Positions 1-64,000 of a stretch of 64,000 nucleotides of DNA are shown one piece after another. How positions within the stretch are numbered: the first letter of the stretch is position 1; the number at the start of each line of letters is the position of its first letter. A program made the translations under genes and the position numbers. Source of the stretch: Jannaschia sp. GRR-S6-38 (GTDB lineage: Bacteria > Pseudomonadota > Alphaproteobacteria > Rhodobacterales > Rhodobacteraceae); NCBI RefSeq assembly GCF_029853695.1, contig NZ_CP122537.1, forward strand, positions 558,001 through 622,000, in the 5' to 3' direction. Under the pieces are notes generated by a model. The model made no database searches. It was not told the DNA's origin and saw only the letters and a program-made list of their open reading frames with translations.

Positions 1-151
1 TGGCATAGGTGCCCGCGACGTCGCGGCGCCGCTCGGCCTTGCGCTGCTCGGCCTCGGTGAAGACGCGGTTGCGGAATCGGTCGCCGAACCGGTCGAGGAC
101 GCCCTGGATCCGGTCGATATTGGCGAGGTCGGTGCCGATGCCGATGATCAT
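1..151 (-). CDS. acpS: Holo-[acyl-carrier-protein] synthase, N-terminal part
   Basis: AcpS transfers 4'-phosphopantetheine from CoA to a serine of acyl carrier protein. Only about 50 N-terminal residues lie in the window; the gene runs off the left edge. The visible part starts [15 protein letters not shown], the family's N-terminal signature with the metal-binding Asp, followed by a segment around [11 protein letters not shown] that matches the conserved RF..R.FT..E block. Its ATG overlaps the stop of the upstream LysE-type gene as ATGA, so translation is probably coupled. The pdxJ-acpS neighbourhood is normal for Alphaproteobacteria. Confidence 0.9.
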
Positions 152-771
152 GCGCGCCGGACCGCCCCGATCAGGCCGTCCCGGATCAGCGCGAGACCCG
201 CGAGGCCGAACAGGGCCGCGGCCATTCCGTCGATCCAGCGGCGGGTGCGGTCATAGGCGCGGCGCATCGCCCGGCGCGAGAAGACCAGCGCGTACCCTCC
301 GTTGATGGCCACGGCCAGGATCGTGGCGAGGGGCACCAGCAGCCAGGCCAGGCCCGGCGCGGCGGCCGGCGTGCCGACCGCGATCGTGGCCGTCCATGCG
401 AAGACCGCCTTCGGGTTCGACAGGTTGAGGACGAGCCCCGCCCGGAAGCCCGCCGCGGCCCGCGCCCGGACCGGTTCGTCGGACGCGGCGGCGCGGCCGG
501 AGGCGAAGGCGAGCCACAGCAGATAGCCGCCGCCGAGGATCTTGAGCAGGAGAAGGGCCGAAGGCGCGGCGGCCAGCACCACGCCGAAGCCCGCCGCGGC
601 GAGCAGCCCCCAGACCCCCAGCGCCAGCGACAGGCCGAGCGCCAGCATCAGCGCGGGGCGCAGCCCGCGGGCCATCGCCGTCTGGACGACGGTCAGGATC
701 GCGGGGCCGGGCGAGGCGCAGACCACCGCGAAGGTGGCGAGACCCAGCAGAAGACTATCGACCGCCGTCAT
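148..771 (-). CDS. LysE/RhtB family amino-acid exporter
   Basis: A 207-residue hydrophobic protein with about six membrane segments, the normal size for LysE/RhtB exporters, which remove amino acids or related metabolites across the inner membrane. The N-terminal stretch with [17 protein letters not shown] is the family signature; [11 protein letters not shown] in the second half is the second conserved loop. It sits between pdxJ (stop two bases before its start) and acpS (4-base overlap), so it seems to be inserted in the pdxJ-acpS operon. The substrate cannot be told from the sequence. Confidence 0.87.
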
Positions 772-772
772 C

Positions 773-1516
773 CTAGGCCCCCCGCGCGAGATCCATCAGG
801 CGGCGCATCTCGGCCAGCGCGGCGGGCAGGCCGCGGAACACCGCCTCGCCGATCAGGAAATGGCCGATATTCAGCTCGACGACCTGCGGGATCGCGGCGA
901 TAGGCGTCACGTTGTCATAGGCCAGACCGTGCCCGGCATGGACCTCCAGCCCCAGATCATGCGCCTGCGCCGCGGCGGCGGTCAGGCGCTCCAGCTCGGC
1001 CGCGGCCTCCTCGGTCCGACCCTCGGCCACGGCGTCGCAATAGGCGCCGGTATGCAGCTCGATCACCGCGGCCCCGACGCGGGCCGACGCCTCGATCTGG
1101 CGCGGATCCGGCGCGACGAAGAGCGAGACGCGCGCGCCGGCCTCGGTGAAGGGCGCGATGTAGGCGGTCAGGCGGTCGGCGTCGCCCGCGACCTCCAACC
1201 CGCCCTCGGTCGTGCGCTCCTCGCGCCGCTCGGGGACCAGGCAGACGGCATGCGGCTTCGTCGCGAGCGCGATCCGCTGCATCTCCTCGGTGGCGGCCAT
1301 CTCGAAATTGAGCGGGATGTCGATGGCTTCGGCGATGGCCTTCATGTCGGCGTCGCGCACGTGGCGGCGGTCCTCGCGCAGATGCGCGGTGATGCCGTCG
1401 GCCCCGGCGGACTGCGCGAGAAGCGCGGCGCGCACCGGGTCGGGATTGTCGCCGCCCCGCGCGTTGCGGATCGTCGCGACGTGGTCGATGTTCACGCCAA
1501 GCCTGAGCCTATCCAT
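773..1516 (-). CDS. pdxJ: Pyridoxine 5'-phosphate synthase
   Basis: PdxJ condenses 1-deoxy-D-xylulose 5-phosphate with 3-amino-2-oxopropyl phosphate to make pyridoxine 5'-phosphate, the last ring-forming step of the DXP-dependent vitamin B6 route. The 247-residue protein has the family start [18 protein letters not shown], the [11 protein letters not shown] motif with catalytic and phosphate-binding residues, and the [15 protein letters not shown] segment near residues 200-215. Length is typical. It overlaps the end of the upstream DUF2062 gene by 8 bases and is followed two bases later by the LysE gene, so it belongs to the rpoZ-to-acpS minus-strand run. Confidence 0.96.
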
Positions 1517-2174
1517 TGGCTCCCCCTTTCGATTTCTTCTCGGCGGCGCGCTGCGCGGCCTTGCGCCGGATTTCGTCCAGCTTCTTCTTCAATAGCCCGC
1601 GGCGGCGGCGCTGGTAGGCCTCGATCAGCGGAAGGCTGATTGTGTAGGCGGCGATGCCGGTGAACAGGCCGGGGATCAGCCCGCCGACGGTCCAGGGCAG
1701 GAACACCGTCTCGTAGAAGACGCGGGTCGCGGTCCAGTCGACGGGCACGCCGCGCAGCCAGTACCAGCCGTTCCAGAACAGGTCCTGGCCCGCGCCGTAG
1801 AACTTGCCGAAGATGTTCTCGTCGATCTCGCCGCGCGCCCGCGTCCCCAGCATCCAGTGGCCGAGATTCAGCGAGACGACCGCGATCGGCACATAGGTCA
1901 GCGGGTTGCCAAAGAAGGTGCCCAGCAACGCGGCCATGACATTGCCGCGCACGATCCAGGCCAGGAGCGCGGCCAGCACGAAATGCAGCCCGTAGAGCGG
2001 CGTGAAGGTGGTGAAGACGCCGACCATGATGCCACGGCTGATCTTGCGCGGCGTGTCGGGCAGCCGGCGCACGCGGTGCTTGACGTAGACGGCCGCCCGC
2101 TTCCAGCCGCCCCGCGGCCAGAGCGCATGAGCCACCGTCTGCCAGACGGGCAACCTGTCGCGACGCTTGAACAC
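1509..2174 (-). CDS. DUF2062 domain inner-membrane protein
   Basis: A 221-residue protein with a basic N-terminus (MFKRRDRLP, then an Arg/Lys-rich stretch) and several hydrophobic segments between residues 45 and 190. The conserved DUF2062 core is visible: the [23 protein letters not shown] region and [10 protein letters not shown]. The C-terminus is highly basic ([20 protein letters not shown]). The family has no settled function. In many alphaproteobacteria it lies between the RelA/SpoT gene and pdxJ, as here; it overlaps pdxJ by 8 bases. Confidence 0.85.
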
Positions 2175-2198
2175 GGGCTGGCGCGGGCCTCCTTCGGC

Positions 2199-4346
2199 TC
2201 AGGCCGGAACCGCGTCCCGCGGCTCCTTCCGGGTGGTCTCGGCGCGATGGCGTTCGATCTGCGCCACGTCGCTGTCGGTCTCGCAGGCCAAGACGACCGC
2301 GTGCAGATGCTCGCCGTCCCGGACCTCGACGTCGATGAGAAGACGGAAGAAATCGGGTTTCCGGTCGACGAAGCGCAGGTCGGAGATATTGGCGTTCTGC
2401 TCGGCGATCAACGTGCAAATCCGGCCCAGCACCCCGGGATCGTTCGAGATCGTCATGTCGAGCGTCACCGCCCAGGTCGCGGCGTGGTGGCCGGGATGCC
2501 AGCGCAGGTCGATCCAGCGTTCGAGCTGGTCCTCCAGCTCGGCCAGGACAGGGCAGTCGATGGCGTGGACGGTGACACCGCGGCCCTTGTTGGTGATGCC
2601 CACGATCCGCTCGCCCGGGACCGGCTGGCAGCAGGCGCCGCGGTCGAAATGGGCCTTCGGGTCGAGACCCACGATCGCCTCCTCGGGGCGCACATCGGGG
2701 GCGGGCCGGGCCTGCGCGAGCTCGGGATAGAGCGTCTGCGTCACCTCGCGCGCGCTGACCTGCGAGGCGCCGATGGCCGCCAGCAGGTCCTCGCCCCCCT
2801 CGTAGCCCAGCTCGTCGGCGGCGGTGTCGAGCGCCTTCTCGGTCGCGCGCTTGCCGACATGGGCGAAGGCCGCGCGGGCCAGTTCGCGCCCGAGCCGGAC
2901 ATGGCCCTGCTTGCGCTCGGCCTTGAGCGCGCGGCGGATCGCGGACTTGGCCCGGCCGGTCGAGGCGATGTCGATCCAGGTGGCCTGCGGGGTCGCCGCC
3001 TCGGCGGTGACGACCTCGACCGACTGCCCGTTGCGGAGCCGCGTCCAGAGCGGCACGCGCATCCCGTCGACCTTGGCGGCCACCGTCCGGTGCCCGATCC
3101 GGGTGTGGATCGCGTAGGCGAAATCGATGGGCGTCGCGCCCTTGGGCAGCTTGATCACGTCGCCCTTGGGCGTGAAGCAGAACACCTGGTCGGTGTACAT
3201 CTCCAGCTTCACCGCCTCCATGAACTCGGCATGGTCGGCGGCTTCCTCGAACCGTTCGGTCATCGAGCGCAGCCATTCGGCCGGGTCGACGGCGAAGGGA
3301 TTCTCGGCGCGCACCCCGTCGCGGTAGGACCAGTGCGCGGCGACGCCCCGCTCGGCCACCTCGTGCATCTCGCGGGTACGGATCTGCACCTCGACGCGCT
3401 TGCCGTCGCGCCCCGACACCGTGGTGTGGATCGAGCGGTAGCCGTTCGACTTGGGCTGGCTGATGTAGTCCTTGAAGCGCCCGGGGACCGAGCGCCAGCG
3501 CTGGTGAATCACGCCCAGCGCGCGGTAGCAGTCGGCCTCGGTCCCGGTGACGATGCGGAAGCCGTAGATATCCGACAGGCGCGAGAAGCCGATCTGCTTC
3601 TCCTCCATCTTCCGCCAGATCGAGAAGGGCCGCTTGGCGCGTCCGATCACGGTGGCCTCGATCTCGGCGCGCTCCAGCTCGCTCTCGATATCGGAGGTGA
3701 TGCGCCGGATGACGTCGCCGCTCTCGCGCTGCAGGGTCACGAAGCGACGCAGGATCGAGTTGCGGGCCTCGGGGTTGAGCACCGAGAAGGCCAGGTCCTC
3801 GAGCTCCTCGCGCATCCATTGCATGCCCATGCGCCCGGCCAGCGGTGCATAGATCTCCATCGTCTCATGCGCCTTCTGGGCCTGCTTCACCGGCGCCATG
3901 TGGCGAATGGTGCGCATGTTGTGCAGCCGGTCGGTCAGCTTGACGAGGATGACCCTCAGGTCCTTGGACATCGCCATGAAGAGCTTGCGGAAATTCTCCG
4001 CCTGCTTGGTCTCCGACGAGTTCAGCTCGAGATTGGTCAGCTTGGTGACGCCATCGACCAGCTCGGCGATCTCGGTGCCGAACTGGGCCTCGATATCGCC
4101 ATAGGTCGAGCGCGTGTCCTCGATCACGTCGTGCAGAAGCGCGGTGATGATCGTGGCGTCGTCGAGCCGCTGCTCGGTCAGCAGGCTGGCGACCTCGACG
4201 GGATGGGAGAAATACGGCTCGCCGGAGCGGCGGGTCTGGCCCGCATGCATCTCGCGGCCGTAATCGTAGGCCTTGCGGATCAGTGCCGCATCGGTCCTGG
4301 GATTGTAGGCGCGCACGAGCGCGATCAGGTCCTCGACCTCGATCAT
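2199..4346 (-). CDS. spoT: Bifunctional (p)ppGpp synthetase/hydrolase (RelA/SpoT homologue)
   Basis: The single long RSH enzyme that makes and degrades the stringent-response alarmone (p)ppGpp. The 715 residues hold, in order, the HD hydrolase domain (His48 in FSHP, His72-Asp73 in LLHDVIED), the synthetase domain (RFKDYISQPKSNGYRSIHTT region near 305-325), a TGS domain (CFTPKGDVIKLPKGATPIDFAY near 385) and a C-terminal ACT domain. The intact HD motif argues for a bifunctional Rel enzyme, as usual in Alphaproteobacteria, which normally carry only one. It follows rpoZ directly, a classical arrangement. Confidence 0.96.
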   Translation of the reverse strand: MIEVEDLIALVRAYNPRTDAALIRKAYDYGREMHAGQTRRSGEPYFSHPVEVASLLTEQRLDDATIITALLHDVIEDTRSTYGDIEAQFGTEIAELVDGVTKLTNLELNSSETKQAENFRKLFMAMSKDLRVILVKLTDRLHNMRTIRHMAPVKQAQKAHETMEIYAPLAGRMGMQWMREELEDLAFSVLNPEARNSILRRFVTLQRESGDVIRRITSDIESELERAEIEATVIGRAKRPFSIWRKMEEKQIGFSRLSDIYGFRIVTGTEADCYRALGVIHQRWRSVPGRFKDYISQPKSNGYRSIHTTVSGRDGKRVEVQIRTREMHEVAERGVAAHWSYRDGVRAENPFAVDPAEWLRSMTERFEEAADHAEFMEAVKLEMYTDQVFCFTPKGDVIKLPKGATPIDFAYAIHTRIGHRTVAAKVDGMRVPLWTRLRNGQSVEVVTAEAATPQATWIDIASTGRAKSAIRRALKAERKQGHVRLGRELARAAFAHVGKRATEKALDTAADELGYEGGEDLLAAIGASQVSAREVTQTLYPELAQARPAPDVRPEEAIVGLDPKAHFDRGACCQPVPGERIVGITNKGRGVTVHAIDCPVLAELEDQLERWIDLRWHPGHHAATWAVTLDMTISNDPGVLGRICTLIAEQNANISDLRFVDRKPDFFRLLIDVEVRDGEHLHAVVLACETDSDVAQIERHRAETTRKEPRDAVPA

Positions 4347-4367
4347 CTCCGCGCGCGCCTCCCGTGG

Positions 4368-4721
4368 TTATTGCTGGCCTTGCGCCTCCATCAGCGCGCG
4401 CAGCAGCTTCTCCTCGGACATGTCGTCCTGGGCGGGGGCATCCTTCTCGACGCCCATCAGGAGCGACATGGATTCCTCTTCCGGCTCGTCGACCTCGATC
4501 TGGGTCTGGTTCGACTCGATCAGGCGCTCGCGCAGGTCATCGGCCTGCTGCGTCTCGTCGGCGATCTCGCGCAGGGCAACGACGGGGTTCTTGTCGTTGT
4601 CGCGGTCGACGGTCACGGGGCTGCCGGTGGCGATTTCGCGCGCGCGGTGCGCGGCGAGCATCACCAGCTCGAAACGGTTCGGAACCTTGTCGACGCAGTC
4701 TTCGACGGTAACGCGGGCCAT
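4368..4721 (-). CDS. rpoZ: DNA-directed RNA polymerase omega subunit
   Basis: Omega is the small RNA polymerase subunit that chaperones beta' and helps bind ppGpp. The 117-residue protein begins [20 protein letters not shown], the family signature, and has an acidic C-terminal tail. I choose the ATG at 4721 rather than a GTG three codons upstream because GAGG lies at proper spacing before this ATG and homologues start at MARVTVEDC. It is the first gene of the minus-strand run that continues with the RelA/SpoT gene 21 bases downstream, linking the ppGpp maker with a ppGpp-responsive polymerase subunit. Confidence 0.95.
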
Positions 4722-4754
4722 GCGGGACACCTCAGTCGGGGGCAGGAAAAGCTT

Positions 4755-4783
4755 GACTTATTGGGATCGCCGCGGGTTGGCAA
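4755..4783 (-). promoter_or_regulatory. Putative sigma-70 promoter of the rpoZ operon
   Basis: Read on the minus strand: TTGCCA, a 17-base spacer, then TAAGTC, ending about 33 bases before the rpoZ ATG. The -35 box matches TTGACA at five of six positions and the spacer is ideal. Placement upstream of the first gene of the operon supports the call; no start-site data are available. Confidence 0.45.
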
Positions 4784-4806
4784 GGGCCGGGCGCGTCAAA
4801 TCGCGG

Positions 4807-5358
4807 TCATCTCCAGACCATCGGGCGGAGCCCCGCCCGCCGCTCCAGCGGCAGCGCGGCCCACATCGCGGCGACGCTGCGGCCCGTCACCGGGTGGCGC
4901 CAGCGGGGCGCGATCTCGGCCAGGGGCGCCAGCACGAAGCCGCGATCGGCCAGCCGGGGATGCGGCAGGATCAGCCGGTCCGGCGCGACGCGCGCCTGTG
5001 CGGCGGGCGCGAGCTCCGCCCAGGCCCGCTGCGCCCAAGGGTCGGGCCGCACGAGGCCGCCGCTCGCCAGCAGGTCCAGATCCAGCACGCGCGGCCCCCA
5101 ACGCCGGTCGCGCACCCGCCCGGCGCGGGCCTCCACGCCATGCAGCCGCGCCAGCATCGCCTGCGGATCGGCCGGCCCGGCGACCAATGCCGCGGCGTTG
5201 ACGAAATCCGGCCCCGATCCGGGCGGCCAGGCCGGGCTGCGCCAGGGCCGCGACAGCCGCCGGACGCCGCCCAGCCGCGCGAGCGCCCGCGCGAGGCTCT
5301 GCATATTTGCAGATGCGCTTTCGCGATTATTGGCTCCCAGAGCAATAAGATGTATCAT
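4807..5358 (-). CDS. folK: 2-amino-4-hydroxy-6-hydroxymethyldihydropteridine diphosphokinase
   Basis: FolK (HPPK) transfers pyrophosphate from ATP to 6-hydroxymethyl-7,8-dihydropterin in folate synthesis. The 183-residue protein starts with IALGANN (family IALGSN), carries the magnesium/ATP motif RWGPRVLDLDLL near residues 85-97 and the pterin-site motif LPHPRLADRGFVLAPLAEI near 130-148. Size is normal. I see no convincing ribosome-binding site before the ATG at 5358, but the IALGANN motif fixes the reading start closely. It is divergent from the NYN gene and 86 bases upstream of rpoZ on the same strand. Confidence 0.92.
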   Translation of the reverse strand: MIHLIALGANNRESASANMQSLARALARLGGVRRLSRPWRSPAWPPGSGPDFVNAAALVAGPADPQAMLARLHGVEARAGRVRDRRWGPRVLDLDLLASGGLVRPDPWAQRAWAELAPAAQARVAPDRLILPHPRLADRGFVLAPLAEIAPRWRHPVTGRSVAAMWAALPLERRAGLRPMVWR

Positions 5359-5461
5359 TGTATACGACCATTCCGTGTATTTCAGGCGGGGATTACAATC
5401 CTGGGTCGCACACTACCGCCTCGACCGCCTTTCCGAGGTCGAAGGTCCAGAAGGCAAAACC

Positions 5462-6013
5462 ATGTTTTATAAGGATGAGCGCCTGGCGCTCTTCATTGAC
5501 GGCTCCAACCTCTACGCCGCGGCGCGCGCGCTCTCCTTCGACATCGACTACCGGCTCCTGCGGCAGGAGTTCGTCCGCCGCGGCAAGCTGCTGCGCGCCT
5601 TCTACTACACGGCCCTGCTGGAGAACGAGGAATACTCGCCCATCCGCCCGCTGGTGGACTGGCTGCAATATAACGGCTTCATGCTCGTCACGAAGCCCGC
5701 CAAGGAGTTCACCGACGCGCAGGGCCGCCGCAAGGTGAAGGGCAACATGGATATCGAGCTGACGGTCGACGCGCTCGAAACCGCCGAGCATGTCGACCAT
5801 ATCGTGCTCTTCTCGGGCGACGGGGATTTCCGCCCGCTGGTCGAGGCCCTGCAACGCAAGGGCGTGCGCGTCTCGATCTGCTCGACCCTGCGCAGCCAGC
5901 CGCCGATGATCGCCGACGAGCTGCGACGACAGGCCGACAATTTCATCGAGCTCGACGACCTACGCGAGGTCATCGGCCGCCCCCCGCGCGAGCCGCGGCC
6001 CGAGGCCGACTAG
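5462..6013 (+). CDS. NYN domain (LabA/DUF88) protein
   Basis: A 183-residue protein of the NYN (PIN-like nuclease) fold, related to LabA/DUF88. Conserved acidic residues of the putative active site are visible: Asp in LALFIDGSNLY near residue 12, GNMDIELTVDAL near 95-106, and SGDGDFRPLVEAL near 117-129. The family is thought to act as a metal-dependent RNase, but the target is unknown. The chosen ATG gives the conserved N-terminus; a longer in-frame opening upstream overlaps folK and is unlikely. Its stop overlaps the end of the convergent TRIC gene by 4 bases. Confidence 0.88.
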   Translation: MFYKDERLALFIDGSNLYAAARALSFDIDYRLLRQEFVRRGKLLRAFYYTALLENEEYSPIRPLVDWLQYNGFMLVTKPAKEFTDAQGRRKVKGNMDIELTVDALETAEHVDHIVLFSGDGDFRPLVEALQRKGVRVSICSTLRSQPPMIADELRRQADNFIELDDLREVIGRPPREPRPEAD

Positions 6014-6636
6014 CGCGGCTTGGGCGGTCGTTCGCGCCAGCCCGGCAGCCGCCAGCCGAAGCGGACCGAGCCCGCGCGCAGCGCGAAGGTCACCAGCATG
6101 CAGGCACCCAGCGCCAGGGCCCCTGGCCCGACCAGTTCGCGCGCCAGGACCGCCGCCGCGCCCCCGGCCAGGGCCGCGGTCACGTAGAGTTCGCCCGCCT
6201 TCAGCACCAGCGGCACCTCGTTGCAGACCACGTCGCGCATCAGCCCGCCGAAGCATCCCGTCACGATCCCCATCACCAGCTGCGTCCAGACCGGCAGGTC
6301 CAGCCCGTAGGCCACCCCGACGCCCGCCGCCACCGCGACCGACAGCGCCACCGCATCCAGCCAGACGATCACCGCCAGCCGCGACGCCACCAGATGATGG
6401 GTGAAGAAGACGGCGATCGCCGCCGTTCCGGCCACCGCGACGGGCGCGGGATCGGCGATCCAGAAGACCGGCTCGCGCCCCAGGAGCAGGTCGCGCACCG
6501 TGCCGCCGCCCACCGCGGTCAGGCAGGCCACGAAGATGAAGCCGATCGGGTCGAGCTGCGCGCGCGCCGCCACCAGCGCGCCCGTGACCGCGAAGACCAG
6601 CGCCGCCGCCAGATCGAGAGCCAGCAGCAGGGTCAC
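6010..6636 (-). CDS. Trimeric intracellular cation (TRIC) channel family protein (UPF0126)
   Basis: A 208-residue, seven-segment inner-membrane protein made of two repeated halves. The glycine-rich signatures [15 protein letters not shown] (near 42-56) and [16 protein letters not shown] (near 130-145) are the paired PF03458 motifs. Prokaryotic members form potassium-permeable trimeric channels. Its ATG overlaps the stop of rnhA by 4 bases (ATGA), so it is co-translated with rnhA, though no functional link is evident. It converges on the NYN gene. Confidence 0.88.
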
Positions 6637-7094
6637 GCGCGCTTGTCCTTGAAGGGCGCCATGCCCGCCCGCGCCAGCTCGTCGGCGCGCTCGTTCTCAG
6701 GGTGGCCGGCATGGCCCTTGACCCATTCCCAGGTCACGTCGTGACGCGCCGCGGCCTCGTCCAGCCGGCGCCAGAGATCCTCGTTCTTCACCGGCTTGCG
6801 GGTCGAGGTCTTCCAGCCGTTTCGCTTCCAGCCGTGCAGCCAGCCGGTGATGCCGCCCTTCACATAGGCGCTGTCGGTCACGACGGTCAGCTTGGAGGAT
6901 CGGCCCAGCGCCTCGAGCGCGTGGATCGCGGCCAGAAGCTCCATCCGGTTGTTGGTGGTCTCGGCCTCGCCGCCCTTGAGCGCGCGCTCCTTGACGACGG
7001 CGTCGCCCTCGCGCGCGATCAGCAGCACGCCCCAGCCGCCCGGCCCCGGATTGCCCGAGCAGGCCCCGTCCGTATAGGCGAAGAGTTCAGCCAT
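6633..7094 (-). CDS. rnhA: Ribonuclease HI
   Basis: RNase HI cleaves the RNA strand of RNA-DNA hybrids (R-loops, Okazaki primers). The 153-residue protein shows [17 protein letters not shown] at the N-terminus and the carboxylate set Asp9, Glu52 (in [10 protein letters not shown]), Asp74 (VVTDSAYV) and Asp138, with the flexible-loop His in [14 protein letters not shown]. Length and motif spacing match E. coli RNase HI. It overlaps the end of the upstream methyltransferase gene by 8 bases and the downstream TRIC gene by 4, forming a tight minus-strand run. Confidence 0.95.
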
Positions 7095-7674
7095 GCGCGA
7101 AGACCGTGACGAAAGGATCGTCGGTCCCGGCCAGGCCCTTCGCGTGGCCGGTGCGCGTCGCGTCCACCGTCAGCCCCGCCTGTTCCAGCCAGTCGCGAAG
7201 CTCCGCCTCGCTCACGTAGCTGTAGAAGCGGCCCAGCGCGTCACGCGTCTCGCCGGTGCCGAGCTTCATCGCGACATAGGCCGTCCCGCCCGGCCGCAGC
7301 GCGCGGGCGATGCGGTCGATCAGGCCGGGCAGATCGGCGCGCGGGGCGTGCAGAAGCGAGAAGCTGGCCCAGATTCCATCATAGACCCTGCGGGCCTCCA
7401 GGTCGGAGAACACCGCCTGCCGCGCCGTGACGCCCGGATGGCGCGCGGCCAGCGCCACCATCTCGGTCGAGGCGTCCCAGGCTTCGACCACAAAGCCCTG
7501 CCCGGCCAGCCAGCCGGCCATGCCGCCGGGTCCGCTGCCCAGGTCGAGAACCTTGCCCCCCGCGGGGAGGCGGGCGGCGAAGTCACGCAGGTCCTGCGGG
7601 ATCTCGGAGTCGAACCGCGCGGCGTAGTCGGCGGCCTTCGAGTCGTAGACGGCGCGCGTGCGGTCGTCGGTCAC
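7087..7674 (-). CDS. Class I SAM-dependent methyltransferase
   Basis: A 195-residue Rossmann-fold methyltransferase. Motif I is [17 protein letters not shown] near residues 43-59; the acidic motif II (VEAWDAS) and the motif IV/V region ([17 protein letters not shown]) follow. The closest general class is the small methyltransferase-11 type; the substrate is unknown. The start is GTG at 7674, which overlaps the stop of the upstream DUF3429 gene as GTGA; no better start exists without running into that gene. It ends inside the start of rnhA. Confidence 0.82.
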
Positions 7675-8126
7675 AGCGCCACCGGCAGCAAGCAGGCCAC
7701 GACGCCCGCCGTCAGGATCAGGCGCAGCTTCATCCACCACGCGGGCGCCAGCCCCTGGTTCCAGAACAGCCAGTCCAGCCCCAGCAAGCCCACGAACCCC
7801 GCCATCAGCGCGATCGCCGCCGCCTGGTCCCCGCCCCCGGTGGTGAAGAAGACCCAAAGCGCCGGCAGGACCGACAGCGCGTAGCCCGTGGCCGCCACCT
7901 GCCCCTCGGCCTTGGTTGCGAATCCCCACAGGACGCCGGACATGAAGCTCAGGATCACCGCGCCGTAGAACAGCCCCACATAGGGCCCGATGAAGCGCGG
8001 CCCGATCAGCGCGACGGTCTGCAGCGCCAGCTGCGGGAACCACAGTGTGGCGACGCCCCAGGCAAAGGGCAGCAGGCCGGCGAGGCCGAGGATCAGGGCG
8101 GAACGGGGGATGCGCGCGTCTAGCAT
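7671..8126 (-). CDS. DUF3429 family inner-membrane protein
   Basis: A 151-residue protein of about five hydrophobic segments, beginning MLDARIPRSALILGLAGLLP. The pattern GLLPF near the start, FYGAVILSFMSGVLWG in the middle and GLDWLFW later matches the DUF3429 membrane family, whose function is unknown. The ATG at 8126 fits the normal family N-terminus; longer in-frame readings have no ribosome-binding site. It overlaps the downstream methyltransferase by four bases (GTGA). Confidence 0.78.
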   Translation of the reverse strand: MLDARIPRSALILGLAGLLPFAWGVATLWFPQLALQTVALIGPRFIGPYVGLFYGAVILSFMSGVLWGFATKAEGQVAATGYALSVLPALWVFFTTGGGDQAAAIALMAGFVGLLGLDWLFWNQGLAPAWWMKLRLILTAGVVACLLPVAL

Positions 8127-8166
8127 GGGCCGGCAATTGCCACGGGCGGCGGCCGCGCGAAACCCC

Positions 8167-8781
8167 TCAGGCGCGTTCCAGCGCCAGCCGACCGGCCAGC
8201 GCGGCGAAGACCGCGGCGAAGGCGCGGTTGAGCCAGGCCACCGCCCGCTCGGAGCCCAGCACCCGGTCGCGCAGCGCGCCCGCGAACAGCCCGTAGAGCG
8301 CGAAGAGCCCGAAGGTGATCGCCATGAACACCGCGCCCAGCGCCGCCATCTCGAAGGTCGCACTGGCCGGATTGCCCGACAGGAAGGGCGGCAGCAGCGC
8401 CAGGAAGAAGATCGACAGCTTCGGGTTGAGCACGTTGATGACCGTGCCGCGCCAGGCGACCCGCGTCAGCGAGCCGGTGCCGCGATCCGCCCGGACCGCC
8501 AGCGCGCCGGTTTGCTGCAGCGCACCCCAGGCCATCCACAGAAGATAGGCCACGCCCGCGAGCTTCACGATGTTGAACAGAAGCGCCGAGGCGTGCAGCA
8601 CCGCCGCCAGACCCAGCATCGCCGCAAGCAGCGCGGGCACGATGCCGAAGGTGCAGCCCAGCGCCGCGGCCAGCGCGGCCCGCCTGCCCCGGCCCAGCCC
8701 CATCGCAAGCGTGTAGACCACGCCCGTGCCGGGAGCGGCGCAGACGACGAAGGCGGTGAGGAGGAACTGGGCGGAGATCAT
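8167..8781 (-). CDS. LysE family translocator (second copy)
   Basis: A 204-residue six-segment exporter of the LysE/RhtB family, with APGTGVVYTLAMGLGRGRR near the N-terminus and NVLNPKLSIFFLALLPPF in the middle, both diagnostic. It is clearly diverged from the LysE gene near the left edge and is not a recent duplicate. The ATG at 8781 is used; an extension of 12 codons upstream lacks homology-like character. Forty bases separate it from the downstream DUF3429 gene. Substrate unknown. Confidence 0.86.
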   Translation of the reverse strand: MISAQFLLTAFVVCAAPGTGVVYTLAMGLGRGRRAALAAALGCTFGIVPALLAAMLGLAAVLHASALLFNIVKLAGVAYLLWMAWGALQQTGALAVRADRGTGSLTRVAWRGTVINVLNPKLSIFFLALLPPFLSGNPASATFEMAALGAVFMAITFGLFALYGLFAGALRDRVLGSERAVAWLNRAFAAVFAALAGRLALERA

Positions 8782-8862
8782 GAATCGGACCCTGCCCGCA
8801 TCGCGCCCACGAGGCAAGCGTCGCGCCCGCGCCGCCCCGCATCGTCGCGAATCCCCCCGGCG

Positions 8863-9312
8863 TCAGGCCAGCGCGGGCCCGGTCCGGAAGAAGGAAACGT
8901 CGTTGGTGAAGACGCTCTCGGGCGCGAGGCGGATCAGGCAGCCGGCCGGATCCTCGATCCGCGCGACCTCGGTGATGAACCAGGGGTTCCAGCCGGCCTC
9001 CGGTCCGAGATAGCGGGCCAGCAGGCGGCGGAAGAGGGCCGGGTCCATGGGCTCGACCGTGGCCGTGCCGCGCAGCCCGACATGGCGCATGACGCCCGCT
9101 TCGTTGTCATATTCCACAACCTCGACCGCGCAGCGCGGATCGCGCGCCAGGCGCCGGACCGAGGCGCCGTCTTCCGCGCCCAGCATCCACATCACCCCCG
9201 CCTCCCAGGCGAACCAGACGGGCGCGTTGCGCGGCGCGCCATCCGCGGTGACCGTCGCCAGGTTCGCCACCAGCGGCAGCGCCAGAACGCGGTCCGGATC
9301 GAAGGGCGTCAC
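8863..9312 (-). CDS. Pyridoxamine 5'-phosphate oxidase-like (split-barrel flavin) protein
   Basis: A 149-residue split-barrel protein. The N-terminal [19 protein letters not shown] segment is the typical first two strands of PNPOx-like, FMN- or F420-binding proteins, and [15 protein letters not shown] follows. It is too short for a canonical PdxH and probably binds flavin or heme for an unknown redox step. The start is GTG at 9312, overlapping the ispH stop as GTGA, so it is the second gene of an ispH operon. Confidence 0.75.
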
Positions 9313-10259
9313 GCCGGCTCGCGCAACACGCGGGGGACCTTGAACTCCACGTTCTCCTCGGCGGTGACGACCGGTTTCACCGTGATCTCGAAGCGGTCGC
9401 GGAAGGCGTCGATCACCTCCTCGATCAGCACCTCGGGGGCCGAGGCCCCGGCGGTGATCCCGACCGATCCCGCGCCGTCGAGCGCACGCCAGTCGATCTC
9501 GGAGGCGCGCTGCACGAGCTGGGCATAGGGGCAGCCGGCCTTCATCCCGACCTCGACCAGCCGCCGGGAATTGGACGAATTGGGCGCGCCCACCACCAGG
9601 ATCGCGTCGCAATCCGGCGCCATCGCCCTCACCGCCTCCTGCCGGTTGGTGGTGGCGTAGCAAATGTCTTCCTTGTGCGGTCCGACGATCGCCGGGAAGC
9701 GCGCCATCAGCGCGGCGACGATATCGGCGGTGTCGTCCACCGAGAGCGTCGTCTGCGTGATGAAGGCCAGCCGGTCGGGATCGCGGGGCCTGAGCGCCGC
9801 GACATCGGCCACGGTCTCGGCCAGCAGGACCTCGCCTTCGGGCAACTGGCCCATCGTTCCCACCGTCTCCGGGTGGCCTTCATGGCCAATCATGACCACC
9901 TGCAGCCCCGCCTCGTGGTGGCGCGCGGCCTCGATATGGACCTTGGAGACCAGCGGACAGGTCGCGTCGACGAAGACCATCTCGCGCGCCCGCGCCTCAG
10001 CCGGCACCGATTTCGGCACGCCATGCGCGCTGAAGATCACCGGGCGGTCGGGCGGGCATTCGTCCAGTTCCTCGACGAAGACGGCCCCCTTGGCGCGCAG
10101 CCCGTCGACGACGAAGGCGTTGTGCACGATTTCGTGGCGCACATAGACCGGGGCGCCCCATTTCTGCAGCGCCATCTCGACGATCTTGATCGCCCGGTCC
10201 ACGCCCGCGCAGAAGCCGCGCGGCGCGGCGAGGTGGAGGGTCAGGGGCGGCTTGGTCAT
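9309..10259 (-). CDS. ispH: 4-hydroxy-3-methylbut-2-enyl diphosphate reductase
   Basis: IspH is the iron-sulfur enzyme that performs the last step of the MEP isoprenoid pathway, giving IPP and DMAPP. The 316-residue protein starts in the conserved [13 protein letters not shown] region; the three cluster cysteines are Cys17, Cys101 (DATCPLV) and Cys200 ([10 protein letters not shown]). The catalytic segment [15 protein letters not shown] is present. I take the ATG at 10259, close to the first cysteine motif, rather than an upstream in-frame ATG that overlaps the divergent gene. Followed by the PNPOx-like gene with a GTGA overlap. Confidence 0.96.
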
Positions 10260-10371
10260 GGCGGCGATCCTCGGCAGGTCCAGCTCCGATCTAAGGGCCG
10301 CGCGCAGGCGGGTAAAGGCGCGCCCCGATCGCGTCATGATACCGCCGAAGACGGCCGCTAGGCCGCCGGCC

Positions 10372-10971
10372 ATGACCGACGCCGCCTACATCGAGGTCTT
10401 CGCGATATCCGCCCGGGACCTGCGCCGGCGGCGCCGCGCCGCTTATGGCGCCTTCGCCTCGCTGATCGTGCCGGTCTGGGCGCTGAGCTGGCTCGCGCCG
10501 GAGGAGCGGCCTTGGGTGACCGGCGATCCCTTCCTATGGGCCGTGATTGCGACGCCGCTCCTGACCCTGGTCCTGCTGGCGGTCTACAAGATCCGCGTCG
10601 CCTGGCGGCGCCTGCCCGCCGATGGCGCGGGGGCTGAGCTGCGGATCGTCGATACGGGCCTGCACTGGTCCGACGGGACGGAGGATCTGCACCTGCCCTG
10701 GGCCCGCATCGGCGAGGTGCATCGCCTTCGGGATCCGGGCGGCGCGACCGTCGGGGTCTACCTGCCCGAAGCATCCGGCCAGCAAAGCTCGGCCCGACTC
10801 TTCGTGATGGCGAAGACCGTCGCCCGCCACGCGACCCGCGCGGCGCGGATCGACCACGGCGTCGCGCTGCCGCTGCACGGCTTTCACCTAGCGGAGCACC
10901 GGTCGCTCCTGGGTGCGCTGCGGCGGCGGGTCGACCGGTTCCAGAGCGACCGGGCGCTGACGGTCTCGTGA
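10372..10971 (+). CDS. Membrane protein of unknown function
   Basis: I do not recognise this 199-residue protein. It has a basic stretch ([12 protein letters not shown]) before one hydrophobic segment near residues 24-40 and a second near 55-72, then a soluble C-terminal half with a beta-rich look ([27 protein letters not shown]) like the PH-type domain found behind two membrane helices in other small bacterial proteins. That fold guess is inference. It is divergent from ispH and followed by a hairpin, so it may be monocistronic. Confidence 0.7.
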
Positions 10972-10975
10972 CTTC

Positions 10976-10993
10976 CCTTCCCCCGCGGGAAGG
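10976..10993 (+). terminator. Hairpin after the 199-residue membrane protein gene
   Basis: CCTTCCC and GGGAAGG form a perfect 7-base-pair stem with a 4-base loop, starting five bases after the stop codon. There is no U-tract, so it may need Rho or act mainly as a 3' stabiliser. Confidence 0.4.
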
Positions 10994-11029
10994 CTGACAT
11001 CCGCATTCCCGAACGACCCCGGAGACCCC

Positions 11030-11503
11030 ATGCGCCGCCTTCTGCTGACCAGCCTGCTCCTCGCGACAGCCCTCCTCGGCTGGCTGGTCTGGCCGGTCGC
11101 CGCCGGGGATGGCGCGGCGCCGCTGCTGCGCCACGAGGACCCGCGGACCGTTGCGCTGGGCCGGGCGGTCTATGACGCGCAATGCGCGGCCTGCCACGGG
11201 GCCGATCTGGCGGGCCAGCCCGACTGGCGGCAGCGCGGGCCGGACGGCCTCCTGCCCGCCCCGCCGCATGACGCGTCGGGCCATACCTGGCACCACCCGT
11301 CCGAGATGCTGATCGCGCTGACGAAGGCGGGGCCCGCCGCGATGGTCGGCGGCGGCTACGAGAGCGCGATGCCGGGCTTCGGCGAGGTGCTGAGCGATGC
11401 CGAGATCGCCGCCGCGTTGGCCTATATCAAATCGACCTGGCCGCCCGAGATCGTCGCCGCCCATGACGAGATCGACGCGCGGCACGCGGCCGGCCGGCCC
11501 TAG
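11030..11503 (+). CDS. Monohaem c-type cytochrome
   Basis: A 157-residue exported cytochrome. Residues 1-25 form a signal peptide (MRRLLLTSLLLATALLGWL, cleavage probably after VAAG). The haem-attachment motif is CAACH at 52-56, and a Met in YESAMPGF near 117 is the likely axial ligand; AALAYIKSTW near 131-140 is the C-terminal helix of class I cytochromes. It resembles small electron carriers used with periplasmic or membrane dehydrogenases. A GGAGA ribosome-binding site precedes the ATG. It overlaps the tail of the convergent GMC oxidoreductase gene by 4 bases. Confidence 0.85.
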   Translation: MRRLLLTSLLLATALLGWLVWPVAAGDGAAPLLRHEDPRTVALGRAVYDAQCAACHGADLAGQPDWRQRGPDGLLPAPPHDASGHTWHHPSEMLIALTKAGPAAMVGGGYESAMPGFGEVLSDAEIAAALAYIKSTWPPEIVAAHDEIDARHAAGRP

Positions 11504-13068
11504 GGCGCGATCAGCCCCGCGGCCTTCTCGGCGATGGCCAGGACGGGCGCGTTGGTGTTGCCGGACACGATCGTCGGCATCACGCTCGCATCGACCACGT
11601 GCAGCCCCGCGACGCCCTTCACCTGCAGGCGGTCGTCCACCACCCGGCCCATCCCGCAGGTGCCGACCGGGTGGAAGATGCTGGACGCGTTGCGCGCCAC
11701 CTCGGCGATGAGCGCCTCGCGCTGGGTATGCGCCTCGCCCGGCCGCACTTCCTCGGGCGCGTGGGGGGCCAGCGGCGCGGCGCGGAACAACGCGCGGGTC
11801 TTTTCCATCGCACGCATCGCGGTGATGCGGTCGGATTCCTCGGAGAGGTAATTCGGCTGGATCGCGGGCGGGACGCCGGGGTCCGGGCTGACCGCATGGA
11901 CCGCCCCGCGCGAGGCGGGCCGCAGGTTGCAGACGCTGGCCGTCACCGCCGGGAACGGGTCCAGATCGCCGCCGAATTGCTCGAGGCTGAGCGGTTGGAA
12001 ATGGTACTGCAGATCCGGCGTCGCGACATGCTCGCCCGACCGGATGAACGCGCCCAGCTGGCTCGGCGCCATCGATAGCGGCCCGGTCCGCCGCAGCGCG
12101 TATTCCAGCCCGATCCGGACCTTGCCCCAGAGCGTCGCCGCCCGGTCGTTCAGCGTCACCGCGTTCCGGACGCGGAAGACGGGCCGCATCTGCAGGTGAT
12201 CCTGCATGTGATCGCCGACATCCGGCAGGTCGTGCACCACCGGGATCCCGAGGCGCTGCAGCCGCGCGCCGTCTCCGACGCCAGACAACTCCAGCAGATG
12301 CGGCGAGCCGATGGCGCCGGCCGACAGGATCACGCGGCGCGCCGCGATCCGCGTGCCGTCCACCAGGTCCACGCCCCGCGCCGCGCCGCCCTCGATCACG
12401 ATCCGCGCCACCTGCGCGCCCACCGAGACGGTCAGGTTCGGCCGCCGCCGCGCGGGCCTCAGGAACGCGCCGGCCGCCGACAGACGCCGCCCGCCGCGCT
12501 GCGTCACCTGGTAGTAACCCACGCCCTCGTTGTCGCCGCGGTTGAAGTCGCGCGTCTCGGGCACGCCTTGGGCCACCATCGCGTCGCGCACCGCGTCGAG
12601 GATCGGCCAGTGCAGCCGCTGGCGGTCCACCCGCAATTCGCCCGTCGCGCCATGCAGGTCGTCGCCGCCGTCGACATGGGCCTCGTGGCGCTTGAAATGC
12701 GGCAGCATGTCCGCCCAGCCCCAGCCACGATGGCCCATCTGTGCCCAGCCGTCCCAATCGGCGGCCTGCCCGCGCATGTAGATCATGCCGTTGATGCTGC
12801 TGCAGCCGCCCAGCACGCGGCCGCGCGGATAATTCAGCGCGCGGCCCGCAAGGCCGGGGATCGGCTCGGTCCGCAGGCACCAGTCGGTGCGCGGGTTGCC
12901 CATCGTGTAGAGATACCCCGCGGGGACGTGGATCCAGGGATAGCTGTCGCGCCCGCCCGCCTCGAGTAGCAGGACGCGCGTGGCCGGGTCGGCGCTCAGC
13001 CGGTTGGCGAGCAGGCAGCCCGCGGTCCCCGCGCCGACGATGACGATGTCGTATTCCATCGCGCGCAT
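11500..13068 (-). CDS. GMC-family FAD oxidoreductase (choline/alcohol dehydrogenase type)
   Basis: A 522-residue flavoprotein with the FAD Rossmann motif DIVIVGAGTAGCLLANRLS at the N-terminus, the GMC signature around PRGRVLGGCSSINGMIYMRG (near 80-100), the second signature ILSAGAIGSPHLLELSG (near 248-265), and the active-site His region SSIFHPVGTCGMG with the C-terminal SGNTNAPVLAIAEKAA. The family oxidises choline or other alcohols. Without a betaine-aldehyde dehydrogenase or bet regulator nearby, choline is not assured as substrate. Two ATGs three codons apart (13068, 13059) are equally good starts. Confidence 0.88.
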   Translation of the reverse strand: MRAMEYDIVIVGAGTAGCLLANRLSADPATRVLLLEAGGRDSYPWIHVPAGYLYTMGNPRTDWCLRTEPIPGLAGRALNYPRGRVLGGCSSINGMIYMRGQAADWDGWAQMGHRGWGWADMLPHFKRHEAHVDGGDDLHGATGELRVDRQRLHWPILDAVRDAMVAQGVPETRDFNRGDNEGVGYYQVTQRGGRRLSAAGAFLRPARRRPNLTVSVGAQVARIVIEGGAARGVDLVDGTRIAARRVILSAGAIGSPHLLELSGVGDGARLQRLGIPVVHDLPDVGDHMQDHLQMRPVFRVRNAVTLNDRAATLWGKVRIGLEYALRRTGPLSMAPSQLGAFIRSGEHVATPDLQYHFQPLSLEQFGGDLDPFPAVTASVCNLRPASRGAVHAVSPDPGVPPAIQPNYLSEESDRITAMRAMEKTRALFRAAPLAPHAPEEVRPGEAHTQREALIAEVARNASSIFHPVGTCGMGRVVDDRLQVKGVAGLHVVDASVMPTIVSGNTNAPVLAIAEKAAGLIAP

Positions 13069-13119
13069 CCGACCATGCCGCAGGCGGGACGGCCAGCCCC
13101 TCTCTGCCCCGACCGGACG

Positions 13120-13136
13120 GGCCCGCCGCGCGGGCC
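13120..13136 (-). terminator. Hairpin at the end of the deformylase-fmt run
   Basis: GGCCCGC and GCGGGCC form a perfect 7-base-pair stem with loop CGC, two bases beyond the stop of the last small gene of this minus-strand run. No U-tract follows. Confidence 0.4.
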
Positions 13137-13138
13137 GC

Positions 13139-13375
13139 TCAGCGCCGCCAGTGGAAGGGGACGATGATCAGCGCGCCGACCGAGGCCGCGATGGCGTTGA
13201 TCCCGGGCGAGCGGAAGCCGATCCCGAACATCAGCGTCACGAAATACATCAGGAAGGCGCCGCCGATGCAGATGATGATGCTCTGCAGGATGCCGTTATG
13301 CGTCCAGCCGGTCTTTTCGGAGAGGTATCCGATGATGCCAGCGATCACGACGGTGCCCATAATGGTCGGAAACAT
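13139..13375 (-). CDS. Small GlsB/YeaQ/YmgE-like membrane protein
   Basis: A 78-residue protein with three hydrophobic segments: near residues 3-17, 28-50 and 58-73. The glycine-rich start and overall pattern (GIIGYLSEKTGW, IICIGGAFLMYF, AIAASVGALIIV) resemble the transglycosylase-associated protein family (GlsB/YeaQ/YmgE), which is of uncertain, possibly stress-related, function. It starts 3 bases after the fmt stop and so is probably the last gene of the def-fmt transcript. Confidence 0.65.
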   Translation of the reverse strand: MFPTIMGTVVIAGIIGYLSEKTGWTHNGILQSIIICIGGAFLMYFVTLMFGIGFRSPGINAIAASVGALIIVPFHWRR

Positions 13376-13378
13376 GGC

Positions 13379-14290
13379 TCAATCTCCCAATGGATCGCCG
13401 GGGGCGAGGCGCGCGCCGTTGCGGAAGGCCTCGCCGGACATCGGCGCCTTGCCGGCCGGTTGCAACTCGAGAAGCGCGATGGCGCCGCCGCGCGCGCCGA
13501 CGACGAGCCCCGGCGCATCGGCCAGGCGGCCGGGCTCCGCATCCGCATCGGAGGGTCCGGCGCGCAGCAGCTTCAGCCGCTGACCGTCGCGGGTCACGAA
13601 AGCGCCGGGAAAGGGCGACAGCCCGTTGATCTGGCGCAGCAACGTGCCCGCCTCCCAGCCCCAGTCGATCGCGGCCTCGGACTTGTCGATCTTGGCGGCA
13701 TAGGTCACGCCATCGGCGGGCTGCGGCACGGGCGACAGGCTTTCGAGGCCGCGCAGCGCGTCCAGCGTCAGCCGCGCGCCCATCTGCGACAGACGGTCAT
13801 GCAGGTCCCCCGTGGTGTCGGTGGGCGCGATATCGGTCGCCTCGCGCAAAAGGACCGGGCCGGTGTCGAGCCCGGCCTCCATCTGCATGATGCAGATGCC
13901 GGTGCGCGCGTCCCCCGCCATCACCGCCCGGTGGATCGGCGCGGCGCCGCGCCAGCGCGGCAGCAGCGAGGCATGGACGTTGATGCAGCCCAGCCGCGGC
14001 GCGTCGAGCACGGCCTGCGGCAGGAGCAGCCCGTAGGCGGCGACCACGGCCACGTCCGCCTCCAGCGCGGCGAATTCGGCCTGCCGGGCCGCGTCCTTCA
14101 GCGATTTCGGGTGCCGCACCTCCAGCCCCAGCGCCTCGGCGCGGGCCTGCACGGGGCTCGGCCGGTCCTTCTTGCCGCGGCCCGCGGGGCGGGGCGGTTG
14201 GGTGTAGACCGCGACGACCTCATGCGCCTCGGCCAGCGCGTCGAGGATGGGGACCGCGAAGTCGGGCGTGCCCATGAAGATCACGCGCAT
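13379..14290 (-). CDS. fmt: Methionyl-tRNA formyltransferase
   Basis: Fmt puts the formyl group on initiator Met-tRNA, the step that deformylase later reverses on the nascent chain. The 303-residue protein begins [16 protein letters not shown], the family signature, and has the catalytic region [22 protein letters not shown] near 108-129, with the C-terminal tRNA-binding OB domain following. Length is typical. It overlaps the upstream deformylase-like gene by 10 bases, making a def-def-def-fmt run. Confidence 0.96.
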
Positions 14291-14763
14291 TTCGCGGCCT
14301 TCCGGAGCAGCATGTCGCGCTTCAGCTTCGACAGCCGGTCGAAATACATCCGCCCCTCCAGGTGGTCGAGCTGGTGCTGGACGCTCACCGCCTCCAGTTT
14401 CGCGAAATCGCGGCGGACCCGGATGCCGGTTTCGTCGAGAAACGTAACCGTCACCGCCCTGGGCCGCCGGATCTTGGCAGAGACGCCGGGCAGGTTGGGC
14501 GAGGCCTCCTCGGTCTCGCGGAACTCGGTCGAGGCGTGCAGCAGGATCGGGTCGGCCAGCCGGATCGGCCCCTCGCCCGCATCGACCACCGCCAGCCGCT
14601 TCATCACCCCGATCTGCGGCGCGGCAAGGCCCACGCCGGGCATCGCGTACATCGCGTCGAGCATTTGCTGCCAGATCGCGCGCACCGCGTCATCGACTTG
14701 GCCCACCGGCGCGGCGGACGTTCGCAGCCGCTTGTCGGGCCAGGGCAGGAAGGGCGCGGTCAC
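14281..14763 (-). CDS. Peptide deformylase-like protein, probably inactive
   Basis: A 160-residue deformylase paralogue. Motif 1 is intact ([10 protein letters not shown] near 43-52). Motif 2, normally EGCLS, reads EASPN, with Ser88 where the metal-ligand Cys should be. Motif 3, normally HEIDH, reads HQLDH (130-134), so the catalytic Glu is Gln131. Both histidine ligands remain. With the Cys ligand and the general base both lost, normal deformylase activity is unlikely; a regulatory or substrate-binding role is possible. The start is GTG at 14763, overlapping the preceding deformylase stop as GTGA; it overlaps fmt by 10 bases. Confidence 0.85.
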
Positions 14764-15206
14764 GCGGCCTCCGGGTGGTCGAGGATCAGCACGCCATCGA
14801 GATGGTCCATCTCGTGGCAGATGCATGCGGCGGCGAAGCCCGCGAAGGCCTCGTGGCGACGGCCGCCGGGCGCGTCGAATTCGAGCGTGATCTCGGCGGG
14901 GCGCGCCACGCGGCGAGGCACGCCCGGGATCGACAGGCAGCCTTCCTCGTTCACCTGCCGGTCGCGCGACCGCCGCAGGATCGCGGGGTTCAGGAAGACC
15001 CGCGGGTCCGGCAGCCCCTCTTTCCAGGACGCGTCCATCACGAAAATCCGCTCGGTCACCCCGACCTGCGGCCCCGCCAGCCCCCGGCCCGGGGCGGCAT
15101 ACATCGTGTCGAGCATGTCGCGCGCGAGCGCCGTCGCGTCGCCGGTGACCGGCGTGCAGGGCACGCGCAGGACCGGGTCGGGATGGAGGAGGATCGGCAG
15201 GATCAT
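14760..15206 (-). CDS. def: Peptide deformylase, second copy
   Basis: A 148-residue peptide deformylase that removes the N-formyl group from new proteins. The metal and catalytic residues are all there: EEGCLSIPG with Cys90, and HEMDH with His131, Glu132, His135. Motif 1 is slightly altered (GRGLAGPQVG instead of GxGLAAPQ). The protein ends soon after motif 3 and lacks the long basic C-terminal helix of the first copy. The ATG at 15206 follows a good purine-rich site (GGAGGA) at proper distance. It overlaps the inactive paralogue as GTGA. Confidence 0.9.
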   Translation of the reverse strand: MILPILLHPDPVLRVPCTPVTGDATALARDMLDTMYAAPGRGLAGPQVGVTERIFVMDASWKEGLPDPRVFLNPAILRRSRDRQVNEEGCLSIPGVPRRVARPAEITLEFDAPGGRRHEAFAGFAAACICHEMDHLDGVLILDHPEAA

Positions 15207-15368
15207 GCGGCCAGCCGGCCCGCGCGGGTGAGATCGGGGCGCATCATGGGCGCGGTCCGGTGCCGCGCGCGGACGGCGTGCCGCTCCGCCAAGATCCAAC
15301 ACGTCGCGACCGGCGCGCCCCGGATCTCGCCCGCGCCCGGTCGGCCGCAGGTCCGGGGCGCAAGGGCC

Positions 15369-15887
15369 TCAGCCACGCGCCAGCTCGCGCTTCAGCTTCT
15401 GCATCTTGCGGGTGATCATCTGCCGGCGCAGCGGCTTCAGGTGGTCGATGAAGAGCTTGCCGTCGAGATGGTCGATCTCGTGCTGCACGCAGGTCGCCCA
15501 GAGCCCGGCCATGTCCTCGGAGCGCTCGCGCCCGTCGCGGTCGATCCAGCGGACCGTGACCTCGGCCGGGCGCGTGACCTCGCCATACTGGTCCGGGATC
15601 GAGAGGCAGCCCTCCTCGTAGGTGCTCAGCTCGTCGCTCGCCGCCGTGATCTCGGGGTTGAACATGATCAGCGGGCGCGGGGCCTCGCCCTCCTCCTTGA
15701 CGCAATCCAGCGCGATCAGGCGCACGCCCTGCGCCACCTGCGGCGCAGCCAGGCCGATGCCCGGCGCGTCATACATCGTCTCCAGCATATCGTCGGCCAG
15801 CGCGCGCAGCTCGTCGTTCAGGTCGGCCACGGGACGGGCGACCTGCTTGAGCCGCGGATCGGGGTGGATGAGGATCTGGCGTTTCAC
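15369..15887 (-). CDS. def: Peptide deformylase, canonical copy
   Basis: A 172-residue standard type I deformylase. It begins MKRQILIHPDPRLKQVARPV, has motif 1 GIGLAAPQ (43-50), motif 2 EEGCLSIP with Cys94, and motif 3 QHEIDHLDG with His136, Glu137, His140, then the basic C-terminal helix (LKPLRRQMITRKMQKLKREL) of full-length enzymes. It is the first gene of the def-def-def-fmt run and is most likely the housekeeping enzyme. About 160 bases separate it from the second copy, so the latter may have its own promoter. Confidence 0.96.
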   Translation of the reverse strand: MKRQILIHPDPRLKQVARPVADLNDELRALADDMLETMYDAPGIGLAAPQVAQGVRLIALDCVKEEGEAPRPLIMFNPEITAASDELSTYEEGCLSIPDQYGEVTRPAEVTVRWIDRDGRERSEDMAGLWATCVQHEIDHLDGKLFIDHLKPLRRQMITRKMQKLKRELARG

Positions 15888-15916
15888 GGCTCCGATCTAG
15901 AGACCGGCCGATCTGC

Positions 15917-15944
15917 TTGCAACCGGGCCCGCGCCCGCTAATTT
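15917..15944 (+). promoter_or_regulatory. Putative promoter of the MalY/PatB-type gene
   Basis: TTGCAA, a 16-base spacer, then TAATTT. The transcription start would fall about 15 bases before the AAGGAG ribosome-binding site of the gene that begins at 15967. The intergenic gap to the divergent def gene is short, so this is the natural place for its promoter. Confidence 0.45.
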
Positions 15945-15966
15945 CCAGCTCCTGAAGGAGATGCCC

Positions 15967-17172
15967 ATGAACGCAGACGCCCGCCCCCTGTCCCCCGATC
16001 CGCGGTTCGACGAGATCATCGATCGGCGCGGCACCGGCAGTTCCAAATGGGACATGATGGAGAAGGTCTACGGCGTCCCCGCCGATGACGGCCTCGCCAT
16101 GTGGGTGGCCGACATGGATTTCCGCCCCCCCGCCTGCGTCACCGATGCCCTGCGCGAGATGCTCGACCACGGCGTCTTCGGCTATGCGGGGGACGACACC
16201 GCCTATCGCGACGCGATCCGCTGGTGGGGGCGCGAACGGCATGGCGAGACGATCAGCCGCGAGGCGATCTTCTCGACCCACGGCCTGGTCAACGGCACCG
16301 GCATCTGCGTCGACACCTGGACCGACCCGGGCGACGGTGTCGTCCTCTTCACGCCCGTCTACCACGCCTTCGCCCGGGTGATCCGCGCGGCGAACCGCGT
16401 CGTGGTGGAATGCGAGATGCTCTTCGACGGCACGCGCTACGGCTGCGATTTCGACGCCTGGGATGCGCAGGTCGAGGGCAGCGGCGCGAAGATGATGATC
16501 CTCTGCTCGCCGCATAACCCGAACGGCCGGGTCTGGACCGCCGACGAGCTGGCGGGCTTCGCGGCCTTCGCCCGGCGCCACGACCTGATCCTCGTCTCCG
16601 ACGAGATCCATCGCGACATCGTCTTCCCCGGCAACCGCTTCCTGCCCATGTCCTCGGTCGAGGGCGTGGCCGACCGGCTGGTCACGATGACCTCCACCAA
16701 CAAGACCTTCAACATCCCCGGAAGCCATATCGGCAACGTGGTGATCGAGGACGAGACGCTGCGATCGGCCTTCGCCGCGCGAATGGCGGGCCTCGGCATC
16801 TCGCCCAACAGCTTCGGGCTCGCCATGGTGACCGCCGCCTATTCCCCCGAGGGCGCGGAATGGGTGGACGGGCTGGTGCGCTATATCGACGGCAACCGCC
16901 GGCTTTTCGACGAGGGCATCGCCGGGATCCCGGGCGTGACCAGCGTTCCGCTGGAAGCCACCTTCCTGAGCTGGGTCGATTTCTCGGGCTCAGGGATGGA
17001 CCGGGCGGAGTTCACCGCCCGGGTCGAGCGCGAGGCGAAGATCGCGGCCAATCACGGGCCCAGCTTCGGCAAGGGCGGCGAGAGCTTCCTGCGCTTCAAC
17101 CTCGGGATGCCGCGCGTCCGCATCGAGGAAGCGGTCGCGCGCCTGCAGCGCGCCTTCGGCGACCTGCAATAG
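15967..17172 (+). CDS. patB: MalY/PatB-type PLP-dependent C-S lyase (cystathionine beta-lyase-like)
   Basis: A 401-residue fold-type I PLP enzyme of the MalY/PatB group, which cleaves C-S bonds of cystathionine or related thiols. WVADMDFRPP near 46-55 is the group signature; SPHNPNGRVW, SDEIHRD (Asp212) and TSTNKTFNIPG with the PLP lysine at 246 follow, and RFNLGMPR is the C-terminal carboxylate-binding arginine region. An AAGGAG site abuts an ATG at 15961, too close to serve it, so the ATG at 15967 is the better start. It stands alone between divergent and convergent neighbours. Confidence 0.9.
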   Translation: MNADARPLSPDPRFDEIIDRRGTGSSKWDMMEKVYGVPADDGLAMWVADMDFRPPACVTDALREMLDHGVFGYAGDDTAYRDAIRWWGRERHGETISREAIFSTHGLVNGTGICVDTWTDPGDGVVLFTPVYHAFARVIRAANRVVVECEMLFDGTRYGCDFDAWDAQVEGSGAKMMILCSPHNPNGRVWTADELAGFAAFARRHDLILVSDEIHRDIVFPGNRFLPMSSVEGVADRLVTMTSTNKTFNIPGSHIGNVVIEDETLRSAFAARMAGLGISPNSFGLAMVTAAYSPEGAEWVDGLVRYIDGNRRLFDEGIAGIPGVTSVPLEATFLSWVDFSGSGMDRAEFTARVEREAKIAANHGPSFGKGGESFLRFNLGMPRVRIEEAVARLQRAFGDLQ

Positions 17173-17184
17173 GCGCCGCCGCCG

Positions 17185-18756
17185 CTAGTCCAGCGCCACC
17201 ACGCGGCCCTCGTTCGGGGCCAGATCACCGGTCAACGCATCGTCGCCCGTGGTCGAGAGGAGCGTCGCGCCGTTCAGGTCCACGGGCCGCGGCCGATCCG
17301 AGAGGTTAAGCGCCACGCCGATCCGCCGCGAGCCATGGCTCCGCGCGAAGCGGAAACTCGCGTCATCGACCGAGATCGTCCGGTAATCGCCCAGTGTCAG
17401 CGCGGGCTCGGCGCGGCGCAGGCGCAGCAGGCGCCGGTGCAGGTTCAGCATCGAGGCCGGGTCCCCGCGCTGCGCTTCCACCGTCACCGCGGGCCGCAGG
17501 TCCATCGGCAGCCAGGGCGCACCCGTCGTGAACCCGCCATGCGCCGTGCCGTCCCAGGCCAGCGGCGTGCGGACCTGGTCGCGGTTGAGCCCCTGCCCCG
17601 GCACGCGCTTCTCCCACGGGTCCTGCACGCGGTCGGGCGGGATCTCGACATTCTCCATGCCCAGCTCGTCGCCCTGGTAGATCGTGGGCGTGCCGCGCAA
17701 GGTCAGCAGCAGCGTCGCCGCGACGCCCGCCTGCGCCCGCCCCGCGCGGCTGGCGATGCGGTGGCGGTCGTGATTGCCCAGCACCCAGTTGGGCCAAGCG
17801 CCCTCGGGCAGCGCGGCCTCGTAGGCCTCGACCAGCCCGGCGATCACGCGCGGATCCCATTCGGCGCCGATCAGCAGGAAGTTGAAGGGCAGCTGGAAGC
17901 CGTGCAGCCCCTCGGCACCGTAATAGCGCACGACCTCCTCCAGCCGGCCATAGGCCTCGCCCACCAGCAGGCGGGGCGGGTCGTAGCGCTCGGCAAGGCG
18001 GCGCATCTCGTCGACGACGCGGAACACCTCGGGCTGGTGCTTCGAGGCCGCGCCCAGATGCGCCCGGGCGGGCCCGCCGCCGCCGTCCCAGTCGGGATCG
18101 ACCGGGTTGTCGCCCTTCTCGGGATCGGGCGCGGCATGTTCGATCGCGTCGACGCGGAAGCCGTCCACGCCGCGATCGAACCAGGTGCGTATCGCGTCCA
18201 GCATCGCGGCGCGGGCCGCGGGGTTGCGCCAGTTGATGGTGGGCTGCTCGGGCAGGAAGGAATGTAGGTAATACTGCTCGGTTGCGTCGTCCCAATCCCA
18301 GGTCGAGCCGCCGAACTCGGCAATCCAGTTGGTCGGCGGCCCGCCATCCGGGGCGGGGTCGCGCCAGACATACCAGTCGCGCTTGGGGTCGTCGCGCGCG
18401 GACCGGCTGGCCTGGAACCACGGGTGCTGGTCCGAGCTGTGGCTCGGCACGAAATCCAGAAGCAGCTTCAGCCCGCGGGCGTGGATCGCCGCGATCAGCC
18501 GCTCGAAATCCTCCAGCGTGCCGAAGAGCGGATCGACGCCCGTGTAGTCCGAGACGTCGTAGCCGAAATCGGCCATCGGCGAGGGGTAGAAGGGCGAGAT
18601 CCAGACCGCGTCCACGCCCAGATCGACGAGATGGTCGAGCCGCGACTCGATCCCCGCCAGGTCGCCCACGCCGTCGCCGTCGCTGTCCTGAAAGCTGCGC
18701 GGGTAGATCTGGTAGATCACACCCGTCTTCCACCATTCGCGCCCGCGGTCGGTCAT
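17185..18756 (-). CDS. GH13 alpha-glucosidase
   Basis: A 523-residue cytoplasmic glycoside hydrolase of family 13, probably hydrolysing alpha-1,4 (or 1,6) linkages of maltose-type sugars or sucrose. The four conserved regions are visible: DFVPSHSS (101-108), GFRVDAIEH with nucleophile Asp203, LLVGEAY with acid/base Glu267, and LGNHDRHR with Asp330. The start MTDRGREWWKTGVIYQIYPRSF is the standard N-terminus of these enzymes. No sugar transporter sits beside it; it converges on the MalY-type gene 12 bases away. Exact specificity is not decided by the sequence. Confidence 0.9.
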   Translation of the reverse strand: MTDRGREWWKTGVIYQIYPRSFQDSDGDGVGDLAGIESRLDHLVDLGVDAVWISPFYPSPMADFGYDVSDYTGVDPLFGTLEDFERLIAAIHARGLKLLLDFVPSHSSDQHPWFQASRSARDDPKRDWYVWRDPAPDGGPPTNWIAEFGGSTWDWDDATEQYYLHSFLPEQPTINWRNPAARAAMLDAIRTWFDRGVDGFRVDAIEHAAPDPEKGDNPVDPDWDGGGGPARAHLGAASKHQPEVFRVVDEMRRLAERYDPPRLLVGEAYGRLEEVVRYYGAEGLHGFQLPFNFLLIGAEWDPRVIAGLVEAYEAALPEGAWPNWVLGNHDRHRIASRAGRAQAGVAATLLLTLRGTPTIYQGDELGMENVEIPPDRVQDPWEKRVPGQGLNRDQVRTPLAWDGTAHGGFTTGAPWLPMDLRPAVTVEAQRGDPASMLNLHRRLLRLRRAEPALTLGDYRTISVDDASFRFARSHGSRRIGVALNLSDRPRPVDLNGATLLSTTGDDALTGDLAPNEGRVVALD

Positions 18757-18890
18757 CGGCTGGCCCTCCTCGCTGCAGGATCTGACATGCAGGCCGCGAA
18801 GGTCAAAGCGGTTTCAATGCGCAGGGCGAAGCGCCACCAAACCGGTTTCGCTATGGAACGGGCGGGGCGATGGCGGGGCGGGCCGCCACG

Positions 18891-18924
18891 AAAAAACGGG
18901 CCGGATCACATGAAGATCGGCCCG
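18891..18924 (-). terminator. Rho-independent terminator of tRNA-His
   Basis: On the minus strand a GC-rich hairpin (arms GGGCCGATC and GATCCGGCCC, one bulge, 7-base loop) is followed directly by TTTTTT. It lies 17 bases after the encoded CCA end of tRNA-His and is the clearest intrinsic terminator in the window. Confidence 0.8.
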
Positions 18925-18941
18925 CAACGCATTGATTTCTA

Positions 18942-19018
18942 TGGTACCAGCGCCCCGGCTCGAACGGGGGACCTCCTGATCCACAATCAGGCGCTCTAAC
19001 CAACTGAGCTACGCCGGC
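18942..19018 (-). tRNA. tRNA-His (GUG)
   Basis: A 77-base tRNA with encoded CCA. The anticodon stem CCTGA/TCAGG encloses the loop TTGTGGA, anticodon GUG. D arm (GCTC/GAGC) and T arm (CCCCG/CGGGG with TTCGAGC) are complete. The acceptor stem is GCCGGCG with CGCTGGT, discriminator A73. The base before position 1 is T, so the G-1 typical of tRNA-His is not encoded, a state known in a large clade of Alphaproteobacteria. Confidence 0.97.
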
Positions 19019-19027
19019 ACGGGGCCG

Positions 19028-19056
19028 CATTTAGCGCCCGGTCGCGAAGGGCGCAA
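19028..19056 (-). promoter_or_regulatory. Promoter of tRNA-His
   Basis: Minus strand: TTGCGC, 17-base spacer, TAAATG, ending nine bases before the mature 5' end of the tRNA. The same -35 box and spacing occur before tRNA-Arg in this window, which strengthens both calls. Confidence 0.6.
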
Positions 19057-19068
19057 GGGGGCCGCGGC

Positions 19069-19551
19069 TCACAAGATCAGCGCCCAGTTCTGCTCGCGCG
19101 TGGGCCGGCCGAAAGCCTCCACCGGCGTCTCGTCCAGAAGCGCGAAGCCGTTCCGCGCATAGACCCGCCCCGCCGCGCGATGCGACTCGTGGGTCCAGAG
19201 GACCACGCGTTCCGCCCCCGTCGCCCGGGCATGGGCGATCAGACTGTCCAGAAGATGCTGCGCGAGCCCCGTACCGCGCCAGGCGGGCTCCACCAGGAAC
19301 ATGCGCAGCCGCGCGTCGCCGGGCGCCTCCCGCGCAGTGAAGACGCAGCCCTGCCGCGAACCCCCGGCATCCACCGCGATCCAGGCGCGATCCTGCGGGC
19401 CGCGCGTCTCGATGAACCGCGCGAGAAGGCCCAGCACCAGCGCCTCGAAGGCGATGTCGTAGCCCTCGTCGCGCCAGTAGAGCTCGGCATGGCGCTGGGC
19501 GACCCAGCCCGCGTCGCCCGGTTCGAGATCTCTGAGCGTGATGCCCTCCAT
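19069..19551 (-). CDS. GNAT family N-acetyltransferase
   Basis: A 160-residue acetyl-CoA-dependent acyltransferase. The acetyl-CoA loop (motif A) reads LRMFLVEPAWRGTGLAQHLL near residues 80-99 and the C-terminal motif B is HESHRAAGRVYARNGFALLDE near 125-145. The N-terminal part (DAGWVAQRHAELYWRDEGYD) is typical of the MarR-fused GNAT type, here without a MarR domain. The substrate is unknown. It is upstream of tRNA-His on the same strand and divergent from the DUF6324 gene. Confidence 0.85.
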   Translation of the reverse strand: MEGITLRDLEPGDAGWVAQRHAELYWRDEGYDIAFEALVLGLLARFIETRGPQDRAWIAVDAGGSRQGCVFTAREAPGDARLRMFLVEPAWRGTGLAQHLLDSLIAHARATGAERVVLWTHESHRAAGRVYARNGFALLDETPVEAFGRPTREQNWALIL

Positions 19552-19597
19552 GACCTCAGCCTTGCGCGAGGCCGGGACGCTCGTCTAGAGCCACGCC

Positions 19598-19789
19598 ATG
19601 GGTATCAACAGCGAATCCGACGCCGAAGCGAACCTGCAGATCGGCCCCACCGACCAGGGAATGGCCCGCATCTACGTGGAAAGCCGTGGCGCCGAGATCC
19701 CGATGGATTTCGAGCCCGACGAGGCGCTCGAGATCGCCGAAGAGATCCGCGCCGCCGCCGCCATGGCCGCGAAGATGGCGCGCGGATAG
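19598..19789 (+). CDS. Small DUF6324-like acidic protein
   Basis: A 63-residue acidic protein starting MGINSESDAEANLQIGPTDQG, with FEPDEALEIAEEIRAAAAMAA forming a likely C-terminal helix. It resembles a small protein conserved in Rhodobacteraceae that I know as DUF6324; its function is unknown. The assignment is from memory of the N-terminal pattern. It is divergent from the GNAT gene, with no membrane segment or cysteine. Confidence 0.7.
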   Translation: MGINSESDAEANLQIGPTDQGMARIYVESRGAEIPMDFEPDEALEIAEEIRAAAAMAAKMARG

Positions 19790-19883
19790 GAGCCCTCGCC
19801 CGGATCGGGCCGATGACTGCGCTGCGGCGCGCAGGCGACCCGTCCGCAGCAGGGAAGTCAATGGCTTGACTAGGATCGCGGGC

Positions 19884-20801
19884 ATGCCACTCATGCCCCG
19901 CATGCGAAGCGTCCATTCAGCCTTTCTTGCCGGATTGACCCTGTGTCTCGGCTCCCCCGCCTGGGCCGAACCGACGTGTCCCGTGCCGCCCGCGGTGGAA
20001 GCGCCGCCCGTGGACGACGTGAAGGACCTCCCCGCCTATCACTGGTCGCATGGGACATGGTTCCGGATGCCGCTCGGCTATCTGAACCCGCAGGGCCCGG
20101 CCGAGATGATCCCGATCCTGACCGACCCGAACCGCTTCGCGGAACTGCTCGCGGCCAATGCCGCCCGGACCGGCTACGTGGCCGAGACCGGTTGTTTCGA
20201 CCCCAGCGGATTGCCGGACTACAATCCGGGGCGGCCCTTCGCCTTCTGGTACCCGAGCGGCGACTACATTCCCTTCGACCTCGGAGGCCCGGCCGCGGTG
20301 ACGGACTGCCCGGACGGCGATTGTGATCCCACCGACCCGGAGGACCGCTTCTCGGTCTTTATAAGTACGGAATGGGGGCCCTTGCCCGGCCCCGATCCGA
20401 CGCCACGGTCAAGCCTCAGAATGCTGTTGGATTGGGCGGACCGCGCCCGTCGGGGCGAGCCGCAGCCCGGGGAAGACGCGAGTTTCCGGGAAAGCGCCTG
20501 GATCGAGCCGGTGAGCGGGACGGATGACTACGCGATTTTCGATGACGACGGCACGGTGATCACCTTCTTCCACTGCTTCCATCGGCGCATCGAACAGGGC
20601 CGGCCCGGCGCGTATTGCCGAGGCTGGTTCCATGATCGCGAGACGGGGCTCGTCGCCTTCGTCGTCATCCCATTCGAACTCGGCCAGCTCGGCACGGCGG
20701 AATACTGGCGCGGGCCGATCGGAATGATCCGCGAAAAGATCGCGGAATGGTCGGTGACATATCCGGAACAGGGGGCAACCGAAGATGCAACTGAACCATG
20801 A
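19884..20801 (+). CDS. Secreted protein of unknown function with C-terminal YCxxWF motif
   Basis: I do not recognise this 305-residue protein. It has a signal peptide (residues about 8-28, hydrophobic core AFLAGLTLCLG, cleavage near AWA-EP) and at least seven cysteines in the mature part, fitting a periplasmic location. The region after residue 215 (GTDDYAIFDDDGTVITFF, then GAYCRGWFHD) can be aligned with the end of the next gene's product. Three in-frame ATGs (19884, 19893, 19902) compete; AGGA eight bases before 19884 favours the first. Base composition is GC-rich like the rest of the window. Confidence 0.78.
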   Translation: MPLMPRMRSVHSAFLAGLTLCLGSPAWAEPTCPVPPAVEAPPVDDVKDLPAYHWSHGTWFRMPLGYLNPQGPAEMIPILTDPNRFAELLAANAARTGYVAETGCFDPSGLPDYNPGRPFAFWYPSGDYIPFDLGGPAAVTDCPDGDCDPTDPEDRFSVFISTEWGPLPGPDPTPRSSLRMLLDWADRARRGEPQPGEDASFRESAWIEPVSGTDDYAIFDDDGTVITFFHCFHRRIEQGRPGAYCRGWFHDRETGLVAFVVIPFELGQLGTAEYWRGPIGMIREKIAEWSVTYPEQGATEDATEP

Positions 20802-20896
20802 GCTGAAAGGACAAGCGAGGCAGCGTTCATCTCAGGCTTCGGCATGGAAACATTTGCTATGCCGCTATCGATGCGTAGAGAAGCGAGAAGACCAAA

Positions 20897-20925
20897 TTGA
20901 CATATTTCACTCACCCAAATGATGC
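20897..20925 (+). promoter_or_regulatory. Putative promoter of the AT-rich secreted-protein gene
   Basis: TTGACA, a perfect -35 box, 17-base spacer, then the weak -10 TGATGC, in an unusually AT-rich gap. The gene starts at 20944. It suggests transcription independent of the preceding paralogue. Confidence 0.45.
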
Positions 20926-20943
20926 TGAACAGGATACCGAAGA

Positions 20944-21672
20944 ATGACCGGCGACATGGCTAGTTTTCCGACGCTTTTCAAACTCGCGGCACTTGTAGTT
21001 CTTTATCCCCACATTCTTTTTGCTGACGACCGCTTGAGCGCTGATACTTCTGAAATGGAGGGAAAGTCGATTGGAATTATAGTGAACGCTTCCACTCTTT
21101 CTTCATGCTCTGATTGCCCAGAGACTATTCATTTCGTTCTTTCTGGACCGCTTCCGGTCCTCGATATCGGACAAAATGATCTTGGCGTATCGCTTCCGCA
21201 GTACGTAACGAGCGTCATTTTGTTTGCCGGAAAGTACAAGCCCGTCATCTGTTCGACCGATATGCGCAGGGGTTTTCTGGATTGGGTCGTGAACATCGTT
21301 GAAAAGACCCTTCCGTCAACGCGCTTGATCGAGCCTGTCCCTCGAGAATACCAAGGCTGCTTGAGCGTCATTGAGTCTGGGATCAGCGGTTCGGGTGACT
21401 ATTCGGCAATCGCAAGCGACGTTGGAATTATCGGCATCACCTATTGTTCTGAATTCCCGGCGGGGCAATACTGTACCGCGTGGTTCTCCGACGAATCGGG
21501 TACCCATAAGATCCTCGCCTCGCCAATCCCGCAGCAATCGATCCACGAAGTTGTCCAGGACGCGGAAACGTTTGTGCGGATGATTCAGAGCCGGTATTCT
21601 GACATATCAGGCCAAGCGCGAGATTTCCCGGATTTCTCCTCACACGAAGATCCGATTATCGACCTAGACTAA
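20944..21672 (+). CDS. AT-rich secreted protein, distant paralogue of its upstream neighbour
   Basis: I do not recognise this 242-residue protein. A signal peptide covers about residues 8-27 (LFKLAALVVLYPHILFA-DD), and five or more cysteines follow. Its C-terminal third (GSGDYSAIASDVGIIGITYC, then GQYCTAWFSDESG, then IP and MI) lines up with the end of the preceding protein, so the two are probably diverged tandem copies. Its codons are far more AT-rich than anything else here, which suggests a foreign origin or relaxed selection. AGGA lies nine bases before the ATG. Confidence 0.75.
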   Translation: MTGDMASFPTLFKLAALVVLYPHILFADDRLSADTSEMEGKSIGIIVNASTLSSCSDCPETIHFVLSGPLPVLDIGQNDLGVSLPQYVTSVILFAGKYKPVICSTDMRRGFLDWVVNIVEKTLPSTRLIEPVPREYQGCLSVIESGISGSGDYSAIASDVGIIGITYCSEFPAGQYCTAWFSDESGTHKILASPIPQQSIHEVVQDAETFVRMIQSRYSDISGQARDFPDFSSHEDPIIDLD

Positions 21673-21790
21673 GCGATCTATCAGTCACAATTCTTGCGAC
21701 AACACTAGCGACGGCCACCGCACGTCTTTATCACTGGATTTGCTCGGAGCATACCAACCTCTTGCCAAAGCGGGTGACACGTATGCACCA

Positions 21791-21847
21791 GTCCTAGTCC
21801 CCGCATATCGGGTCGCGCGGCCCGAGCAGCCGACCCGCCGCGCAGCG
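21791..21847. repeat. Relic copy of the mmcB 3' end
   Basis: This 57-base stretch matches 21921-21977, the 3' end of mmcB, at exactly 130 bases offset with only about eight or so mismatches over most of its length and no gaps. It lies just beyond the mmcB stop on the minus strand, so it reads as a decayed tandem duplication of the C-terminal codons. The remaining intergenic sequence 21673-21790 shows nothing I can name. Confidence 0.8.
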
Positions 21848-21917
21848 AATTTCGCCCACGGCCGCATCCATCACGGCAATCCGGATCGGCTTGCAGATCA
21901 CGGCCGCGCGTGGCGGC

Positions 21918-22373
21918 TCAGCCCTCGTCCCCGCACATCGGGTCGCGAAGCCCGTGCAGCCGGCCCGCCGCGCAGCGCGCGAAGCGCAGGGTCAGGGCCT
22001 TGCGCCGCGCCGCGGCCATCGGGCGCATCTCGGGCATGCGCAGGATCTCGGCTCCGAAGCCGTCGGCGAGGATCAGGCCGCTGCCCTCGGGCAGCAGGTC
22101 CACCGGGAAATCGGCATCGACGGCCCAGAAGAAACGCTCCGACCATTCCAGGTAGCCTTCCCATTTCAGGTCCGAGGTGAAGTCGGCGCGGCTGGACTTG
22201 CACTCGACCACCCAGATCTCGCCCTTCGGCCCCAGCGCCATCACGTCGAGCCGCTTGCCGCGCTCAGGCGTGAACTCCTCCATGCACATGAAGTCATGCG
22301 CACGCAGATGCCGCGCCACGCCGCGCGCCAGAAGCTGGCCGGGCATCAGCATTCGGGTCGTCTCGGGTTGCAT
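21918..22373 (-). CDS. mmcB: MmcB-type DNA repair nuclease-fold protein
   Basis: A 151-residue protein matching the MmcB family, reported as an SOS-regulated mitomycin C resistance factor in Caulobacter. The core is PD-(D/E)XK-like: Asp43 in KRLDVMALG, then Glu57-x-Lys59 in VVECKSS, followed by KWEGYLEWSERFFWAVD. This suggests a DNA endonuclease fold. I choose the ATG at 22373; a near-consensus LexA box lies 12-26 bases upstream, which both supports SOS control and argues against a longer start. Its last codons are duplicated downstream. Confidence 0.88.
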   Translation of the reverse strand: MQPETTRMLMPGQLLARGVARHLRAHDFMCMEEFTPERGKRLDVMALGPKGEIWVVECKSSRADFTSDLKWEGYLEWSERFFWAVDADFPVDLLPEGSGLILADGFGAEILRMPEMRPMAAARRKALTLRFARCAAGRLHGLRDPMCGDEG

Positions 22374-22384
22374 GCCCGATAAGT

Positions 22385-22399
22385 GAACGAAGGGTGAAT
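22385..22399 (-). promoter_or_regulatory. LexA (SOS) box of mmcB
   Basis: Plus strand GAAC, seven bases, GAAT; minus strand ATTC-N7-GTTC. The alphaproteobacterial LexA consensus is GTTC-N7-GTTC, so seven of eight defined bases match. It lies 12 bases before the mmcB ATG, where bound LexA would block transcription or early elongation. Confidence 0.65.
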
Positions 22400-22490
22400 C
22401 GGTGTCCAGCCCCGATCGATCCTTGCCGCAGGCCCCGCGCGACCCTAGGTCTGCAACCGGCGGTGCTTCTGCGCTTCGCGTCACAACGGC

Positions 22491-22627
22491 AAAGTTCCGG
22501 TGGCCTTAAGCAATTCCGAGGGAGCTGGCTCTGTCATGGCCCTGGTCATGGTACCTGGCGCCCACCTGTATATACAGGTCCTCGGGAACGTTTTGCCCGA
22601 CGGTTGCCGCGGTTCACCGCCACCTTT
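22491..22627. other. Nested inverted repeats, possible structured RNA
   Basis: Between the hydrolase gene and mmcB lie several nested inverted repeats: GGTGGC (22499-22504) with GCCACC (22619-22624); TTCCGAGG (22514-22521) with CCTCGGGAA (22580-22588); and a perfect 16-base palindrome, ACCTGTAT-ATACAGGT (22564-22579). CATGG/TCATG and GCGG/CCGC pairs fill the rest. The order would allow one closed, branched fold of about 125 bases. It could be a small RNA, an untranslated leader of mmcB, or a mobile miniature element; no family is recognised. Confidence 0.4.
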
Positions 22628-22643
22628 CCCCCATCTCGACATC

Positions 22644-23360
22644 TCAGGCCGACCGGATCAGCCCGGCCAGCGCCTCGGGCGCCTCCATCGGGATCATGTG
22701 GCCCCGGCCCAGCCGGGCGGTGCGGGCGCCGGGCAGCCGCGTGGCGAGGCCCTCGGCGATGCCCGCGACGATCGCGGGCGGGTCGGTTCGGGTGACGAGC
22801 GTCACGGGCGGCGGACCGGCGGGCAGCCGCGCCAGCAGGTCGTGCGCGTCCTCGACGATGCCGGGGCCGGAGGCCGCGATCAGGTCGATGCGGTCGCGGA
22901 TATAGCCGCGCTGCCGCTCGGGCATCGCGTCCCAATCCGGGCCGCCGCCCCACATGCCGGTGAAGGCGCGCGCCGCGCCGTCGCAGTCGCCCGCCGCCAT
23001 AGCCGCCGCGTAGGGCGCGTTCGCCGCGCGTTGGGCTTGGCGCAGGTCGGGCGGGGCGGCGGCGAACATCACCGGCTCGACCAGCACGAGGCTGCGCACG
23101 CGCTCGGGGCGTTCCACCAGGATCCGCAGCGCGAGGCAGCCGCCGTAGCTGTGCCCCAGGATGTCGAGCGCGCCCGGCGGCGCGGCCGCCAAGGCAAGCT
23201 CCAGCGCCTGGTCCATGAAGTGGCCGCCGTCCCAGTCGGGCGCGCGGCCGTGGCCCGGCAGGTCGGGACAGACCAGCCGCGCCTCGGGCAGCGCGGCTTG
23301 GACCCCGCGCCAGGCCGCTCCGGCGGCCAGCATGCAATGCAGCGCGAGAACGTCCCTCAC
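22644..23360 (-). CDS. Alpha/beta hydrolase
   Basis: A 238-residue alpha/beta-hydrolase-fold enzyme. The nucleophile elbow is GHSYGG near residue 77, the oxyanion and early region is VCPDLPGHGRAPDW near 32-45, an acid residue lies in LVTRTDPP, and the catalytic His is in GRGHMIPMEAPEAL near the C-terminus. The start is GTG at 23360, overlapping the isomerase stop as GTGA. Paired with a 2-hydroxychromene-2-carboxylate isomerase-like gene, it may act on a ring-cleavage product, but this is inference. Confidence 0.83.
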   Translation of the reverse strand: MRDVLALHCMLAAGAAWRGVQAALPEARLVCPDLPGHGRAPDWDGGHFMDQALELALAAAPPGALDILGHSYGGCLALRILVERPERVRSLVLVEPVMFAAAPPDLRQAQRAANAPYAAAMAAGDCDGAARAFTGMWGGGPDWDAMPERQRGYIRDRIDLIAASGPGIVEDAHDLLARLPAGPPPVTLVTRTDPPAIVAGIAEGLATRLPGARTARLGRGHMIPMEAPEALAGLIRSA

Positions 23361-23953
23361 CCGCGGCGGCCCAGCCACCAGTCGAGGTCCTCCAGCCGGT
23401 CCTGCCCCCAGAAGCGCTGGTCGTCGGCGGTGATGTAGAAGGGCGCGCCGAAGACCCCGGCGGCGACGGCCTGCTCGAGATTGCGGGCATAGGTCTCTGC
23501 GCCGGCCATCATGCCGCTGTTGACGAGGCCGCGCGCGAAGCCCGCGGCCTCGAGGCAGTCGCCGATCACCGCGTCCTCGGCGATGTCGCGCTCCTCGGCC
23601 CAGCAGGCGCGGGTCAGCCCGGACACCAGCGCGCCCATGTCGCCCGCGCCGTCGGCGGCGGCCGCGATGATCGCATAGCTCGATGGCGCGGGGTTGGTCG
23701 GCCAATGCGCGGGCTTCACGTTGATCGGCAGGCCCAGCCGCTCCGCCCGGCGGGCGAGATCCTGCAGCCGGTAGGCTTGCCGGTTCGGATGCCGCTCGGC
23801 CGGCGGCGTGCCCCCGGTGCGCGCAAACAGTCCGACCACGTCGAGCGGCTTGTAGGCGATCGTGGCGCCGCGGCGCGCGGCAATCTCCTCGAGCGCGGTG
23901 CCGGCGAGATAGGTGTAGGGCGAGATGGTCGAGAAATAGTAGTCGATCTGCAT
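23357..23953 (-). CDS. 2-hydroxychromene-2-carboxylate isomerase-like (DsbA/kappa-GST fold)
   Basis: A 198-residue protein of the DsbA-like kappa-GST family. It starts [18 protein letters not shown], where Ser replaces the redox Cys as in HCCA isomerases, and ends with the [22 protein letters not shown] block typical of the family. Biochemically known members isomerise 2-hydroxychromene-2-carboxylate in naphthalene breakdown using glutathione, but no other naphthalene genes are present, so the actual substrate is open. It is translationally coupled to the hydrolase gene downstream. Confidence 0.87.
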
Positions 23954-24207
23954 GGGGTGGCCTTTCGGGTGCGGCGGTCCCGGCAGAGGCTAGCCCACGG
24001 GCCCGCGAGCGCAATCGCCCGCGGACCGATATCGCCGCCCGACGCATTCGGTCCCGCCCCGGGGCGCGCCGCCCCGGGGCCAGCCCGCGTCCCCGGGGCG
24101 ACTGCGGGGCAACGGCGCAGCCGGGCGCGGGGCCACGCGGGTTTGCCGGGGCCCCGGCGGATGCTAGGCGGGCCGCACCCGTACAGCCCTCGATTCGGAA
24201 CCCGCCC

Positions 24208-25227
24208 ATGCCCAGCCCCGACCCGAAGATCATCTCCGGCAACGCCAACCGTCCGCTCGCCAAGGCCATCGCCCGGCGGATGTCGATGCATCGCGGGGTC
24301 CAGGTCGGGCTGGTCGACGCCCGGGTCGAACGGTTCAACGACCAGGAAATCTTCGTCGAGGTGTTCGAGAACGTCCGCGGCGAGGACATGTTCATCGTCC
24401 AATCGACCTCGAACCCCGCCAATGACAACCTGATGGAGCTGCTAATCATCACCGATGCGCTGCGCCGCTCCTCGGCCAGCCGCATCACCGCGGTGATCCC
24501 CTACTTCGGCTACGCCCGGCAGGACCGTCGCTCGAAGGCGCGCACGCCGATCTCGGCCAAGCTGGTGGCCAACCTGATCGCCGGGTCGGGGGTCGAGCGG
24601 GTGCTGACGATGGATCTGCACGCCGCACAGATCCAGGGCTTCTTCGACATTCCGGTCGACAACCTCTACGCGAGCCCGATCTTCGCGCTCGACATTATGC
24701 ACCATTTCAAGACCACCGAGGACGTGATGGTGGTCAGCCCCGACGTGGGCGGCGTGGCCCGCGCGCGCGAACTGGCGCAGCGCATCAACGCCCCGCTCTC
24801 GATCGTGGACAAGCGCCGCGAGAAGGCGGGCGAGGTCAGCGAGATGACCGTGATCGGGGACGTGACGGGCCAGCGCTGCATCATCGTCGACGACATCTGC
24901 GACACGGCCGGAACGCTGTGCAAGGCGGCCGACGTGCTGCTGGATGCCGGCGCGACCGAGGTCCACGCCTATATCACCCACGGCGTTCTGTCCGGCCCCG
25001 CGGTGGAGCGGATCACCAAGTCGAGCCTGAAGAGCCTGGTGGTGACCGACTCGATCGCGCAGCCCCAGCCGGTCCGCGACTGCGCCAATATCCGCGTGGT
25101 GCCGACCGCGCCGATGTTCACCCAGGCGATCCTGAACATCTGGAACGGCACCAGCGTGTCGAGCCTGTTCGACACCTCCACGCTGGAGCCGATCTACGAG
25201 CCGCTCTATCCCGGGCTGGACGTCTGA
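24208..25227 (+). CDS. prs: Ribose-phosphate pyrophosphokinase
   Basis: PRPP synthase makes phosphoribosyl pyrophosphate from ribose 5-phosphate and ATP, feeding purine, pyrimidine, His, Trp and NAD synthesis. The 339-residue protein has the catalytic flexible-loop region [20 protein letters not shown], the divalent-cation signature [19 protein letters not shown] near 133-151, and the PRPP-binding loop [13 protein letters not shown] near 227-239. Length is slightly above E. coli Prs. The 250 bases before it are GC-rich with repeated CCCCGGGG blocks (24055-24100), otherwise featureless. Confidence 0.97.
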
Positions 25228-25249
25228 CGCGGTGCGCCGGCGGCCGCGC

Positions 25250-25492
25250 TCAATCCCAGTAGATCAGGATCAGCACGATCGGCGTGACGAAGGCGAACCA
25301 CAGGCTGAACAGCATCGCCCAGTGGCCGCCGAAATGGTAAAGCTTCAGTCCCGACTTCTCGTCGTAGCCCTGCGGCGCCTGCTCCCCGAAGGCGCGGGCC
25401 TCGGCCGTCCGGGCCTCCAGCTCCGCGCGCGCTTCGCGATTGCGCTCGTGCAGATCGCGGCGGTGGAACTCGGTCATGTCATGGGCGCGCAT
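25250..25492 (-). CDS. Small single-span membrane protein
   Basis: An 80-residue protein I cannot assign. Residues 1-40 are highly charged and helix-prone (RRDLHERNREARAELEARTA), and residues 58-78 form one membrane helix (AMLFSLWFAFVTPIVLILIYW). AGGAG lies six bases before the ATG at 25492, which settles the start. It converges on prs 22 bases away and is divergent from the RNA methyltransferase gene. The layout is that of a small cytoplasm-facing membrane adaptor. Confidence 0.7.
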   Translation of the reverse strand: MRAHDMTEFHRRDLHERNREARAELEARTAEARAFGEQAPQGYDEKSGLKLYHFGGHWAMLFSLWFAFVTPIVLILIYWD

Positions 25493-25592
25493 CGGGGTCT
25501 CCTGTCTGTCTTGTCCGGCCGGATATCGGGCGCCGAGGGTCGGCGTGGATCCGGTGATGGGATGGAAAGGTAAAGCGCGCGTGCGGAAAACC

Positions 25593-26717
25593 ATGAAAAT
25601 CTTCCTCGTCGCGCCCCCGGGGCTCGAGCCGCAGCTCGCCGCCGAGGCGCGGGAGGCGGGTTTCGACGGCGTGGAGGCGGCGCCCGGCGGCGTCACGCTG
25701 CAGGGCGATTGGGCGGATGTGCGGCGCGCCAATCTGACCTTGCGCGGCGCGGGGCGGGTGCAGGCGCAGATTGGCGAGTTCCGCGCCTTCCATCTCGCGC
25801 AGCTCGACAAGCGAGCGCGGAAGTTTCCCTGGGCCGACTGGCTGCGCCCCGACATCGCGGTCCGGGTCGAGGTCCATACCGACCGCCGTTCCAAGATCTA
25901 CCACGCAGGCGCCGCCAAGCAGCGCATCGAGACCGCCATCGCCGAGACGCTGGGCGCGCCGGTCGCGGATGCGGGCACGGATACGGGGACGGATCGGGGC
26001 ACGGTGACGATCCGCGCGCGGATCGACGACAACCTCGTGATCCTGTCGATCGACACCTCCGGCGCGCCCCTCCACAAGCGGGGCTACAAGGCCGCCATCG
26101 GCAAGGCCCCGATGCGCGAGACGATGGCCGCGCTCTTCCTGCGGGCGGCCGGGTTCGACGGGCGGATGCCGGTGCTCGACCCGATGTGCGGCTCGGGCAC
26201 CTTCGTGATCGAGGCCGCCTGCATCGCCGCGGGCCTCGATCCCGGCCGCGCCCGCCGCTTCGCCTTCGAGGATCTCGCGGGCCATGACGCCGCCGCCTGG
26301 GCGGCCGAGCGCGACCGGCCCGCACCTCCCCTGCCCGAGCTGCGCTTCACCGGCTCCGACCGCGACGCGGGCGCCTTCGCCGCCGCGCGCGCCAATGCCG
26401 AGCGCGCGGGCGTGGCCGCGATCTGCGACTTCCGGCGCGCCACCGTTTCCGAGATCGCGCCGCCCGAGGGGCCGCCCGGCCTCGTGATGGTCAACCCGCC
26501 CTACGGGACCCGCGTGGGCGACCGGAAGCCGCTCTTCGGCCTGCACGGCGCGCTGGGCGCCGTGCTGCGCGAACGCTTCGCGGGCTGGCGCGTGGGCCTC
26601 GTCACCTCCGAGCCCGCGCTGGCCAAGGCCACCGGGCTCGACTGGTCCGAGGTGGGCCCGCCGGTGCCGCATGGCGGGCTGCGGGTGAAGCTCTACCGCT
26701 GCGACCCGCTGGGCTGA
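25593..26717 (+). CDS. THUMP-domain class I RNA methyltransferase (RlmL-N/YpsC-like)
   Basis: A 374-residue SAM-dependent RNA methyltransferase. It starts MKIFLVAPPGLEPQLAAEAR, has an N-terminal ferredoxin/THUMP-type RNA-binding domain (about 1-160), then the Rossmann domain with DPMCGSGTFVIEA (motif I) near 195-207 and the NPPYG motif IV near 300, which marks N-methylation of a base amino group. It resembles the 23S rRNA m2G2445-type enzymes. The ATG at 25593 matches the family start. The LysR gene follows after four bases. Confidence 0.88.
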   Translation: MKIFLVAPPGLEPQLAAEAREAGFDGVEAAPGGVTLQGDWADVRRANLTLRGAGRVQAQIGEFRAFHLAQLDKRARKFPWADWLRPDIAVRVEVHTDRRSKIYHAGAAKQRIETAIAETLGAPVADAGTDTGTDRGTVTIRARIDDNLVILSIDTSGAPLHKRGYKAAIGKAPMRETMAALFLRAAGFDGRMPVLDPMCGSGTFVIEAACIAAGLDPGRARRFAFEDLAGHDAAAWAAERDRPAPPLPELRFTGSDRDAGAFAAARANAERAGVAAICDFRRATVSEIAPPEGPPGLVMVNPPYGTRVGDRKPLFGLHGALGAVLRERFAGWRVGLVTSEPALAKATGLDWSEVGPPVPHGGLRVKLYRCDPLG

Positions 26718-26721
26718 GCCC

Positions 26722-27621
26722 GTGCCGCGGATCACGATCAAGCAGATCGAGGCCTTCGCCGCCGTCGCCGATACCGGCACCTTCCGCCGTGCCGCCGAGC
26801 GGCTGAGCACCTCGCAGCCCAATATCTCGGCCCGGATCGGCCAGCTCGAAGCGCAGCTCGGCCGCCGGCTGATGCAGCGCGACGCGGGCTCCGTCCGCCT
26901 GACGCCCGCGGGCGAGACCCTGCTCGATCGCGCCCGCACGGTGCTGCGCGCCCTCGACGCGCTGACGGCGGCGGCGGGGGACGACCGGCTCTTCGACGGC
27001 GTGCTGCGGCTCGGCGTGACCGAGATGATCGTGCACGGCTTCCTCGGCCCCTATCTCGCCGCGCTGCGCGCCCGCTTCCCGAATGTCGAGATCGACCTGC
27101 GCGTCGATTTCGCCGCCGATCTGGCCGCGGCGCTGCACGATCGCGGCCTCGACCTCGCGCTCATGTCCGGGCCCTTCGACCGGCAGATCTCGGGGCGCGT
27201 CCCCTTGGGCGACTTCCCCTTCGCCTGGGTCGCCGCGCCCGCGCTGGGCCTCGGGGGCCAGCGGCTGGACCGCGCCGACCTCGCGCGCCAGCCGGTCCTC
27301 ACCCATGCCGCCCGCACCCTGCCCCATGCGCAGATCGCCGAGCATCTGGCCGGGCCCGGCCCGCGGGTCCGGCTGGTCGCCAGCTCGAACATGGCCGCCT
27401 GCCTGCAGATGACGGGCACCGGGCTGGGCGTCGCCTGCCTGCCCGACGCGATGATCGCAGGCTCGGTCGCCGAGGGCGCGCTGGAGCGGCTGGACTATTC
27501 CTGGACGCCCGACCCCCTGCGCTTCGAGGCCCGCTACGACGCGGCCACCGCACCCCATCACGTGGCCCGGGCCGCGCAGATGGCGGGCCGGGTCGCGGCG
27601 AGCGACGATCACGAAATCTGA
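26722..27621 (+). CDS. LysR-family transcriptional regulator
   Basis: A 299-residue LysR regulator. The winged helix-turn-helix is at residues 1-60 (IKQIEAFAAVADTGTFRRAA, then LSTSQPNISARIGQLEAQLG), followed by the linker helix and a two-lobe periplasmic-binding-like effector domain. The start codon is GTG. It lies 83 bases upstream of hyuA on the same strand, so it likely controls the hydantoinase/oxoprolinase pair; LysR genes more often lie divergent to their targets, so this is inference. Confidence 0.88.
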   Translation: MPRITIKQIEAFAAVADTGTFRRAAERLSTSQPNISARIGQLEAQLGRRLMQRDAGSVRLTPAGETLLDRARTVLRALDALTAAAGDDRLFDGVLRLGVTEMIVHGFLGPYLAALRARFPNVEIDLRVDFAADLAAALHDRGLDLALMSGPFDRQISGRVPLGDFPFAWVAAPALGLGGQRLDRADLARQPVLTHAARTLPHAQIAEHLAGPGPRVRLVASSNMAACLQMTGTGLGVACLPDAMIAGSVAEGALERLDYSWTPDPLRFEARYDAATAPHHVARAAQMAGRVAASDDHEI

Positions 27622-27704
27622 TCCTCCGCATCCGGTCTAGCGATTGGACCTGATGCTGCGCCGGGCGTATCGAGGGGGCGACAATCCCCCGGAGGAGCGC
27701 GCCC

Positions 27705-29792
27705 GTGCCCGACACCCCCATTCGCCTCGGCGTCGATATCGGCGGCACCTTCACCGATGTGGTGCTGGAGCATCCGGGCGGCCGCGCCTCGACCAAGGTG
27801 CTGACGACCTATGGGGCGCCGGAGGACGCCATTGTCGACGGCCTGCACCGCGTCTGCGCGCAGGCGGACGTGGCGCCGGGGCGGATCGCCCAGGTAATCC
27901 ACGGCACCACGCTCGCCACCAACGCGCTGATCGAGCGGCGCGGCGCGCGGACCGCGCTCATCACCACCGAAGGCTTCCGCGACGTGATCGAGATGCGGAC
28001 CGAAAGCCGCTTCGAGCAATACGACCTGAACCTCCGCCTGCCCGAGCCGCTCCTGCCCCGCAATCGCCGCTACACCCTGCCCGAGCGCATGGACGCGCGC
28101 GGCGAGGTGCTGATCGCGCTCGAACGCGGGGCGGTCGAGGCGCTGGCCGACGAATTGGCCGAGGCCGGCTACGACAGCATCGCGGTGGGCTTCCTGCACG
28201 CCTATGCCAACGACGCGCATGAACGGCTGGTGGCCGAGGTGCTGGCCGAACGCCTGCCCGGCGCGATGGTGTCGCTCTCCTCCGAGGTCAGCCCGCAGAT
28301 GCGCGAATACGAGCGCTTCAACACCACCGTCGCCAACGCCTATATCAAGCCGCTGATGAAATCCTATCTGGGCCGGCTGAAGGCCCGGCTCGCGGCCGAG
28401 GGCGCGGACTGCCCGGTCTTTCTGATGCATTCCGGCGGCGGGATCATGGCGCTGGAGACGGCGGCCGAATTCCCCGTCCGCCTAGTCGAGAGCGGCCCCG
28501 CGGGCGGCGCGATCTTCGCCGCCGACCTCGCCGCGCGGCACGGGCTCTCGCGCGTGCTCAGCTTCGACATGGGCGGGACCACGGCCAAGATCTGCCTGAT
28601 CCGCGACGGCCAGCCCAAGACCGCCCGGGTCTTCGAGGTGGCGCGCAGCTACCGCTTCAAGAAGGGCTCGGGCATGCCGATCTCGATCCCGGTCATCGAC
28701 ATGGTCGAGATCGGGGCGGGCGGCGGCTCGCTCGCCCATGTCGACGCGATGGGCCAGATCCGCGTCGGGCCCGAAAGCGCGGGCTCCGAACCCGGCCCCG
28801 CCTGCTACGGCCGCGGCGGCGACGCGCCCGCGGTGACCGATGCCGACCTCGTGCTGGGCCGGCTGGACCCCGCGAATTTCGCCGGCGGCTCGATCCCGCT
28901 CCATCCCGATCGCGCCGAGGCGGCACTGGCCGCGACGCTGGGCGGCCCGCTCGACATGGACGCGACCGAAGCCGCCTGGGGTCTCTCGGAGGTGGTGGAC
29001 GAGAACATGGCCAATGCCGCGCGCGTCCATGCCGTCGAGAACGGCGAAGACCTGTCGGATTACACGATGATCGCCTTCGGCGGCGCGGCCCCGCTGCATG
29101 CCGCCCGGCTGTGTGAAAAGCTGGGCGTCGCGCGCTGCCTGATCCCGCAGGGCGCGGGCGTGGGCTCGGCCATCGGCTTCCTGCGCGCGCCCTTCAGCTT
29201 CGAGGCCAACCGCTCGGTCTTCACCCGCCTGTCGGATTTCGACGCGGGCGCCGTCGCAGCACTCTTCGCCGAGCTCGAGGCCGAGGCCGCCGGTTTCGTG
29301 CGCGGCTGCGCGCCGGGCGCGGCGGTCCTGTCGGAGCACCGCGTCTACATGCGCTATGCCGGCCAAGGCTGGGAGATCCCGGTCGACCTGACACCCGACG
29401 AAGCCGCCGCGCCCGACGCCGCGCGTTTCCTCGCGCGCTTCGAGGCCGATTACACCGCCCTGTTCGGCCGCACCGTCGAAGGGCTGGAGGTCGAGATCAC
29501 CGTCTGGTCGGTCAACGCCCGGACCGAGGCTGCGCCGCCCGCGGCGCTGCCCGCCTGCCCCGATGCCGGACGGGCCGAGCCCACCGGCACGCGCGCGCTC
29601 TTCGACCCGGCCGAGGGGCGCCGCCGCGACGCCGCCGTGATCGCGCGCGCCGCCATGACGCCCGGCCGGCACGCCCCGGGCCCCGCCATCGTGACCGAGG
29701 CCGAGACCAGCGTGATCGTCCCCGCCAGCCGCGCCGTCCGCGCCCGGGCCGACGGCACGCTCGACATCCATCCCAAGGAGCCGCAGCGATGA
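27705..29792 (+). CDS. hyuA: Hydantoinase/oxoprolinase family protein, subunit A
   Basis: A 695-residue HyuA-type ATP-dependent hydrolase (N-methylhydantoinase/5-oxoprolinase/acetone-carboxylase superfamily). The actin-like ATPase start reads RLGVDIGGTFTDVVLEHPGG; GTTLATNALIERRGARTALI and SFDMGGTTAKICLI are the second and third phosphate-binding regions. Homologues open cyclic amides at the cost of ATP together with HyuB. It begins at a GTG eight bases after GGAGGA and overlaps hyuB by four bases. A short GGGGG/CCCCC hairpin (27674-27690) sits just before the ribosome-binding site. Confidence 0.9.
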   Translation: MPDTPIRLGVDIGGTFTDVVLEHPGGRASTKVLTTYGAPEDAIVDGLHRVCAQADVAPGRIAQVIHGTTLATNALIERRGARTALITTEGFRDVIEMRTESRFEQYDLNLRLPEPLLPRNRRYTLPERMDARGEVLIALERGAVEALADELAEAGYDSIAVGFLHAYANDAHERLVAEVLAERLPGAMVSLSSEVSPQMREYERFNTTVANAYIKPLMKSYLGRLKARLAAEGADCPVFLMHSGGGIMALETAAEFPVRLVESGPAGGAIFAADLAARHGLSRVLSFDMGGTTAKICLIRDGQPKTARVFEVARSYRFKKGSGMPISIPVIDMVEIGAGGGSLAHVDAMGQIRVGPESAGSEPGPACYGRGGDAPAVTDADLVLGRLDPANFAGGSIPLHPDRAEAALAATLGGPLDMDATEAAWGLSEVVDENMANAARVHAVENGEDLSDYTMIAFGGAAPLHAARLCEKLGVARCLIPQGAGVGSAIGFLRAPFSFEANRSVFTRLSDFDAGAVAALFAELEAEAAGFVRGCAPGAAVLSEHRVYMRYAGQGWEIPVDLTPDEAAAPDAARFLARFEADYTALFGRTVEGLEVEITVWSVNARTEAAPPAALPACPDAGRAEPTGTRALFDPAEGRRRDAAVIARAAMTPGRHAPGPAIVTEAETSVIVPASRAVRARADGTLDIHPKEPQR

Positions 29793-31492
29793 CCGAACCC
29801 TCCAAGGTCGCCTACCAGGTGATGTGGAACCGCCTGATCTCGGTCGTCGAGGAACAGGCCCAGGCGCTGGTGCGCACGGCCTTCTCGACCTCGGTGCGCG
29901 AGGCGGGGGACCTTTCGGCGGGGGCCTACGACGCCGATGGCCGGATGCTGGCGCAGGCCGTCACCGGCACGCCGGGCCATGTCAACGCGATGGCCGACGC
30001 GGTGGGCCATTTCATGCGCCGCATCGGCACCGACACGATGCGCGAGGGCGACGTCTACCTGACCAACGACCCGTGGGAGGGCACCGGCCACCGCCACGAC
30101 ATCACCGTCGTCAGCCCCAGCTTCCACGCGGGCCGGCATGTCGGCTTCTTCGCCTGCACCGCCCATGTGACCGATATCGGCGGGCGCGGCTTCGGCGCGG
30201 ATGCGGACTCGGTCTTCGAGGAGGGTCTCGCCCTGCCCATCATGCGTTTCGCCGACCGGGGCCGGGTCGACGCCACGCTGCTCGCGCTGATCCGCGCCAA
30301 TGTCCGCGAGCCCGACCAGCTGGTGGGCGACATCCACGCGCTGGCCAATTGCAACGGCATCGGTCAGCGGCGACTGACCGAGATGATGACGGAGTTCAGA
30401 CTGGCCGACCTGTCGGGCGTCGCCGAATTCATCCTGTCCAACTCCCGCGCCGCCACGCTGGCGCGGATCGCCGCCCTAACCCCCGGCAGCGCCGAGGGTC
30501 ATATGCGCATCGACGGCTATTCCGCGCCCGTCGACCTGCGCGTGCGCGTCACCATCGAAGCCGACCGCATCTTGACCGATTGGGCGGGCACGTCGGGCGT
30601 CGACCCCAAGGGCATCAACGTGCCGCTGGTCTATACCAAGGCCTATGCCTGCTACGCGCTGAAATGCGCCATCGCGCCCGAGATCCCGAACAATGCGGGC
30701 TCGCTCGCGCCCTTCGCGATCACCGCGCCCGAGAACTCTATCGTCAACGCGCTGCCCCCCGCGCCCGTCGCGCTGCGCCACGTGATCGGCCACATGGTCC
30801 CCGACACGGTCTTCGCCGCGCTGGACCGACTCGTGCCCGATCTCGCCCCGGCCGAGGGCGCGGGCTGCCTGTGCAACTTCCAGCTCTCGCTGCGCCCCGC
30901 CCCGGGCGCGCCGGCGGACGCGGTGCGCGCCGAGGTGCTGACATTCAATTCCGGCGGATCGGGCGCGCGGCCCGGCCTCGACGGGATGAACGCCACGGCC
31001 TTCCCCTCCGGCGTGATGACCATGCCGGTCGAGGCGACCGAGCAGGTCGGCCCCGTCATCGTCTGGCGCAAGGAGCTGCGCCCCGATTCCGGCGGCGCGG
31101 GCCGGCAGCGCGGCGGGCTGGGCCAATTCATGGATGTGGGCGCGCGCGCGGGCCACGAATTCGACATCTCCGCCATGCTGGACAGGGTCGAACACCCGCC
31201 CCGTGGGCGCCGCGGCGGCGGCGACGGCGCGCCCACGACCATCGCCCGCGACGACGGCGTGCCGATGCGCGGCAAGGGCCGCCAGCACGTGCCCGAGGGG
31301 CGGATCGTGCGCATGGCCTTTCCCGGCGGCGCGGGCTACGGCGACCCGGCGCAGCGCGACCCCGCCGCCATCCGCCGCGACCTCGCGCTGGGCTACATCA
31401 CCGCCGATTACGCGCGGAGCCATCACGGGCTGGAGACCGCGGAGATCGACCGCATCCTCGCCGCCGCCCGCCGCGGCGCGCTTCCCGAGTGA
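29789..31492 (+). CDS. hyuB: Hydantoinase/oxoprolinase family protein, subunit B
   Basis: The 567-residue HyuB partner subunit. Family blocks are clear: VQALVRTAFSTSVREAGDLS near the N-terminus, GDVYLTNDPWEGTGHRHDI near 88-107, DIGGRGFGADA near 130, and the C-terminal RIVRMAFPGGAGYGDP. It starts ATGA over the hyuA stop, which indicates coupled synthesis of a complex. The natural substrate could be 5-oxoproline, hydantoin or a related cyclic amide; no hydantoin racemase or carbamoylase is encoded here to decide this. Confidence 0.9.
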   Translation: MTEPSKVAYQVMWNRLISVVEEQAQALVRTAFSTSVREAGDLSAGAYDADGRMLAQAVTGTPGHVNAMADAVGHFMRRIGTDTMREGDVYLTNDPWEGTGHRHDITVVSPSFHAGRHVGFFACTAHVTDIGGRGFGADADSVFEEGLALPIMRFADRGRVDATLLALIRANVREPDQLVGDIHALANCNGIGQRRLTEMMTEFRLADLSGVAEFILSNSRAATLARIAALTPGSAEGHMRIDGYSAPVDLRVRVTIEADRILTDWAGTSGVDPKGINVPLVYTKAYACYALKCAIAPEIPNNAGSLAPFAITAPENSIVNALPPAPVALRHVIGHMVPDTVFAALDRLVPDLAPAEGAGCLCNFQLSLRPAPGAPADAVRAEVLTFNSGGSGARPGLDGMNATAFPSGVMTMPVEATEQVGPVIVWRKELRPDSGGAGRQRGGLGQFMDVGARAGHEFDISAMLDRVEHPPRGRRGGGDGAPTTIARDDGVPMRGKGRQHVPEGRIVRMAFPGGAGYGDPAQRDPAAIRRDLALGYITADYARSHHGLETAEIDRILAAARRGALPE

Positions 31493-31548
31493 CAGTCCCG
31501 CGCGCGCGCTCCGGCACGGCTTGTTCGCCGGTTGGTTTCGCGCCTAGG

Positions 31549-31569
31549 CTGTCAGGAAATTCCTGACAG
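31549..31569. promoter_or_regulatory. Perfect 21-base palindrome before the GGDEF-EAL gene
   Basis: CTGTCAGGAA and TTCCTGACAG are exact inverse copies around a single A. It ends 22 bases before the GTG start of the c-di-GMP gene. A plausible promoter (TTGTTC at 31521-31526, 18-base spacer, TAGGCT at 31545-31550) would place the palindrome over the start site, as expected for a repressor operator. It has no U-tract, so it is not a standard terminator. Confidence 0.5.
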
Positions 31570-31591
31570 GACCGACCGGGATGCGCCCGAC

Positions 31592-32893
31592 GTGACCGAC
31601 AGCACTTCCGACAGCCTCGCCCCCGGCGACATCGCCGGGCCGCGCGAGGCCGCGCTCCTGGCCCGCATCGCCGAGCTCGAGACCCGGCTCAACGTCGACA
31701 CCCAGACCGGATGCTTCACCCGCCAATATTTCGTGGGCCGCTTCGAAGGCCGGGCGCGGGCGGGCGACGAGCTGTTCTTCCTCGACATCGACGATTTCAA
31801 GGGCGTCAACGACCATCACGGCCACCTGGTGGGCGACCGCCTCCTGCACGAGATCGGCCAGGCGCTGAAGGCGGCGGTGGGGCCCGCGGGCTTCGTCACG
31901 CGGCTTTCGGGCGACGAGTTCCTCGTCCTGCTCGAACAACCTGGTCCCGAGACCGCCGACGGGGTCGAGACGGCGCTGCACGCCGCCGCCGCGCGCGCGA
32001 CCGTCCGGCTGGGCGACCTGGTGGTGACGCGCACGGTCTCGATGGGCAGGATCACCCTGCGCCCCGGCATGACCCGCGCCGAGGCCATGAGCCTCGCCGA
32101 CAGCGCGCTGATGGACGCAAAGGCGGCGGGCAAGAACCGCTGCAGCCGCACGGCACGGCCCGGCAGCGCCCGCAACCCCAGCCTCGAGGAGGTGCGCCTC
32201 GGGCTCCAGCGCGGCGAGATCGGCTATCACCTGCAACCGATCCTGCGCTGCGGCGACCGCGCCGTCGCGGGCCACGAGGCGCTGCTGCGCTGGGAGCGCC
32301 CCTCGGGCGAGGTGCTGGGGCCCGCGGGCTTTCTGCAGACCATGACCGCCGCCTATGACGCGCGCACGCGCCCGCCGCTGGAAGCCGCGCGGCGCGCCGC
32401 CGACTGGGCCGTCCGCCAGCGCGGCGGCTTCATCGCCTTCAACGTCTCCGAGGCCTTCCTCGACCGCGCCGCGCGCGAGGGGCTCGACTGGGTGGGCGAG
32501 CTGATCGGCGACGCCCCCCGCCCGCGCATCGTCTTCGAGCTGGTCGAGGACATCCTGACCGAACGCTTCGACCAGGTCGCCAAGGTCGTCGCGCGTCTGC
32601 AGGAGCTCGGCATCCGCGTCGCGCTCGACGACTTCGGCACCGGCTTCTCCTCGCTGGAACGGCTGCAATCGATCCGTGTCGATTTCGTCAAGATCGACCG
32701 CCGGTTCCTGCACGGCGCGGCGCAGTCCGACCGCGACCGCGAATTGCTGCGCGGCATGATCGAGATCTCGCACAAGTTGGGCGCGGCCACGGTGGTCGAG
32801 GGCGTCGAGAACGAGAGCCATTTCGCCCTCGCCCGCGAACTCGGCGCGACTCACGCGCAGGGCTTCCACCTCGGCCGCCCGCGCGCGATCTGA
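31592..32893 (+). CDS. GGDEF-EAL cyclic-di-GMP turnover protein
   Basis: A 433-residue cytoplasmic protein with a GGDEF domain (about 35-185) and an EAL domain (about 196-430), and no membrane segment or sensor domain. The GGDEF site reads SGDEF (106-110), a variant that can be active. The EAL domain keeps all its catalytic residues: EAL at 229-231, FNVSE, FELVED, DDFGTGFSS, VKIDR, VVEGVE and the final HAQGF. It can therefore very likely degrade c-di-GMP and possibly make it. Start taken as GTG at 31592, after the palindrome. Confidence 0.9.
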   Translation: MTDSTSDSLAPGDIAGPREAALLARIAELETRLNVDTQTGCFTRQYFVGRFEGRARAGDELFFLDIDDFKGVNDHHGHLVGDRLLHEIGQALKAAVGPAGFVTRLSGDEFLVLLEQPGPETADGVETALHAAAARATVRLGDLVVTRTVSMGRITLRPGMTRAEAMSLADSALMDAKAAGKNRCSRTARPGSARNPSLEEVRLGLQRGEIGYHLQPILRCGDRAVAGHEALLRWERPSGEVLGPAGFLQTMTAAYDARTRPPLEAARRAADWAVRQRGGFIAFNVSEAFLDRAAREGLDWVGELIGDAPRPRIVFELVEDILTERFDQVAKVVARLQELGIRVALDDFGTGFSSLERLQSIRVDFVKIDRRFLHGAAQSDRDRELLRGMIEISHKLGAATVVEGVENESHFALARELGATHAQGFHLGRPRAI

Positions 32894-32956
32894 CGGCGGG
32901 GCGGCCCTGCGATGCGACCCTGGACCGGGAGGCGCCGCGAGGCCGCCGAAGGTTAG

Positions 32957-33067
32957 CCACGGTCAATCGAACCGGACAAAGCCGCGGAGACGGCCCGGGG
33001 GTCGGAAGACGCCTGGAACACCGATGCCGAGCATGACCCGTTCGCGAAGCTGGCCGGGTTGGTTTGA
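32957..33067 (+). pseudogene. Possible remnant of a protein-coding 3' end
   Basis: In the 278-base gap after the GGDEF-EAL gene, the frame from 32957 to the TGA at 33065-33067 reads 36 codons with protein-like composition, ending in DAEHDPFAKLAGLV. A stop precedes it at 32954 and there is no start, so at most it is a broken C-terminus. I cannot name a parent gene. The rest of the gap (to 33171) shows nothing. Confidence 0.25.
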
Positions 33068-33171
33068 GTTGCCGGACGCGTTTTGGCCGGAGGGGGACGA
33101 GGGGCTTTTGAGGGGCGGGCGCGCCGGCCCTCCTTTAGCCCCGCGGACCCGGCCGCGGCGCCCGGAGGCAG

Positions 33172-33840
33172 TCAGCCGGCTGCGGCCCGGGCCCCCGCGG
33201 CGGTGCCGAAGCGCGGAAGCTCCGCTGCGGACCGGCCCCGCGCGGCGATCAGCGTGTCGCGCACATAGGCGATCTGCGCCGTCTCCTCGATGATCTCGGC
33301 GAGGTATTGCGCCGCCATCAGGGTCGGGCCGACGCCGATCGTGCCGTGATTGGCCAGAACCGCCGCCCGGATGGACGGATCGCGGAACACGGGACTGATC
33401 TCCACCTCGGTCTGGGGTCCGCCATTGGGCGAGAGCGGGATCAGCGGCATCCGCCCGATCTTCTCGATTGTCTGGACGGTCAGGCACGGGATCTCGACGC
33501 CCGCGCTCGCATAGCCCGTGGCCCAGGGGCTGTGGCAATGCACGATGGCGTTGATGTCATCCCGGATGCGGTAGAGGTCGAGATGGAAGTCGAGATCCTT
33601 CGACGGCTTCAGCCCGCCGCCCGTGGTCGCGATGGTTCCGTCCAGGCCGACGACCTGCAGGTTTTCGCGCGTGCATTCGGCGAAGCCGACGCCCGATGGC
33701 TTGATCACGATGGCATCGCGCGCGTCGAGCCGGACCGACAGGTTGCCGCCCGCATTGGTCTGCAGGCCCCTGTCGAAGCAGCGCCGCGCGATCGCGATCA
33801 GCGCGTCCATCTTGTCGTGCAGGTCGGAATGGTCAGTCAT
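33172..33840 (-). CDS. Class II aldolase/adducin family protein (left arm)
   Basis: A 222-residue zinc-type class II aldolase, which cleaves sugar phosphates by retro-aldol reaction. It shows QTNAGGNLSVRL (phosphate-binding loop, near 27-38), IKPSGVGF near 46-53, the metal-binding HCHSPWA (His pair near 100-102) and the third His in ANHGTIGVG near 160. The size fits fuculose-phosphate aldolase-type enzymes. It is last in the leftward ABC-transporter operon and overlaps the UPF0261 gene by 8 bases, so it works on the imported compound or its product. Confidence 0.87.
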   Translation of the reverse strand: MTDHSDLHDKMDALIAIARRCFDRGLQTNAGGNLSVRLDARDAIVIKPSGVGFAECTRENLQVVGLDGTIATTGGGLKPSKDLDFHLDLYRIRDDINAIVHCHSPWATGYASAGVEIPCLTVQTIEKIGRMPLIPLSPNGGPQTEVEISPVFRDPSIRAAVLANHGTIGVGPTLMAAQYLAEIIEETAQIAYVRDTLIAARGRSAAELPRFGTAAGARAAAG

Positions 33841-34975
33841 TGCGCATCCTTTCGGTCATGGCCTCTTCGAGCCTCGCCATCACGGCGGTCGCGGTTTCGG
33901 CGTCGTTGATGTGATGCGGCACCCGCTCGGTCACGTAGCGGCGTGCGCGGGCCTCGAGGATGTCCGCCGCGATCTCGCGCAGCCGCGGATCCTCGATGGC
34001 GCCGCCCGGCCTGTCCTGGTGGCTGAAGCCGCCCATCGGGAGGATCACGTGGCAGGGCGCCGTGGCGTGGTTGAGGGCGTCGGCGAGCCGCCGGGCCTGC
34101 GCGCGCATCTCGTCCTCGGTGAGCTTCACGTGGGTGAACTGCATCGTGTGGCGGTAATGCGGCCGGGCCAGGTAGCGCGAGCGCACCGTCTCGATCGCGC
34201 CGAGACCGATGAAATTCAGCGCCCCGGGCAGCACGACGCGCGGCAGATGCGCGGCGACGGTGAACCGCGTCGGCATCGGCACATGCGCGCCGGCCAGGCG
34301 CATGCGGCCCAGCTCGTGCACGTTGAGGTCGATCACCGCGTCCGCATGTCCCTCTTCGACGAAGCGGATATAGGCCGCGCCGCCATAGCCGTTGGCATGG
34401 AACATCGTCGCCTCGAAGCCCCGGTCGGTCAGACCGCGCGCCAGCGCCGCGCTGGCATGGCCGGTCGCCCCGAGCGTGGTGACGGCGATGCTGCGCTTGC
34501 GGTTCGGCTCGGCCGGGCGGGCATTGGTCAGGCCCGCGACGGCGGCCGCCGCGTTCTCGAAGACCTGCCGCAGCTGCGTGTTCAGCCCCTCGATATCGCA
34601 AAGCGTTGGGATGATCGTGATCGATCTGTCGGACAGGGCCGGACGCGGGTCGAAGGCCAGCGTCGTGATCAGGATCTTGGGATAGGTCGACGGCAGGCCG
34701 CGCATCGCCGCCAGGACGATCTCACCGCCCGTGCCGCCGCCGACGCCGATGGCGGCCTGGCATTGCGTGCAGTGATCCGAGACCTCGCGCGCAGCGGCCT
34801 CGGAGCGGGCGGCCATGCGGGCGAGCTTCTCGGCCCCGGACCAGACCGCGCCGCGCGACTCCAGCGAGACGTCCATCAGCTCGACGCTCAGCCCGTGGAA
34901 GCGCAGCGCGGCGGCGAGGTAGGTCAGCTCCTGCGCCTTCGTCTCGAAGGTGCCGATCAGCAGGACCTTGGCCAT
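33833..34975 (-). CDS. UPF0261/Tm-1-like ATP-binding domain protein
   Basis: A 380-residue protein of the UPF0261 (Tm-1-like) family. It starts MAKVLLIGTFETKAQELTYLA, has the glycine-rich nucleotide-binding AAIGVGGGTGGEIVLAAMRGLP near 90-111, and PRVVLPGALNFIGLGAIETV in the second domain. Homologues are found in sugar-acid or inositol-like catabolic operons, often beside a phosphoenolpyruvate-hydrolase-like partner, but the reaction is not established. Here the partner is replaced by a class II aldolase. It starts three bases after the permease stop, inside the ABC operon. Confidence 0.86.
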   Translation of the reverse strand: MAKVLLIGTFETKAQELTYLAAALRFHGLSVELMDVSLESRGAVWSGAEKLARMAARSEAAAREVSDHCTQCQAAIGVGGGTGGEIVLAAMRGLPSTYPKILITTLAFDPRPALSDRSITIIPTLCDIEGLNTQLRQVFENAAAAVAGLTNARPAEPNRKRSIAVTTLGATGHASAALARGLTDRGFEATMFHANGYGGAAYIRFVEEGHADAVIDLNVHELGRMRLAGAHVPMPTRFTVAAHLPRVVLPGALNFIGLGAIETVRSRYLARPHYRHTMQFTHVKLTEDEMRAQARRLADALNHATAPCHVILPMGGFSHQDRPGGAIEDPRLREIAADILEARARRYVTERVPHHINDAETATAVMARLEEAMTERMRND

Positions 34976-34977
34976 GC

Positions 34978-35913
34978 TCACCCCTTCACGGCCCCGGCGG
35001 TCATCCCGGTGATGATCTGGCGCGAGGCGAAGAGGGTGAAGAGGATCGGCGGAACCGCCAGCAGCATCCCGGTCGCGAAGATCGTGCCGAGCCCGTCGAA
35101 CTCGCTGGCGTTGTTCACGATCAGGATCGGCACCGTCATCGTGTCCCGGTCCGCCAGCGCCGAGGCCAGGAGGTATTCGTTCCACGCGATGCGGAAGGTG
35201 AAGATCGAGGCGGCGGCGAGGCCCGGCTTGATGAGTGGCAGGACCACGATGAAGAAGGTCTGGAACGGGCCCGCGCCGTCCACCCGCGCGGCCTCCTCCA
35301 GGCTGCGGGGGACCTGCACGATGAAGCTCTGCAGGATCCAGATCACGAAAGGCAGGTTCATCGCGACGTAGATCAGGATGATGCCGCCATGCGTCCCCGC
35401 GAGGCAGACATCGCCGCGGCCGCCGAACATCTCGCGCCACCACGCGCCGAGCCCGTAATCGTTGTCGAGGCAGAAGCTGTTGTTCCAGAGCCCGAAGACC
35501 GGGACCAGCAGCACCGCGGGCGGGATCATCCGCACCGCCAGCGTCGAGAGCGAAAGGCTGTCGCGGCCCATGAAACGGAACCGCACCAGCGCGTAGGCCG
35601 CCATGCAGCCGAACACGAGCGTGAGCACCGTCGAGACCAGCGCAATGATGATCGAGTTGATGAAGGCGCCGCCGAAGCGGATCTGGCAGAAGCGCAGATG
35701 CTCGGGCTCGTACCAGAGGATGTCGCAGAGCGCGGTCTCGTAATTGCGGATCGTGGGCATGAACAGCAGCCCGCCCGCGCCCGAGGTGATGTCCACGTCG
35801 AGTTTCAGCGAATTCACCAGCAGCAGGAGCACCGGCCCGACGGACATGAAGATAAGAAGCGCGATCACCCCATAGAAGGCGGGGTTGGCGCGGGCGGTGC
35901 GGGACGCGGCCAT
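34978..35913 (-). CDS. Sugar ABC transporter permease, MalG type
   Basis: A 311-residue inner-membrane permease of the carbohydrate ABC family. The EAA loop contacting the ATPase reads EEAARVDGAGPFQTFFIVVLPLIKPG near 205-230. It has six main segments plus an enlarged periplasmic loop (DITSGAGGLLF, then a Cys-containing segment near 60-80). It partners the MalF-type permease three bases upstream and the binding protein and ATPase further upstream. Confidence 0.92.
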   Translation of the reverse strand: MAASRTARANPAFYGVIALLIFMSVGPVLLLLVNSLKLDVDITSGAGGLLFMPTIRNYETALCDILWYEPEHLRFCQIRFGGAFINSIIIALVSTVLTLVFGCMAAYALVRFRFMGRDSLSLSTLAVRMIPPAVLLVPVFGLWNNSFCLDNDYGLGAWWREMFGGRGDVCLAGTHGGIILIYVAMNLPFVIWILQSFIVQVPRSLEEAARVDGAGPFQTFFIVVLPLIKPGLAAASIFTFRIAWNEYLLASALADRDTMTVPILIVNNASEFDGLGTIFATGMLLAVPPILFTLFASRQIITGMTAGAVKG

Positions 35914-35916
35914 GGC

Positions 35917-36885
35917 TCAGCCCTCCTCCTGCTCGGCGGCGAAGCGCAGGCGTCGCGCGCGCGCGTCCTGCCACCGGGTGAAGGCGAACATGCCCAGCGT
36001 CAGCACCATGAGGAGCATGAGCAGGTAGTTCGACATGGCCGCGGCCTCGCCCAGCTCGCGGAACTCGCGCGCGGTGCGGGCGATGCGCAGCGCCAGGATC
36101 TCGGTCGAGAGGCCGGGCCCGCCCCCGGTCAGCACGAGGATCACCTCGAGCACCTTGAAGGCGTCGATCAGGCGCAGGAGCATCGTCACGATCAGCACCG
36201 GCGCCATCAGCGGCAGCTTGATGTGGATGATCTGCTGCCAGCCGGTCGCGCCGTCGATACGCGCCGCCTCCAGCGCCGAGCGGGGCAGCGATTGCAGCGC
36301 GGCCAGCGACAGGATGAAGATGAACGGCGTCCACTGCCAGATATCGGCTAGGATGACCGACAGGAGCGGGTGCTGCCCCAGCCAGTTCACGTCCGGCAGG
36401 CCCATCGCCTCCAGCGCGCGATTGAAGGTGCCGTAGGTCTGGTGGAACATGTAACGCCAGACCAGACCGACCACGACGGGCGCGATCATCATCGGCAGGA
36501 TGAACAGCGTGCGCAGGACCGACATGCCGCGCAGCTCCCGGTCGAGCATCAGCGCGAGCCCGACGCCCAGCACCATCTCGACCGAAACCACGCTGAAGGC
36601 GAAGATGATCGTGACCCAGAAGCTTTCGTGGAAGGCCGGGTCGACCAGAAGCTTGGCGTAGTTGGCGAGGCCCACGAACTCGGTCTCAGAGAGCGCCTGC
36701 GACGGGTCCCAGTCGCGGAAGCTGCCCCAGATCATGTAGCCGATCGGGTAGAACAGCGCGAGGATCATCACGACCGCCGCCGGCGCGACGAACAGGTAGG
36801 GCGTCATCCGGTTCAGCATCGCCGCGCGCCGCCGCAGGGGGGCGGCGGCGTCGGCCGTCAGGCGGGGGCTGGTCGGATGCGCCAT
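35917..36885 (-). CDS. Sugar ABC transporter permease, MalF type
   Basis: A 322-residue permease. After a basic N-terminus, six membrane segments begin near residue 28. The EAA loop LEAARIDGATGWQQIIHIKLPLM lies near 225-247. It forms the channel with the MalG-type permease that follows after three bases. A strong hairpin separates it from the binding-protein gene upstream, which likely keeps its expression lower than that of the binding protein. Confidence 0.92.
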   Translation of the reverse strand: MAHPTSPRLTADAAAPLRRRAAMLNRMTPYLFVAPAAVVMILALFYPIGYMIWGSFRDWDPSQALSETEFVGLANYAKLLVDPAFHESFWVTIIFAFSVVSVEMVLGVGLALMLDRELRGMSVLRTLFILPMMIAPVVVGLVWRYMFHQTYGTFNRALEAMGLPDVNWLGQHPLLSVILADIWQWTPFIFILSLAALQSLPRSALEAARIDGATGWQQIIHIKLPLMAPVLIVTMLLRLIDAFKVLEVILVLTGGGPGLSTEILALRIARTAREFRELGEAAAMSNYLLMLLMVLTLGMFAFTRWQDARARRLRFAAEQEEG

Positions 36886-36924
36886 CGCGGGACACTCGTT
36901 TCATCGCCGGGAGAGAGGGAAGAC

Positions 36925-36952
36925 GGGCCCGCCTTCTTGCGGGGGCGGGCCC
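36925..36952 (-). terminator. Intercistronic hairpin between binding-protein and permease genes
   Basis: GGGCCCGCC and GGCGGGCCC form a perfect 9-base-pair stem with a 10-base loop in the 76-base gap. Such hairpins after ABC binding-protein genes cause partial termination or protect the upstream mRNA, which gives an excess of binding protein. There is no long U-tract, so read-through to the permeases is expected. Confidence 0.5.
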
Positions 36953-36961
36953 GGGATCGGC

Positions 36962-38290
36962 TCACTGCCAGAGGTAGTAGCCTTCCTCCTCCATCAGCGC
37001 GCGGGTGCGCTCCGCGATCCCGTCGAGCGCTTCCTGCACGTCGAGATCCTCGGTCAGGACCTGGCTCATGGTCGTGCCGATATCGGCGTTGATCCGGCCC
37101 CAGGCGGGGATGATCGGGCGCCAGTCGGGATCGGCATATTGCAGCGCCTCGCCGAAGGTCGCCGACCAGGGATATTTCGCGTTCAGCTCCGCGTTCTCGT
37201 AGGTCGAGAAGCGCGACGGGTTGCCGCCCGCCATCGCCACCGCGAGGTCGCCCTCCTCGGAGGTGAGCCACTGCATCAGCAGGAACGCCGCCTCGGGGTT
37301 CTCCGCGTTGCGCGGAATGGCGAGGCCGAAGCCGCCGGTCTGGCTGGCGTTGATGACGCCGCCCGGATGCGCGGCATAGCCCACATTGCCCACGACCTGG
37401 CTGCGGCTCTCATCCTCGAAGGTCGAGGCGAAGGCGATCGAGTCGATGAACATCGCCGCCTGGCCCTGGGCGAAGGCATTGGCCGCCTCGGACGGGCCGA
37501 AGGCCGACGAGCCCTCGGGGCCGCAATCGACGATCGTCTTCAGCGCATTCGCCGCCGCGACGCCCGCCGCGTCGTTGATCCGCGGCTCCCAGCTCTCGTT
37601 GAAGACGCGGCCGCCCAGCGGCGCGAGATGCAGCAGGAACGCATGGCTGGCCTGGTGCCCCGAGGCCGCGCGGCTGGCGACGCCGCCCATGCCGGGCTCC
37701 AGGTCGGGGATCTGGCAGGCGAGTTCCAGCAGGCTGTCATAGTCGCTCGGCACCTCGAGCCCGTGCTTCTCGAAGATGTCCTTGCGGTAATAGAGCACTG
37801 AGGTCTCCGACCCGAAGGGCAGCCCGAAGAGCGACCCGGTCGGCCCGGGCAGATAGCCCTTCTCGCCGCCGGCCACGCCGATATTCTGCACGTAGCCGTC
37901 GATCAGCCCCTCGGGATTGTAGTCGGGATCCGACAGCGCGGGGTTCATGAAGAACCGCGCGAGGTTCTCGATCTGGTCGGCATAGACGTAATCCGCCTTC
38001 GAGAACACGACGTAGGAGATAAGGTCATAGGCGCCCTCGTCCAGCGACAGCTCCAGCGTCTGGCGCTCGCGCATGTCGAGATAGGGCAGCATGTCCACTT
38101 CGACCTCGATGCCGGTCTGCTCGGTGAATTGCGGCAGCACCTCCATCACCGCGTTGTAGTGCGGATGCGAGGGGAAGTTCACAACGAGCGTGGTGCCCTC
38201 GTAGGGGGCATAGGGCCCGTCCTGCGCGGACGCGGCCCCGGCGACGGCCAAGGTCGCGACCATCGTGGTCGTCGACAAGAGTTTCAGCAT
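36962..38290 (-). CDS. Extracellular sugar-binding protein of ABC importer
   Basis: A 442-residue periplasmic family 1 solute-binding protein. The signal peptide is residues 1-22 (MLKLLSTTTMVATLAVAGAASA, cleaved before QDGPY). The mature part has the pattern of sugar binders: TGIEVEVDMLPY, GLPFGSETSVLYYRKDIFEKHG and RNAENPEAAFLLMQWLTSEEG. Ligand class appears to be a sugar or polyol because of the ABC family and the aldolases and kinase around it; the exact ligand cannot be read. It lies 33 bases after the ATPase gene. Confidence 0.92.
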   Translation of the reverse strand: MLKLLSTTTMVATLAVAGAASAQDGPYAPYEGTTLVVNFPSHPHYNAVMEVLPQFTEQTGIEVEVDMLPYLDMRERQTLELSLDEGAYDLISYVVFSKADYVYADQIENLARFFMNPALSDPDYNPEGLIDGYVQNIGVAGGEKGYLPGPTGSLFGLPFGSETSVLYYRKDIFEKHGLEVPSDYDSLLELACQIPDLEPGMGGVASRAASGHQASHAFLLHLAPLGGRVFNESWEPRINDAAGVAAANALKTIVDCGPEGSSAFGPSEAANAFAQGQAAMFIDSIAFASTFEDESRSQVVGNVGYAAHPGGVINASQTGGFGLAIPRNAENPEAAFLLMQWLTSEEGDLAVAMAGGNPSRFSTYENAELNAKYPWSATFGEALQYADPDWRPIIPAWGRINADIGTTMSQVLTEDLDVQEALDGIAERTRALMEEEGYYLWQ

Positions 38291-38323
38291 GGTAACCTCC
38301 CAGTTGCTGCGCGTTTCGAGCGC

Positions 38324-39409
38324 TCAGAGCGCCCTTTCGGTATCGGGATCGAACAGGTGGATGCCCTCGGGCCGCGCCGCGAAGCGCAGCGTCTCGCCGA
38401 GGGCGATGGGCGTTTCGGACTTGATCTCGACCGTGACCTTGGCGCCCCCGCAGTCGCAGATCAGGACCGATTGCGCGCCGATATATTCCGACACGACCAC
38501 CCGCAGATCGATCGCGGCGTCATCCGGGGCGTCCGGGGCGTATTCCAGGTCGGACGGGCGGATGCCGAGGATCACGCCGCCACCGGCAACGCCCGTCGCG
38601 CGGGCGGCGACATCCGGCGGCAGCCGCAGCGAGAACCCCTGCCCGAGCGCATGCAGCCCGTCCGCATCGACCAGCGTGGCTTCGAGAAAGTTCATCGGCG
38701 GCGAGCCCAGGAAGCCCGCGACGAACCGGTTGACCGGCCGCTTGAACAGCTCGGCGGGCGGACCCTGCTGCTGGATATGGCCGCCGTTCATCACGACGAT
38801 CCGGTCGGCCAGAGTCATCGCCTCGATCTGGTCATGGGTGACATAGACCATGTTCTTCTTCACAGTCTGGCGCATCATCGCGAGCTCGGCGCGCATCTGG
38901 CCGCGCAGCTTGGCGTCGAGATTCGAGAGCGGTTCGTCGAACAGGAAGATGCCCGCGTCGCGGCACAGCGCGCGGCCCATCGCGACCCGCTGGCGCTGCC
39001 CCCCGGAGAGCTCGCCCGGCTTGCGGTCGAGAAACGCGGACAGGCCGAGCATCTCGGCCGTCTCGCGGACCTTGCGCTCGATCTCGTCCTTCGGGCGCTT
39101 CTGCAGACGCAGGCTGAAGGACATGTTCCGCGCCACGTTCATATGCGGGTAGAGCGCGTAATCCTGGAACACCATCGCGATGTCGCGATCCTTGGGATCG
39201 AGATGCGCGATCGAGCGCCCGTTCACCGCGATATCGCCATCCGATACCGGTTCCAGCCCGGCCAGCATCCGCAGCGTCGTGGACTTGCCGCAGCCCGACG
39301 GCCCGACGAGCACGGTGAATTCGTCCTCGGCCATGTCGAGATCGATCCCGTGAAGCACCTCGACGCCGCTGTAACGCTTCACGAGACCTTGCAGCTGGAT
39401 CGCCGGCAT
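38324..39409 (-). CDS. ugpC: Sugar ABC transporter ATP-binding protein (UgpC/MsmK type)
   Basis: A 361-residue ATPase: Walker A GPSGCGKSTT (near 38-47), Q-loop VFQDYALYPH, signature LSGGQRQRVAMGRAL, Walker B IFLFDEPLSNLDAKLR, switch His in VTHDQIEAM, then an OB-type regulatory domain typical of MalK/UgpC. The ATG at 39409 follows GGGAGG by seven bases, so the in-frame ATG five codons upstream is not needed. It is the first gene of the leftward operon, divergent from the GntR gene. Confidence 0.92.
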   Translation of the reverse strand: MPAIQLQGLVKRYSGVEVLHGIDLDMAEDEFTVLVGPSGCGKSTTLRMLAGLEPVSDGDIAVNGRSIAHLDPKDRDIAMVFQDYALYPHMNVARNMSFSLRLQKRPKDEIERKVRETAEMLGLSAFLDRKPGELSGGQRQRVAMGRALCRDAGIFLFDEPLSNLDAKLRGQMRAELAMMRQTVKKNMVYVTHDQIEAMTLADRIVVMNGGHIQQQGPPAELFKRPVNRFVAGFLGSPPMNFLEATLVDADGLHALGQGFSLRLPPDVAARATGVAGGGVILGIRPSDLEYAPDAPDDAAIDLRVVVSEYIGAQSVLICDCGGAKVTVEIKSETPIALGETLRFAARPEGIHLFDPDTERAL

Positions 39410-39441
39410 CGAATCCCCTCCCATGGGTGCGGCCAGAATTC

Positions 39442-39451
39442 TGCATACAAA
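39442..39451. promoter_or_regulatory. Candidate GntR operator, divergent promoter
   Basis: TGCATACAAA lies between the divergent ATPase and GntR genes, inside an AT-rich stretch that also holds ACATATGT. The same 10-mer in inverse orientation lies before the lactonase-like gene. Both places suit a local FCD-type GntR repressor. Confidence 0.5.
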
Positions 39452-39528
39452 AACATATGTAAATATCCAAAATTGCGCCGCGGCGAAATGCCTGCTATGC
39501 CGCCCTGACGGCGTCGAGAGAGATGGAT

Positions 39529-40194
39529 ATGGCCCGGGACAGGACTTCGAGGAGCGAAAGCTCCCGCGGATCGGCGGTCGCGCGGATCGAGACGGAGCTG
39601 CGCGACGACATCGCGGCCGGCGTGCTGGAGCCCGGCGAGCGGCTCGACGAGGTCAAGCTGACCGAACGCTTCGGCGTGTCGCGCACACCGGTCCGCGAAG
39701 CCCTGTCGCGGCTGACCGCGCAGGGCATCCTCGTGCCGGGCGAAAAGCGCGGCGTCCGGGTCGCGCAATACACGCGCGCCGAGCTCGCGCAGATCTTCGA
39801 AGCGATGCACGAGATCGAGGCGGCCTGTGCGCGCGTCGCCGCGCAGCGCCTGTCCCTGTTGAGCCGGGCGGAGATCGAGGCCGCGCAGCGCGGCTGCGAG
39901 GCGGCGGCCGAAACCGGCGATCTGCAACTCTACCTGCGCGCCAACGAGGCGTTCCACGAGGCGATCTACAGGGCCACGGGAAACCCCTATCTCGCCGAGA
40001 TCGCCGCCGAGTTCCGCCACCGCACCGGCCCGTTCCGCGCCAAGAAATTCGCCGAGAAAGCCGACCTGATCGCCTCCGCGCGGAGCCACGAGGCGCTCAT
40101 CACCAGCATCTTCTCCGAGGATTCCAAGGCCGCATCCGACGGGATGCGGGCCCATATGACGGCCTCCTTCCTGCAGACCCTCGCCGCCAACTGA
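39529..40194 (+). CDS. GntR family (FadR/FCD) transcriptional regulator
   Basis: A 221-residue regulator with an N-terminal winged HTH (RIETELRDDIAAGVLEPGER, TERFGVSRTPVREALSRL, near 20-65) and an all-helical FCD effector domain with the metal-binding Asp/His pattern (MHEIEAACARV, NEAFHEAIY, SHEALITS). A GAGAGAG stretch touches an ATG at 39523, so the ATG at 39529 is the better start. It sits between the ABC operon and the lactonase-aldolase-kinase operon and probably represses both until the substrate or an intermediate binds. Confidence 0.9.
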   Translation: MARDRTSRSESSRGSAVARIETELRDDIAAGVLEPGERLDEVKLTERFGVSRTPVREALSRLTAQGILVPGEKRGVRVAQYTRAELAQIFEAMHEIEAACARVAAQRLSLLSRAEIEAAQRGCEAAAETGDLQLYLRANEAFHEAIYRATGNPYLAEIAAEFRHRTGPFRAKKFAEKADLIASARSHEALITSIFSEDSKAASDGMRAHMTASFLQTLAAN

Positions 40195-40239
40195 GCGCCT
40201 CGCCGCATTTGCGCTTGCCTCCGCATGCAGGGCCGTGAC

Positions 40240-40249
40240 TTTGTATGCA
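40240..40249. promoter_or_regulatory. Candidate GntR operator before the lactonase-like gene
   Basis: TTTGTATGCA, the exact inverse complement of the 10-mer in the divergent promoter, 28 bases before the start at 40277. The repeat of an exact 10-mer in two short intergenic gaps of one GC-rich cluster is unlikely by chance. Confidence 0.5.
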
Positions 40250-40276
40250 AACAGGAATCACGTCGCGGAGGGCGCC

Positions 40277-41209
40277 ATGGGTGTCGCAGAAACCCGGATC
40301 TATCCGATCAACACCGGCTGGCTCGAGGCGGATCTCGGAACCTACATCTTCTGGAAGGGCCCGGCCGGCGAGAAGATCTGGAACCCGGTCTATTGCCACT
40401 ATGTCGACACCGGCACTCACAAGATCCTGATCGATACCGGCCTCTGCGACGAGGAACGGGCGACGAAATACCACCACAAATGCGACAAGCGCGGCTGCCT
40501 GCAGGTGCACGAGCATCTCGAGCAGAAGCTGGGCGTGCATCCCGACGAGATCGACGCCATCGTCTTCACCCATCTGCACTGGGACCACGTGCAGAACATG
40601 AAGCAATTCCGGAACGCCCGCTACATCGCGCCCAAGGCCGAGATCGAAATGGCCTACAATCCGCTGCCGCTCTACTACCGCACCTACGAGAGCGGCTTTC
40701 TCGGGATCGAGCCGGCCTATGCGGGCTGCGTCTTCGAGGCGGTCGAAGGCGAGTGCGAGGTCCTGCCCGGCATCACGATGTTCCCCACGCCCGGGCATTC
40801 GGTCGGGCACATGGCCGTGACGGTCGCGACCAGCGCGGGCGACATCGTCGTCGCGGGCGACGCGATCTTTCAGGAGCGCAATCTCGAACCCAATGCCGCC
40901 GAAGGCTGGCGCTACTGGGTGCCCGCGCGTTTCGTGAACAGCTACGAGGGCTGGAAATCCGTGGAGGAGCTCGACAAGCGCGCCGATTACGTCCTGGCCT
41001 GCCACGACGCGGTCGCCAACCAACGCTCGGAGGTGTTCCCCTATGACGGCATGCCGATCCGCGCCCGGCGGCAGCCGATCCCCGGCTACCAGTTCTATTT
41101 CGGAGACATGCCGCCCGGCGCGGTCGCGAAGGCGGCTCCGGCGATGACCCGGGCCGAGGCCGAGGCCCATATCGCCGCGCTGGTGCCGCCCAGGCCGGAT
41201 TCCGCCTGA
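40277..41209 (+). CDS. MBL-fold metallohydrolase, lactonase-like
   Basis: A 310-residue metallo-beta-lactamase-fold hydrolase resembling N-acyl-homoserine-lactonase-type proteins. The zinc motif THLHWDH lies at 98-104; a further ligand His is in PTPGHSVGH near 184, the bridging Asp in VVAGDAIF near 208, and the last His in LACHDAV near 247. In this sugar cluster it more likely opens a sugar lactone than quenches quorum signals, which is inference. The ATG at 40277 follows GGAGG; a longer in-frame start would run over the operator-like site. Confidence 0.85.
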   Translation: MGVAETRIYPINTGWLEADLGTYIFWKGPAGEKIWNPVYCHYVDTGTHKILIDTGLCDEERATKYHHKCDKRGCLQVHEHLEQKLGVHPDEIDAIVFTHLHWDHVQNMKQFRNARYIAPKAEIEMAYNPLPLYYRTYESGFLGIEPAYAGCVFEAVEGECEVLPGITMFPTPGHSVGHMAVTVATSAGDIVVAGDAIFQERNLEPNAAEGWRYWVPARFVNSYEGWKSVEELDKRADYVLACHDAVANQRSEVFPYDGMPIRARRQPIPGYQFYFGDMPPGAVAKAAPAMTRAEAEAHIAALVPPRPDSA

Positions 41210-41216
41210 GCCGCCC

Positions 41217-42074
41217 GTGACCCGCCGGATCTCGGATTTGTCGCAGATCGCGGGCGCGTACGACGCCGTCGTCCTCGACCAATGGGGCGTGCTGCACGAC
41301 GGCGATGCGCCCTATCCCGGCGCGGTCGCGGGGGTGCGTACGTTGGCGGAGGCGGGAACGCGGCTCGCGGTGCTGTCGAACTCCGGAAAGCGCGCGGCTG
41401 TCAACGCGCAGCGGATCGCCGGGATCGGCTTTCAACCCGGGCTCTTCGAGACGGTGATGACCTCGGGCGAGGCGCTGTGGCGGGATCTCGCGGCGGGTCG
41501 CGTCGAGATGCGGCGATTGTTGCCCATTGAACGCGCGGCGGGCGACGCGGAAGCCTTCTGCGCGGGTCTCGCGGTGACGCTCTCTGCCGAGCTGGCGGAG
41601 GCGGAGGCGGTGCTCCTGATGGGGCTGCCGGACGATGCGGCCCCGGACCGCTTCGCGGCCCTGTTCGACGCGGCGCTGGCCCGCGGCGTTCCGGTCATCT
41701 GCACCAACCCGGACCGCGCCTCGCCTTGGGCCGGCGGGATCACCGTCGCCTCGCCCGGTGCGCTGGCCCATGATTTCGCGCGGCGCGGCGGCACGGTGCG
41801 CTTCTACGGCAAGCCCCATGAACCGGTCTTCGACGCGCTCGCCACGGCGCTCGGCGTGCCGCCCGCCCGGCTGCTCATGGTCGGTGACAGCCTCGAGCAC
41901 GACATCGCGGGCGGCCATGCCGCCGGCTGGGCGACGGCCTTCGTGCGCGGCGGACTGCATCGCGCGGCCTTCGACGGCGGGGCGGTCGAGGCGGTCCTCG
42001 ACCGCCTGCTTGACGCGGAAGGCGCGCCGCCGCCCGACTTCACCCTCGACACCATCGGAGGCCACCATGCGTGA
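41217..42074 (+). CDS. HAD-superfamily (IIA, TIGR01459-type) phosphatase-like protein
   Basis: A 285-residue HAD hydrolase of subclass IIA. Motif I is VVLDQWGVLHDG near 20-31, where the first Asp is the nucleophile and Gln takes a place often held by Asp, a TIGR01459 feature. Motif II is VLSNSGKR, the cap follows, and motif III/IV appears as YGKPHEPVF and LMVGDSLEHDIAGG. A GTG start lies seven bases after the lactonase stop. It may dephosphorylate a sugar-phosphate intermediate of the pathway. It overlaps the next aldolase by 8 bases. Confidence 0.84.
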   Translation: MTRRISDLSQIAGAYDAVVLDQWGVLHDGDAPYPGAVAGVRTLAEAGTRLAVLSNSGKRAAVNAQRIAGIGFQPGLFETVMTSGEALWRDLAAGRVEMRRLLPIERAAGDAEAFCAGLAVTLSAELAEAEAVLLMGLPDDAAPDRFAALFDAALARGVPVICTNPDRASPWAGGITVASPGALAHDFARRGGTVRFYGKPHEPVFDALATALGVPPARLLMVGDSLEHDIAGGHAAGWATAFVRGGLHRAAFDGGAVEAVLDRLLDAEGAPPPDFTLDTIGGHHA

Positions 42075-43023
42075 CACTGCCGAATTCGCCGCCTTCCGCG
42101 CGCTCTCGGCCCGGCTTGGGGCGGACCCGCTGCAGGTTCAGGGACCGGGCGGCAACACGTCGATCAAGGATGGCGACACGATGTGGATCAAGGCGTCCGG
42201 CACCGAGCTGGCCGAGGCGCAGTCGCGGGACATCTTCGTCGCGGTCGACCTGCCCCGCGCGCGGGCCGAGGCCGACGGCGCGGGCGACGGCACCTGCCGC
42301 GCGGCGCTCAAGGACGCGGACGGCACGCTGCGCCCCTCGATCGAGACCACGTTTCACGCGATCCTCGGCGCGCGCGTCGTGGCGCATACCCATTCCGTCG
42401 CCACGCTGACCCACGCCATATCCGCGGCCGGGCGCGCGGCGGCGCGGGAGAAGCTGGCGGACATGCCGGTGGCCTTCGTGCCCTACGCGAAGCCGGGCTT
42501 GCCCCTGACCCGCGAGATCGCCGCGCGCGCCACCTCCGCGACCCGCGTCATCGTGCTGGAGAACCACGGGTTGGTCTGCGCGGGCGGCGCCGTCGAAACG
42601 GTCTCCGATCTTCTGGCCGAGGTCGAGGCCCGGCTCGACCTGCCCGCGGCCGAGACGGCCCCGCCCCCCACCGGGCCCGCGCCCGAAGGTTTCGACTGGG
42701 CTGCGGAAAGCTGGATCGTCACCGATCCCCGCGCCGCCGCCCTGGCCCGTGCCGGCAGCTACTGGCCCGATCACGTGGTCTTCCTCGGGCCCGCCCTGCC
42801 CGCCAGCCGCGCGGATGCGCCGGCCTATATCGTCGAAGGCGCGGGGGTGGCCGTGCGGCGCGACGCAACGCCGTCCCAGCGCGCAATGCTGCGCTGCCTG
42901 TCGGACGTGCTGCGCCGCCTGCCGCCCGGTTGGGAGCCCCTGCCCATCGGGCCCGAGGCCGAGGCGGCGCTGCTCGACTGGGACGCCGAGAAATACCGCC
43001 AGGCGATGGCGGCCCGGTCGTGA
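42067..43023 (+). CDS. Class II aldolase (right arm)
   Basis: A 318-residue class II aldolase/adducin-domain protein, different from the left-arm copy and related to the aldolase half of bifunctional aldolase/SDR enzymes. It shows LQVQGPGGNTSIKDGDTMWI near 24-43, SGTELAEA near 47-54, the metal site AHTHSVATLTH near 108-118 and LENHGLVCAGG near 164-174. The C-terminal 100 residues are family-specific. It overlaps the kinase start as GTGA. Kinase plus aldolase together suggest cleavage of a phosphorylated ketose into DHAP and an aldehyde. Confidence 0.85.
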   Translation: MRDTAEFAAFRALSARLGADPLQVQGPGGNTSIKDGDTMWIKASGTELAEAQSRDIFVAVDLPRARAEADGAGDGTCRAALKDADGTLRPSIETTFHAILGARVVAHTHSVATLTHAISAAGRAAAREKLADMPVAFVPYAKPGLPLTREIAARATSATRVIVLENHGLVCAGGAVETVSDLLAEVEARLDLPAAETAPPPTGPAPEGFDWAAESWIVTDPRAAALARAGSYWPDHVVFLGPALPASRADAPAYIVEGAGVAVRRDATPSQRAMLRCLSDVLRRLPPGWEPLPIGPEAEAALLDWDAEKYRQAMAARS

Positions 43024-44297
43024 GCCGCCTCGCGCTCGGGATCGACCTCGGCACCTCGGGCATCCGCTCGGCGGTGATCGACGGCACCGGCGCGGTCGTG
43101 GCGCGCGCGAGGGCCCCCTACCCGGCCATCGATCCCGACCGGATCGACGCGATGGCCTGGTGGGAGGGCGCGGCCGCCTGCCTCGACGCGCAGATGGCGG
43201 CGCTCACCGCTGTCGGGCGGGCGCCGGACGAGATCGGGCATATCGCCGTGGACGGCACGTCGGGCAGCCTCGTCCTGGTCGACGCGTGGCTGGCCCCCGT
43301 CACCCGCGGGCTGCTCTACAATGCGGGCGGATTCCACGAGGCCGCGCGCCGCATCGCCGAGGTCGCCCCCGACCCCCATGTCGCGCGCGCCCCCGCATCG
43401 GCGCTCGCGCGGGCGCTGCAACTCGTCGCGGAGGACCCGGACGGCCGGGCCGCGCATCTTCTGCACCAGGCGGATTTCGTCACGGCCCACCTGATGGGGC
43501 GGGGCGGATCGTCCGACGCCAACAATGCGCTCAAGACGGGCTACGATCCCGAAGCGGCCGCCTGGCCCGACTGGATCAGCGACACCGGCCTGCCCGCGCA
43601 TCTGCTTCCCGACGTGGCGGTGCCGGGCGCCGCGCTCGGGCCCGTCGCCCCGGCCATCGCCGCGCGGTTCGGCCTGTCGCCCGGGGCGGTAGTCCATGCT
43701 GGCACGACCGACAGCATCGCCGCCTTCATCGCGGCCACGCCCCTGACGCTCGGCGCGGCTGTGACCTCGCTCGGCACCACGCTCGCGATCAAGGTGCTGG
43801 CCGACCGCCGCATCGACCGACCCGAGATCGGCCTCTACGCCCACCGCCTCGGCCCAGGCTGGCTGATCGGCGGCGCGTCCAATACCGGCGGCGGCGTGCT
43901 TCTCCAGCATTTCTCGCCCGAGGAAATCGCGCGGCTGTCAGCCGAGATCGACCCGGGACGGCTCAGCGGGCTCGACTACTACCCGCTCCCCGCGCCGGGC
44001 GAGCGCTTCCCTGTCAACGACCCCGACATGCGCCCCCGCATCCATCCGCGCCCCGCCAGCGACGCTGATTTCCTGCACGGCCTCCTCGAGGGCATCGCCC
44101 GGATCGAGGCCGCCTGCTACGCCGCGGTGGCAGATCTGGGCGGGCCGGACCCCGAGCGGATCCGGACGGCGGGCGGCGGCGCGGCCAACGCCACGTGGCG
44201 CGAAATCCGGCAGCGCATCCTTGGCCGCCCGGTCGAGACCGCGCGACAGACCGAGGCAGCCGTCGGCGCGGCCCTGCTCGCGCGGCTCAAGGCATGA
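43020..44297 (+). CDS. FGGY-family carbohydrate kinase
   Basis: A 425-residue sugar kinase. The ATPase start is ALGIDLGTSGIRSAVIDGTG; the second phosphate region is HAGTTDSIAAFIA and the adenosine region RTAGGGAANATWREI. Sequence texture (VDGTSGSLVLVD near 78-89) is closest to the D-ribulose-kinase-like branch of the family rather than glycerol or gluconate kinases. GTG start coupled to the aldolase stop. It is the last gene of the rightward arm, followed by a branched inverted repeat. Substrate is probably a ketose. Confidence 0.88.
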   Translation: MSRLALGIDLGTSGIRSAVIDGTGAVVARARAPYPAIDPDRIDAMAWWEGAAACLDAQMAALTAVGRAPDEIGHIAVDGTSGSLVLVDAWLAPVTRGLLYNAGGFHEAARRIAEVAPDPHVARAPASALARALQLVAEDPDGRAAHLLHQADFVTAHLMGRGGSSDANNALKTGYDPEAAAWPDWISDTGLPAHLLPDVAVPGAALGPVAPAIAARFGLSPGAVVHAGTTDSIAAFIAATPLTLGAAVTSLGTTLAIKVLADRRIDRPEIGLYAHRLGPGWLIGGASNTGGGVLLQHFSPEEIARLSAEIDPGRLSGLDYYPLPAPGERFPVNDPDMRPRIHPRPASDADFLHGLLEGIARIEAACYAAVADLGGPDPERIRTAGGGAANATWREIRQRILGRPVETARQTEAAVGAALLARLKA

Positions 44298-44358
44298 GGT
44301 CGGCCTGAGAACACGTCCGCGTCCGCACCGCGGACACGGCCGCGTCCGGACGCCGACC
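44298..44358 (+). terminator. Branched hairpin after the FGGY kinase gene
   Basis: GGTCGGC (44298-44304) pairs with GCCGACC (44352-44358), and inside lie GTCCGC/GCGGAC and CGTCCG/CGGACG pairs. It begins on the base after the kinase stop. There is no U-tract; it may end the rightward operon or protect its 3' end. Confidence 0.4.
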
Positions 44359-44446
44359 CTCCGCCGAACGGATCGCCATCACTCAAGACGCGCCGGATGA
44401 CCTAGAAAGACGCCGTGATATCAGGAGACTATCGATTTGGAGAAAG

Positions 44447-44523
44447 TGGCGCGCTGGGGAGGATTCGAACCCCCGACCCCTTGATTCGTAGTCAAGTACT
44501 CTATCCAACTGAGCTACCAGCGC
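44447..44523 (-). tRNA. tRNA-Arg (ACG)
   Basis: A 77-base tRNA with encoded CCA. The anticodon stem CTTGA/TCAAG encloses CTACGAA, anticodon ACG (A34 would be edited to inosine by TadA). The acceptor is GCGCTGG/CCAGCGC with discriminator G; the T arm has GGGGG TTCGAAT-type pairing. The promoter lies directly upstream on the minus strand. Confidence 0.96.
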
Positions 44524-44535
44524 ACTACGGGCCGG

Positions 44536-44564
44536 CAGATAGCCCCCGCGGTGCCGGGGCGCAA
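44536..44564 (-). promoter_or_regulatory. Promoter of tRNA-Arg
   Basis: Minus strand: TTGCGC, 17-base spacer, TATCTG, ending 12 bases before the mature 5' end. The -35 hexamer and spacing equal those before tRNA-His. Confidence 0.6.
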
Positions 44565-44586
44565 GCCCCCTTCCGGGCCATTTCGA

Positions 44587-45972
44587 TCATTGCCGCTCGG
44601 CCAGTTCGCGCGGCAGGTGGATGCGGAACACCGTGCCGCCGGGGCCCGTCTCCTGCAGCGACAGCGTGCCGCCATGGCCGCGCACCAGCTCGCTCGCGAT
44701 AACGAGGCCCAGCCCCGTGCCGCCCTTGCGCGCATTGCCCTGGAAGGCCTGGAACAGGTTCTCCTGCGCGCGCGGCGGCAGGCCCGGCCCGGTATCGGTG
44801 ACGCGGATCTGCCAGGCCTCTGGGTCCTCGGTCAGGCTGACCTCGATCTCGCCGCCCTGCCCGCTTGCTTGAATCGCCTGGCGCGCGTTGCGCACCAGGT
44901 TCGAGAGCACGCGGAACATCTGCTCGGGATCAGCGCGGAACCACTGGCCGGGCGCGGCCTCCCAGCGGATCGGCACGTCGCCCGCGGCCAGCGCCTCGGC
45001 CTCGCAGACCTCCTCGAAGAGCTGCGCGGCCTCGATGCGCTGCAGGGCCGGCGGCGCCTCCTCGGCGCGGCCGAAGGCGAGGGTGCCCTCGGTCAGGTTC
45101 ACGGCCCGCGTCAGCGAGCTCACGATCTTCGGCGCGACGCGCTTGACGGTCGGGTCGTCGACCCGCTCCATTCTGTCGGCCAAGAGCGTCGCTGTGGTCA
45201 GGATGTTGCGAAGGTCATGGCTGATCTTGGCCACCGCGCGGCCCAGCTGCGCGAGGCGCTCCTTCTGCCGCAGGTTGCCGGTGAGCTGGGTCTCGAGGTC
45301 GCGCAGCGTGGTCTCGGCCTCGCGCAGCTCGCGGATGCGCGAGCGCGGCTCGATCACCCGGCGCGCATCCTCGGGCGCGGCGGCGTAGCGCTTCATCTGG
45401 GCCACCAGCGCCCGGATCGGCAGCACCATCAGGCGCCGCACCGCCAGGAACAGGCAGACCGCCGTCATCACCGAGATCACCAGCGACAGGATCAGGATGT
45501 TGAGCCCGTATTCCAGCATCGCCGCGCGCAGATCGGCGGTGTCGAGCGCCGCCTCGATCTGCATCCCGCCGCCGCGCGCGGGTTCGGCGATGACCCGGAT
45601 CACCTCGGCCTCGGGCCGGAAGTACCGCGCGATCGCGTCGCGCATCAGCAGAAGGGGCGAGGGGTCGCGCAGGTCCACGGTGCGCGCCACCGGCCCCGGC
45701 AGGTCCGTCGACAGCACCAGCTGGCGCATCTCGTCGCGCCGCAGCACCACGTTCAGCACGCCGGCATTGTCCAGAAGCTCGCGCTCGACATCGTCGTCGA
45801 TCATCCCCTCCGCGCCCAGGAGGGCCAGCGACGCGATCTGCGCCCGCTCCATCCGCTCGGCGAGGTAATCCTGCCGGAAACGCGCGATCGACGGCACGAA
45901 GATCAGGACCTCGGCCAGCATCACGAACAACACCGTGAGGATCAGGAAGCGGCCGGACAGGGTGGTCAGCAT
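44587..45972 (-). CDS. Orphan membrane sensor histidine kinase
   Basis: A 461-residue sensor kinase. Membrane segments lie near residues 9-28 and 157-178, bounding a periplasmic sensor of about 130 residues; a HAMP-like linker follows. The phosphorylated His is His252 in AVAKISHDLRN, the N box is LVRNARQA, the G1 box TDTGPGLPP and the G2 box KGGTGLGLVIA. No response regulator is adjacent, so its partner is elsewhere. Signal unknown. It lies downstream of the flavin oxidoreductase gene with a gap of 78 bases. Confidence 0.9.
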   Translation of the reverse strand: MLTTLSGRFLILTVLFVMLAEVLIFVPSIARFRQDYLAERMERAQIASLALLGAEGMIDDDVERELLDNAGVLNVVLRRDEMRQLVLSTDLPGPVARTVDLRDPSPLLLMRDAIARYFRPEAEVIRVIAEPARGGGMQIEAALDTADLRAAMLEYGLNILILSLVISVMTAVCLFLAVRRLMVLPIRALVAQMKRYAAAPEDARRVIEPRSRIRELREAETTLRDLETQLTGNLRQKERLAQLGRAVAKISHDLRNILTTATLLADRMERVDDPTVKRVAPKIVSSLTRAVNLTEGTLAFGRAEEAPPALQRIEAAQLFEEVCEAEALAAGDVPIRWEAAPGQWFRADPEQMFRVLSNLVRNARQAIQASGQGGEIEVSLTEDPEAWQIRVTDTGPGLPPRAQENLFQAFQGNARKGGTGLGLVIASELVRGHGGTLSLQETGPGGTVFRIHLPRELAERQ

Positions 45973-46050
45973 GTCTCGCCTTGCGTCAGCATCGCGGCCT
46001 TATACCTCCCCGCTGCCATTTGGGGACAGGTTATCCTGCGCCCCGCCCGC

Positions 46051-47463
46051 TCAGGGCCCCCAGCGCTGCACCAGCCCGACGACGCGCTTGACCAGCGGGC
46101 TGTCGAACAGGCGCGGGACGTAATACTGCCCCGCCGCGCGCTTCGAGATCTCGCCCAGCGTCGGATAGGGCGCGACCATGTTCGCCACCGCCCCGATCTT
46201 CAGCCCGTTGGCGATGACCAGCGCCCAGAGCCCGATCAGCTCGCCCGCCTGCGCCCCGGCGATTGAGGCGCCCACGGGCTTGCCCTTCACGACCATCACC
46301 TTGATCAGCCCCTCGGTCTTGCGCTCGGCGATGGCGCGGTCGTTCTCGTGATAGGGGAAGCGAAGCACCTCCAGCTTGTCGCCATGCCGGTCGCGCGCCT
46401 CGGCCTCGGTCAGCCCGACCTGCGCCAGCTCGGGCGCGGTATAGGTGACCCAGGGGATATGGTCTTGCCGGGCCTTCGCGGGCAGGCCGAACAGGATGGG
46501 GCGGATCACCGTGGCGCCGTGATAGCCCGCGACATGGGTGAATTGCAGCCGCCCGGCCACGTCGCCCACCGCATAGACCCGGCGGTTGGTCGTCCGCAGG
46601 TCGTCGCCCACCTTGACCGCGCGGTCGTATTCGATCCCCGCCGCCTCCAGGTTCAGCTTCTCGACATTGGCCTTCCGGCCCACGGCCACCAGGATGTGGC
46701 TGCCGGTGAACGCGCCCTTGCCCGTCTCGACGGTGATGCGCCCGCCCGTCTCCGTCACCCGCTCGGCCTGCGCGCCCTCGACGATCTCGACGCCCTCGGC
46801 GCGCAAGCGCTCCAGCACGACGGCGGCCATCTCGGGGTCGTCCTTGCCGAAGGCCCGCTCGCCCTCGATCACCGTGACCTTGCAGCCCAGCCGGACATGC
46901 GCCTGCGCCATCTCCATCCCGATGGGCCCGCCGCCGATCACCAGCAGGTGGTCGGGCTTCTCCATCAGCTCGAAGATGTCCTCGTTGGTGTAATGGCGCA
47001 CGCCGTCCAGCCCCTTGATGGGCGGCACGAAGGGGCGCGAGCCGGTGGCCAGCACGATGCGCCGCGCCTTGATGCGGGTGTCACCCGCCTCGACCGTGTC
47101 GGCATCGACGAAGCGGCCGAATTCGCGGATCACGCGCACGCCCAGCCCCTCGAACCGCTCCTGGCTGTCCACCGGCGCGATGGTGGCGATCGTGGCCTGC
47201 ACGTGACGCTTGGCGGCCGCGTAATCGACCTCGGCCGCGACCGGCGTCACGCCGAAGGGGGCGCCCGCGCCCATCGCATGGGCGTGCTTGCCCGCAGCGA
47301 TCAGCGCCTTCGAGGGCACGCAACCGTAATTCAGGCAGTCGCCGCCCATCTCGCCGCCTTCCAGCAGTGTCACGTCGGCGCCCATCTGCACCGCGCCCGC
47401 CGCGACCGACAGCCCGCCGGAGCCGGCGCCGATCACCAGCACGTCCGTCTTGATCTCTTGCAT
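46051..47463 (-). CDS. FAD-dependent pyridine nucleotide-disulfide oxidoreductase (mercuric reductase-like)
   Basis: A 470-residue flavoprotein of the lipoamide dehydrogenase/MerA family. FAD motif LVIGAGSGGLSVAAG, redox disulfide GGDCLNYGCVPSKAL with Cys43 and Cys48, second nucleotide motif VIGGGPIGMEMAQAH. The catalytic His of lipoamide dehydrogenases is absent: the C-terminal site reads APYPTLGE instead of HxHPTxxE, as in mercuric reductases, yet the C-terminal Cys pair of MerA is also missing. So it is neither a normal Lpd nor MerA. It begins five bases after the TVP38-like gene, a known recurring partner. Confidence 0.87.
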   Translation of the reverse strand: MQEIKTDVLVIGAGSGGLSVAAGAVQMGADVTLLEGGEMGGDCLNYGCVPSKALIAAGKHAHAMGAGAPFGVTPVAAEVDYAAAKRHVQATIATIAPVDSQERFEGLGVRVIREFGRFVDADTVEAGDTRIKARRIVLATGSRPFVPPIKGLDGVRHYTNEDIFELMEKPDHLLVIGGGPIGMEMAQAHVRLGCKVTVIEGERAFGKDDPEMAAVVLERLRAEGVEIVEGAQAERVTETGGRITVETGKGAFTGSHILVAVGRKANVEKLNLEAAGIEYDRAVKVGDDLRTTNRRVYAVGDVAGRLQFTHVAGYHGATVIRPILFGLPAKARQDHIPWVTYTAPELAQVGLTEAEARDRHGDKLEVLRFPYHENDRAIAERKTEGLIKVMVVKGKPVGASIAGAQAGELIGLWALVIANGLKIGAVANMVAPYPTLGEISKRAAGQYYVPRLFDSPLVKRVVGLVQRWGP

Positions 47464-47467
47464 CTGC

Positions 47468-48202
47468 TCAGCCCTTCCGGCGGAATTTCTTGACGATCAC
47501 CGGCAAGAGCGCCAGCGCGATCAGCCCCAGGATCGGCCCCAGGATCTGCGGCTCGAAGATGATGCCCAGATCCGGCGTCTCGCCGCGGGCGAAGACCTCG
47601 CCCAGCCCGGCGCCCACCCAGGTATAGACCAGCCCGCCCGGAAGGATGCCGAAGAAGGTCGTGACTGCGTATTTCCAGGTCGACACCCCAAGGAAGGCCG
47701 GGATGAGGTTGGCTACGAAGAACGGCACCGCCGGGATCAGCCGCATCACGAAGAGATAGCTGGTCTCGTCCTCGCGGATGCCCTCCTTGATGCGCGCCAC
47801 CGCGCCGCCCGAGGCCTCCATCCTTGCGGCCAGCCGGTCGCCGAAGCCATGGCGCGCCGCCAGGAAGATCGCCAGCGCGCCGATCGTGGCCGCGCCCGCG
47901 TTGAACAGGACGCCCGGGAACAGCCCGAAGAGGAACCCGCCGGTCAGCGTGGCGATGGCCGCGCCGGGCAGACTGAAGGCGACGATCACGATATAGGCCG
48001 CGATGAAGCCCAGCGCCGTCAGCAGGTAATTCGCGTCGCGGAAGGCCAGCAGCGCCTCGCGGTTCTCGGCCAGCGCGGCAAAGCTCAGCTGGTCGCGCAG
48101 CAGCACGGCGCCGGTCACGGCGACGGCCGCGATCAGGGCGATCGGAAGGTAGCGCGTCCAGCCGCGCTTCTCGGTCTCGGTTGTCATCGCGGTCTCGGTC
48201 AT
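47468..48202 (-). CDS. TVP38/TMEM64 (DedA/SNARE-associated) family membrane protein
   Basis: A 244-residue polytopic membrane protein of the TVP38/TMEM64 family. The central core is visible: [25 protein letters not shown] near 77-101 and [21 protein letters not shown] near 155-175, then a further pair of helices. I use the ATG at 48202 because AAGGAA lies eight bases before it. It is co-transcribed with the flavin oxidoreductase; the pair may handle lipid- or thiol-related redox at the membrane, but the role is unproven. Confidence 0.86.
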
Positions 48203-48396
48203 GGCTCGGGTTCCTTGCAACATGGGTCGGCGCGGCGGCACGGCCACGCGGTTGCGCCCTGTCAGACCGGATCGCGCGCCGCCGCGATAGCCGCGATCAC
48301 GCGCGCTTGACGGCCTGTGACGCGCGGGCGCATCGGATTGCGGAATGTTTCAGCCGCGGCACCCCGCCCGCGCCGCCCTGTTACAGCCGGGCGGCG

Positions 48397-48425
48397 TTGA
48401 CACCCCGCGCGACGCGGCCTAGACG
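48397..48425 (+). promoter_or_regulatory. Promoter of the rpmH-rnpA operon
   Basis: A perfect -35 box TTGACA, 17-base spacer, then TAGACG. The rpmH start codon lies 71 bases downstream of the -10. Strong promoters before rpmH are general. Confidence 0.6.
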
Positions 48426-48495
48426 GCGGCTTCCAGTTGCCACGGCCGGAGGGTTCGACCGCGAATCCCGGCCCCCAGATTTCGGAGAGACGGCC

Positions 48496-48630
48496 ATGAA
48501 GCGCACCTTCCAGCCCTCGAACCTCGTCCGCAAGCGCCGCCACGGGTTCCGCGCCCGCATGGCCACGAAAGCCGGCCGCCAGATCCTCAACGCCCGCCGC
48601 GCGCGCGGCCGCAAGAAGCTGTCGGCGTAA
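48496..48630 (+). CDS. rpmH: 50S ribosomal protein L34
   Basis: The 44-residue L34 protein of the large ribosomal subunit. It begins [20 protein letters not shown] and ends with [11 protein letters not shown], the complete and highly basic family sequence. A GGAGA site precedes the ATG. It is the first gene of the rpmH-rnpA-yidD operon. The dnaA/oriC neighbours that accompany rpmH in many bacteria are not here, as usual for Rhodobacterales. Confidence 0.98.
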
Positions 48631-48638
48631 ACCACGCG

Positions 48639-49016
48639 ATGACGCAGATCGACGGGACGCCGGGGGGGACCGCTCCTCCGGCGTCTCTTCGTGTGCTCAG
48701 GGTGCGGCCGCAATTCCTGGCGCTCAACCGCGGCCGCCGGGTGCCGGCCGGGTCCTTCCTGCTGCAGGCCCGCAACCGGGGCGACGGCGACCCGGCCATC
48801 GGCGTGGGCTTCACCTGCTCGAAGAAAGTGGGCAACGCCGTGGCGCGCAACCGGGCCAAGCGCCGCCTGCGCGAGGCCGCGCGCCTCGTCCTCCCCGCCG
48901 CGGGCCGCCCCGGCTGGGACTACGCGCTGATCGGCCGCCGCGACGCGACCGCCGACCGGCCCTTCGCGGAGCTGCTGGACGACCTGCGCCGCGCGCTCGC
49001 AAAGGCCCACGCATGA
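48639..49016 (+). CDS. rnpA: Ribonuclease P protein component
   Basis: The protein subunit of RNase P, which helps the catalytic RNA cut tRNA 5' leaders. The 125-residue protein has [20 protein letters not shown] near 55-74, the RNR motif region of the family, followed by [10 protein letters not shown]. It starts eight bases after the rpmH stop and overlaps yidD by four bases (ATGA). Confidence 0.95.
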
Positions 49017-49234
49017 GCCCCGCCGCCCGCCTCCTCGCCCTGCCCGTCCGGGCCTATCGCGCGGTCGCCTCGCCCTGGGTCGGCCACAACTGCCGCTACC
49101 AGCCCACCTGCTCGGCCTACGCGCTCGAGGCGCTCGAGAAGCACGGCGCGCTCCGGGGCGGCTGGCTGGCCCTGCGCCGCATCGCGCGCTGCCATCCCTG
49201 GGGCGGCTCGGGCATCGACAACGTGCCGGACTGA
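49013..49234 (+). CDS. yidD: Membrane protein insertion efficiency factor YidD
   Basis: A 73-residue YidD protein that aids YidC-dependent insertion at the inner membrane by an amphipathic N-terminal helix. It shows the cysteine signature [19 protein letters not shown] (near 28-46) and the [15 protein letters not shown] end. Overlap ATGA with rnpA. The yidC gene is not directly adjacent but lies about 3.5 kb further along the same strand. Confidence 0.95.
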
Positions 49235-49339
49235 CACGGTCCTCCGCCGACTCTGCCCCGGCGTCACATTTTCGCTTTGGCCGCGCCCGGACCTGCGCTA
49301 CCCGGACCGCGGATGCCACGCGAAACAGGGAGGGCGACC

Positions 49340-49414
49340 ATGCAGCGATTTTGCCGAGCGCTCCGCCCGCTTCCGTGGCCCGGCGCCGCCGTCCTCGGTG
49401 CGCTCCGACGCTGA
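49340..49414 (+). CDS. Possible 24-residue leader peptide
   Basis: In the 329-base gap after yidD, an ATG preceded by GGGAGG at a good 6-base distance opens a 24-codon frame, MQRFCRALRPLPWPGAAVLG plus four residues (Ala, Leu, Arg, Arg), then TGA. It has no homologue that I know. It could be a leader peptide or chance. Apart from it and a palindrome at 49536, the gap shows nothing. Confidence 0.3.
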   Translation: MQRFCRALRPLPWPGAAVLGALRR

Positions 49415-49535
49415 TCCGGCCCCGCCGTCCCGCGTGACGGCACCTTCCCCCGCCTGACCCGAACGTCGCCCCGACCGTCGCCATGCGTGCCTGCGCGCGC
49501 CTGACGGCCCGGTCCTCGTTCCCCAACCAGAAAGG

Positions 49536-49555
49536 CCCCGGTCCCGGGACCGGGG
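49536..49555. promoter_or_regulatory. Perfect 20-base palindrome overlapping a ribosome-binding site
   Basis: CCCCGGTCCC and GGGACCGGGG are exact inverse copies. The right arm supplies the first four Gs of the GGGGAGGA ribosome-binding site of the small gene that starts at 49564. If transcribed, a hairpin here would hide that site. Confidence 0.5.
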
Positions 49556-49563
49556 AGGATGCC

Positions 49564-49785
49564 ATGAATGCCCTTCGCCTGACCCGCGCGCGGCCGCCGC
49601 GCGACCTGATCGACAGTGCCATCGCCGTCCACGGGGCGCGCCGCGTCCTGCTCGCCGCAGCCGCCGCGCTGCTGCGGCCGCGGCCGCGGCCGCCCGATGC
49701 GAGCACCCTGCCCGATCACCTGAGGCGCGACATCGGGCTCGACCCGCTGCCGCCCGCGCCGCCCTCGGCGCGGCTGCCCTACTGA
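49564..49785 (+). CDS. Small DUF1127-like protein
   Basis: A 73-residue basic protein starting MNALRLTRARPPRDLIDSAI and ending with a segment LPDHLRRDIGLDPLP. That end resembles the DUF1127 motif (LSDHLLRDIGL-type), common in short Rhodobacteraceae proteins, some of which are tied to RNA metabolism and phosphate or stress responses; assignment here is tentative. A GGGGAGGA site precedes the start but lies in a palindrome. It is 76 bases before ttcA. Confidence 0.55.
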   Translation: MNALRLTRARPPRDLIDSAIAVHGARRVLLAAAAALLRPRPRPPDASTLPDHLRRDIGLDPLPPAPPSARLPY

Positions 49786-49861
49786 CGCGCCCTCCCCGGG
49801 GCGTTGTGCGCCCCGTCCCCGCGGCGCATAACGCCCCGACCCATCTCCCCGGAGGCTCGCG

Positions 49862-50737
49862 ATGCTCGACCAGCCCGACGACATCCACCCGCTCTTCCAC
49901 GGCGCGCCCGCCACGACCGAGTTCCGCAAGCTGCGCAAGCGCCTGATCCGCGAGACGCGCGAGGCGATCGACCGCTACGCCATGGTCCGCCGCGACGGCA
50001 GCCCGCAGAAATGGCTGGTCTGCCTGTCGGGCGGCAAGGACAGCTACACCCTGCTCGCCGCCCTGATCGAGCTGAAATGGCGTGGCCTGCTGCCGGTCGA
50101 GATCCTGGCCTGCAATCTCGACCAGGGGCAGCCGAACTTCCCCGCGACGGTCCTGCCCGAGTTCCTGAAGCGGATGGGCGTGCCGCACCGCATCGAATAT
50201 GCCGACACCTATTCGATCGTGAAGGATAAGGTCCCCGCCGGCCGCACCTATTGCGCGCTCTGCTCGCGGCTGCGGCGCGGCAATCTCTACCGCATCGCGC
50301 GCGAGGAGGGCTGCTGCGCCGTCGTGCTCGGCCACCACCGCGACGACCTGATCGAGACCTTCTTCCTCAACCTCTTCCACGGCGGCAAGGTCGCGACCAT
50401 GCCGCCCAAGCTCGTCAATGACGAGGGCGACCTGATGGTGCTGCGCCCGCTGGCGCATGTGGCCGAGGCCGATTGCGACCGCTTCGCACGGGCCATGAAC
50501 TACCCGATCATCCCCTGCGACCTTTGCGGCAGCCAGGACGGGCTGCAGCGCCAGGCGATCAAGCGGATGCTGGACGAGTGGGAAACGCGCGCGCCCGGTC
50601 GTCGCGCCAAGATCTTCTCGGCGCTGGCCCAGGTGCGCCCCTCGCACCTGCCCGATCCCGCGCTCTTCGACTTCGCCGGGCTCTGGCCCGCGGCCGCGGC
50701 GCCGGACGGGCCGCCGGAAATTCCGTCCCTGCGTTAA
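49862..50737 (+). CDS. ttcA: tRNA 2-thiocytidine biosynthesis protein TtcA
   Basis: TtcA is an iron-sulfur ATP pyrophosphatase that makes 2-thiocytidine at position 32 of some tRNAs. The 291-residue protein has the PP-loop SGGKDS at 56-61, the cluster cysteines Cys131 and Cys134 (YCALCSR) and Cys219 and Cys222 (CDLCGSQ), and the [17 protein letters not shown] block. The ATG at 49862 follows a GGAGG site. A gap of 54 bases separates it from the EAL gene. Confidence 0.95.
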
Positions 50738-50791
50738 GGTCGTGGTCACGATCGGCGCGCTACGAGGGCTGCGAGCCATTGGGAGAGCGCA

Positions 50792-52354
50792 ATGCCCGAC
50801 GCACCGGACGCCAGACCGCATCCGCTCCGCCGCCTGGGCGGCTGGGCCGGCCGGGTCAACTGGGCCTATCTCTTCCCCGTCTTCGCGGCGATGGCATGGT
50901 TCTCGGGACTCGACGCGCTGGCGCTCGTGCTCGTCTGCGTCCTGCCGGTCCTGATGGCCTTCGACGGCGCGCTCTTCGATCTGCACATGCGCGGCGACCG
51001 AGCGGCGCCGGGCGCGGTGCCGCTTGGGCCCCATCCGGTCAACCGCGCCACGCTGCACCGCGTCATGGACGACGTGCTGCACGATTGCGCCCAGCGCGGG
51101 CGCACCACCGCGGCGCTCTGCCTGCAGATCGGCGACCTCCATCTCGCCGATGACGGCTGGGGGAGCGAAGCGGGGCAGGCGGTGATGGACCGGCTGATCC
51201 ACCGCGTCGCCGCGACCCTGCGCGGCCAGGACATCGTGATGCGGGCGGGCGAGGACGCGCTCGCCGTGGTTCTCGCACCCACCCGCCGCGCCGATCTCGA
51301 CGTGACGATGACCATCGTCGACCGGCTGCAGGCCGCGCTGGCCGAGCCGATCTCGCTCGACGGCCGCTCAGTCCGGGTCACCAGCGCCATCGGCATCTGC
51401 ACCGAGGCGATGGCCCCCGAGCGGACGGGCGCCGCACTGCACGCGGCCGCCGAATGCGCGCTGCGCCTCGCCCGGCAGGCCGGGCCCGACGCGGTGCGCG
51501 CCTTCACCAGCGATATCCGCGACCGCATCGAAAGCGATCACCGCCTGTCCCTGCAGATCGAGGACGCGCTAGAGAGCGGACAGATCCGGCCCTGGTTCCA
51601 GCCGCAGGTCGATGCCCGCAGCGGCCGGCTCGCCGGGTTCGAGGCGCTGGCCCGCTGGCACCATCCCGAGCTCGGCGTGCTGACCCCCGACCGCTTCCTG
51701 CCCGCGATCACCGCCGCCGGCCGCGCGGGCGAGCTGGGCGAGCAGATGCTGCGCGCCGGGCTCGAGGCGTTGCGCGAATGGGACGCGGCGGGGCTCGACG
51801 TGCCCTGCATCGGCATCAATGTCGCGCTGGAGGAGCTGGCCGATCCGCGCCTCGCCGAACGCATCATCTGGCAGGTCGACCGGTTCGAGCAGGATCCCCG
51901 CCGCGTCGTCTTCGAGATCCTCGAGACGGTCACCCTGCGCGAAGGCGACGAGACGGTGGTCCGCAACATCCACGCGCTGCGCGACGCGGGCTTCCGGCTG
52001 GACCTGGACGATTTCGGCACCAGCGCCGCCTCGATCGCGCATATCGCCCGCTTCGGCGTGCACCGCATCAAGATCGACCGCAGCTTCGTCTCCGGCGTCG
52101 ATTCCGACCCCGCGCGCCACCGGATCGTCAGCGCGATCCTCGGCCTGGCCGCGCAGCTCGACATCGAGACGCTGGCCGAGGGCGTCGAGACCCCTGAGGA
52201 GGAGATCGCCTTGGCCCACATGGGCTGCGCACAGGTCCAAGGCTTCGCCATCGCCCGCCCGATGCCCTTCGAGGACACGATCCCCTGGGCGCTCTCCCAC
52301 GGACGCGAGGCGCAAAGCACGCTCCGCGCCATGCCCCCCCGCGGCACGGCCTGA
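50792..52354 (+). CDS. Membrane EAL phosphodiesterase with degenerate GGDEF domain
   Basis: A 520-residue protein with two membrane segments near residues 24-58, a GGDEF-like domain (about 85-240) and an EAL domain (about 255-505). The GGDEF signature has decayed to AGEDA (152-156), so diguanylate cyclase activity is not expected. The EAL site is intact: EAL with Glu284, INVALEE, FEILET, DDFGTSAAS, IKIDRSF, LAEGVET and AQVQGFA. It should therefore degrade c-di-GMP, with the dead GGDEF perhaps sensing GTP. It is followed at once by a 32-base tandem repeat. Confidence 0.9.
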   Translation: MPDAPDARPHPLRRLGGWAGRVNWAYLFPVFAAMAWFSGLDALALVLVCVLPVLMAFDGALFDLHMRGDRAAPGAVPLGPHPVNRATLHRVMDDVLHDCAQRGRTTAALCLQIGDLHLADDGWGSEAGQAVMDRLIHRVAATLRGQDIVMRAGEDALAVVLAPTRRADLDVTMTIVDRLQAALAEPISLDGRSVRVTSAIGICTEAMAPERTGAALHAAAECALRLARQAGPDAVRAFTSDIRDRIESDHRLSLQIEDALESGQIRPWFQPQVDARSGRLAGFEALARWHHPELGVLTPDRFLPAITAAGRAGELGEQMLRAGLEALREWDAAGLDVPCIGINVALEELADPRLAERIIWQVDRFEQDPRRVVFEILETVTLREGDETVVRNIHALRDAGFRLDLDDFGTSAASIAHIARFGVHRIKIDRSFVSGVDSDPARHRIVSAILGLAAQLDIETLAEGVETPEEEIALAHMGCAQVQGFAIARPMPFEDTIPWALSHGREAQSTLRAMPPRGTA

Positions 52355-52357
52355 CGG

Positions 52358-52466
52358 CCGGGCCCGCCACGCCGGGCCGCCCCGCAAGACCGGGCCCGCC
52401 ACGCCGGGCCGCCCCGCGAAACCGGGCCCGTTCCGCCAAGCCGCCCCGCGCGACCGGGACGGCCGG
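52358..52466. repeat. 32-base tandem repeat, three units plus a partial one
   Basis: Units start at 52358, 52390, 52422 and 52454 with exact 32-base period. Units 1 and 2 differ only near their ends; unit 3 is diverged in the middle; unit 4 is partial. Each begins CCGGGCCCG and contains GCCGCCCCGC. It starts four bases after the EAL gene stop. Downstream (52467-52667) is featureless GC-rich sequence before the yidC promoter. Confidence 0.85.
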
Positions 52467-52667
52467 ACCGCCTGGGATACCGGCACGGTCCGAGCGAACC
52501 GAAGGGATGCCAGGCCCCGGGCGACCCGCCCGGCCGCAGGCCCCCGCCGCCATCCGCCCTGCCCGGCCTCCCCCCGGCGCCCGCCCGGCCGGTCGCGGCA
52601 CCCGAGCCGGCCGCGCGCCGCCCCCGCGCCGCATCGCCGCCGTCACGGGACCGCGAGGCGTTTCGCC

Positions 52668-52696
52668 TTGACTGTCCCGCCCCGGCCCGATTGAAC
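52668..52696 (+). promoter_or_regulatory. Putative promoter of yidC
   Basis: TTGACT, 17-base spacer, TTGAAC, 41 bases before the yidC ATG. The -35 is good (five of six), the -10 weak. Confidence 0.4.
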
Positions 52697-52736
52697 GGCG
52701 CGCAATTCCGGACACCCGCGGGCGACAGGTCGTTTC

Positions 52737-54671
52737 ATGGACGAACAGAACAGAAATCTCATCCTCGCCACCGCGCTTTCCGCGTTGGTCCTTCTGGTGT
52801 GGTTCCTGCTCTTCCCGCCCGAACAGCAAAGCCCCGACCTCGCGACGGGCGACACCTCTGACGGCATCGCCCAGCCCGCCCCGGGCGCGCTCACCCCGCC
52901 CGAAGGCGCCGCCATCCCCGGCGTGACCGCGGTGCCGGGCACGGTGGCGCCCGCTCCGGGCGAGACCCGCGCCGCCGCCGTCGCCGCCGCGCCGCGCGTG
53001 GCCGTCGAGACGCCGCGCCTGACGGGGTCGATCTCGCTGGCGGGCGGGCGCATCGACGACCTGTCGCTCAAGGATTACCGCGAGACGCTGGACGACGACT
53101 CGCCCATCGTCACGCTTCTGTCCCCTGCCGGCGCGCCCGGCGCCTATTATGCGCTGCACGGCTGGGTGCCCGCGGGCGACCTGCCCTTCGAGGCCGTGCC
53201 CGGCGCCTCGACCCAGTGGTCCGCCCCGGCGGGCGCAACGCTGACCCCCGAGACCCCACTCACGCTGACCTGGGACAACGGCGCGGGCCTTGTCTTCCGC
53301 CGCACCATCGCGATCGACGGCGACTACATGTTCACGGTCACCCAGGCCGTCGAGAACACCACCGGCGCGCCGGTCCGCCTCGCGCCCTACGGCCTCGTCG
53401 CCCGCCATGGCGAGCCCGACACGGTCAATTTCTTCATCCTGCACGAAGGCGTCGTCGCCCGCGCCGATGGCGAGCTGGCCGAGCTCGATTACGACGACGT
53501 GACCGAGCTCGATTTCGTCGCCGCCGAAGGCGGCCGCGTACGCATCACCGAGGGCACCCAGGACGGCTGGATCGGCTTCACCGACAAATACTGGATGACC
53601 ACGCTGGTCCCGCCCGCGGCCACGCCCTTCGCCGAGGTCGTCAAATATGTCGACAGCGCCGACATCTACCAGACCGAGACGCGGATGGCCGCCCTCGAGG
53701 TCGCCCCCGGCGCCACCGTCACCTCCGAGAGCCGCCTCTTCGCCGGCGCCAAGGAATGGGAGACGATCCGCGAGTACCAGAACGAGGGCGGCATCGCCGG
53801 CTTCATCGACAGCATCGACTGGGGCTGGTTCTATTTCCTGACCAAGCCGATCTTCCAGGGGCTGCACTGGTTCAACGGCCTGATCGGCAACATGGGCATC
53901 GCGATCATCGTGCTGACGCTCTGCATCAAGGCGATCCTCTTCCCGCTGGCCTACAAGTCCTACGTCTCGATGGCCCGCATGAAGGAGCTTCAGCCCGAGA
54001 TGGAGAAGCTCAAGGAGCGCGCCGGCGACGACCGCCAGAAGCTCCAGCAGGGGATGATGGAGCTCTACAAGACCAACAAGGTGAACCCCGCCGCGGGCTG
54101 CCTGCCGATCCTCTTGCAGATCCCGATCTTCTTCAGCCTCTACAAGGTGATCTTCGTCACCATCGAGCTGCGCCACGCGCCCTTCTTCGGCCCTTTCCAG
54201 GACCTGTCGGCGCCCGACCCGACCTCGATCATGAACCTGTTCGGGCTCTTGCCCTACGGCGCGCCCGAGCCGGGCTCGATCCTCGCGCTCGTCTTCATCG
54301 GCATCCTGCCGATCCTGCTCGGCATCTCGATGTGGCTGCAGCAGAAGCTCAACCCCGCGCCGACCGACCCCACCCAGGCGATGATCTTCGCCTGGCTGCC
54401 CTGGGTCTTCATGTTCATGCTGGGCAGCTTCGCCAGCGGGTTGGTGGTCTACTGGATCGCCAACAACACGATCACCTTCATCCAGCAATACACCATCATG
54501 CGCAGCCACGGCTCCAAGCCCGACCTGTTCGGCAACATCCGGTCCAGCTTCCAGAAGAAGCCCGCGACCGAGCCGGGCGTCGGCCCGAACAAGGGCCCGG
54601 TCAAGGCCGCCCCCGCGACGAAGACGCCGGGGAACAAGGGCGGCGCGCCGAAGGGCAAGGACAAGCCGTGA
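52737..54671 (+). CDS. yidC: Membrane protein insertase YidC
   Basis: YidC inserts and folds inner-membrane proteins alone or with SecYEG. The 644-residue protein has an N-terminal membrane anchor (LILATALSALVLLVWFLLF), a Pro/Ala-rich linker, the large periplasmic domain (about 90-360), and the C-terminal five-helix insertase core (about 370-600) with IIVLTLCIKAILFPLAYKSY and NPAAGCLPILLQIPIFFSLY. The basic tail ends KGGAPKGKDKP. Its stop overlaps the MOSC gene start as GTGA. Confidence 0.96.
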   Translation: MDEQNRNLILATALSALVLLVWFLLFPPEQQSPDLATGDTSDGIAQPAPGALTPPEGAAIPGVTAVPGTVAPAPGETRAAAVAAAPRVAVETPRLTGSISLAGGRIDDLSLKDYRETLDDDSPIVTLLSPAGAPGAYYALHGWVPAGDLPFEAVPGASTQWSAPAGATLTPETPLTLTWDNGAGLVFRRTIAIDGDYMFTVTQAVENTTGAPVRLAPYGLVARHGEPDTVNFFILHEGVVARADGELAELDYDDVTELDFVAAEGGRVRITEGTQDGWIGFTDKYWMTTLVPPAATPFAEVVKYVDSADIYQTETRMAALEVAPGATVTSESRLFAGAKEWETIREYQNEGGIAGFIDSIDWGWFYFLTKPIFQGLHWFNGLIGNMGIAIIVLTLCIKAILFPLAYKSYVSMARMKELQPEMEKLKERAGDDRQKLQQGMMELYKTNKVNPAAGCLPILLQIPIFFSLYKVIFVTIELRHAPFFGPFQDLSAPDPTSIMNLFGLLPYGAPEPGSILALVFIGILPILLGISMWLQQKLNPAPTDPTQAMIFAWLPWVFMFMLGSFASGLVVYWIANNTITFIQQYTIMRSHGSKPDLFGNIRSSFQKKPATEPGVGPNKGPVKAAPATKTPGNKGGAPKGKDKP

Positions 54672-55402
54672 CCGCGCGCCTCGCCTCGATCTGGCGGCAT
54701 CCCGTCAAGGCGATCGGGCGCGAGGGGTTGCAGCGGACCCGGCTCCGGGCGGGGCGCGGGCTGCCCCATGACCGCCGCTGGGCGGTGACCCATGCCCGCG
54801 CGAAGCCGATCGACGGCTGGGCGCAGAAGGCCAATTTCCTGCGCGGCGTCTCCGGGCCGGAGCTGATGGCCGTCACCGCCGCGCTCGACCCCGAGGCCGG
54901 GCGCGTCACGCTGCGCCACCCGCGCTGCCCCGACCTGACCGTGGCCCCCGCAGCCGAGGCGCAGGCGCTCTGCGACTGGCTCGCGCCGCTCTGGCCGGGC
55001 GACCTGCCCCGCCCCGCGGCGGTGGTCGAATGCGCCACCGGCTTCACCGACATCCCCGAGTCCTGGGTCTCGATCCAGAACGCCGCCTCGCATCGCGCGG
55101 TCGCGCAGCGGCTGGGCGGCGAGCTGTCGATCCATCGCTGGCGCGGCAATCTCTGGGTCGAGGGCTGGCCGCTCTGGCACGAATTCGACCTGGTCGGCCG
55201 CCGCATCCGCATCGGGGATTCCGTGTTGGAGATCCGCGAGCCGATCACCCGCTGCAAGGCCACCATGGCCAATCCCGAGACCGGCCGCCGCGACGCCGAC
55301 ACGCTGGCCGCCCTGCGCAGTTGGGATCACCAGGATTTCGGCGTCTACGCCGCCGTGATCGAAGGCGGCGAGATCGCCCCGGGCGCCGAGGTCGCGGCGT
55401 GA
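54668..55402 (+). CDS. MOSC domain-containing protein
   Basis: A 244-residue MOSC-domain protein, the fold that binds sulfur-bearing molybdenum cofactor (MoCo sulfurase C-terminus, YiiM, mARC). It begins VTARLASIWRHPVKAIGREGL, the usual MOSC-N beta-barrel start, and the likely Mo-ligand Cys is in EPITRCKATMANPETGRRD near 198-216. A GTG start couples it to yidC and its stop couples to engB the same way (GTGA), which makes yidC-MOSC-engB-argB one tight operon, typical for Rhodobacteraceae. Confidence 0.88.
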   Translation: MTARLASIWRHPVKAIGREGLQRTRLRAGRGLPHDRRWAVTHARAKPIDGWAQKANFLRGVSGPELMAVTAALDPEAGRVTLRHPRCPDLTVAPAAEAQALCDWLAPLWPGDLPRPAAVVECATGFTDIPESWVSIQNAASHRAVAQRLGGELSIHRWRGNLWVEGWPLWHEFDLVGRRIRIGDSVLEIREPITRCKATMANPETGRRDADTLAALRSWDHQDFGVYAAVIEGGEIAPGAEVAA

Positions 55403-56051
55403 CCGCCCTGCCCTTCCCCGAGGCCCCGGAGCCCGACGCGGATGCCGAGGAGGCGGGCCGCCGGCTCTTCGCGGGCGGCGCCGAGTTCCTCAAGGGCGTC
55501 GTCGCCATGTCGGGCCTGCCCCCCCCGACCGCCCCGAGGTCTGCTTCGCCGGGCGCTCCAACGTGGGCAAGTCGACGCTGATCAACGCGCTGACTGGGCG
55601 CCGGGCGCTGGCCCGCGCCTCCAACACCCCCGGCCGCACGCAGGAGGTGAACTTCTTCACCCTGGGCGAGAGCCACTACCTCGTGGACCTGCCGGGCTAC
55701 GGCTTCGCCAAGGCCCCGCTGGCCGAGGTCGCCAAGTGGCAGGCGCTGATGAAGCAGTATCTCTCGGGCCGCGCCAATCTGCGCCGCGCCTTCGTGCTGA
55801 TCGACGCCCGCCACGGCGCCAAGGCGGTCGACGAGGAGGTGATGAGCCTGCTCGACGCCTCCGCCGTCACCTTCCAGGCGGTGCTGACCAAGGCCGACAA
55901 AGTGAAGGAGGCCGAACGCGCGGCCGCGCTCGACCGCACCCGCGCCGTGCTGGCCCGCCACCCGGCCGCCTTCCCCGAGCTGATCGTCACGTCCAGCGAG
56001 AAGGGCTGGGGCATTCCGACCCTGCGTGCCACCATCGCCGCGATGGACTGA
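55399..56051 (+). pseudogene. engB: Ribosome biogenesis GTPase EngB (YihA/YsxC), frameshifted in a C8 run
   Basis: EngB is a GTPase needed for 50S subunit assembly. The N-terminal part (GTG at 55399, through EFLKGVVAMSGLPPP) reads in one frame; the rest, from the Walker A region SNVGKSTLINAL through DLPGYGFAKAP (G3) and TKADK (G4) to 56051, reads in another. The break lies in eight Cs at 55519-55526; one more C would give the expected ...GLPPPDRPEVCFAGRSNVGKST. All later motifs are intact, so a sequencing deletion, a recent mutation, or slippage are options. I treat it as broken as read. Confidence 0.85.
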
Positions 56052-56055
56052 GACC

Positions 56056-56925
56056 ATGAAGAAACAGGACGCCATGACCCGCGACAACGCCGCCATCGCC
56101 CGCACCCTGAACGAGGCGCTGCCCTACCTGACGCGCTACGACGACGCGATCGTCGTCATCAAGCTGGGCGGCCACGCCATGGGCTCGGACGAGGGGATGG
56201 CCAGCTTCGCGCGCGACGTGGTGCTGATGCGCACCGTCGGGATCAACCCGGTGATCGTCCATGGCGGCGGCCCGATGATCAACCAGCTGCTCGAACGGCT
56301 GGGCGTCAAATCCGATTTCGTGCGCGGCAAGCGCGTCACCGATGCCGAGACGATGCGCGTGGTCGAGATGGTGCTGGCCGGCGAGGTCAACAAGCGCATC
56401 GTCCAGGCGATCAACACCGCCGGCGGCCGCGCCGTTGGGCTGACCGGCAAGGATGCCGACATGATCACCTGCGCGCAGGACGACCCCGAACTGGGCTTCG
56501 TCGGCACGCCCACCGAGGTCGATCCCCGCCTGCTCAACAGCCTCTTCCGCGACGAGATGATCCCCGTCATCGCGCCCATCGGCACGGGCGAGAACGACGA
56601 GACCTTCAACATCAACGGCGACACCGCGGCGGGCGCGATCGCGGCCGCGCTCCGGGCCGACCGGCTTCTGCTGCTGACCGACGTGGCGGGGGTCAAGGAC
56701 GGCACGGGCGAGGTCGTGACCCAGCTGACGGCGGCGCAGGTCCGGGCGATGACGGCGGACGGCACGATCGCGGGCGGCATGATCCCCAAGACCGAGACCG
56801 CGCTCGCCGCGCTCGAAGGCGGGGTGCGCGCCGTGGTCATCCTCGACGGCCGCGTGCCCAACGCCGTGCTGCTCGAGCTCTTCACCTCGCACGGCGCGGG
56901 CAGCCTGATCCGGCTCGACGCCTGA
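56056..56925 (+). CDS. argB: Acetylglutamate kinase
   Basis: ArgB phosphorylates N-acetyl-L-glutamate, the second and usually feedback-controlled step of arginine synthesis. The 289-residue protein has [12 protein letters not shown] near 29-40, [18 protein letters not shown] near 69-86, [15 protein letters not shown] near 186-200 and the C-terminal [19 protein letters not shown]. An alternative ATG six codons later (56074) follows AGGA; both are possible, and the extra residues start MKKQDA. It starts four bases after the engB stop. Confidence 0.95.
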
Positions 56926-56955
56926 CGGCTGACAGGCGGCGGACGCGCGCGCGGC

Positions 56956-56971
56956 GGGGGCGACCGCCCCC
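56956..56971. terminator. Hairpin between convergent argB and DUF3422 genes
   Basis: GGGGGC and GCCCCC form a 6-base-pair stem with loop GACC in the 55-base gap between the converging genes. It could serve both strands. No U-tract. Confidence 0.4.
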
Positions 56972-56980
56972 CGGCCCCGC

Positions 56981-58261
56981 TCAGCTCTTCTCCATGCCCT
57001 TCCGGATGCGCCGCACGACCCACCAGACGGCGCCCACCACCGGGATGACGACCAGCGCGGCGACCATGTCCTTCGACAGCCCCGCCCGCGCCGCCGCCGG
57101 GAAGAGCAGCGCCGAGACCAGCCCCAGCGCGTAATAGCTGATCGCGACGACCGACAGCCCCTCGACCGTGCGCTGAAGGCGCAGCTGCATCCCCGCCCGT
57201 TCGTCCATCGAGCGCAGCAGCGCCGCGTTCTGCTCGGACCGGTCGACATTGACCCGCGTCGACAGCAGGTCGCCCGCCCGCTTGGCGCGCTCGGCCAGCG
57301 CCTCCATCCGGCCCTGCACCGACCGGCAGGTCCGCATCGCCGGATCGAAGCGGCGCATCATGAACTCCGCAAAGGTCTGCCGCCCGCCGAAGCGTTCCTC
57401 GCGCAGGACCACGATGCGCTGCTGGACCAGCGCCTCGTAGGCCTCCATCGCGCCGAAGCGGAAGGCCGAGCGCGCCAGCATCGTCTCCAGGTCCGAGCCG
57501 ATGGCCAAGAGCCCGTCCAGCGTCTCCTCGGTGCCCGCCTTGCCCGCGCGCAGCGAGCCGACCAGCGCCGAGAGCTGGCCGTCCATCACGCCCAGCTCGC
57601 CCGACAGCGCCCGCGCGCGCGGCAGCGCCAGCATCGACATGGTCTTGTAGGTCTCGATCTCGGTCAGCCGCTGCACGATCCGCCCGATCCGCCGCTCGCC
57701 GCAATCGGCGGCGGCGAAGACGGCGAAGCGGATATGGCCATGCGTGTCGATGCGGAAATCGCTGGCAATCACCGCGCTGTCGTCCAACACCCGGCTCGAG
57801 GCCAGGCTCTCGGGGACGAACCATTCGTTGAGCTTGTCCTCGATGCCGTCGCCATGGGTCTCGCTCTCGACCCGGATCAGCGCCGAGGTCAGCCGCACGC
57901 CCGGCGCATCGGCCAGCCAGTCCTTCGGGAAAACCTCGAAGCTCGTGCCGTCGAAGGGCCGCTCGGCCACCCCGTCCGAGAACAGCGTGTAGGTCACGAA
58001 TTCGGTATGGCTCTCCCATTTCAGCCGGTGCTTGCCCAGCTGGCCGAAGAAATGCGTGGCCCCCGGCGCGGGATGGGTCGCGCCGAACCGGTCGAGCAGC
58101 GCCTCCAGATGCGCCCGGTCGATGCTGCGGTCGCGATTTGCCGCGTCCTCCTCGCGCTTGATGGCAAGGAAGGCGGCGCGGCAGGGCGCCTTCAGCGCGG
58201 GAAACGGCCGCGCGTGAAGCTCGTTGGCCAGCTCGTAGCGGCGGGGATGATCCTTCAACAT
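56981..58261 (-). CDS. DUF3422 family membrane-anchored protein
   Basis: A 426-residue protein of the DUF3422 family. It begins MLKDHPRRYELANELHARPF, the highly conserved family start with the NELHARPF motif. A long, mostly soluble region follows (HFFGQLGKHRLKWESHTEF near 70-88), and two hydrophobic segments lie near residues 370-410, placing the C-terminus in the inner membrane. Function unknown; it is distributed in Alpha- and Betaproteobacteria. Confidence 0.87.
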   Translation of the reverse strand: MLKDHPRRYELANELHARPFPALKAPCRAAFLAIKREEDAANRDRSIDRAHLEALLDRFGATHPAPGATHFFGQLGKHRLKWESHTEFVTYTLFSDGVAERPFDGTSFEVFPKDWLADAPGVRLTSALIRVESETHGDGIEDKLNEWFVPESLASSRVLDDSAVIASDFRIDTHGHIRFAVFAAADCGERRIGRIVQRLTEIETYKTMSMLALPRARALSGELGVMDGQLSALVGSLRAGKAGTEETLDGLLAIGSDLETMLARSAFRFGAMEAYEALVQQRIVVLREERFGGRQTFAEFMMRRFDPAMRTCRSVQGRMEALAERAKRAGDLLSTRVNVDRSEQNAALLRSMDERAGMQLRLQRTVEGLSVVAISYYALGLVSALLFPAAARAGLSKDMVAALVVIPVVGAVWWVVRRIRKGMEKS

Positions 58262-58330
58262 GGGCCGTCAGCTAGCGCAGCGCGGGCATGGCGCAACGGG
58301 ATTTCGCGGTATGCGAGCGCATGGCGACAT

Positions 58331-59530
58331 TCACGTCACGGCCTTCCGCGCCCGGAACTCGGGCCGGTCCCAGGTCGCGCCGGTCACGATGCGCTCCAGC
58401 CGGTCCAGCGCGGCATCCACATCCGCCTCCGACAGGTAGAGCGGGGTGAAGCCGAAGCGCAGGATGTCGGGCGCGCGGAAGTCGCCGATCACGCCATCGG
58501 CGATCAGCGCCTGCATGATCGCGTAGCCCTCCGGATGGCGGAAGCTGACCTGGCTGCCCCGCGCCACCTCGGGCGGCAGCGCCGGGACCAGCTCGGGACA
58601 GCGCGCGGCGACGCCCGCGGCGAAGCGCTCGGAGAGCTCCAGCGACCGGGCGCGCAGCGCGGCCATGTCCACGTCGTCCCAGACATCCAGCGCCGCCTCC
58701 AGCGCGGCCAGTTGCAGCACCGGCGGCGTGCCGACGCGCATCCGCTCGATCCCCCGCCCGGGCCGATAGGACGGGTCGAAAGCGAAGGGCGCCTCGTGGC
58801 CCAGCCAGCCCGCCAGCGCGGGGCGCACCTCCTCCTGCAGGTCGGGGCGGACATAGATGAAGGCGGGCGCGCCGGGGCCCGCGTTGAAATACTTGTAGGT
58901 GCAGCCCACCGCGAAATCCGCGCCCACGCCCGCGAGATCCACCTCATGCGCCCCCGCCGAATGCGCCAGATCCCAGATCGTCACCGCCCCCGCGGCGCGC
59001 GCGGCCTCGCTCAGCGCGGCCATGTCGTGCATCCGCCCGGTGCGGTAATCGACCGTCGTCAGCATCAGGACGGCCACGTCCGCGTCGATCGCCTCGGCCA
59101 CATCGCCGGGCGCGACCACGCGCAATTCGTGGCCCCGCCCCAGCGAGGCGATCAGCCCCTCCGCCATATAGAGATCGGTCGGAAAATTGCCGCTGTCCGA
59201 CAGGATCACGCGCCGGTCGGGCCGCATCTCCAGCGCCGAGGCCAGCGCCTGGTAGACCTTGATCGACAGCGTGTCGCCCACGACCACCGATCCCGGGGCC
59301 GCGCCGATCAGCCGCCCGATCCGGTCGCCCAGCCGCGCGGGCCAGTCCATCCAGCCGGCCTCGTTCCAGCCACGGATCAGCATCTCGCCCCATTCGTCCT
59401 GCACCGTGCGGCGCACCCGCTCGGCGGCGGCGACCGGCAGCGGACCCAGCGAATTGCCGTCGAGATAGATCACCCCGTCGGGCAGGTGGAAGCGGCGGCG
59501 CGTGGCGGCCCAGTCCATCGTGGCTGCCAT
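58331..59530 (-). CDS. kynU: Kynureninase
   Basis: KynU cleaves L-kynurenine to anthranilate and alanine in tryptophan breakdown. The 399-residue PLP enzyme has IYLDGNSLGPLP near 21-32, WGEMLIRGWNEAGW near 47-60, the PLP lysine at 213 in GCTYKYFNAGPG, and DLAHSAGA near 187-194. The ATG at 59530 follows GGGGAA; an ATG four codons later is less well placed. It overlaps the SDR gene stop. No kynA or kynB is visible in the window. Confidence 0.95.
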   Translation of the reverse strand: MAATMDWAATRRRFHLPDGVIYLDGNSLGPLPVAAAERVRRTVQDEWGEMLIRGWNEAGWMDWPARLGDRIGRLIGAAPGSVVVGDTLSIKVYQALASALEMRPDRRVILSDSGNFPTDLYMAEGLIASLGRGHELRVVAPGDVAEAIDADVAVLMLTTVDYRTGRMHDMAALSEAARAAGAVTIWDLAHSAGAHEVDLAGVGADFAVGCTYKYFNAGPGAPAFIYVRPDLQEEVRPALAGWLGHEAPFAFDPSYRPGRGIERMRVGTPPVLQLAALEAALDVWDDVDMAALRARSLELSERFAAGVAARCPELVPALPPEVARGSQVSFRHPEGYAIMQALIADGVIGDFRAPDILRFGFTPLYLSEADVDAALDRLERIVTGATWDRPEFRARKAVT

Positions 59531-60279
59531 TAGAATTCCCCGCCTGAGATCTGCAGCGCCTGGCCGTTCACGCTGCGCGCCGCGTCGGAACACAGATAGA
59601 GCGCCATCGCCGCCACCTCGTCGGCGCCGATCAGGCGGCCATGCGGGTTCGCATCCAGGATCGCGGCCTGGGCCGCCTCTTCGCTCAGCCCCCGGCCGCG
59701 CAGCCGCTCCAGGTTGGTCGAGACGATGTCGGTATCCACATAGGCCGGGCAGATCGCGTTGATCGTCAGCGGCTTCTTCACGAAATCCGCGGCCAGCCCG
59801 CGCACCAGCCCGATCATCCCATGTTTCGACGCCGTGTAGCAGGCCGCCCCGCGCAGCCCCTTCAGCCCGGCGATCGAGCTGATCGCGATGACCCGGCCCC
59901 AGCCTTCCTCCAGCATGTCGGGGATGGTCGCGCGGAAGCTATGGAAGCAGCCGTCGAGATTGATCGCCATCATCTGCCGCCAGAATTCGGCGTCGGTCTC
60001 GGCCAGGTTGCGGCCCTCGGCGATGCCCGCATTGGCGACGCAGATATGGACCGGCCCGTTCGCGCGCCGCGCCTCGGCCACGCCCGCCACGACCGAGGCC
60101 TCCTCGGCCACGTCCATCGCGATCGGCGTGACGCCCGGGACGGCGCGCAGCGCCTCGATCCGGCGCCCGGTGATCGTGACCGCCGCGCCCGCGTCGCGCA
60201 GGGCCTCCGCGATGGCGCGGCCGATCCCGGTCCCGCCGCCCGTGACCAGCGCGTGGCGGCCGTCCAATTCGTTCCCCAA
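59530..60279 (-). CDS. SDR-family oxidoreductase
   Basis: A 249-residue short-chain dehydrogenase of 3-hydroxybutyrate-dehydrogenase or FabG type. It has ALVTGGGTGIGRAIAEAL near 10-27, the NAGIAEG block, catalytic Ser (ISSIAGLKG), and the YTASKHGMIGLVRGLA motif with Tyr-x-x-x-Lys. The start appears to be TTG at 60279: AAGGAG lies seven bases before it and no ATG or GTG suits the conserved N-terminus. It is upstream of kynU in the same transcript; the substrate could be a tryptophan-pathway or unrelated compound. Confidence 0.87.
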   Translation of the reverse strand: MGNELDGRHALVTGGGTGIGRAIAEALRDAGAAVTITGRRIEALRAVPGVTPIAMDVAEEASVVAGVAEARRANGPVHICVANAGIAEGRNLAETDAEFWRQMMAINLDGCFHSFRATIPDMLEEGWGRVIAISSIAGLKGLRGAACYTASKHGMIGLVRGLAADFVKKPLTINAICPAYVDTDIVSTNLERLRGRGLSEEAAQAAILDANPHGRLIGADEVAAMALYLCSDAARSVNGQALQISGGEF

Positions 60280-60390
60280 GGGAATTCTCCTTCGCGCAAT
60301 AAAGTGTCGCAACGGCCCGGGTTGTCTTGAGCAACCGAAACGCCGCAGGTAAGGAGCAGCCTCATGCCACCGTCCCGGGGAGACAATGCA

Positions 60391-61965
60391 ATGAAGATCG
60401 GCGCACCGAAAGAGGTCCAGGACGACGAAGCCCGCGTCGCCATCACCCCCGAAAGCGCCGGCCATTTGCAGAAGCTGGGCCACGAGGTCGCCATCGAGGC
60501 GGGTGCGGGCGAGAAGGCGGGCTTCACCGACGCCGCCTATCGCGATGCGGGCGTTGAGGTGGTGAAATCCGCGGCCCAGCTCTTCAAGCTGGCCGACGTG
60601 ATCGTCAAGGTCCGCCCCCCGACCGAGACCGAGGTCAAGCGCCTCACCCATGGCAAGACGCTGATTTCCTTCTTCTATCCCGGCTCGAACGAGGCGCTGA
60701 TGGAGATGGCCAAGGACAAGGGCGCTTCGGTCATCGCGATGGACATGGTCCCCCGCATCAGCCGCGCGCAGAAGATGGACGCACTGTCTTCCATGGCCAA
60801 TATCGCCGGCTACCGCGCCGTGATCGAGGCGGGCAACAATTTCGGCCGCTTCTTCACCGGCCAGGTGACGGCCGCGGGCAAGGTGCCGCCGGCCAAAGTG
60901 CTGGTCGTCGGCGCGGGCGTCGCGGGCCTCGCCGCCATCGGCACCTCGACCTCGCTGGGCGCGATCACCTACGCCTTCGACGTCCGCCCCGAGGTGGCCG
61001 AACAGATCGAGTCGATGGGCGCGCAGTTCGTGTTCCTCGAATTCTCCGACGACGAGCTGCCCGACGGCGCCGAGACGGGCGGCTACGCGCCCCCCTCCTC
61101 CCCCGAATTCCAGGAAAAGCAGCTCGCCAAGTTCCGCGAGATGGCGCCCGAGATCGACATCGTCATCACCACCGCGCTGATCCCCAACCGGCCCGCCCCG
61201 GTGCTCTGGACCAAGGACATGGTCGAGGCGATGAAGCCCGGCTCGGTGATCATCGACCTCGCCGCCGAGCGCGGCGGCAATTGCGAGCTGACCGAGAAGG
61301 ACGCCAAGATCGTCACCGAAAACGGCGTGACCATCGTCGGCTACACCGATTTCGCCAGCCGCATGGCCACGCAATCCTCGGTCCTCTACGGCAACAACAT
61401 CCGCCACATGATCGCCGACCTGACCCCCGGCAAGGACGGCCAGATCGTCCACGACATGGAGGACGACGTGATCCGCGGCGCGACCATCGCCCATGCCGGC
61501 GAGATCACCTGGCCGCCCCCGCCCCCGAAGGTGGCGGCCATCGCCGTCCAGAAGAAGGAAAAGCCCAAGGAGCTGACGGCCGAGGAAAAGCGCGCCCAAG
61601 AGGTCGCGGCCTTCCAGTCCGAGACCAAGTTCCAGGTCGGGCTGATCGCCACCGGCGGCATTCTCCTGCTGCTCGCCGGCCTCTTCACGCCGGCCAGCTT
61701 CATGCAGCATTTCATCGTCTTCACCCTGGCCTGCTTCGTGGGCTTCCAGGTGATCTGGGGCGTCGCGCACAGCCTGCACACGCCGCTGATGGCGGTGACC
61801 AACGCGATCTCTTCGATCATCATCCTCGGCGCGCTGCTGCAGATCGGATCGGGCAGCTTCCTCGTCATCTTCCTCGCCGCGCTCTCGGTCTTCATGGCTG
61901 GGATCAACATTTTCGGCGGCTTCCTCGTGACACGGCGCATGCTCGCCATGTTCCAGAAGTCGTAA
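60391..61965 (+). CDS. pntA: NAD(P) transhydrogenase subunit alpha
   Basis: PntA binds NAD(H) and carries part of the proton channel of the proton-driven transhydrogenase that makes NADPH. The 524-residue protein begins [20 protein letters not shown], has the NAD motif [22 protein letters not shown] as its Rossmann loop (within 170-195), and ends in four membrane helices (about 415-515). It is a full-length fused alpha subunit, not split as in Rhodospirillum. Another in-frame ATG at 60364 follows AAGGAG by seven bases; start choice is open, but family alignment favours 60391. Confidence 0.93.
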
Positions 61966-61978
61966 GGGGGCACCTTCA

Positions 61979-63475
61979 ATGGAAATCGGTTTCACCAATG
62001 CGGCCTACGTGGTCGCGGGCGTCCTCTTCATCCTGTCGCTGGGCGGGCTCTCGGGCCAGGAGTCGGCCAAGCGCGCCGTCTGGTACGGCATCGTCGGCAT
62101 GGCACTCGCCGTGCTGGCCACGCTCTTCGGGCCGGGCGCCGGGCTCTGGCCGGTCTCGATCATCCTGATCGGGCTGGGCGGCGCCATCGGCTACGTGCTG
62201 GCCACCCGGGTCCAGATGACCCAGATGCCCGAACTCGTGGCCGCGATGCACAGCCTCGTGGGCCTCGCCGCGGTCTTCGTGGGCCTCAACGCCCATATCG
62301 AGATCGGCCGCGTCGCCGCCGCCTTCACCGAGGCCGGCCTGCCCTTCCCGCGCCCCTATGACGCCGCGCCCGAACAGGTCGCCGCCTCCGCCGTGGTCGC
62401 CGAGCAGTTCCGCGGCTTCGGCGCCGTGGTCGCCAAGAAGATCCCGGTCGAGATCACGATCCTGCAGATCGAGCTCTTCCTCGGCGTCTTCATCGGCGCG
62501 GTCACCTTCACCGGCTCGGTCATCGCCTATGGCAAGCTCGCCGGCCGCGTGAACACCGCCGCCGCCAAGCTGCCGGGCGGGCATATGCTGAACGCCGCCG
62601 CCGCGGCGATCTCGGTGCTGTGCCTGTTCTGGTACGTCTCCTCGGGCGGGGCCATCCCGCTCCTGCTGATGACGCTCGCCGCGCTCTTCATCGGCTATCA
62701 CCTGATCATGGGCATCGGCGGCGCGGACATGCCGGTCGTCGTCTCGATGCTCAACAGCTATTCCGGCTGGGCGGCCGCCGCGATCGGCTTCAGCCTCGGC
62801 AACGATCTCCTGATCGTCGTGGGCGCGCTGGTCGGCTCCTCGGGCGCGATCCTCTCCTACATCATGTGCAAGGCGATGAACCGCAGCTTCGTCTCGGTCA
62901 TCCTGGGCGGCTTCGGCGGCCCGGCGGGCGCGCAGATGGCGGTCGAGGGCGAGCAGGTGGCGATCGATGCCGACGGCGTGGCCAACGCCCTGAACGAGGC
63001 CGACAGCGTCATCATCGTCCCCGGCTACGGCATGGCCGTGGCCCAGGCGCAGACCGCCGTGGCCGAGCTCACGCGCAAGCTGCGCGCCAAGGGCAAGGTC
63101 GTGCGCTTCGCCATCCACCCCGTCGCGGGCCGCCTGCCCGGCCACATGAACGTTCTTCTGGCCGAGGCGAAGGTGCCCTACGACATCGTGCTGGAAATGG
63201 ACGAGATCAACGAGGACTTCCCCGACACCGACGTGGCCATCGTCATCGGCTCGAACGACATCGTGAACCCGGCCGCGCAGGACGATCCGAATTCGCCCAT
63301 CGCCGGGATGCCGGTGCTCGAAGTCTGGCGGTCCAAGCAGGTCTTTGTCTCCAAGCGCGGCCAGGGCACCGGCTATTCCGGCATCGAGAACCCGCTCTTC
63401 TTCAAGGACAACACGCGCATGTTCTACGGCGACGCCAAGGCCTCGCTCGATGCGCTGATGCCCAAGATCGACTGA
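61979..63475 (+). CDS. pntB: NAD(P) transhydrogenase subunit beta
   Basis: The 498-residue PntB completes the transhydrogenase. The first half is membrane (about nine helices up to residue 270), the second half the NADP(H)-binding domain with [15 protein letters not shown] near 345, [20 protein letters not shown] near 380, [19 protein letters not shown] near 419 and [11 protein letters not shown] near 465. It begins 13 bases after pntA. The pair is very likely one operon; the gene is full length. Confidence 0.96.
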
Positions 63476-63503
63476 GGCGACTCGCCCGCCCCAAACGAAC
63501 AAA

Positions 63504-63531
63504 CGCCCCGGCCTGAAGACAGACCGGGGCG
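63504..63531 (+). terminator. Hairpin after pntB
   Basis: CGCCCCGG and CCGGGGCG pair in a perfect 8-base stem with a 12-base loop, 28 bases after the pntB stop. No U-tract follows; termination may depend on Rho or be incomplete. Confidence 0.45.
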
Positions 63532-63636
63532 CCGCTCAAACGGATACTCCCCGCACCGCACAACCACCGGGAAGCATCCGGAGCCATCGGGCCGCGCGCA
63601 CCCGCGCAGGGCGCGGGGGGCGGCGGCCGATCACTG

Positions 63637-63657
63637 CGAACGCCCGAACGGCGTTCG
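63637..63657. repeat. Perfect inverted repeat in the 3' intergenic region
   Basis: CGAACGCC and GGCGTTCG flank a 5-base loop. It lies in the 379-base gap between pntB and the partial gene at the right edge. Apart from this and the hairpin at 63504 I see no gene in that gap. Its role (operator or terminator for the incoming minus-strand gene) is open. Confidence 0.35.
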
Positions 63658-63854
63658 ATCACGATGGGGGTCCTCTCGACGTCCGGCGCGGTGTGCGCAG
63701 CGCGGTGCCGGCGGGCGGACCTGACCTCAGTCTCGGGGTGCAGGCCACGCGGGAGAGGGGGGCATCGCGGTCTCCGTTCGGTGGTTCATCTGTCCAACGG
63801 GACGGCCCTTCCGATGGTTCCGCGCGCAGCGGATTTCTTTTGCCCCGACGCGGC

Positions 63855-64000
63855 TCAGATCAGCCGGTCGTAATCGCTCACCAACAGGTGCAGCGGCGGC
63901 TCGTCCTCCTCGATCTCCGCGAAGCGGCCGATGGGCTCGCGGAACCAGTTGTCGGTCGCGTCGTCGTTGACGGTCGACACCTCGCCGATCAGCACGTCGC
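63855..64000 (-). CDS. Partial protein of unknown function (C-terminus)
   Basis: A minus-strand frame runs from the right edge to a TGA at 63857-63855, giving at least 48 C-terminal residues (VNDDATDNWFREPIGRF, then acidic stretch, HLLVSDYDRLI at the end). The composition is acidic and protein-like, and codon usage fits the neighbourhood, so it is very likely real. I do not recognise the family. Confidence 0.65.
   Translation of the reverse strand, partial: DVLIGEVSTVNDDATDNWFREPIGRFAEIEEDEPPLHLLVSDYDRLI

Follow-up and report, generated by a model that had tools for sequence, protein, structure and literature searches.

A one-base frame break at a run of eight Cs in engB of Jannaschia sp. 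GRR-S6-38, probably a homopolymer-length error in the assembly

The stretch of DNA analyzed here (the window, 64,000 nucleotides) covers positions 558001-622000 of the single 3,320,675-base contig of Jannaschia sp. GRR-S6-38, a genome that is 99.81% complete and whose closest named relatives are mostly Jannaschia species. It carries the gene order yidC, a MOSC-domain gene, engB, and argB, in which the two frames of engB, read from GTG 55399 to TGA 56051, meet at a run of eight Cs. The MOSC-domain gene matches no NCBIfam family, and takes its domain name from a precomputed Pfam accession and from the names of its relatives. The features of the locus are:

54668..55402, forward strand: MOSC-domain gene, intact, upstream of engB and overlapping it by 4 bases
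55399..55581, forward strand: 5' piece of engB, with a GTG start, 43 native-looking residues (those from the C run included), 17 foreign residues, and TGA at 55579-55581
55519..55526, forward strand: run of eight Cs, the point of frame change in engB
55527..56051, forward strand: 3' piece of engB, which bears the GTPase motifs and reads DRPEVCFAGRSNVGKS... in the other frame as far as TGA at 56049-56051
55563..55565, forward strand: GTG inside the P-loop (NVGKS), the earliest ATG, GTG, or TTG that the 3' frame offers
56056..56925, forward strand: argB (acetylglutamate kinase, TIGR00761), intact, downstream of engB

The frame that starts at GTG 55399 runs for 60 codons before its stop at 55579-55581; its native-looking part translates as VTALPFPEAPEPDADAEEAGRRLFAGGAEFLKGVVAMSGLPPP (43 residues, ending ...VVAMSGLPPP, with the last prolines contributed by the C run), and the last 20 native codons align with relatives. 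The frame of the 3' piece lies one base back from the 5' frame and is open as far as 55359. The C run is the sole run of at least eight of any base within the 64-kb window. The break in frame is not due to chance, and a codon-usage HMM agrees, independently setting a same-strand frame change at 55517; the one-base frameshift that the original prediction placed at this run is thereby confirmed. Its further statement that the G motifs past the break are intact is borne out by the 3' piece, which scores 206.9 bits against NCBIfam TIGR03598 (cut-off 124.45) over profile positions 18-185 of 186, while the 60-aa 5' piece alone matches no NCBIfam or Pfam family. The locus thus resembles that of the 50S-assembly GTPase EngB/YihA/YsxC (TIGR03598) in that the 3' piece stands well over the equivalog cut-off and the neighboring genes are intact, but it differs in that its frame is split by one base, with no complete one-frame product; as regards membership in EngB/YsxC, the model cut-off is passed and a single complete frame with a start codon is lacking. 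Internal restart was considered and rejected, as the 3' frame has no ATG, GTG, TTG, CTG, or ATH codon upstream of GTG 55563, and a product begun at that GTG would be without the first residues of motif G1. With no usable start before GTG 55563, whole EngB could be made only through a frame change at or near the C run.

A second engB elsewhere in the genome, one of the possibilities raised in the original prediction, was looked for and none was found within the 3.32-Mb contig: a TIGR03598 search gave seven matches, of which only the one at the engB locus lies above the cut-off. The six below it, set aside as engB copies, stand in open frames of 494, 309, and 432 aa among others, lengths that we take to fit Der, Era, and MnmE. 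When the 3' piece served as the query in the same genome, two weak matches (E 6.7e-7 and 1.5e-5) accompanied that at the engB locus, three in all.

Comparison with relatives had also been proposed. The 3' piece finds a match in all 60 genomes searched (its own included), the weakest best matches, in G054 (E 1.4e-9) and G057 (E 1.2e-4), not being clearly engB. We then compared 109 relative loci, drawn as 29 + 80 from two sets that probably share genomes, and representing 97 distinct contexts. In every one of the 109 (29 of them read by eye) engB is unbroken with its KGVV-like motif in frame, and the distance from the Leu/Met codon to the Asp (once Asn) codon is nine bases, as against eight in the window. 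The three residues of this linker are PPA in 54/109 loci, and otherwise PEP, PPD, PDP, PAP, PPS, PPP, and more; no locus has nine Cs there, and the longest nearby C run is at most six in 108 of them. The one exception, engB of Sulfitobacter dubius, has eight Cs at the same linker, in frame. The stretch is thus a tolerant linker of engB, in which C runs are not conserved. The framing of the original prediction as eight versus nine Cs is not supported in the part that takes nine Cs as the intact allele: since the linker residues vary and nine Cs are seen nowhere, the C run is not necessarily longer in the intact allele, and a count of C8 against C9 is too narrow where it is the length of the whole stretch that matters.

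A search of 5.8 billion proteins found no second strain of the species. Among the best 120 of 7994 matches listed for engB (8000 candidates scored), the top relative has 88% identity, and the neighboring MOSC protein occurs there on a single contig of 3,320,675 bases, its next relatives being 71-72% identical. No engB product of the genome itself is among those best 120 of 7994 matches listed, and the source annotation therefore probably calls none.

Substitution rates were estimated between the 3' piece and the 19 other genomes of the genus. Mean Ka is 0.121 and mean Ka/Ks 0.164, compared to the relatives' own means of 0.097-0.182 and 0.082-0.234, respectively; the Ka/Ks value is the fifth highest of 20 and within the range. 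Relaxed constraint past the break, as in a pseudogene, was not found in this comparison, in which a very recent break would look alike. To judge from these rates, the 3' half of engB shows no clear decay. Either the break is very recent, or the living cell does not have it, or it is bypassed.

To place the break in the context of the rest of the assembly, the codon-usage HMM was applied to the window and 40 further stretches, 864 kb in all (26% of the genome). It set 314 same-strand frame changes. Eighteen of them were flagged because they did not conform to the rule for ordinary gene junctions, and on visual inspection about six of those 18 are breaks within genes, engB included, two of them at G/C runs of at least seven. 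The other breaks, with a sixth gene from outside the 26% sample, are:

genome 2125938-2125944 (L168:10938-10944), reverse strand: APP1_cat protein split at a run of seven Gs, with profile positions 3-51 and 52-154 in successive frames
L135 near 3559, reverse strand: Hint_2 protein with a probable break at a run of five Gs, profile positions 2-35 and 33-146
L143 near 17875, reverse strand: AAA_33 protein with a probable break at a run of four Gs, AAA_33 in the second piece, the first piece matching no family
L152 near 1581, reverse strand: DEAD-box protein, tentative break within the gene
L171 near 15900, forward strand: DUF4147/MOFRL protein with a probable break, DUF4147 and MOFRL lying in different frames
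genome 2712224-2712231 (L130:1501-1508): CsgG-like lipoprotein gene with a frame change at a run of eight Gs, outside the 26% sample

The break in the CsgG-like gene runs the opposite way to that in engB, by +1 or -2 bases. This gene has matches in 3/20 genus genomes (its own included), and in one relative (L154) a single frame continues across the equivalent position, although the match there has a TAG elsewhere. The broken genes other than engB look dispensable, as real pseudogenes would, and in genes of that kind a frame break may be either genuine or an error.

Most long runs within genes are nonetheless in frame. The sample has 27 G/C runs of at least seven: 11 within genes keep the frame, 2 coincide with a frame change, 9 lie at an edge, and 5 are non-coding, so that 2/13 coding runs change frame and 11/13 do not. 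The whole genome has nine distinct G/C runs of at least eight, which the HMM places as four in frame, two at a frame change, two non-coding, and one at an edge. Two runs of eight Gs or Cs are in frame in genes that presumably are pheT and accB. Exact runs of eight Cs or Gs number 5 in the 3.3 Mb of this genome, the fewest of 20 genus genomes searched (others 14-90); its C8/C7 ratio, 0.054, is the lowest of the 20 (others 0.081-0.204), and its C7/C6 ratio, 0.115, is the second lowest. The C8 deficit has a P of 0.009, a figure that ignores variation among genomes, and counts of nine-C runs (2 here against 1-19 in the other 19 genomes) are too low to be informative. The deficit fits under-called long runs and is kept as weak support for an assembly error, although a low C8 count may also be a trait of the species. 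As proof of error it was rejected, because most coding runs are in frame and species may differ. Of 30 C8 loci retrieved for comparison, 2 belong to this genome; the 28 from relatives comprise 10 in frame, 11 non-coding, 3 at an edge, 1 between opposite strands, and 3 with a frame change. Two of these last three (L180 and L189) have the look of true breaks, the third that of a gene junction. Breaks at C8 runs (2/5 here versus 2/12 coding runs in relatives; Fisher p 0.54) are thus not special to this assembly, and since two relatives also show apparent breaks at runs of eight Gs, the other long-run breaks cannot set error apart from mutation.

Homopolymer length errors are the commonest residual error of long-read-only bacterial assemblies, and we infer that long reads were used here. 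According to PMC8812927, the errors left in long-read-only assemblies are mostly homopolymer indels, and PMC12007338 likewise bears on how frequently errors of this type persist in assemblies from long reads; the present case is like those described there in the one-base change of a C run in a conserved gene and in the further frame breaks of the same assembly, but differs in that most long runs within genes are in frame. EngB/YsxC is, according to an excerpt of PMC2811118, essential by demonstration in S. aureus and by report in five other bacteria, and a role in B. subtilis is described in part of PMC12560758. Literature searches found no essential-gene screen naming yihA together with Rhodobacter, and, by title, no paper on the genus that would cover a complete Jannaschia genome. 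The original prediction had offered three competing readings (error, recent mutation, and slippage) without choosing among them; these were the right ones, and we favor the first, a homopolymer-length error in the assembly, as the best and a likely explanation of the split. The organism would carry an intact engB and the public sequence would be one base short at the C run, a single residual error of this kind being enough to split engB exactly as observed. Error is probable because the gene is whole in all relatives examined, there is no spare copy, and the 3' half is apparently still under selection; a break in a single-copy gene demonstrated or reported to be essential in six bacteria is much more likely an error than a mutation, since a real null should hardly survive. 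Several observations speak against it: with 11/13 coding runs in frame the assembly is not grossly bad; the opposite direction of the CsgG-like break means that not all breaks are plain under-calling by one; apparent breaks at eight-G runs occur also in two relatives; and the other broken genes look dispensable. Most likely, then, the cell has the base and it is only the record that lacks it: the observation is correct, and probably no biology lies behind the split.

C and G runs are slippery for DNA polymerase, and a real, recent loss of one base in the sequenced culture, with a clone or a part of the culture without EngB surviving through suppressors, slow growth, or a mixed population, is conceivable, if unlikely. 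It would accord with the other breaks at runs of seven and eight Gs in this genome and at eight-G runs in two relatives, and the lack of clear decay is what a very recent event would leave; repeat length correlates with indel frequency in PMC3812077, and a suis case in PMC4014445 makes such loss possible, though rare. Against it, the gene is single-copy, kept in all relatives examined, and reported as essential elsewhere (PMC2811118, in excerpt), and polarity would be expected, because after the early stop some 470 bases ahead of argB would go untranslated. Somewhat more doubtful is a real and fixed eight-base allele in which slippage at the C run would yield sufficient full-length EngB, either -1 ribosomal slippage with proline tRNA or addition of one base by RNA polymerase. 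Rescue by slippage is as such an established phenomenon (PMC3812077; PMC3017870), the absence of clear decay in the 3' piece is consistent with it, and a laboratory drift experiment measured how frameshifts are bypassed in 3-8-base repeats, those of G and C among them (PMC3812077). The site, by contrast, is not conserved, with eight Cs in only 1/109 relative loci and there in frame; the RNA immediately downstream is no more stably folded than shuffled sequences (z -0.69); and the natural cases cited are A/T tracts. Slippage of proline tRNA on CCC-C is known mainly as +1, whereas the engB site needs -1.

The frameshifted genes of Blochmannia that are thought to be rescued by slippage (PMC3017870, as excerpted) share with engB a conserved information-processing role, a single homopolymer indel, and no clear decay elsewhere; they differ in that the tract here is eight Cs and not A/T, in a GC-rich 3.3-Mb genome and not a reduced endosymbiont. 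That a GC-rich alphaproteobacterium with a genome of normal size has a real and fixed eight-C allele and lives on EngB made only by C-run slippage, the supply of an essential factor of ribosome assembly being set by recoding efficiency, has a slim chance of being correct. A programmed frameshift or phase-variable switch controlling engB is very improbable: the homopolymer does sit in the 5' part of the gene, the usual phase-variable anatomy, but the split is private to this genome, engB is a housekeeping GTPase, and neither a conserved slippery site (0/109 relative loci frameshifted) nor a stimulator in the form of unusual downstream structure (z -0.69) was found.

If the assembly is in error, as we favor, the record gives the strain a false lack of a core gene for ribosome assembly, which would then be tallied in surveys of pseudogenes or of gene loss; a real allele would instead offer a natural test of EngB loss or of supply by slippage outside reduced genomes. 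In the two relatives with apparent true breaks, L180 and L189, the gene is apparently broken at an eight-G run at the center of the locus, and we take the two genes to be LacI-like and metallo-hydrolase-like, respectively.
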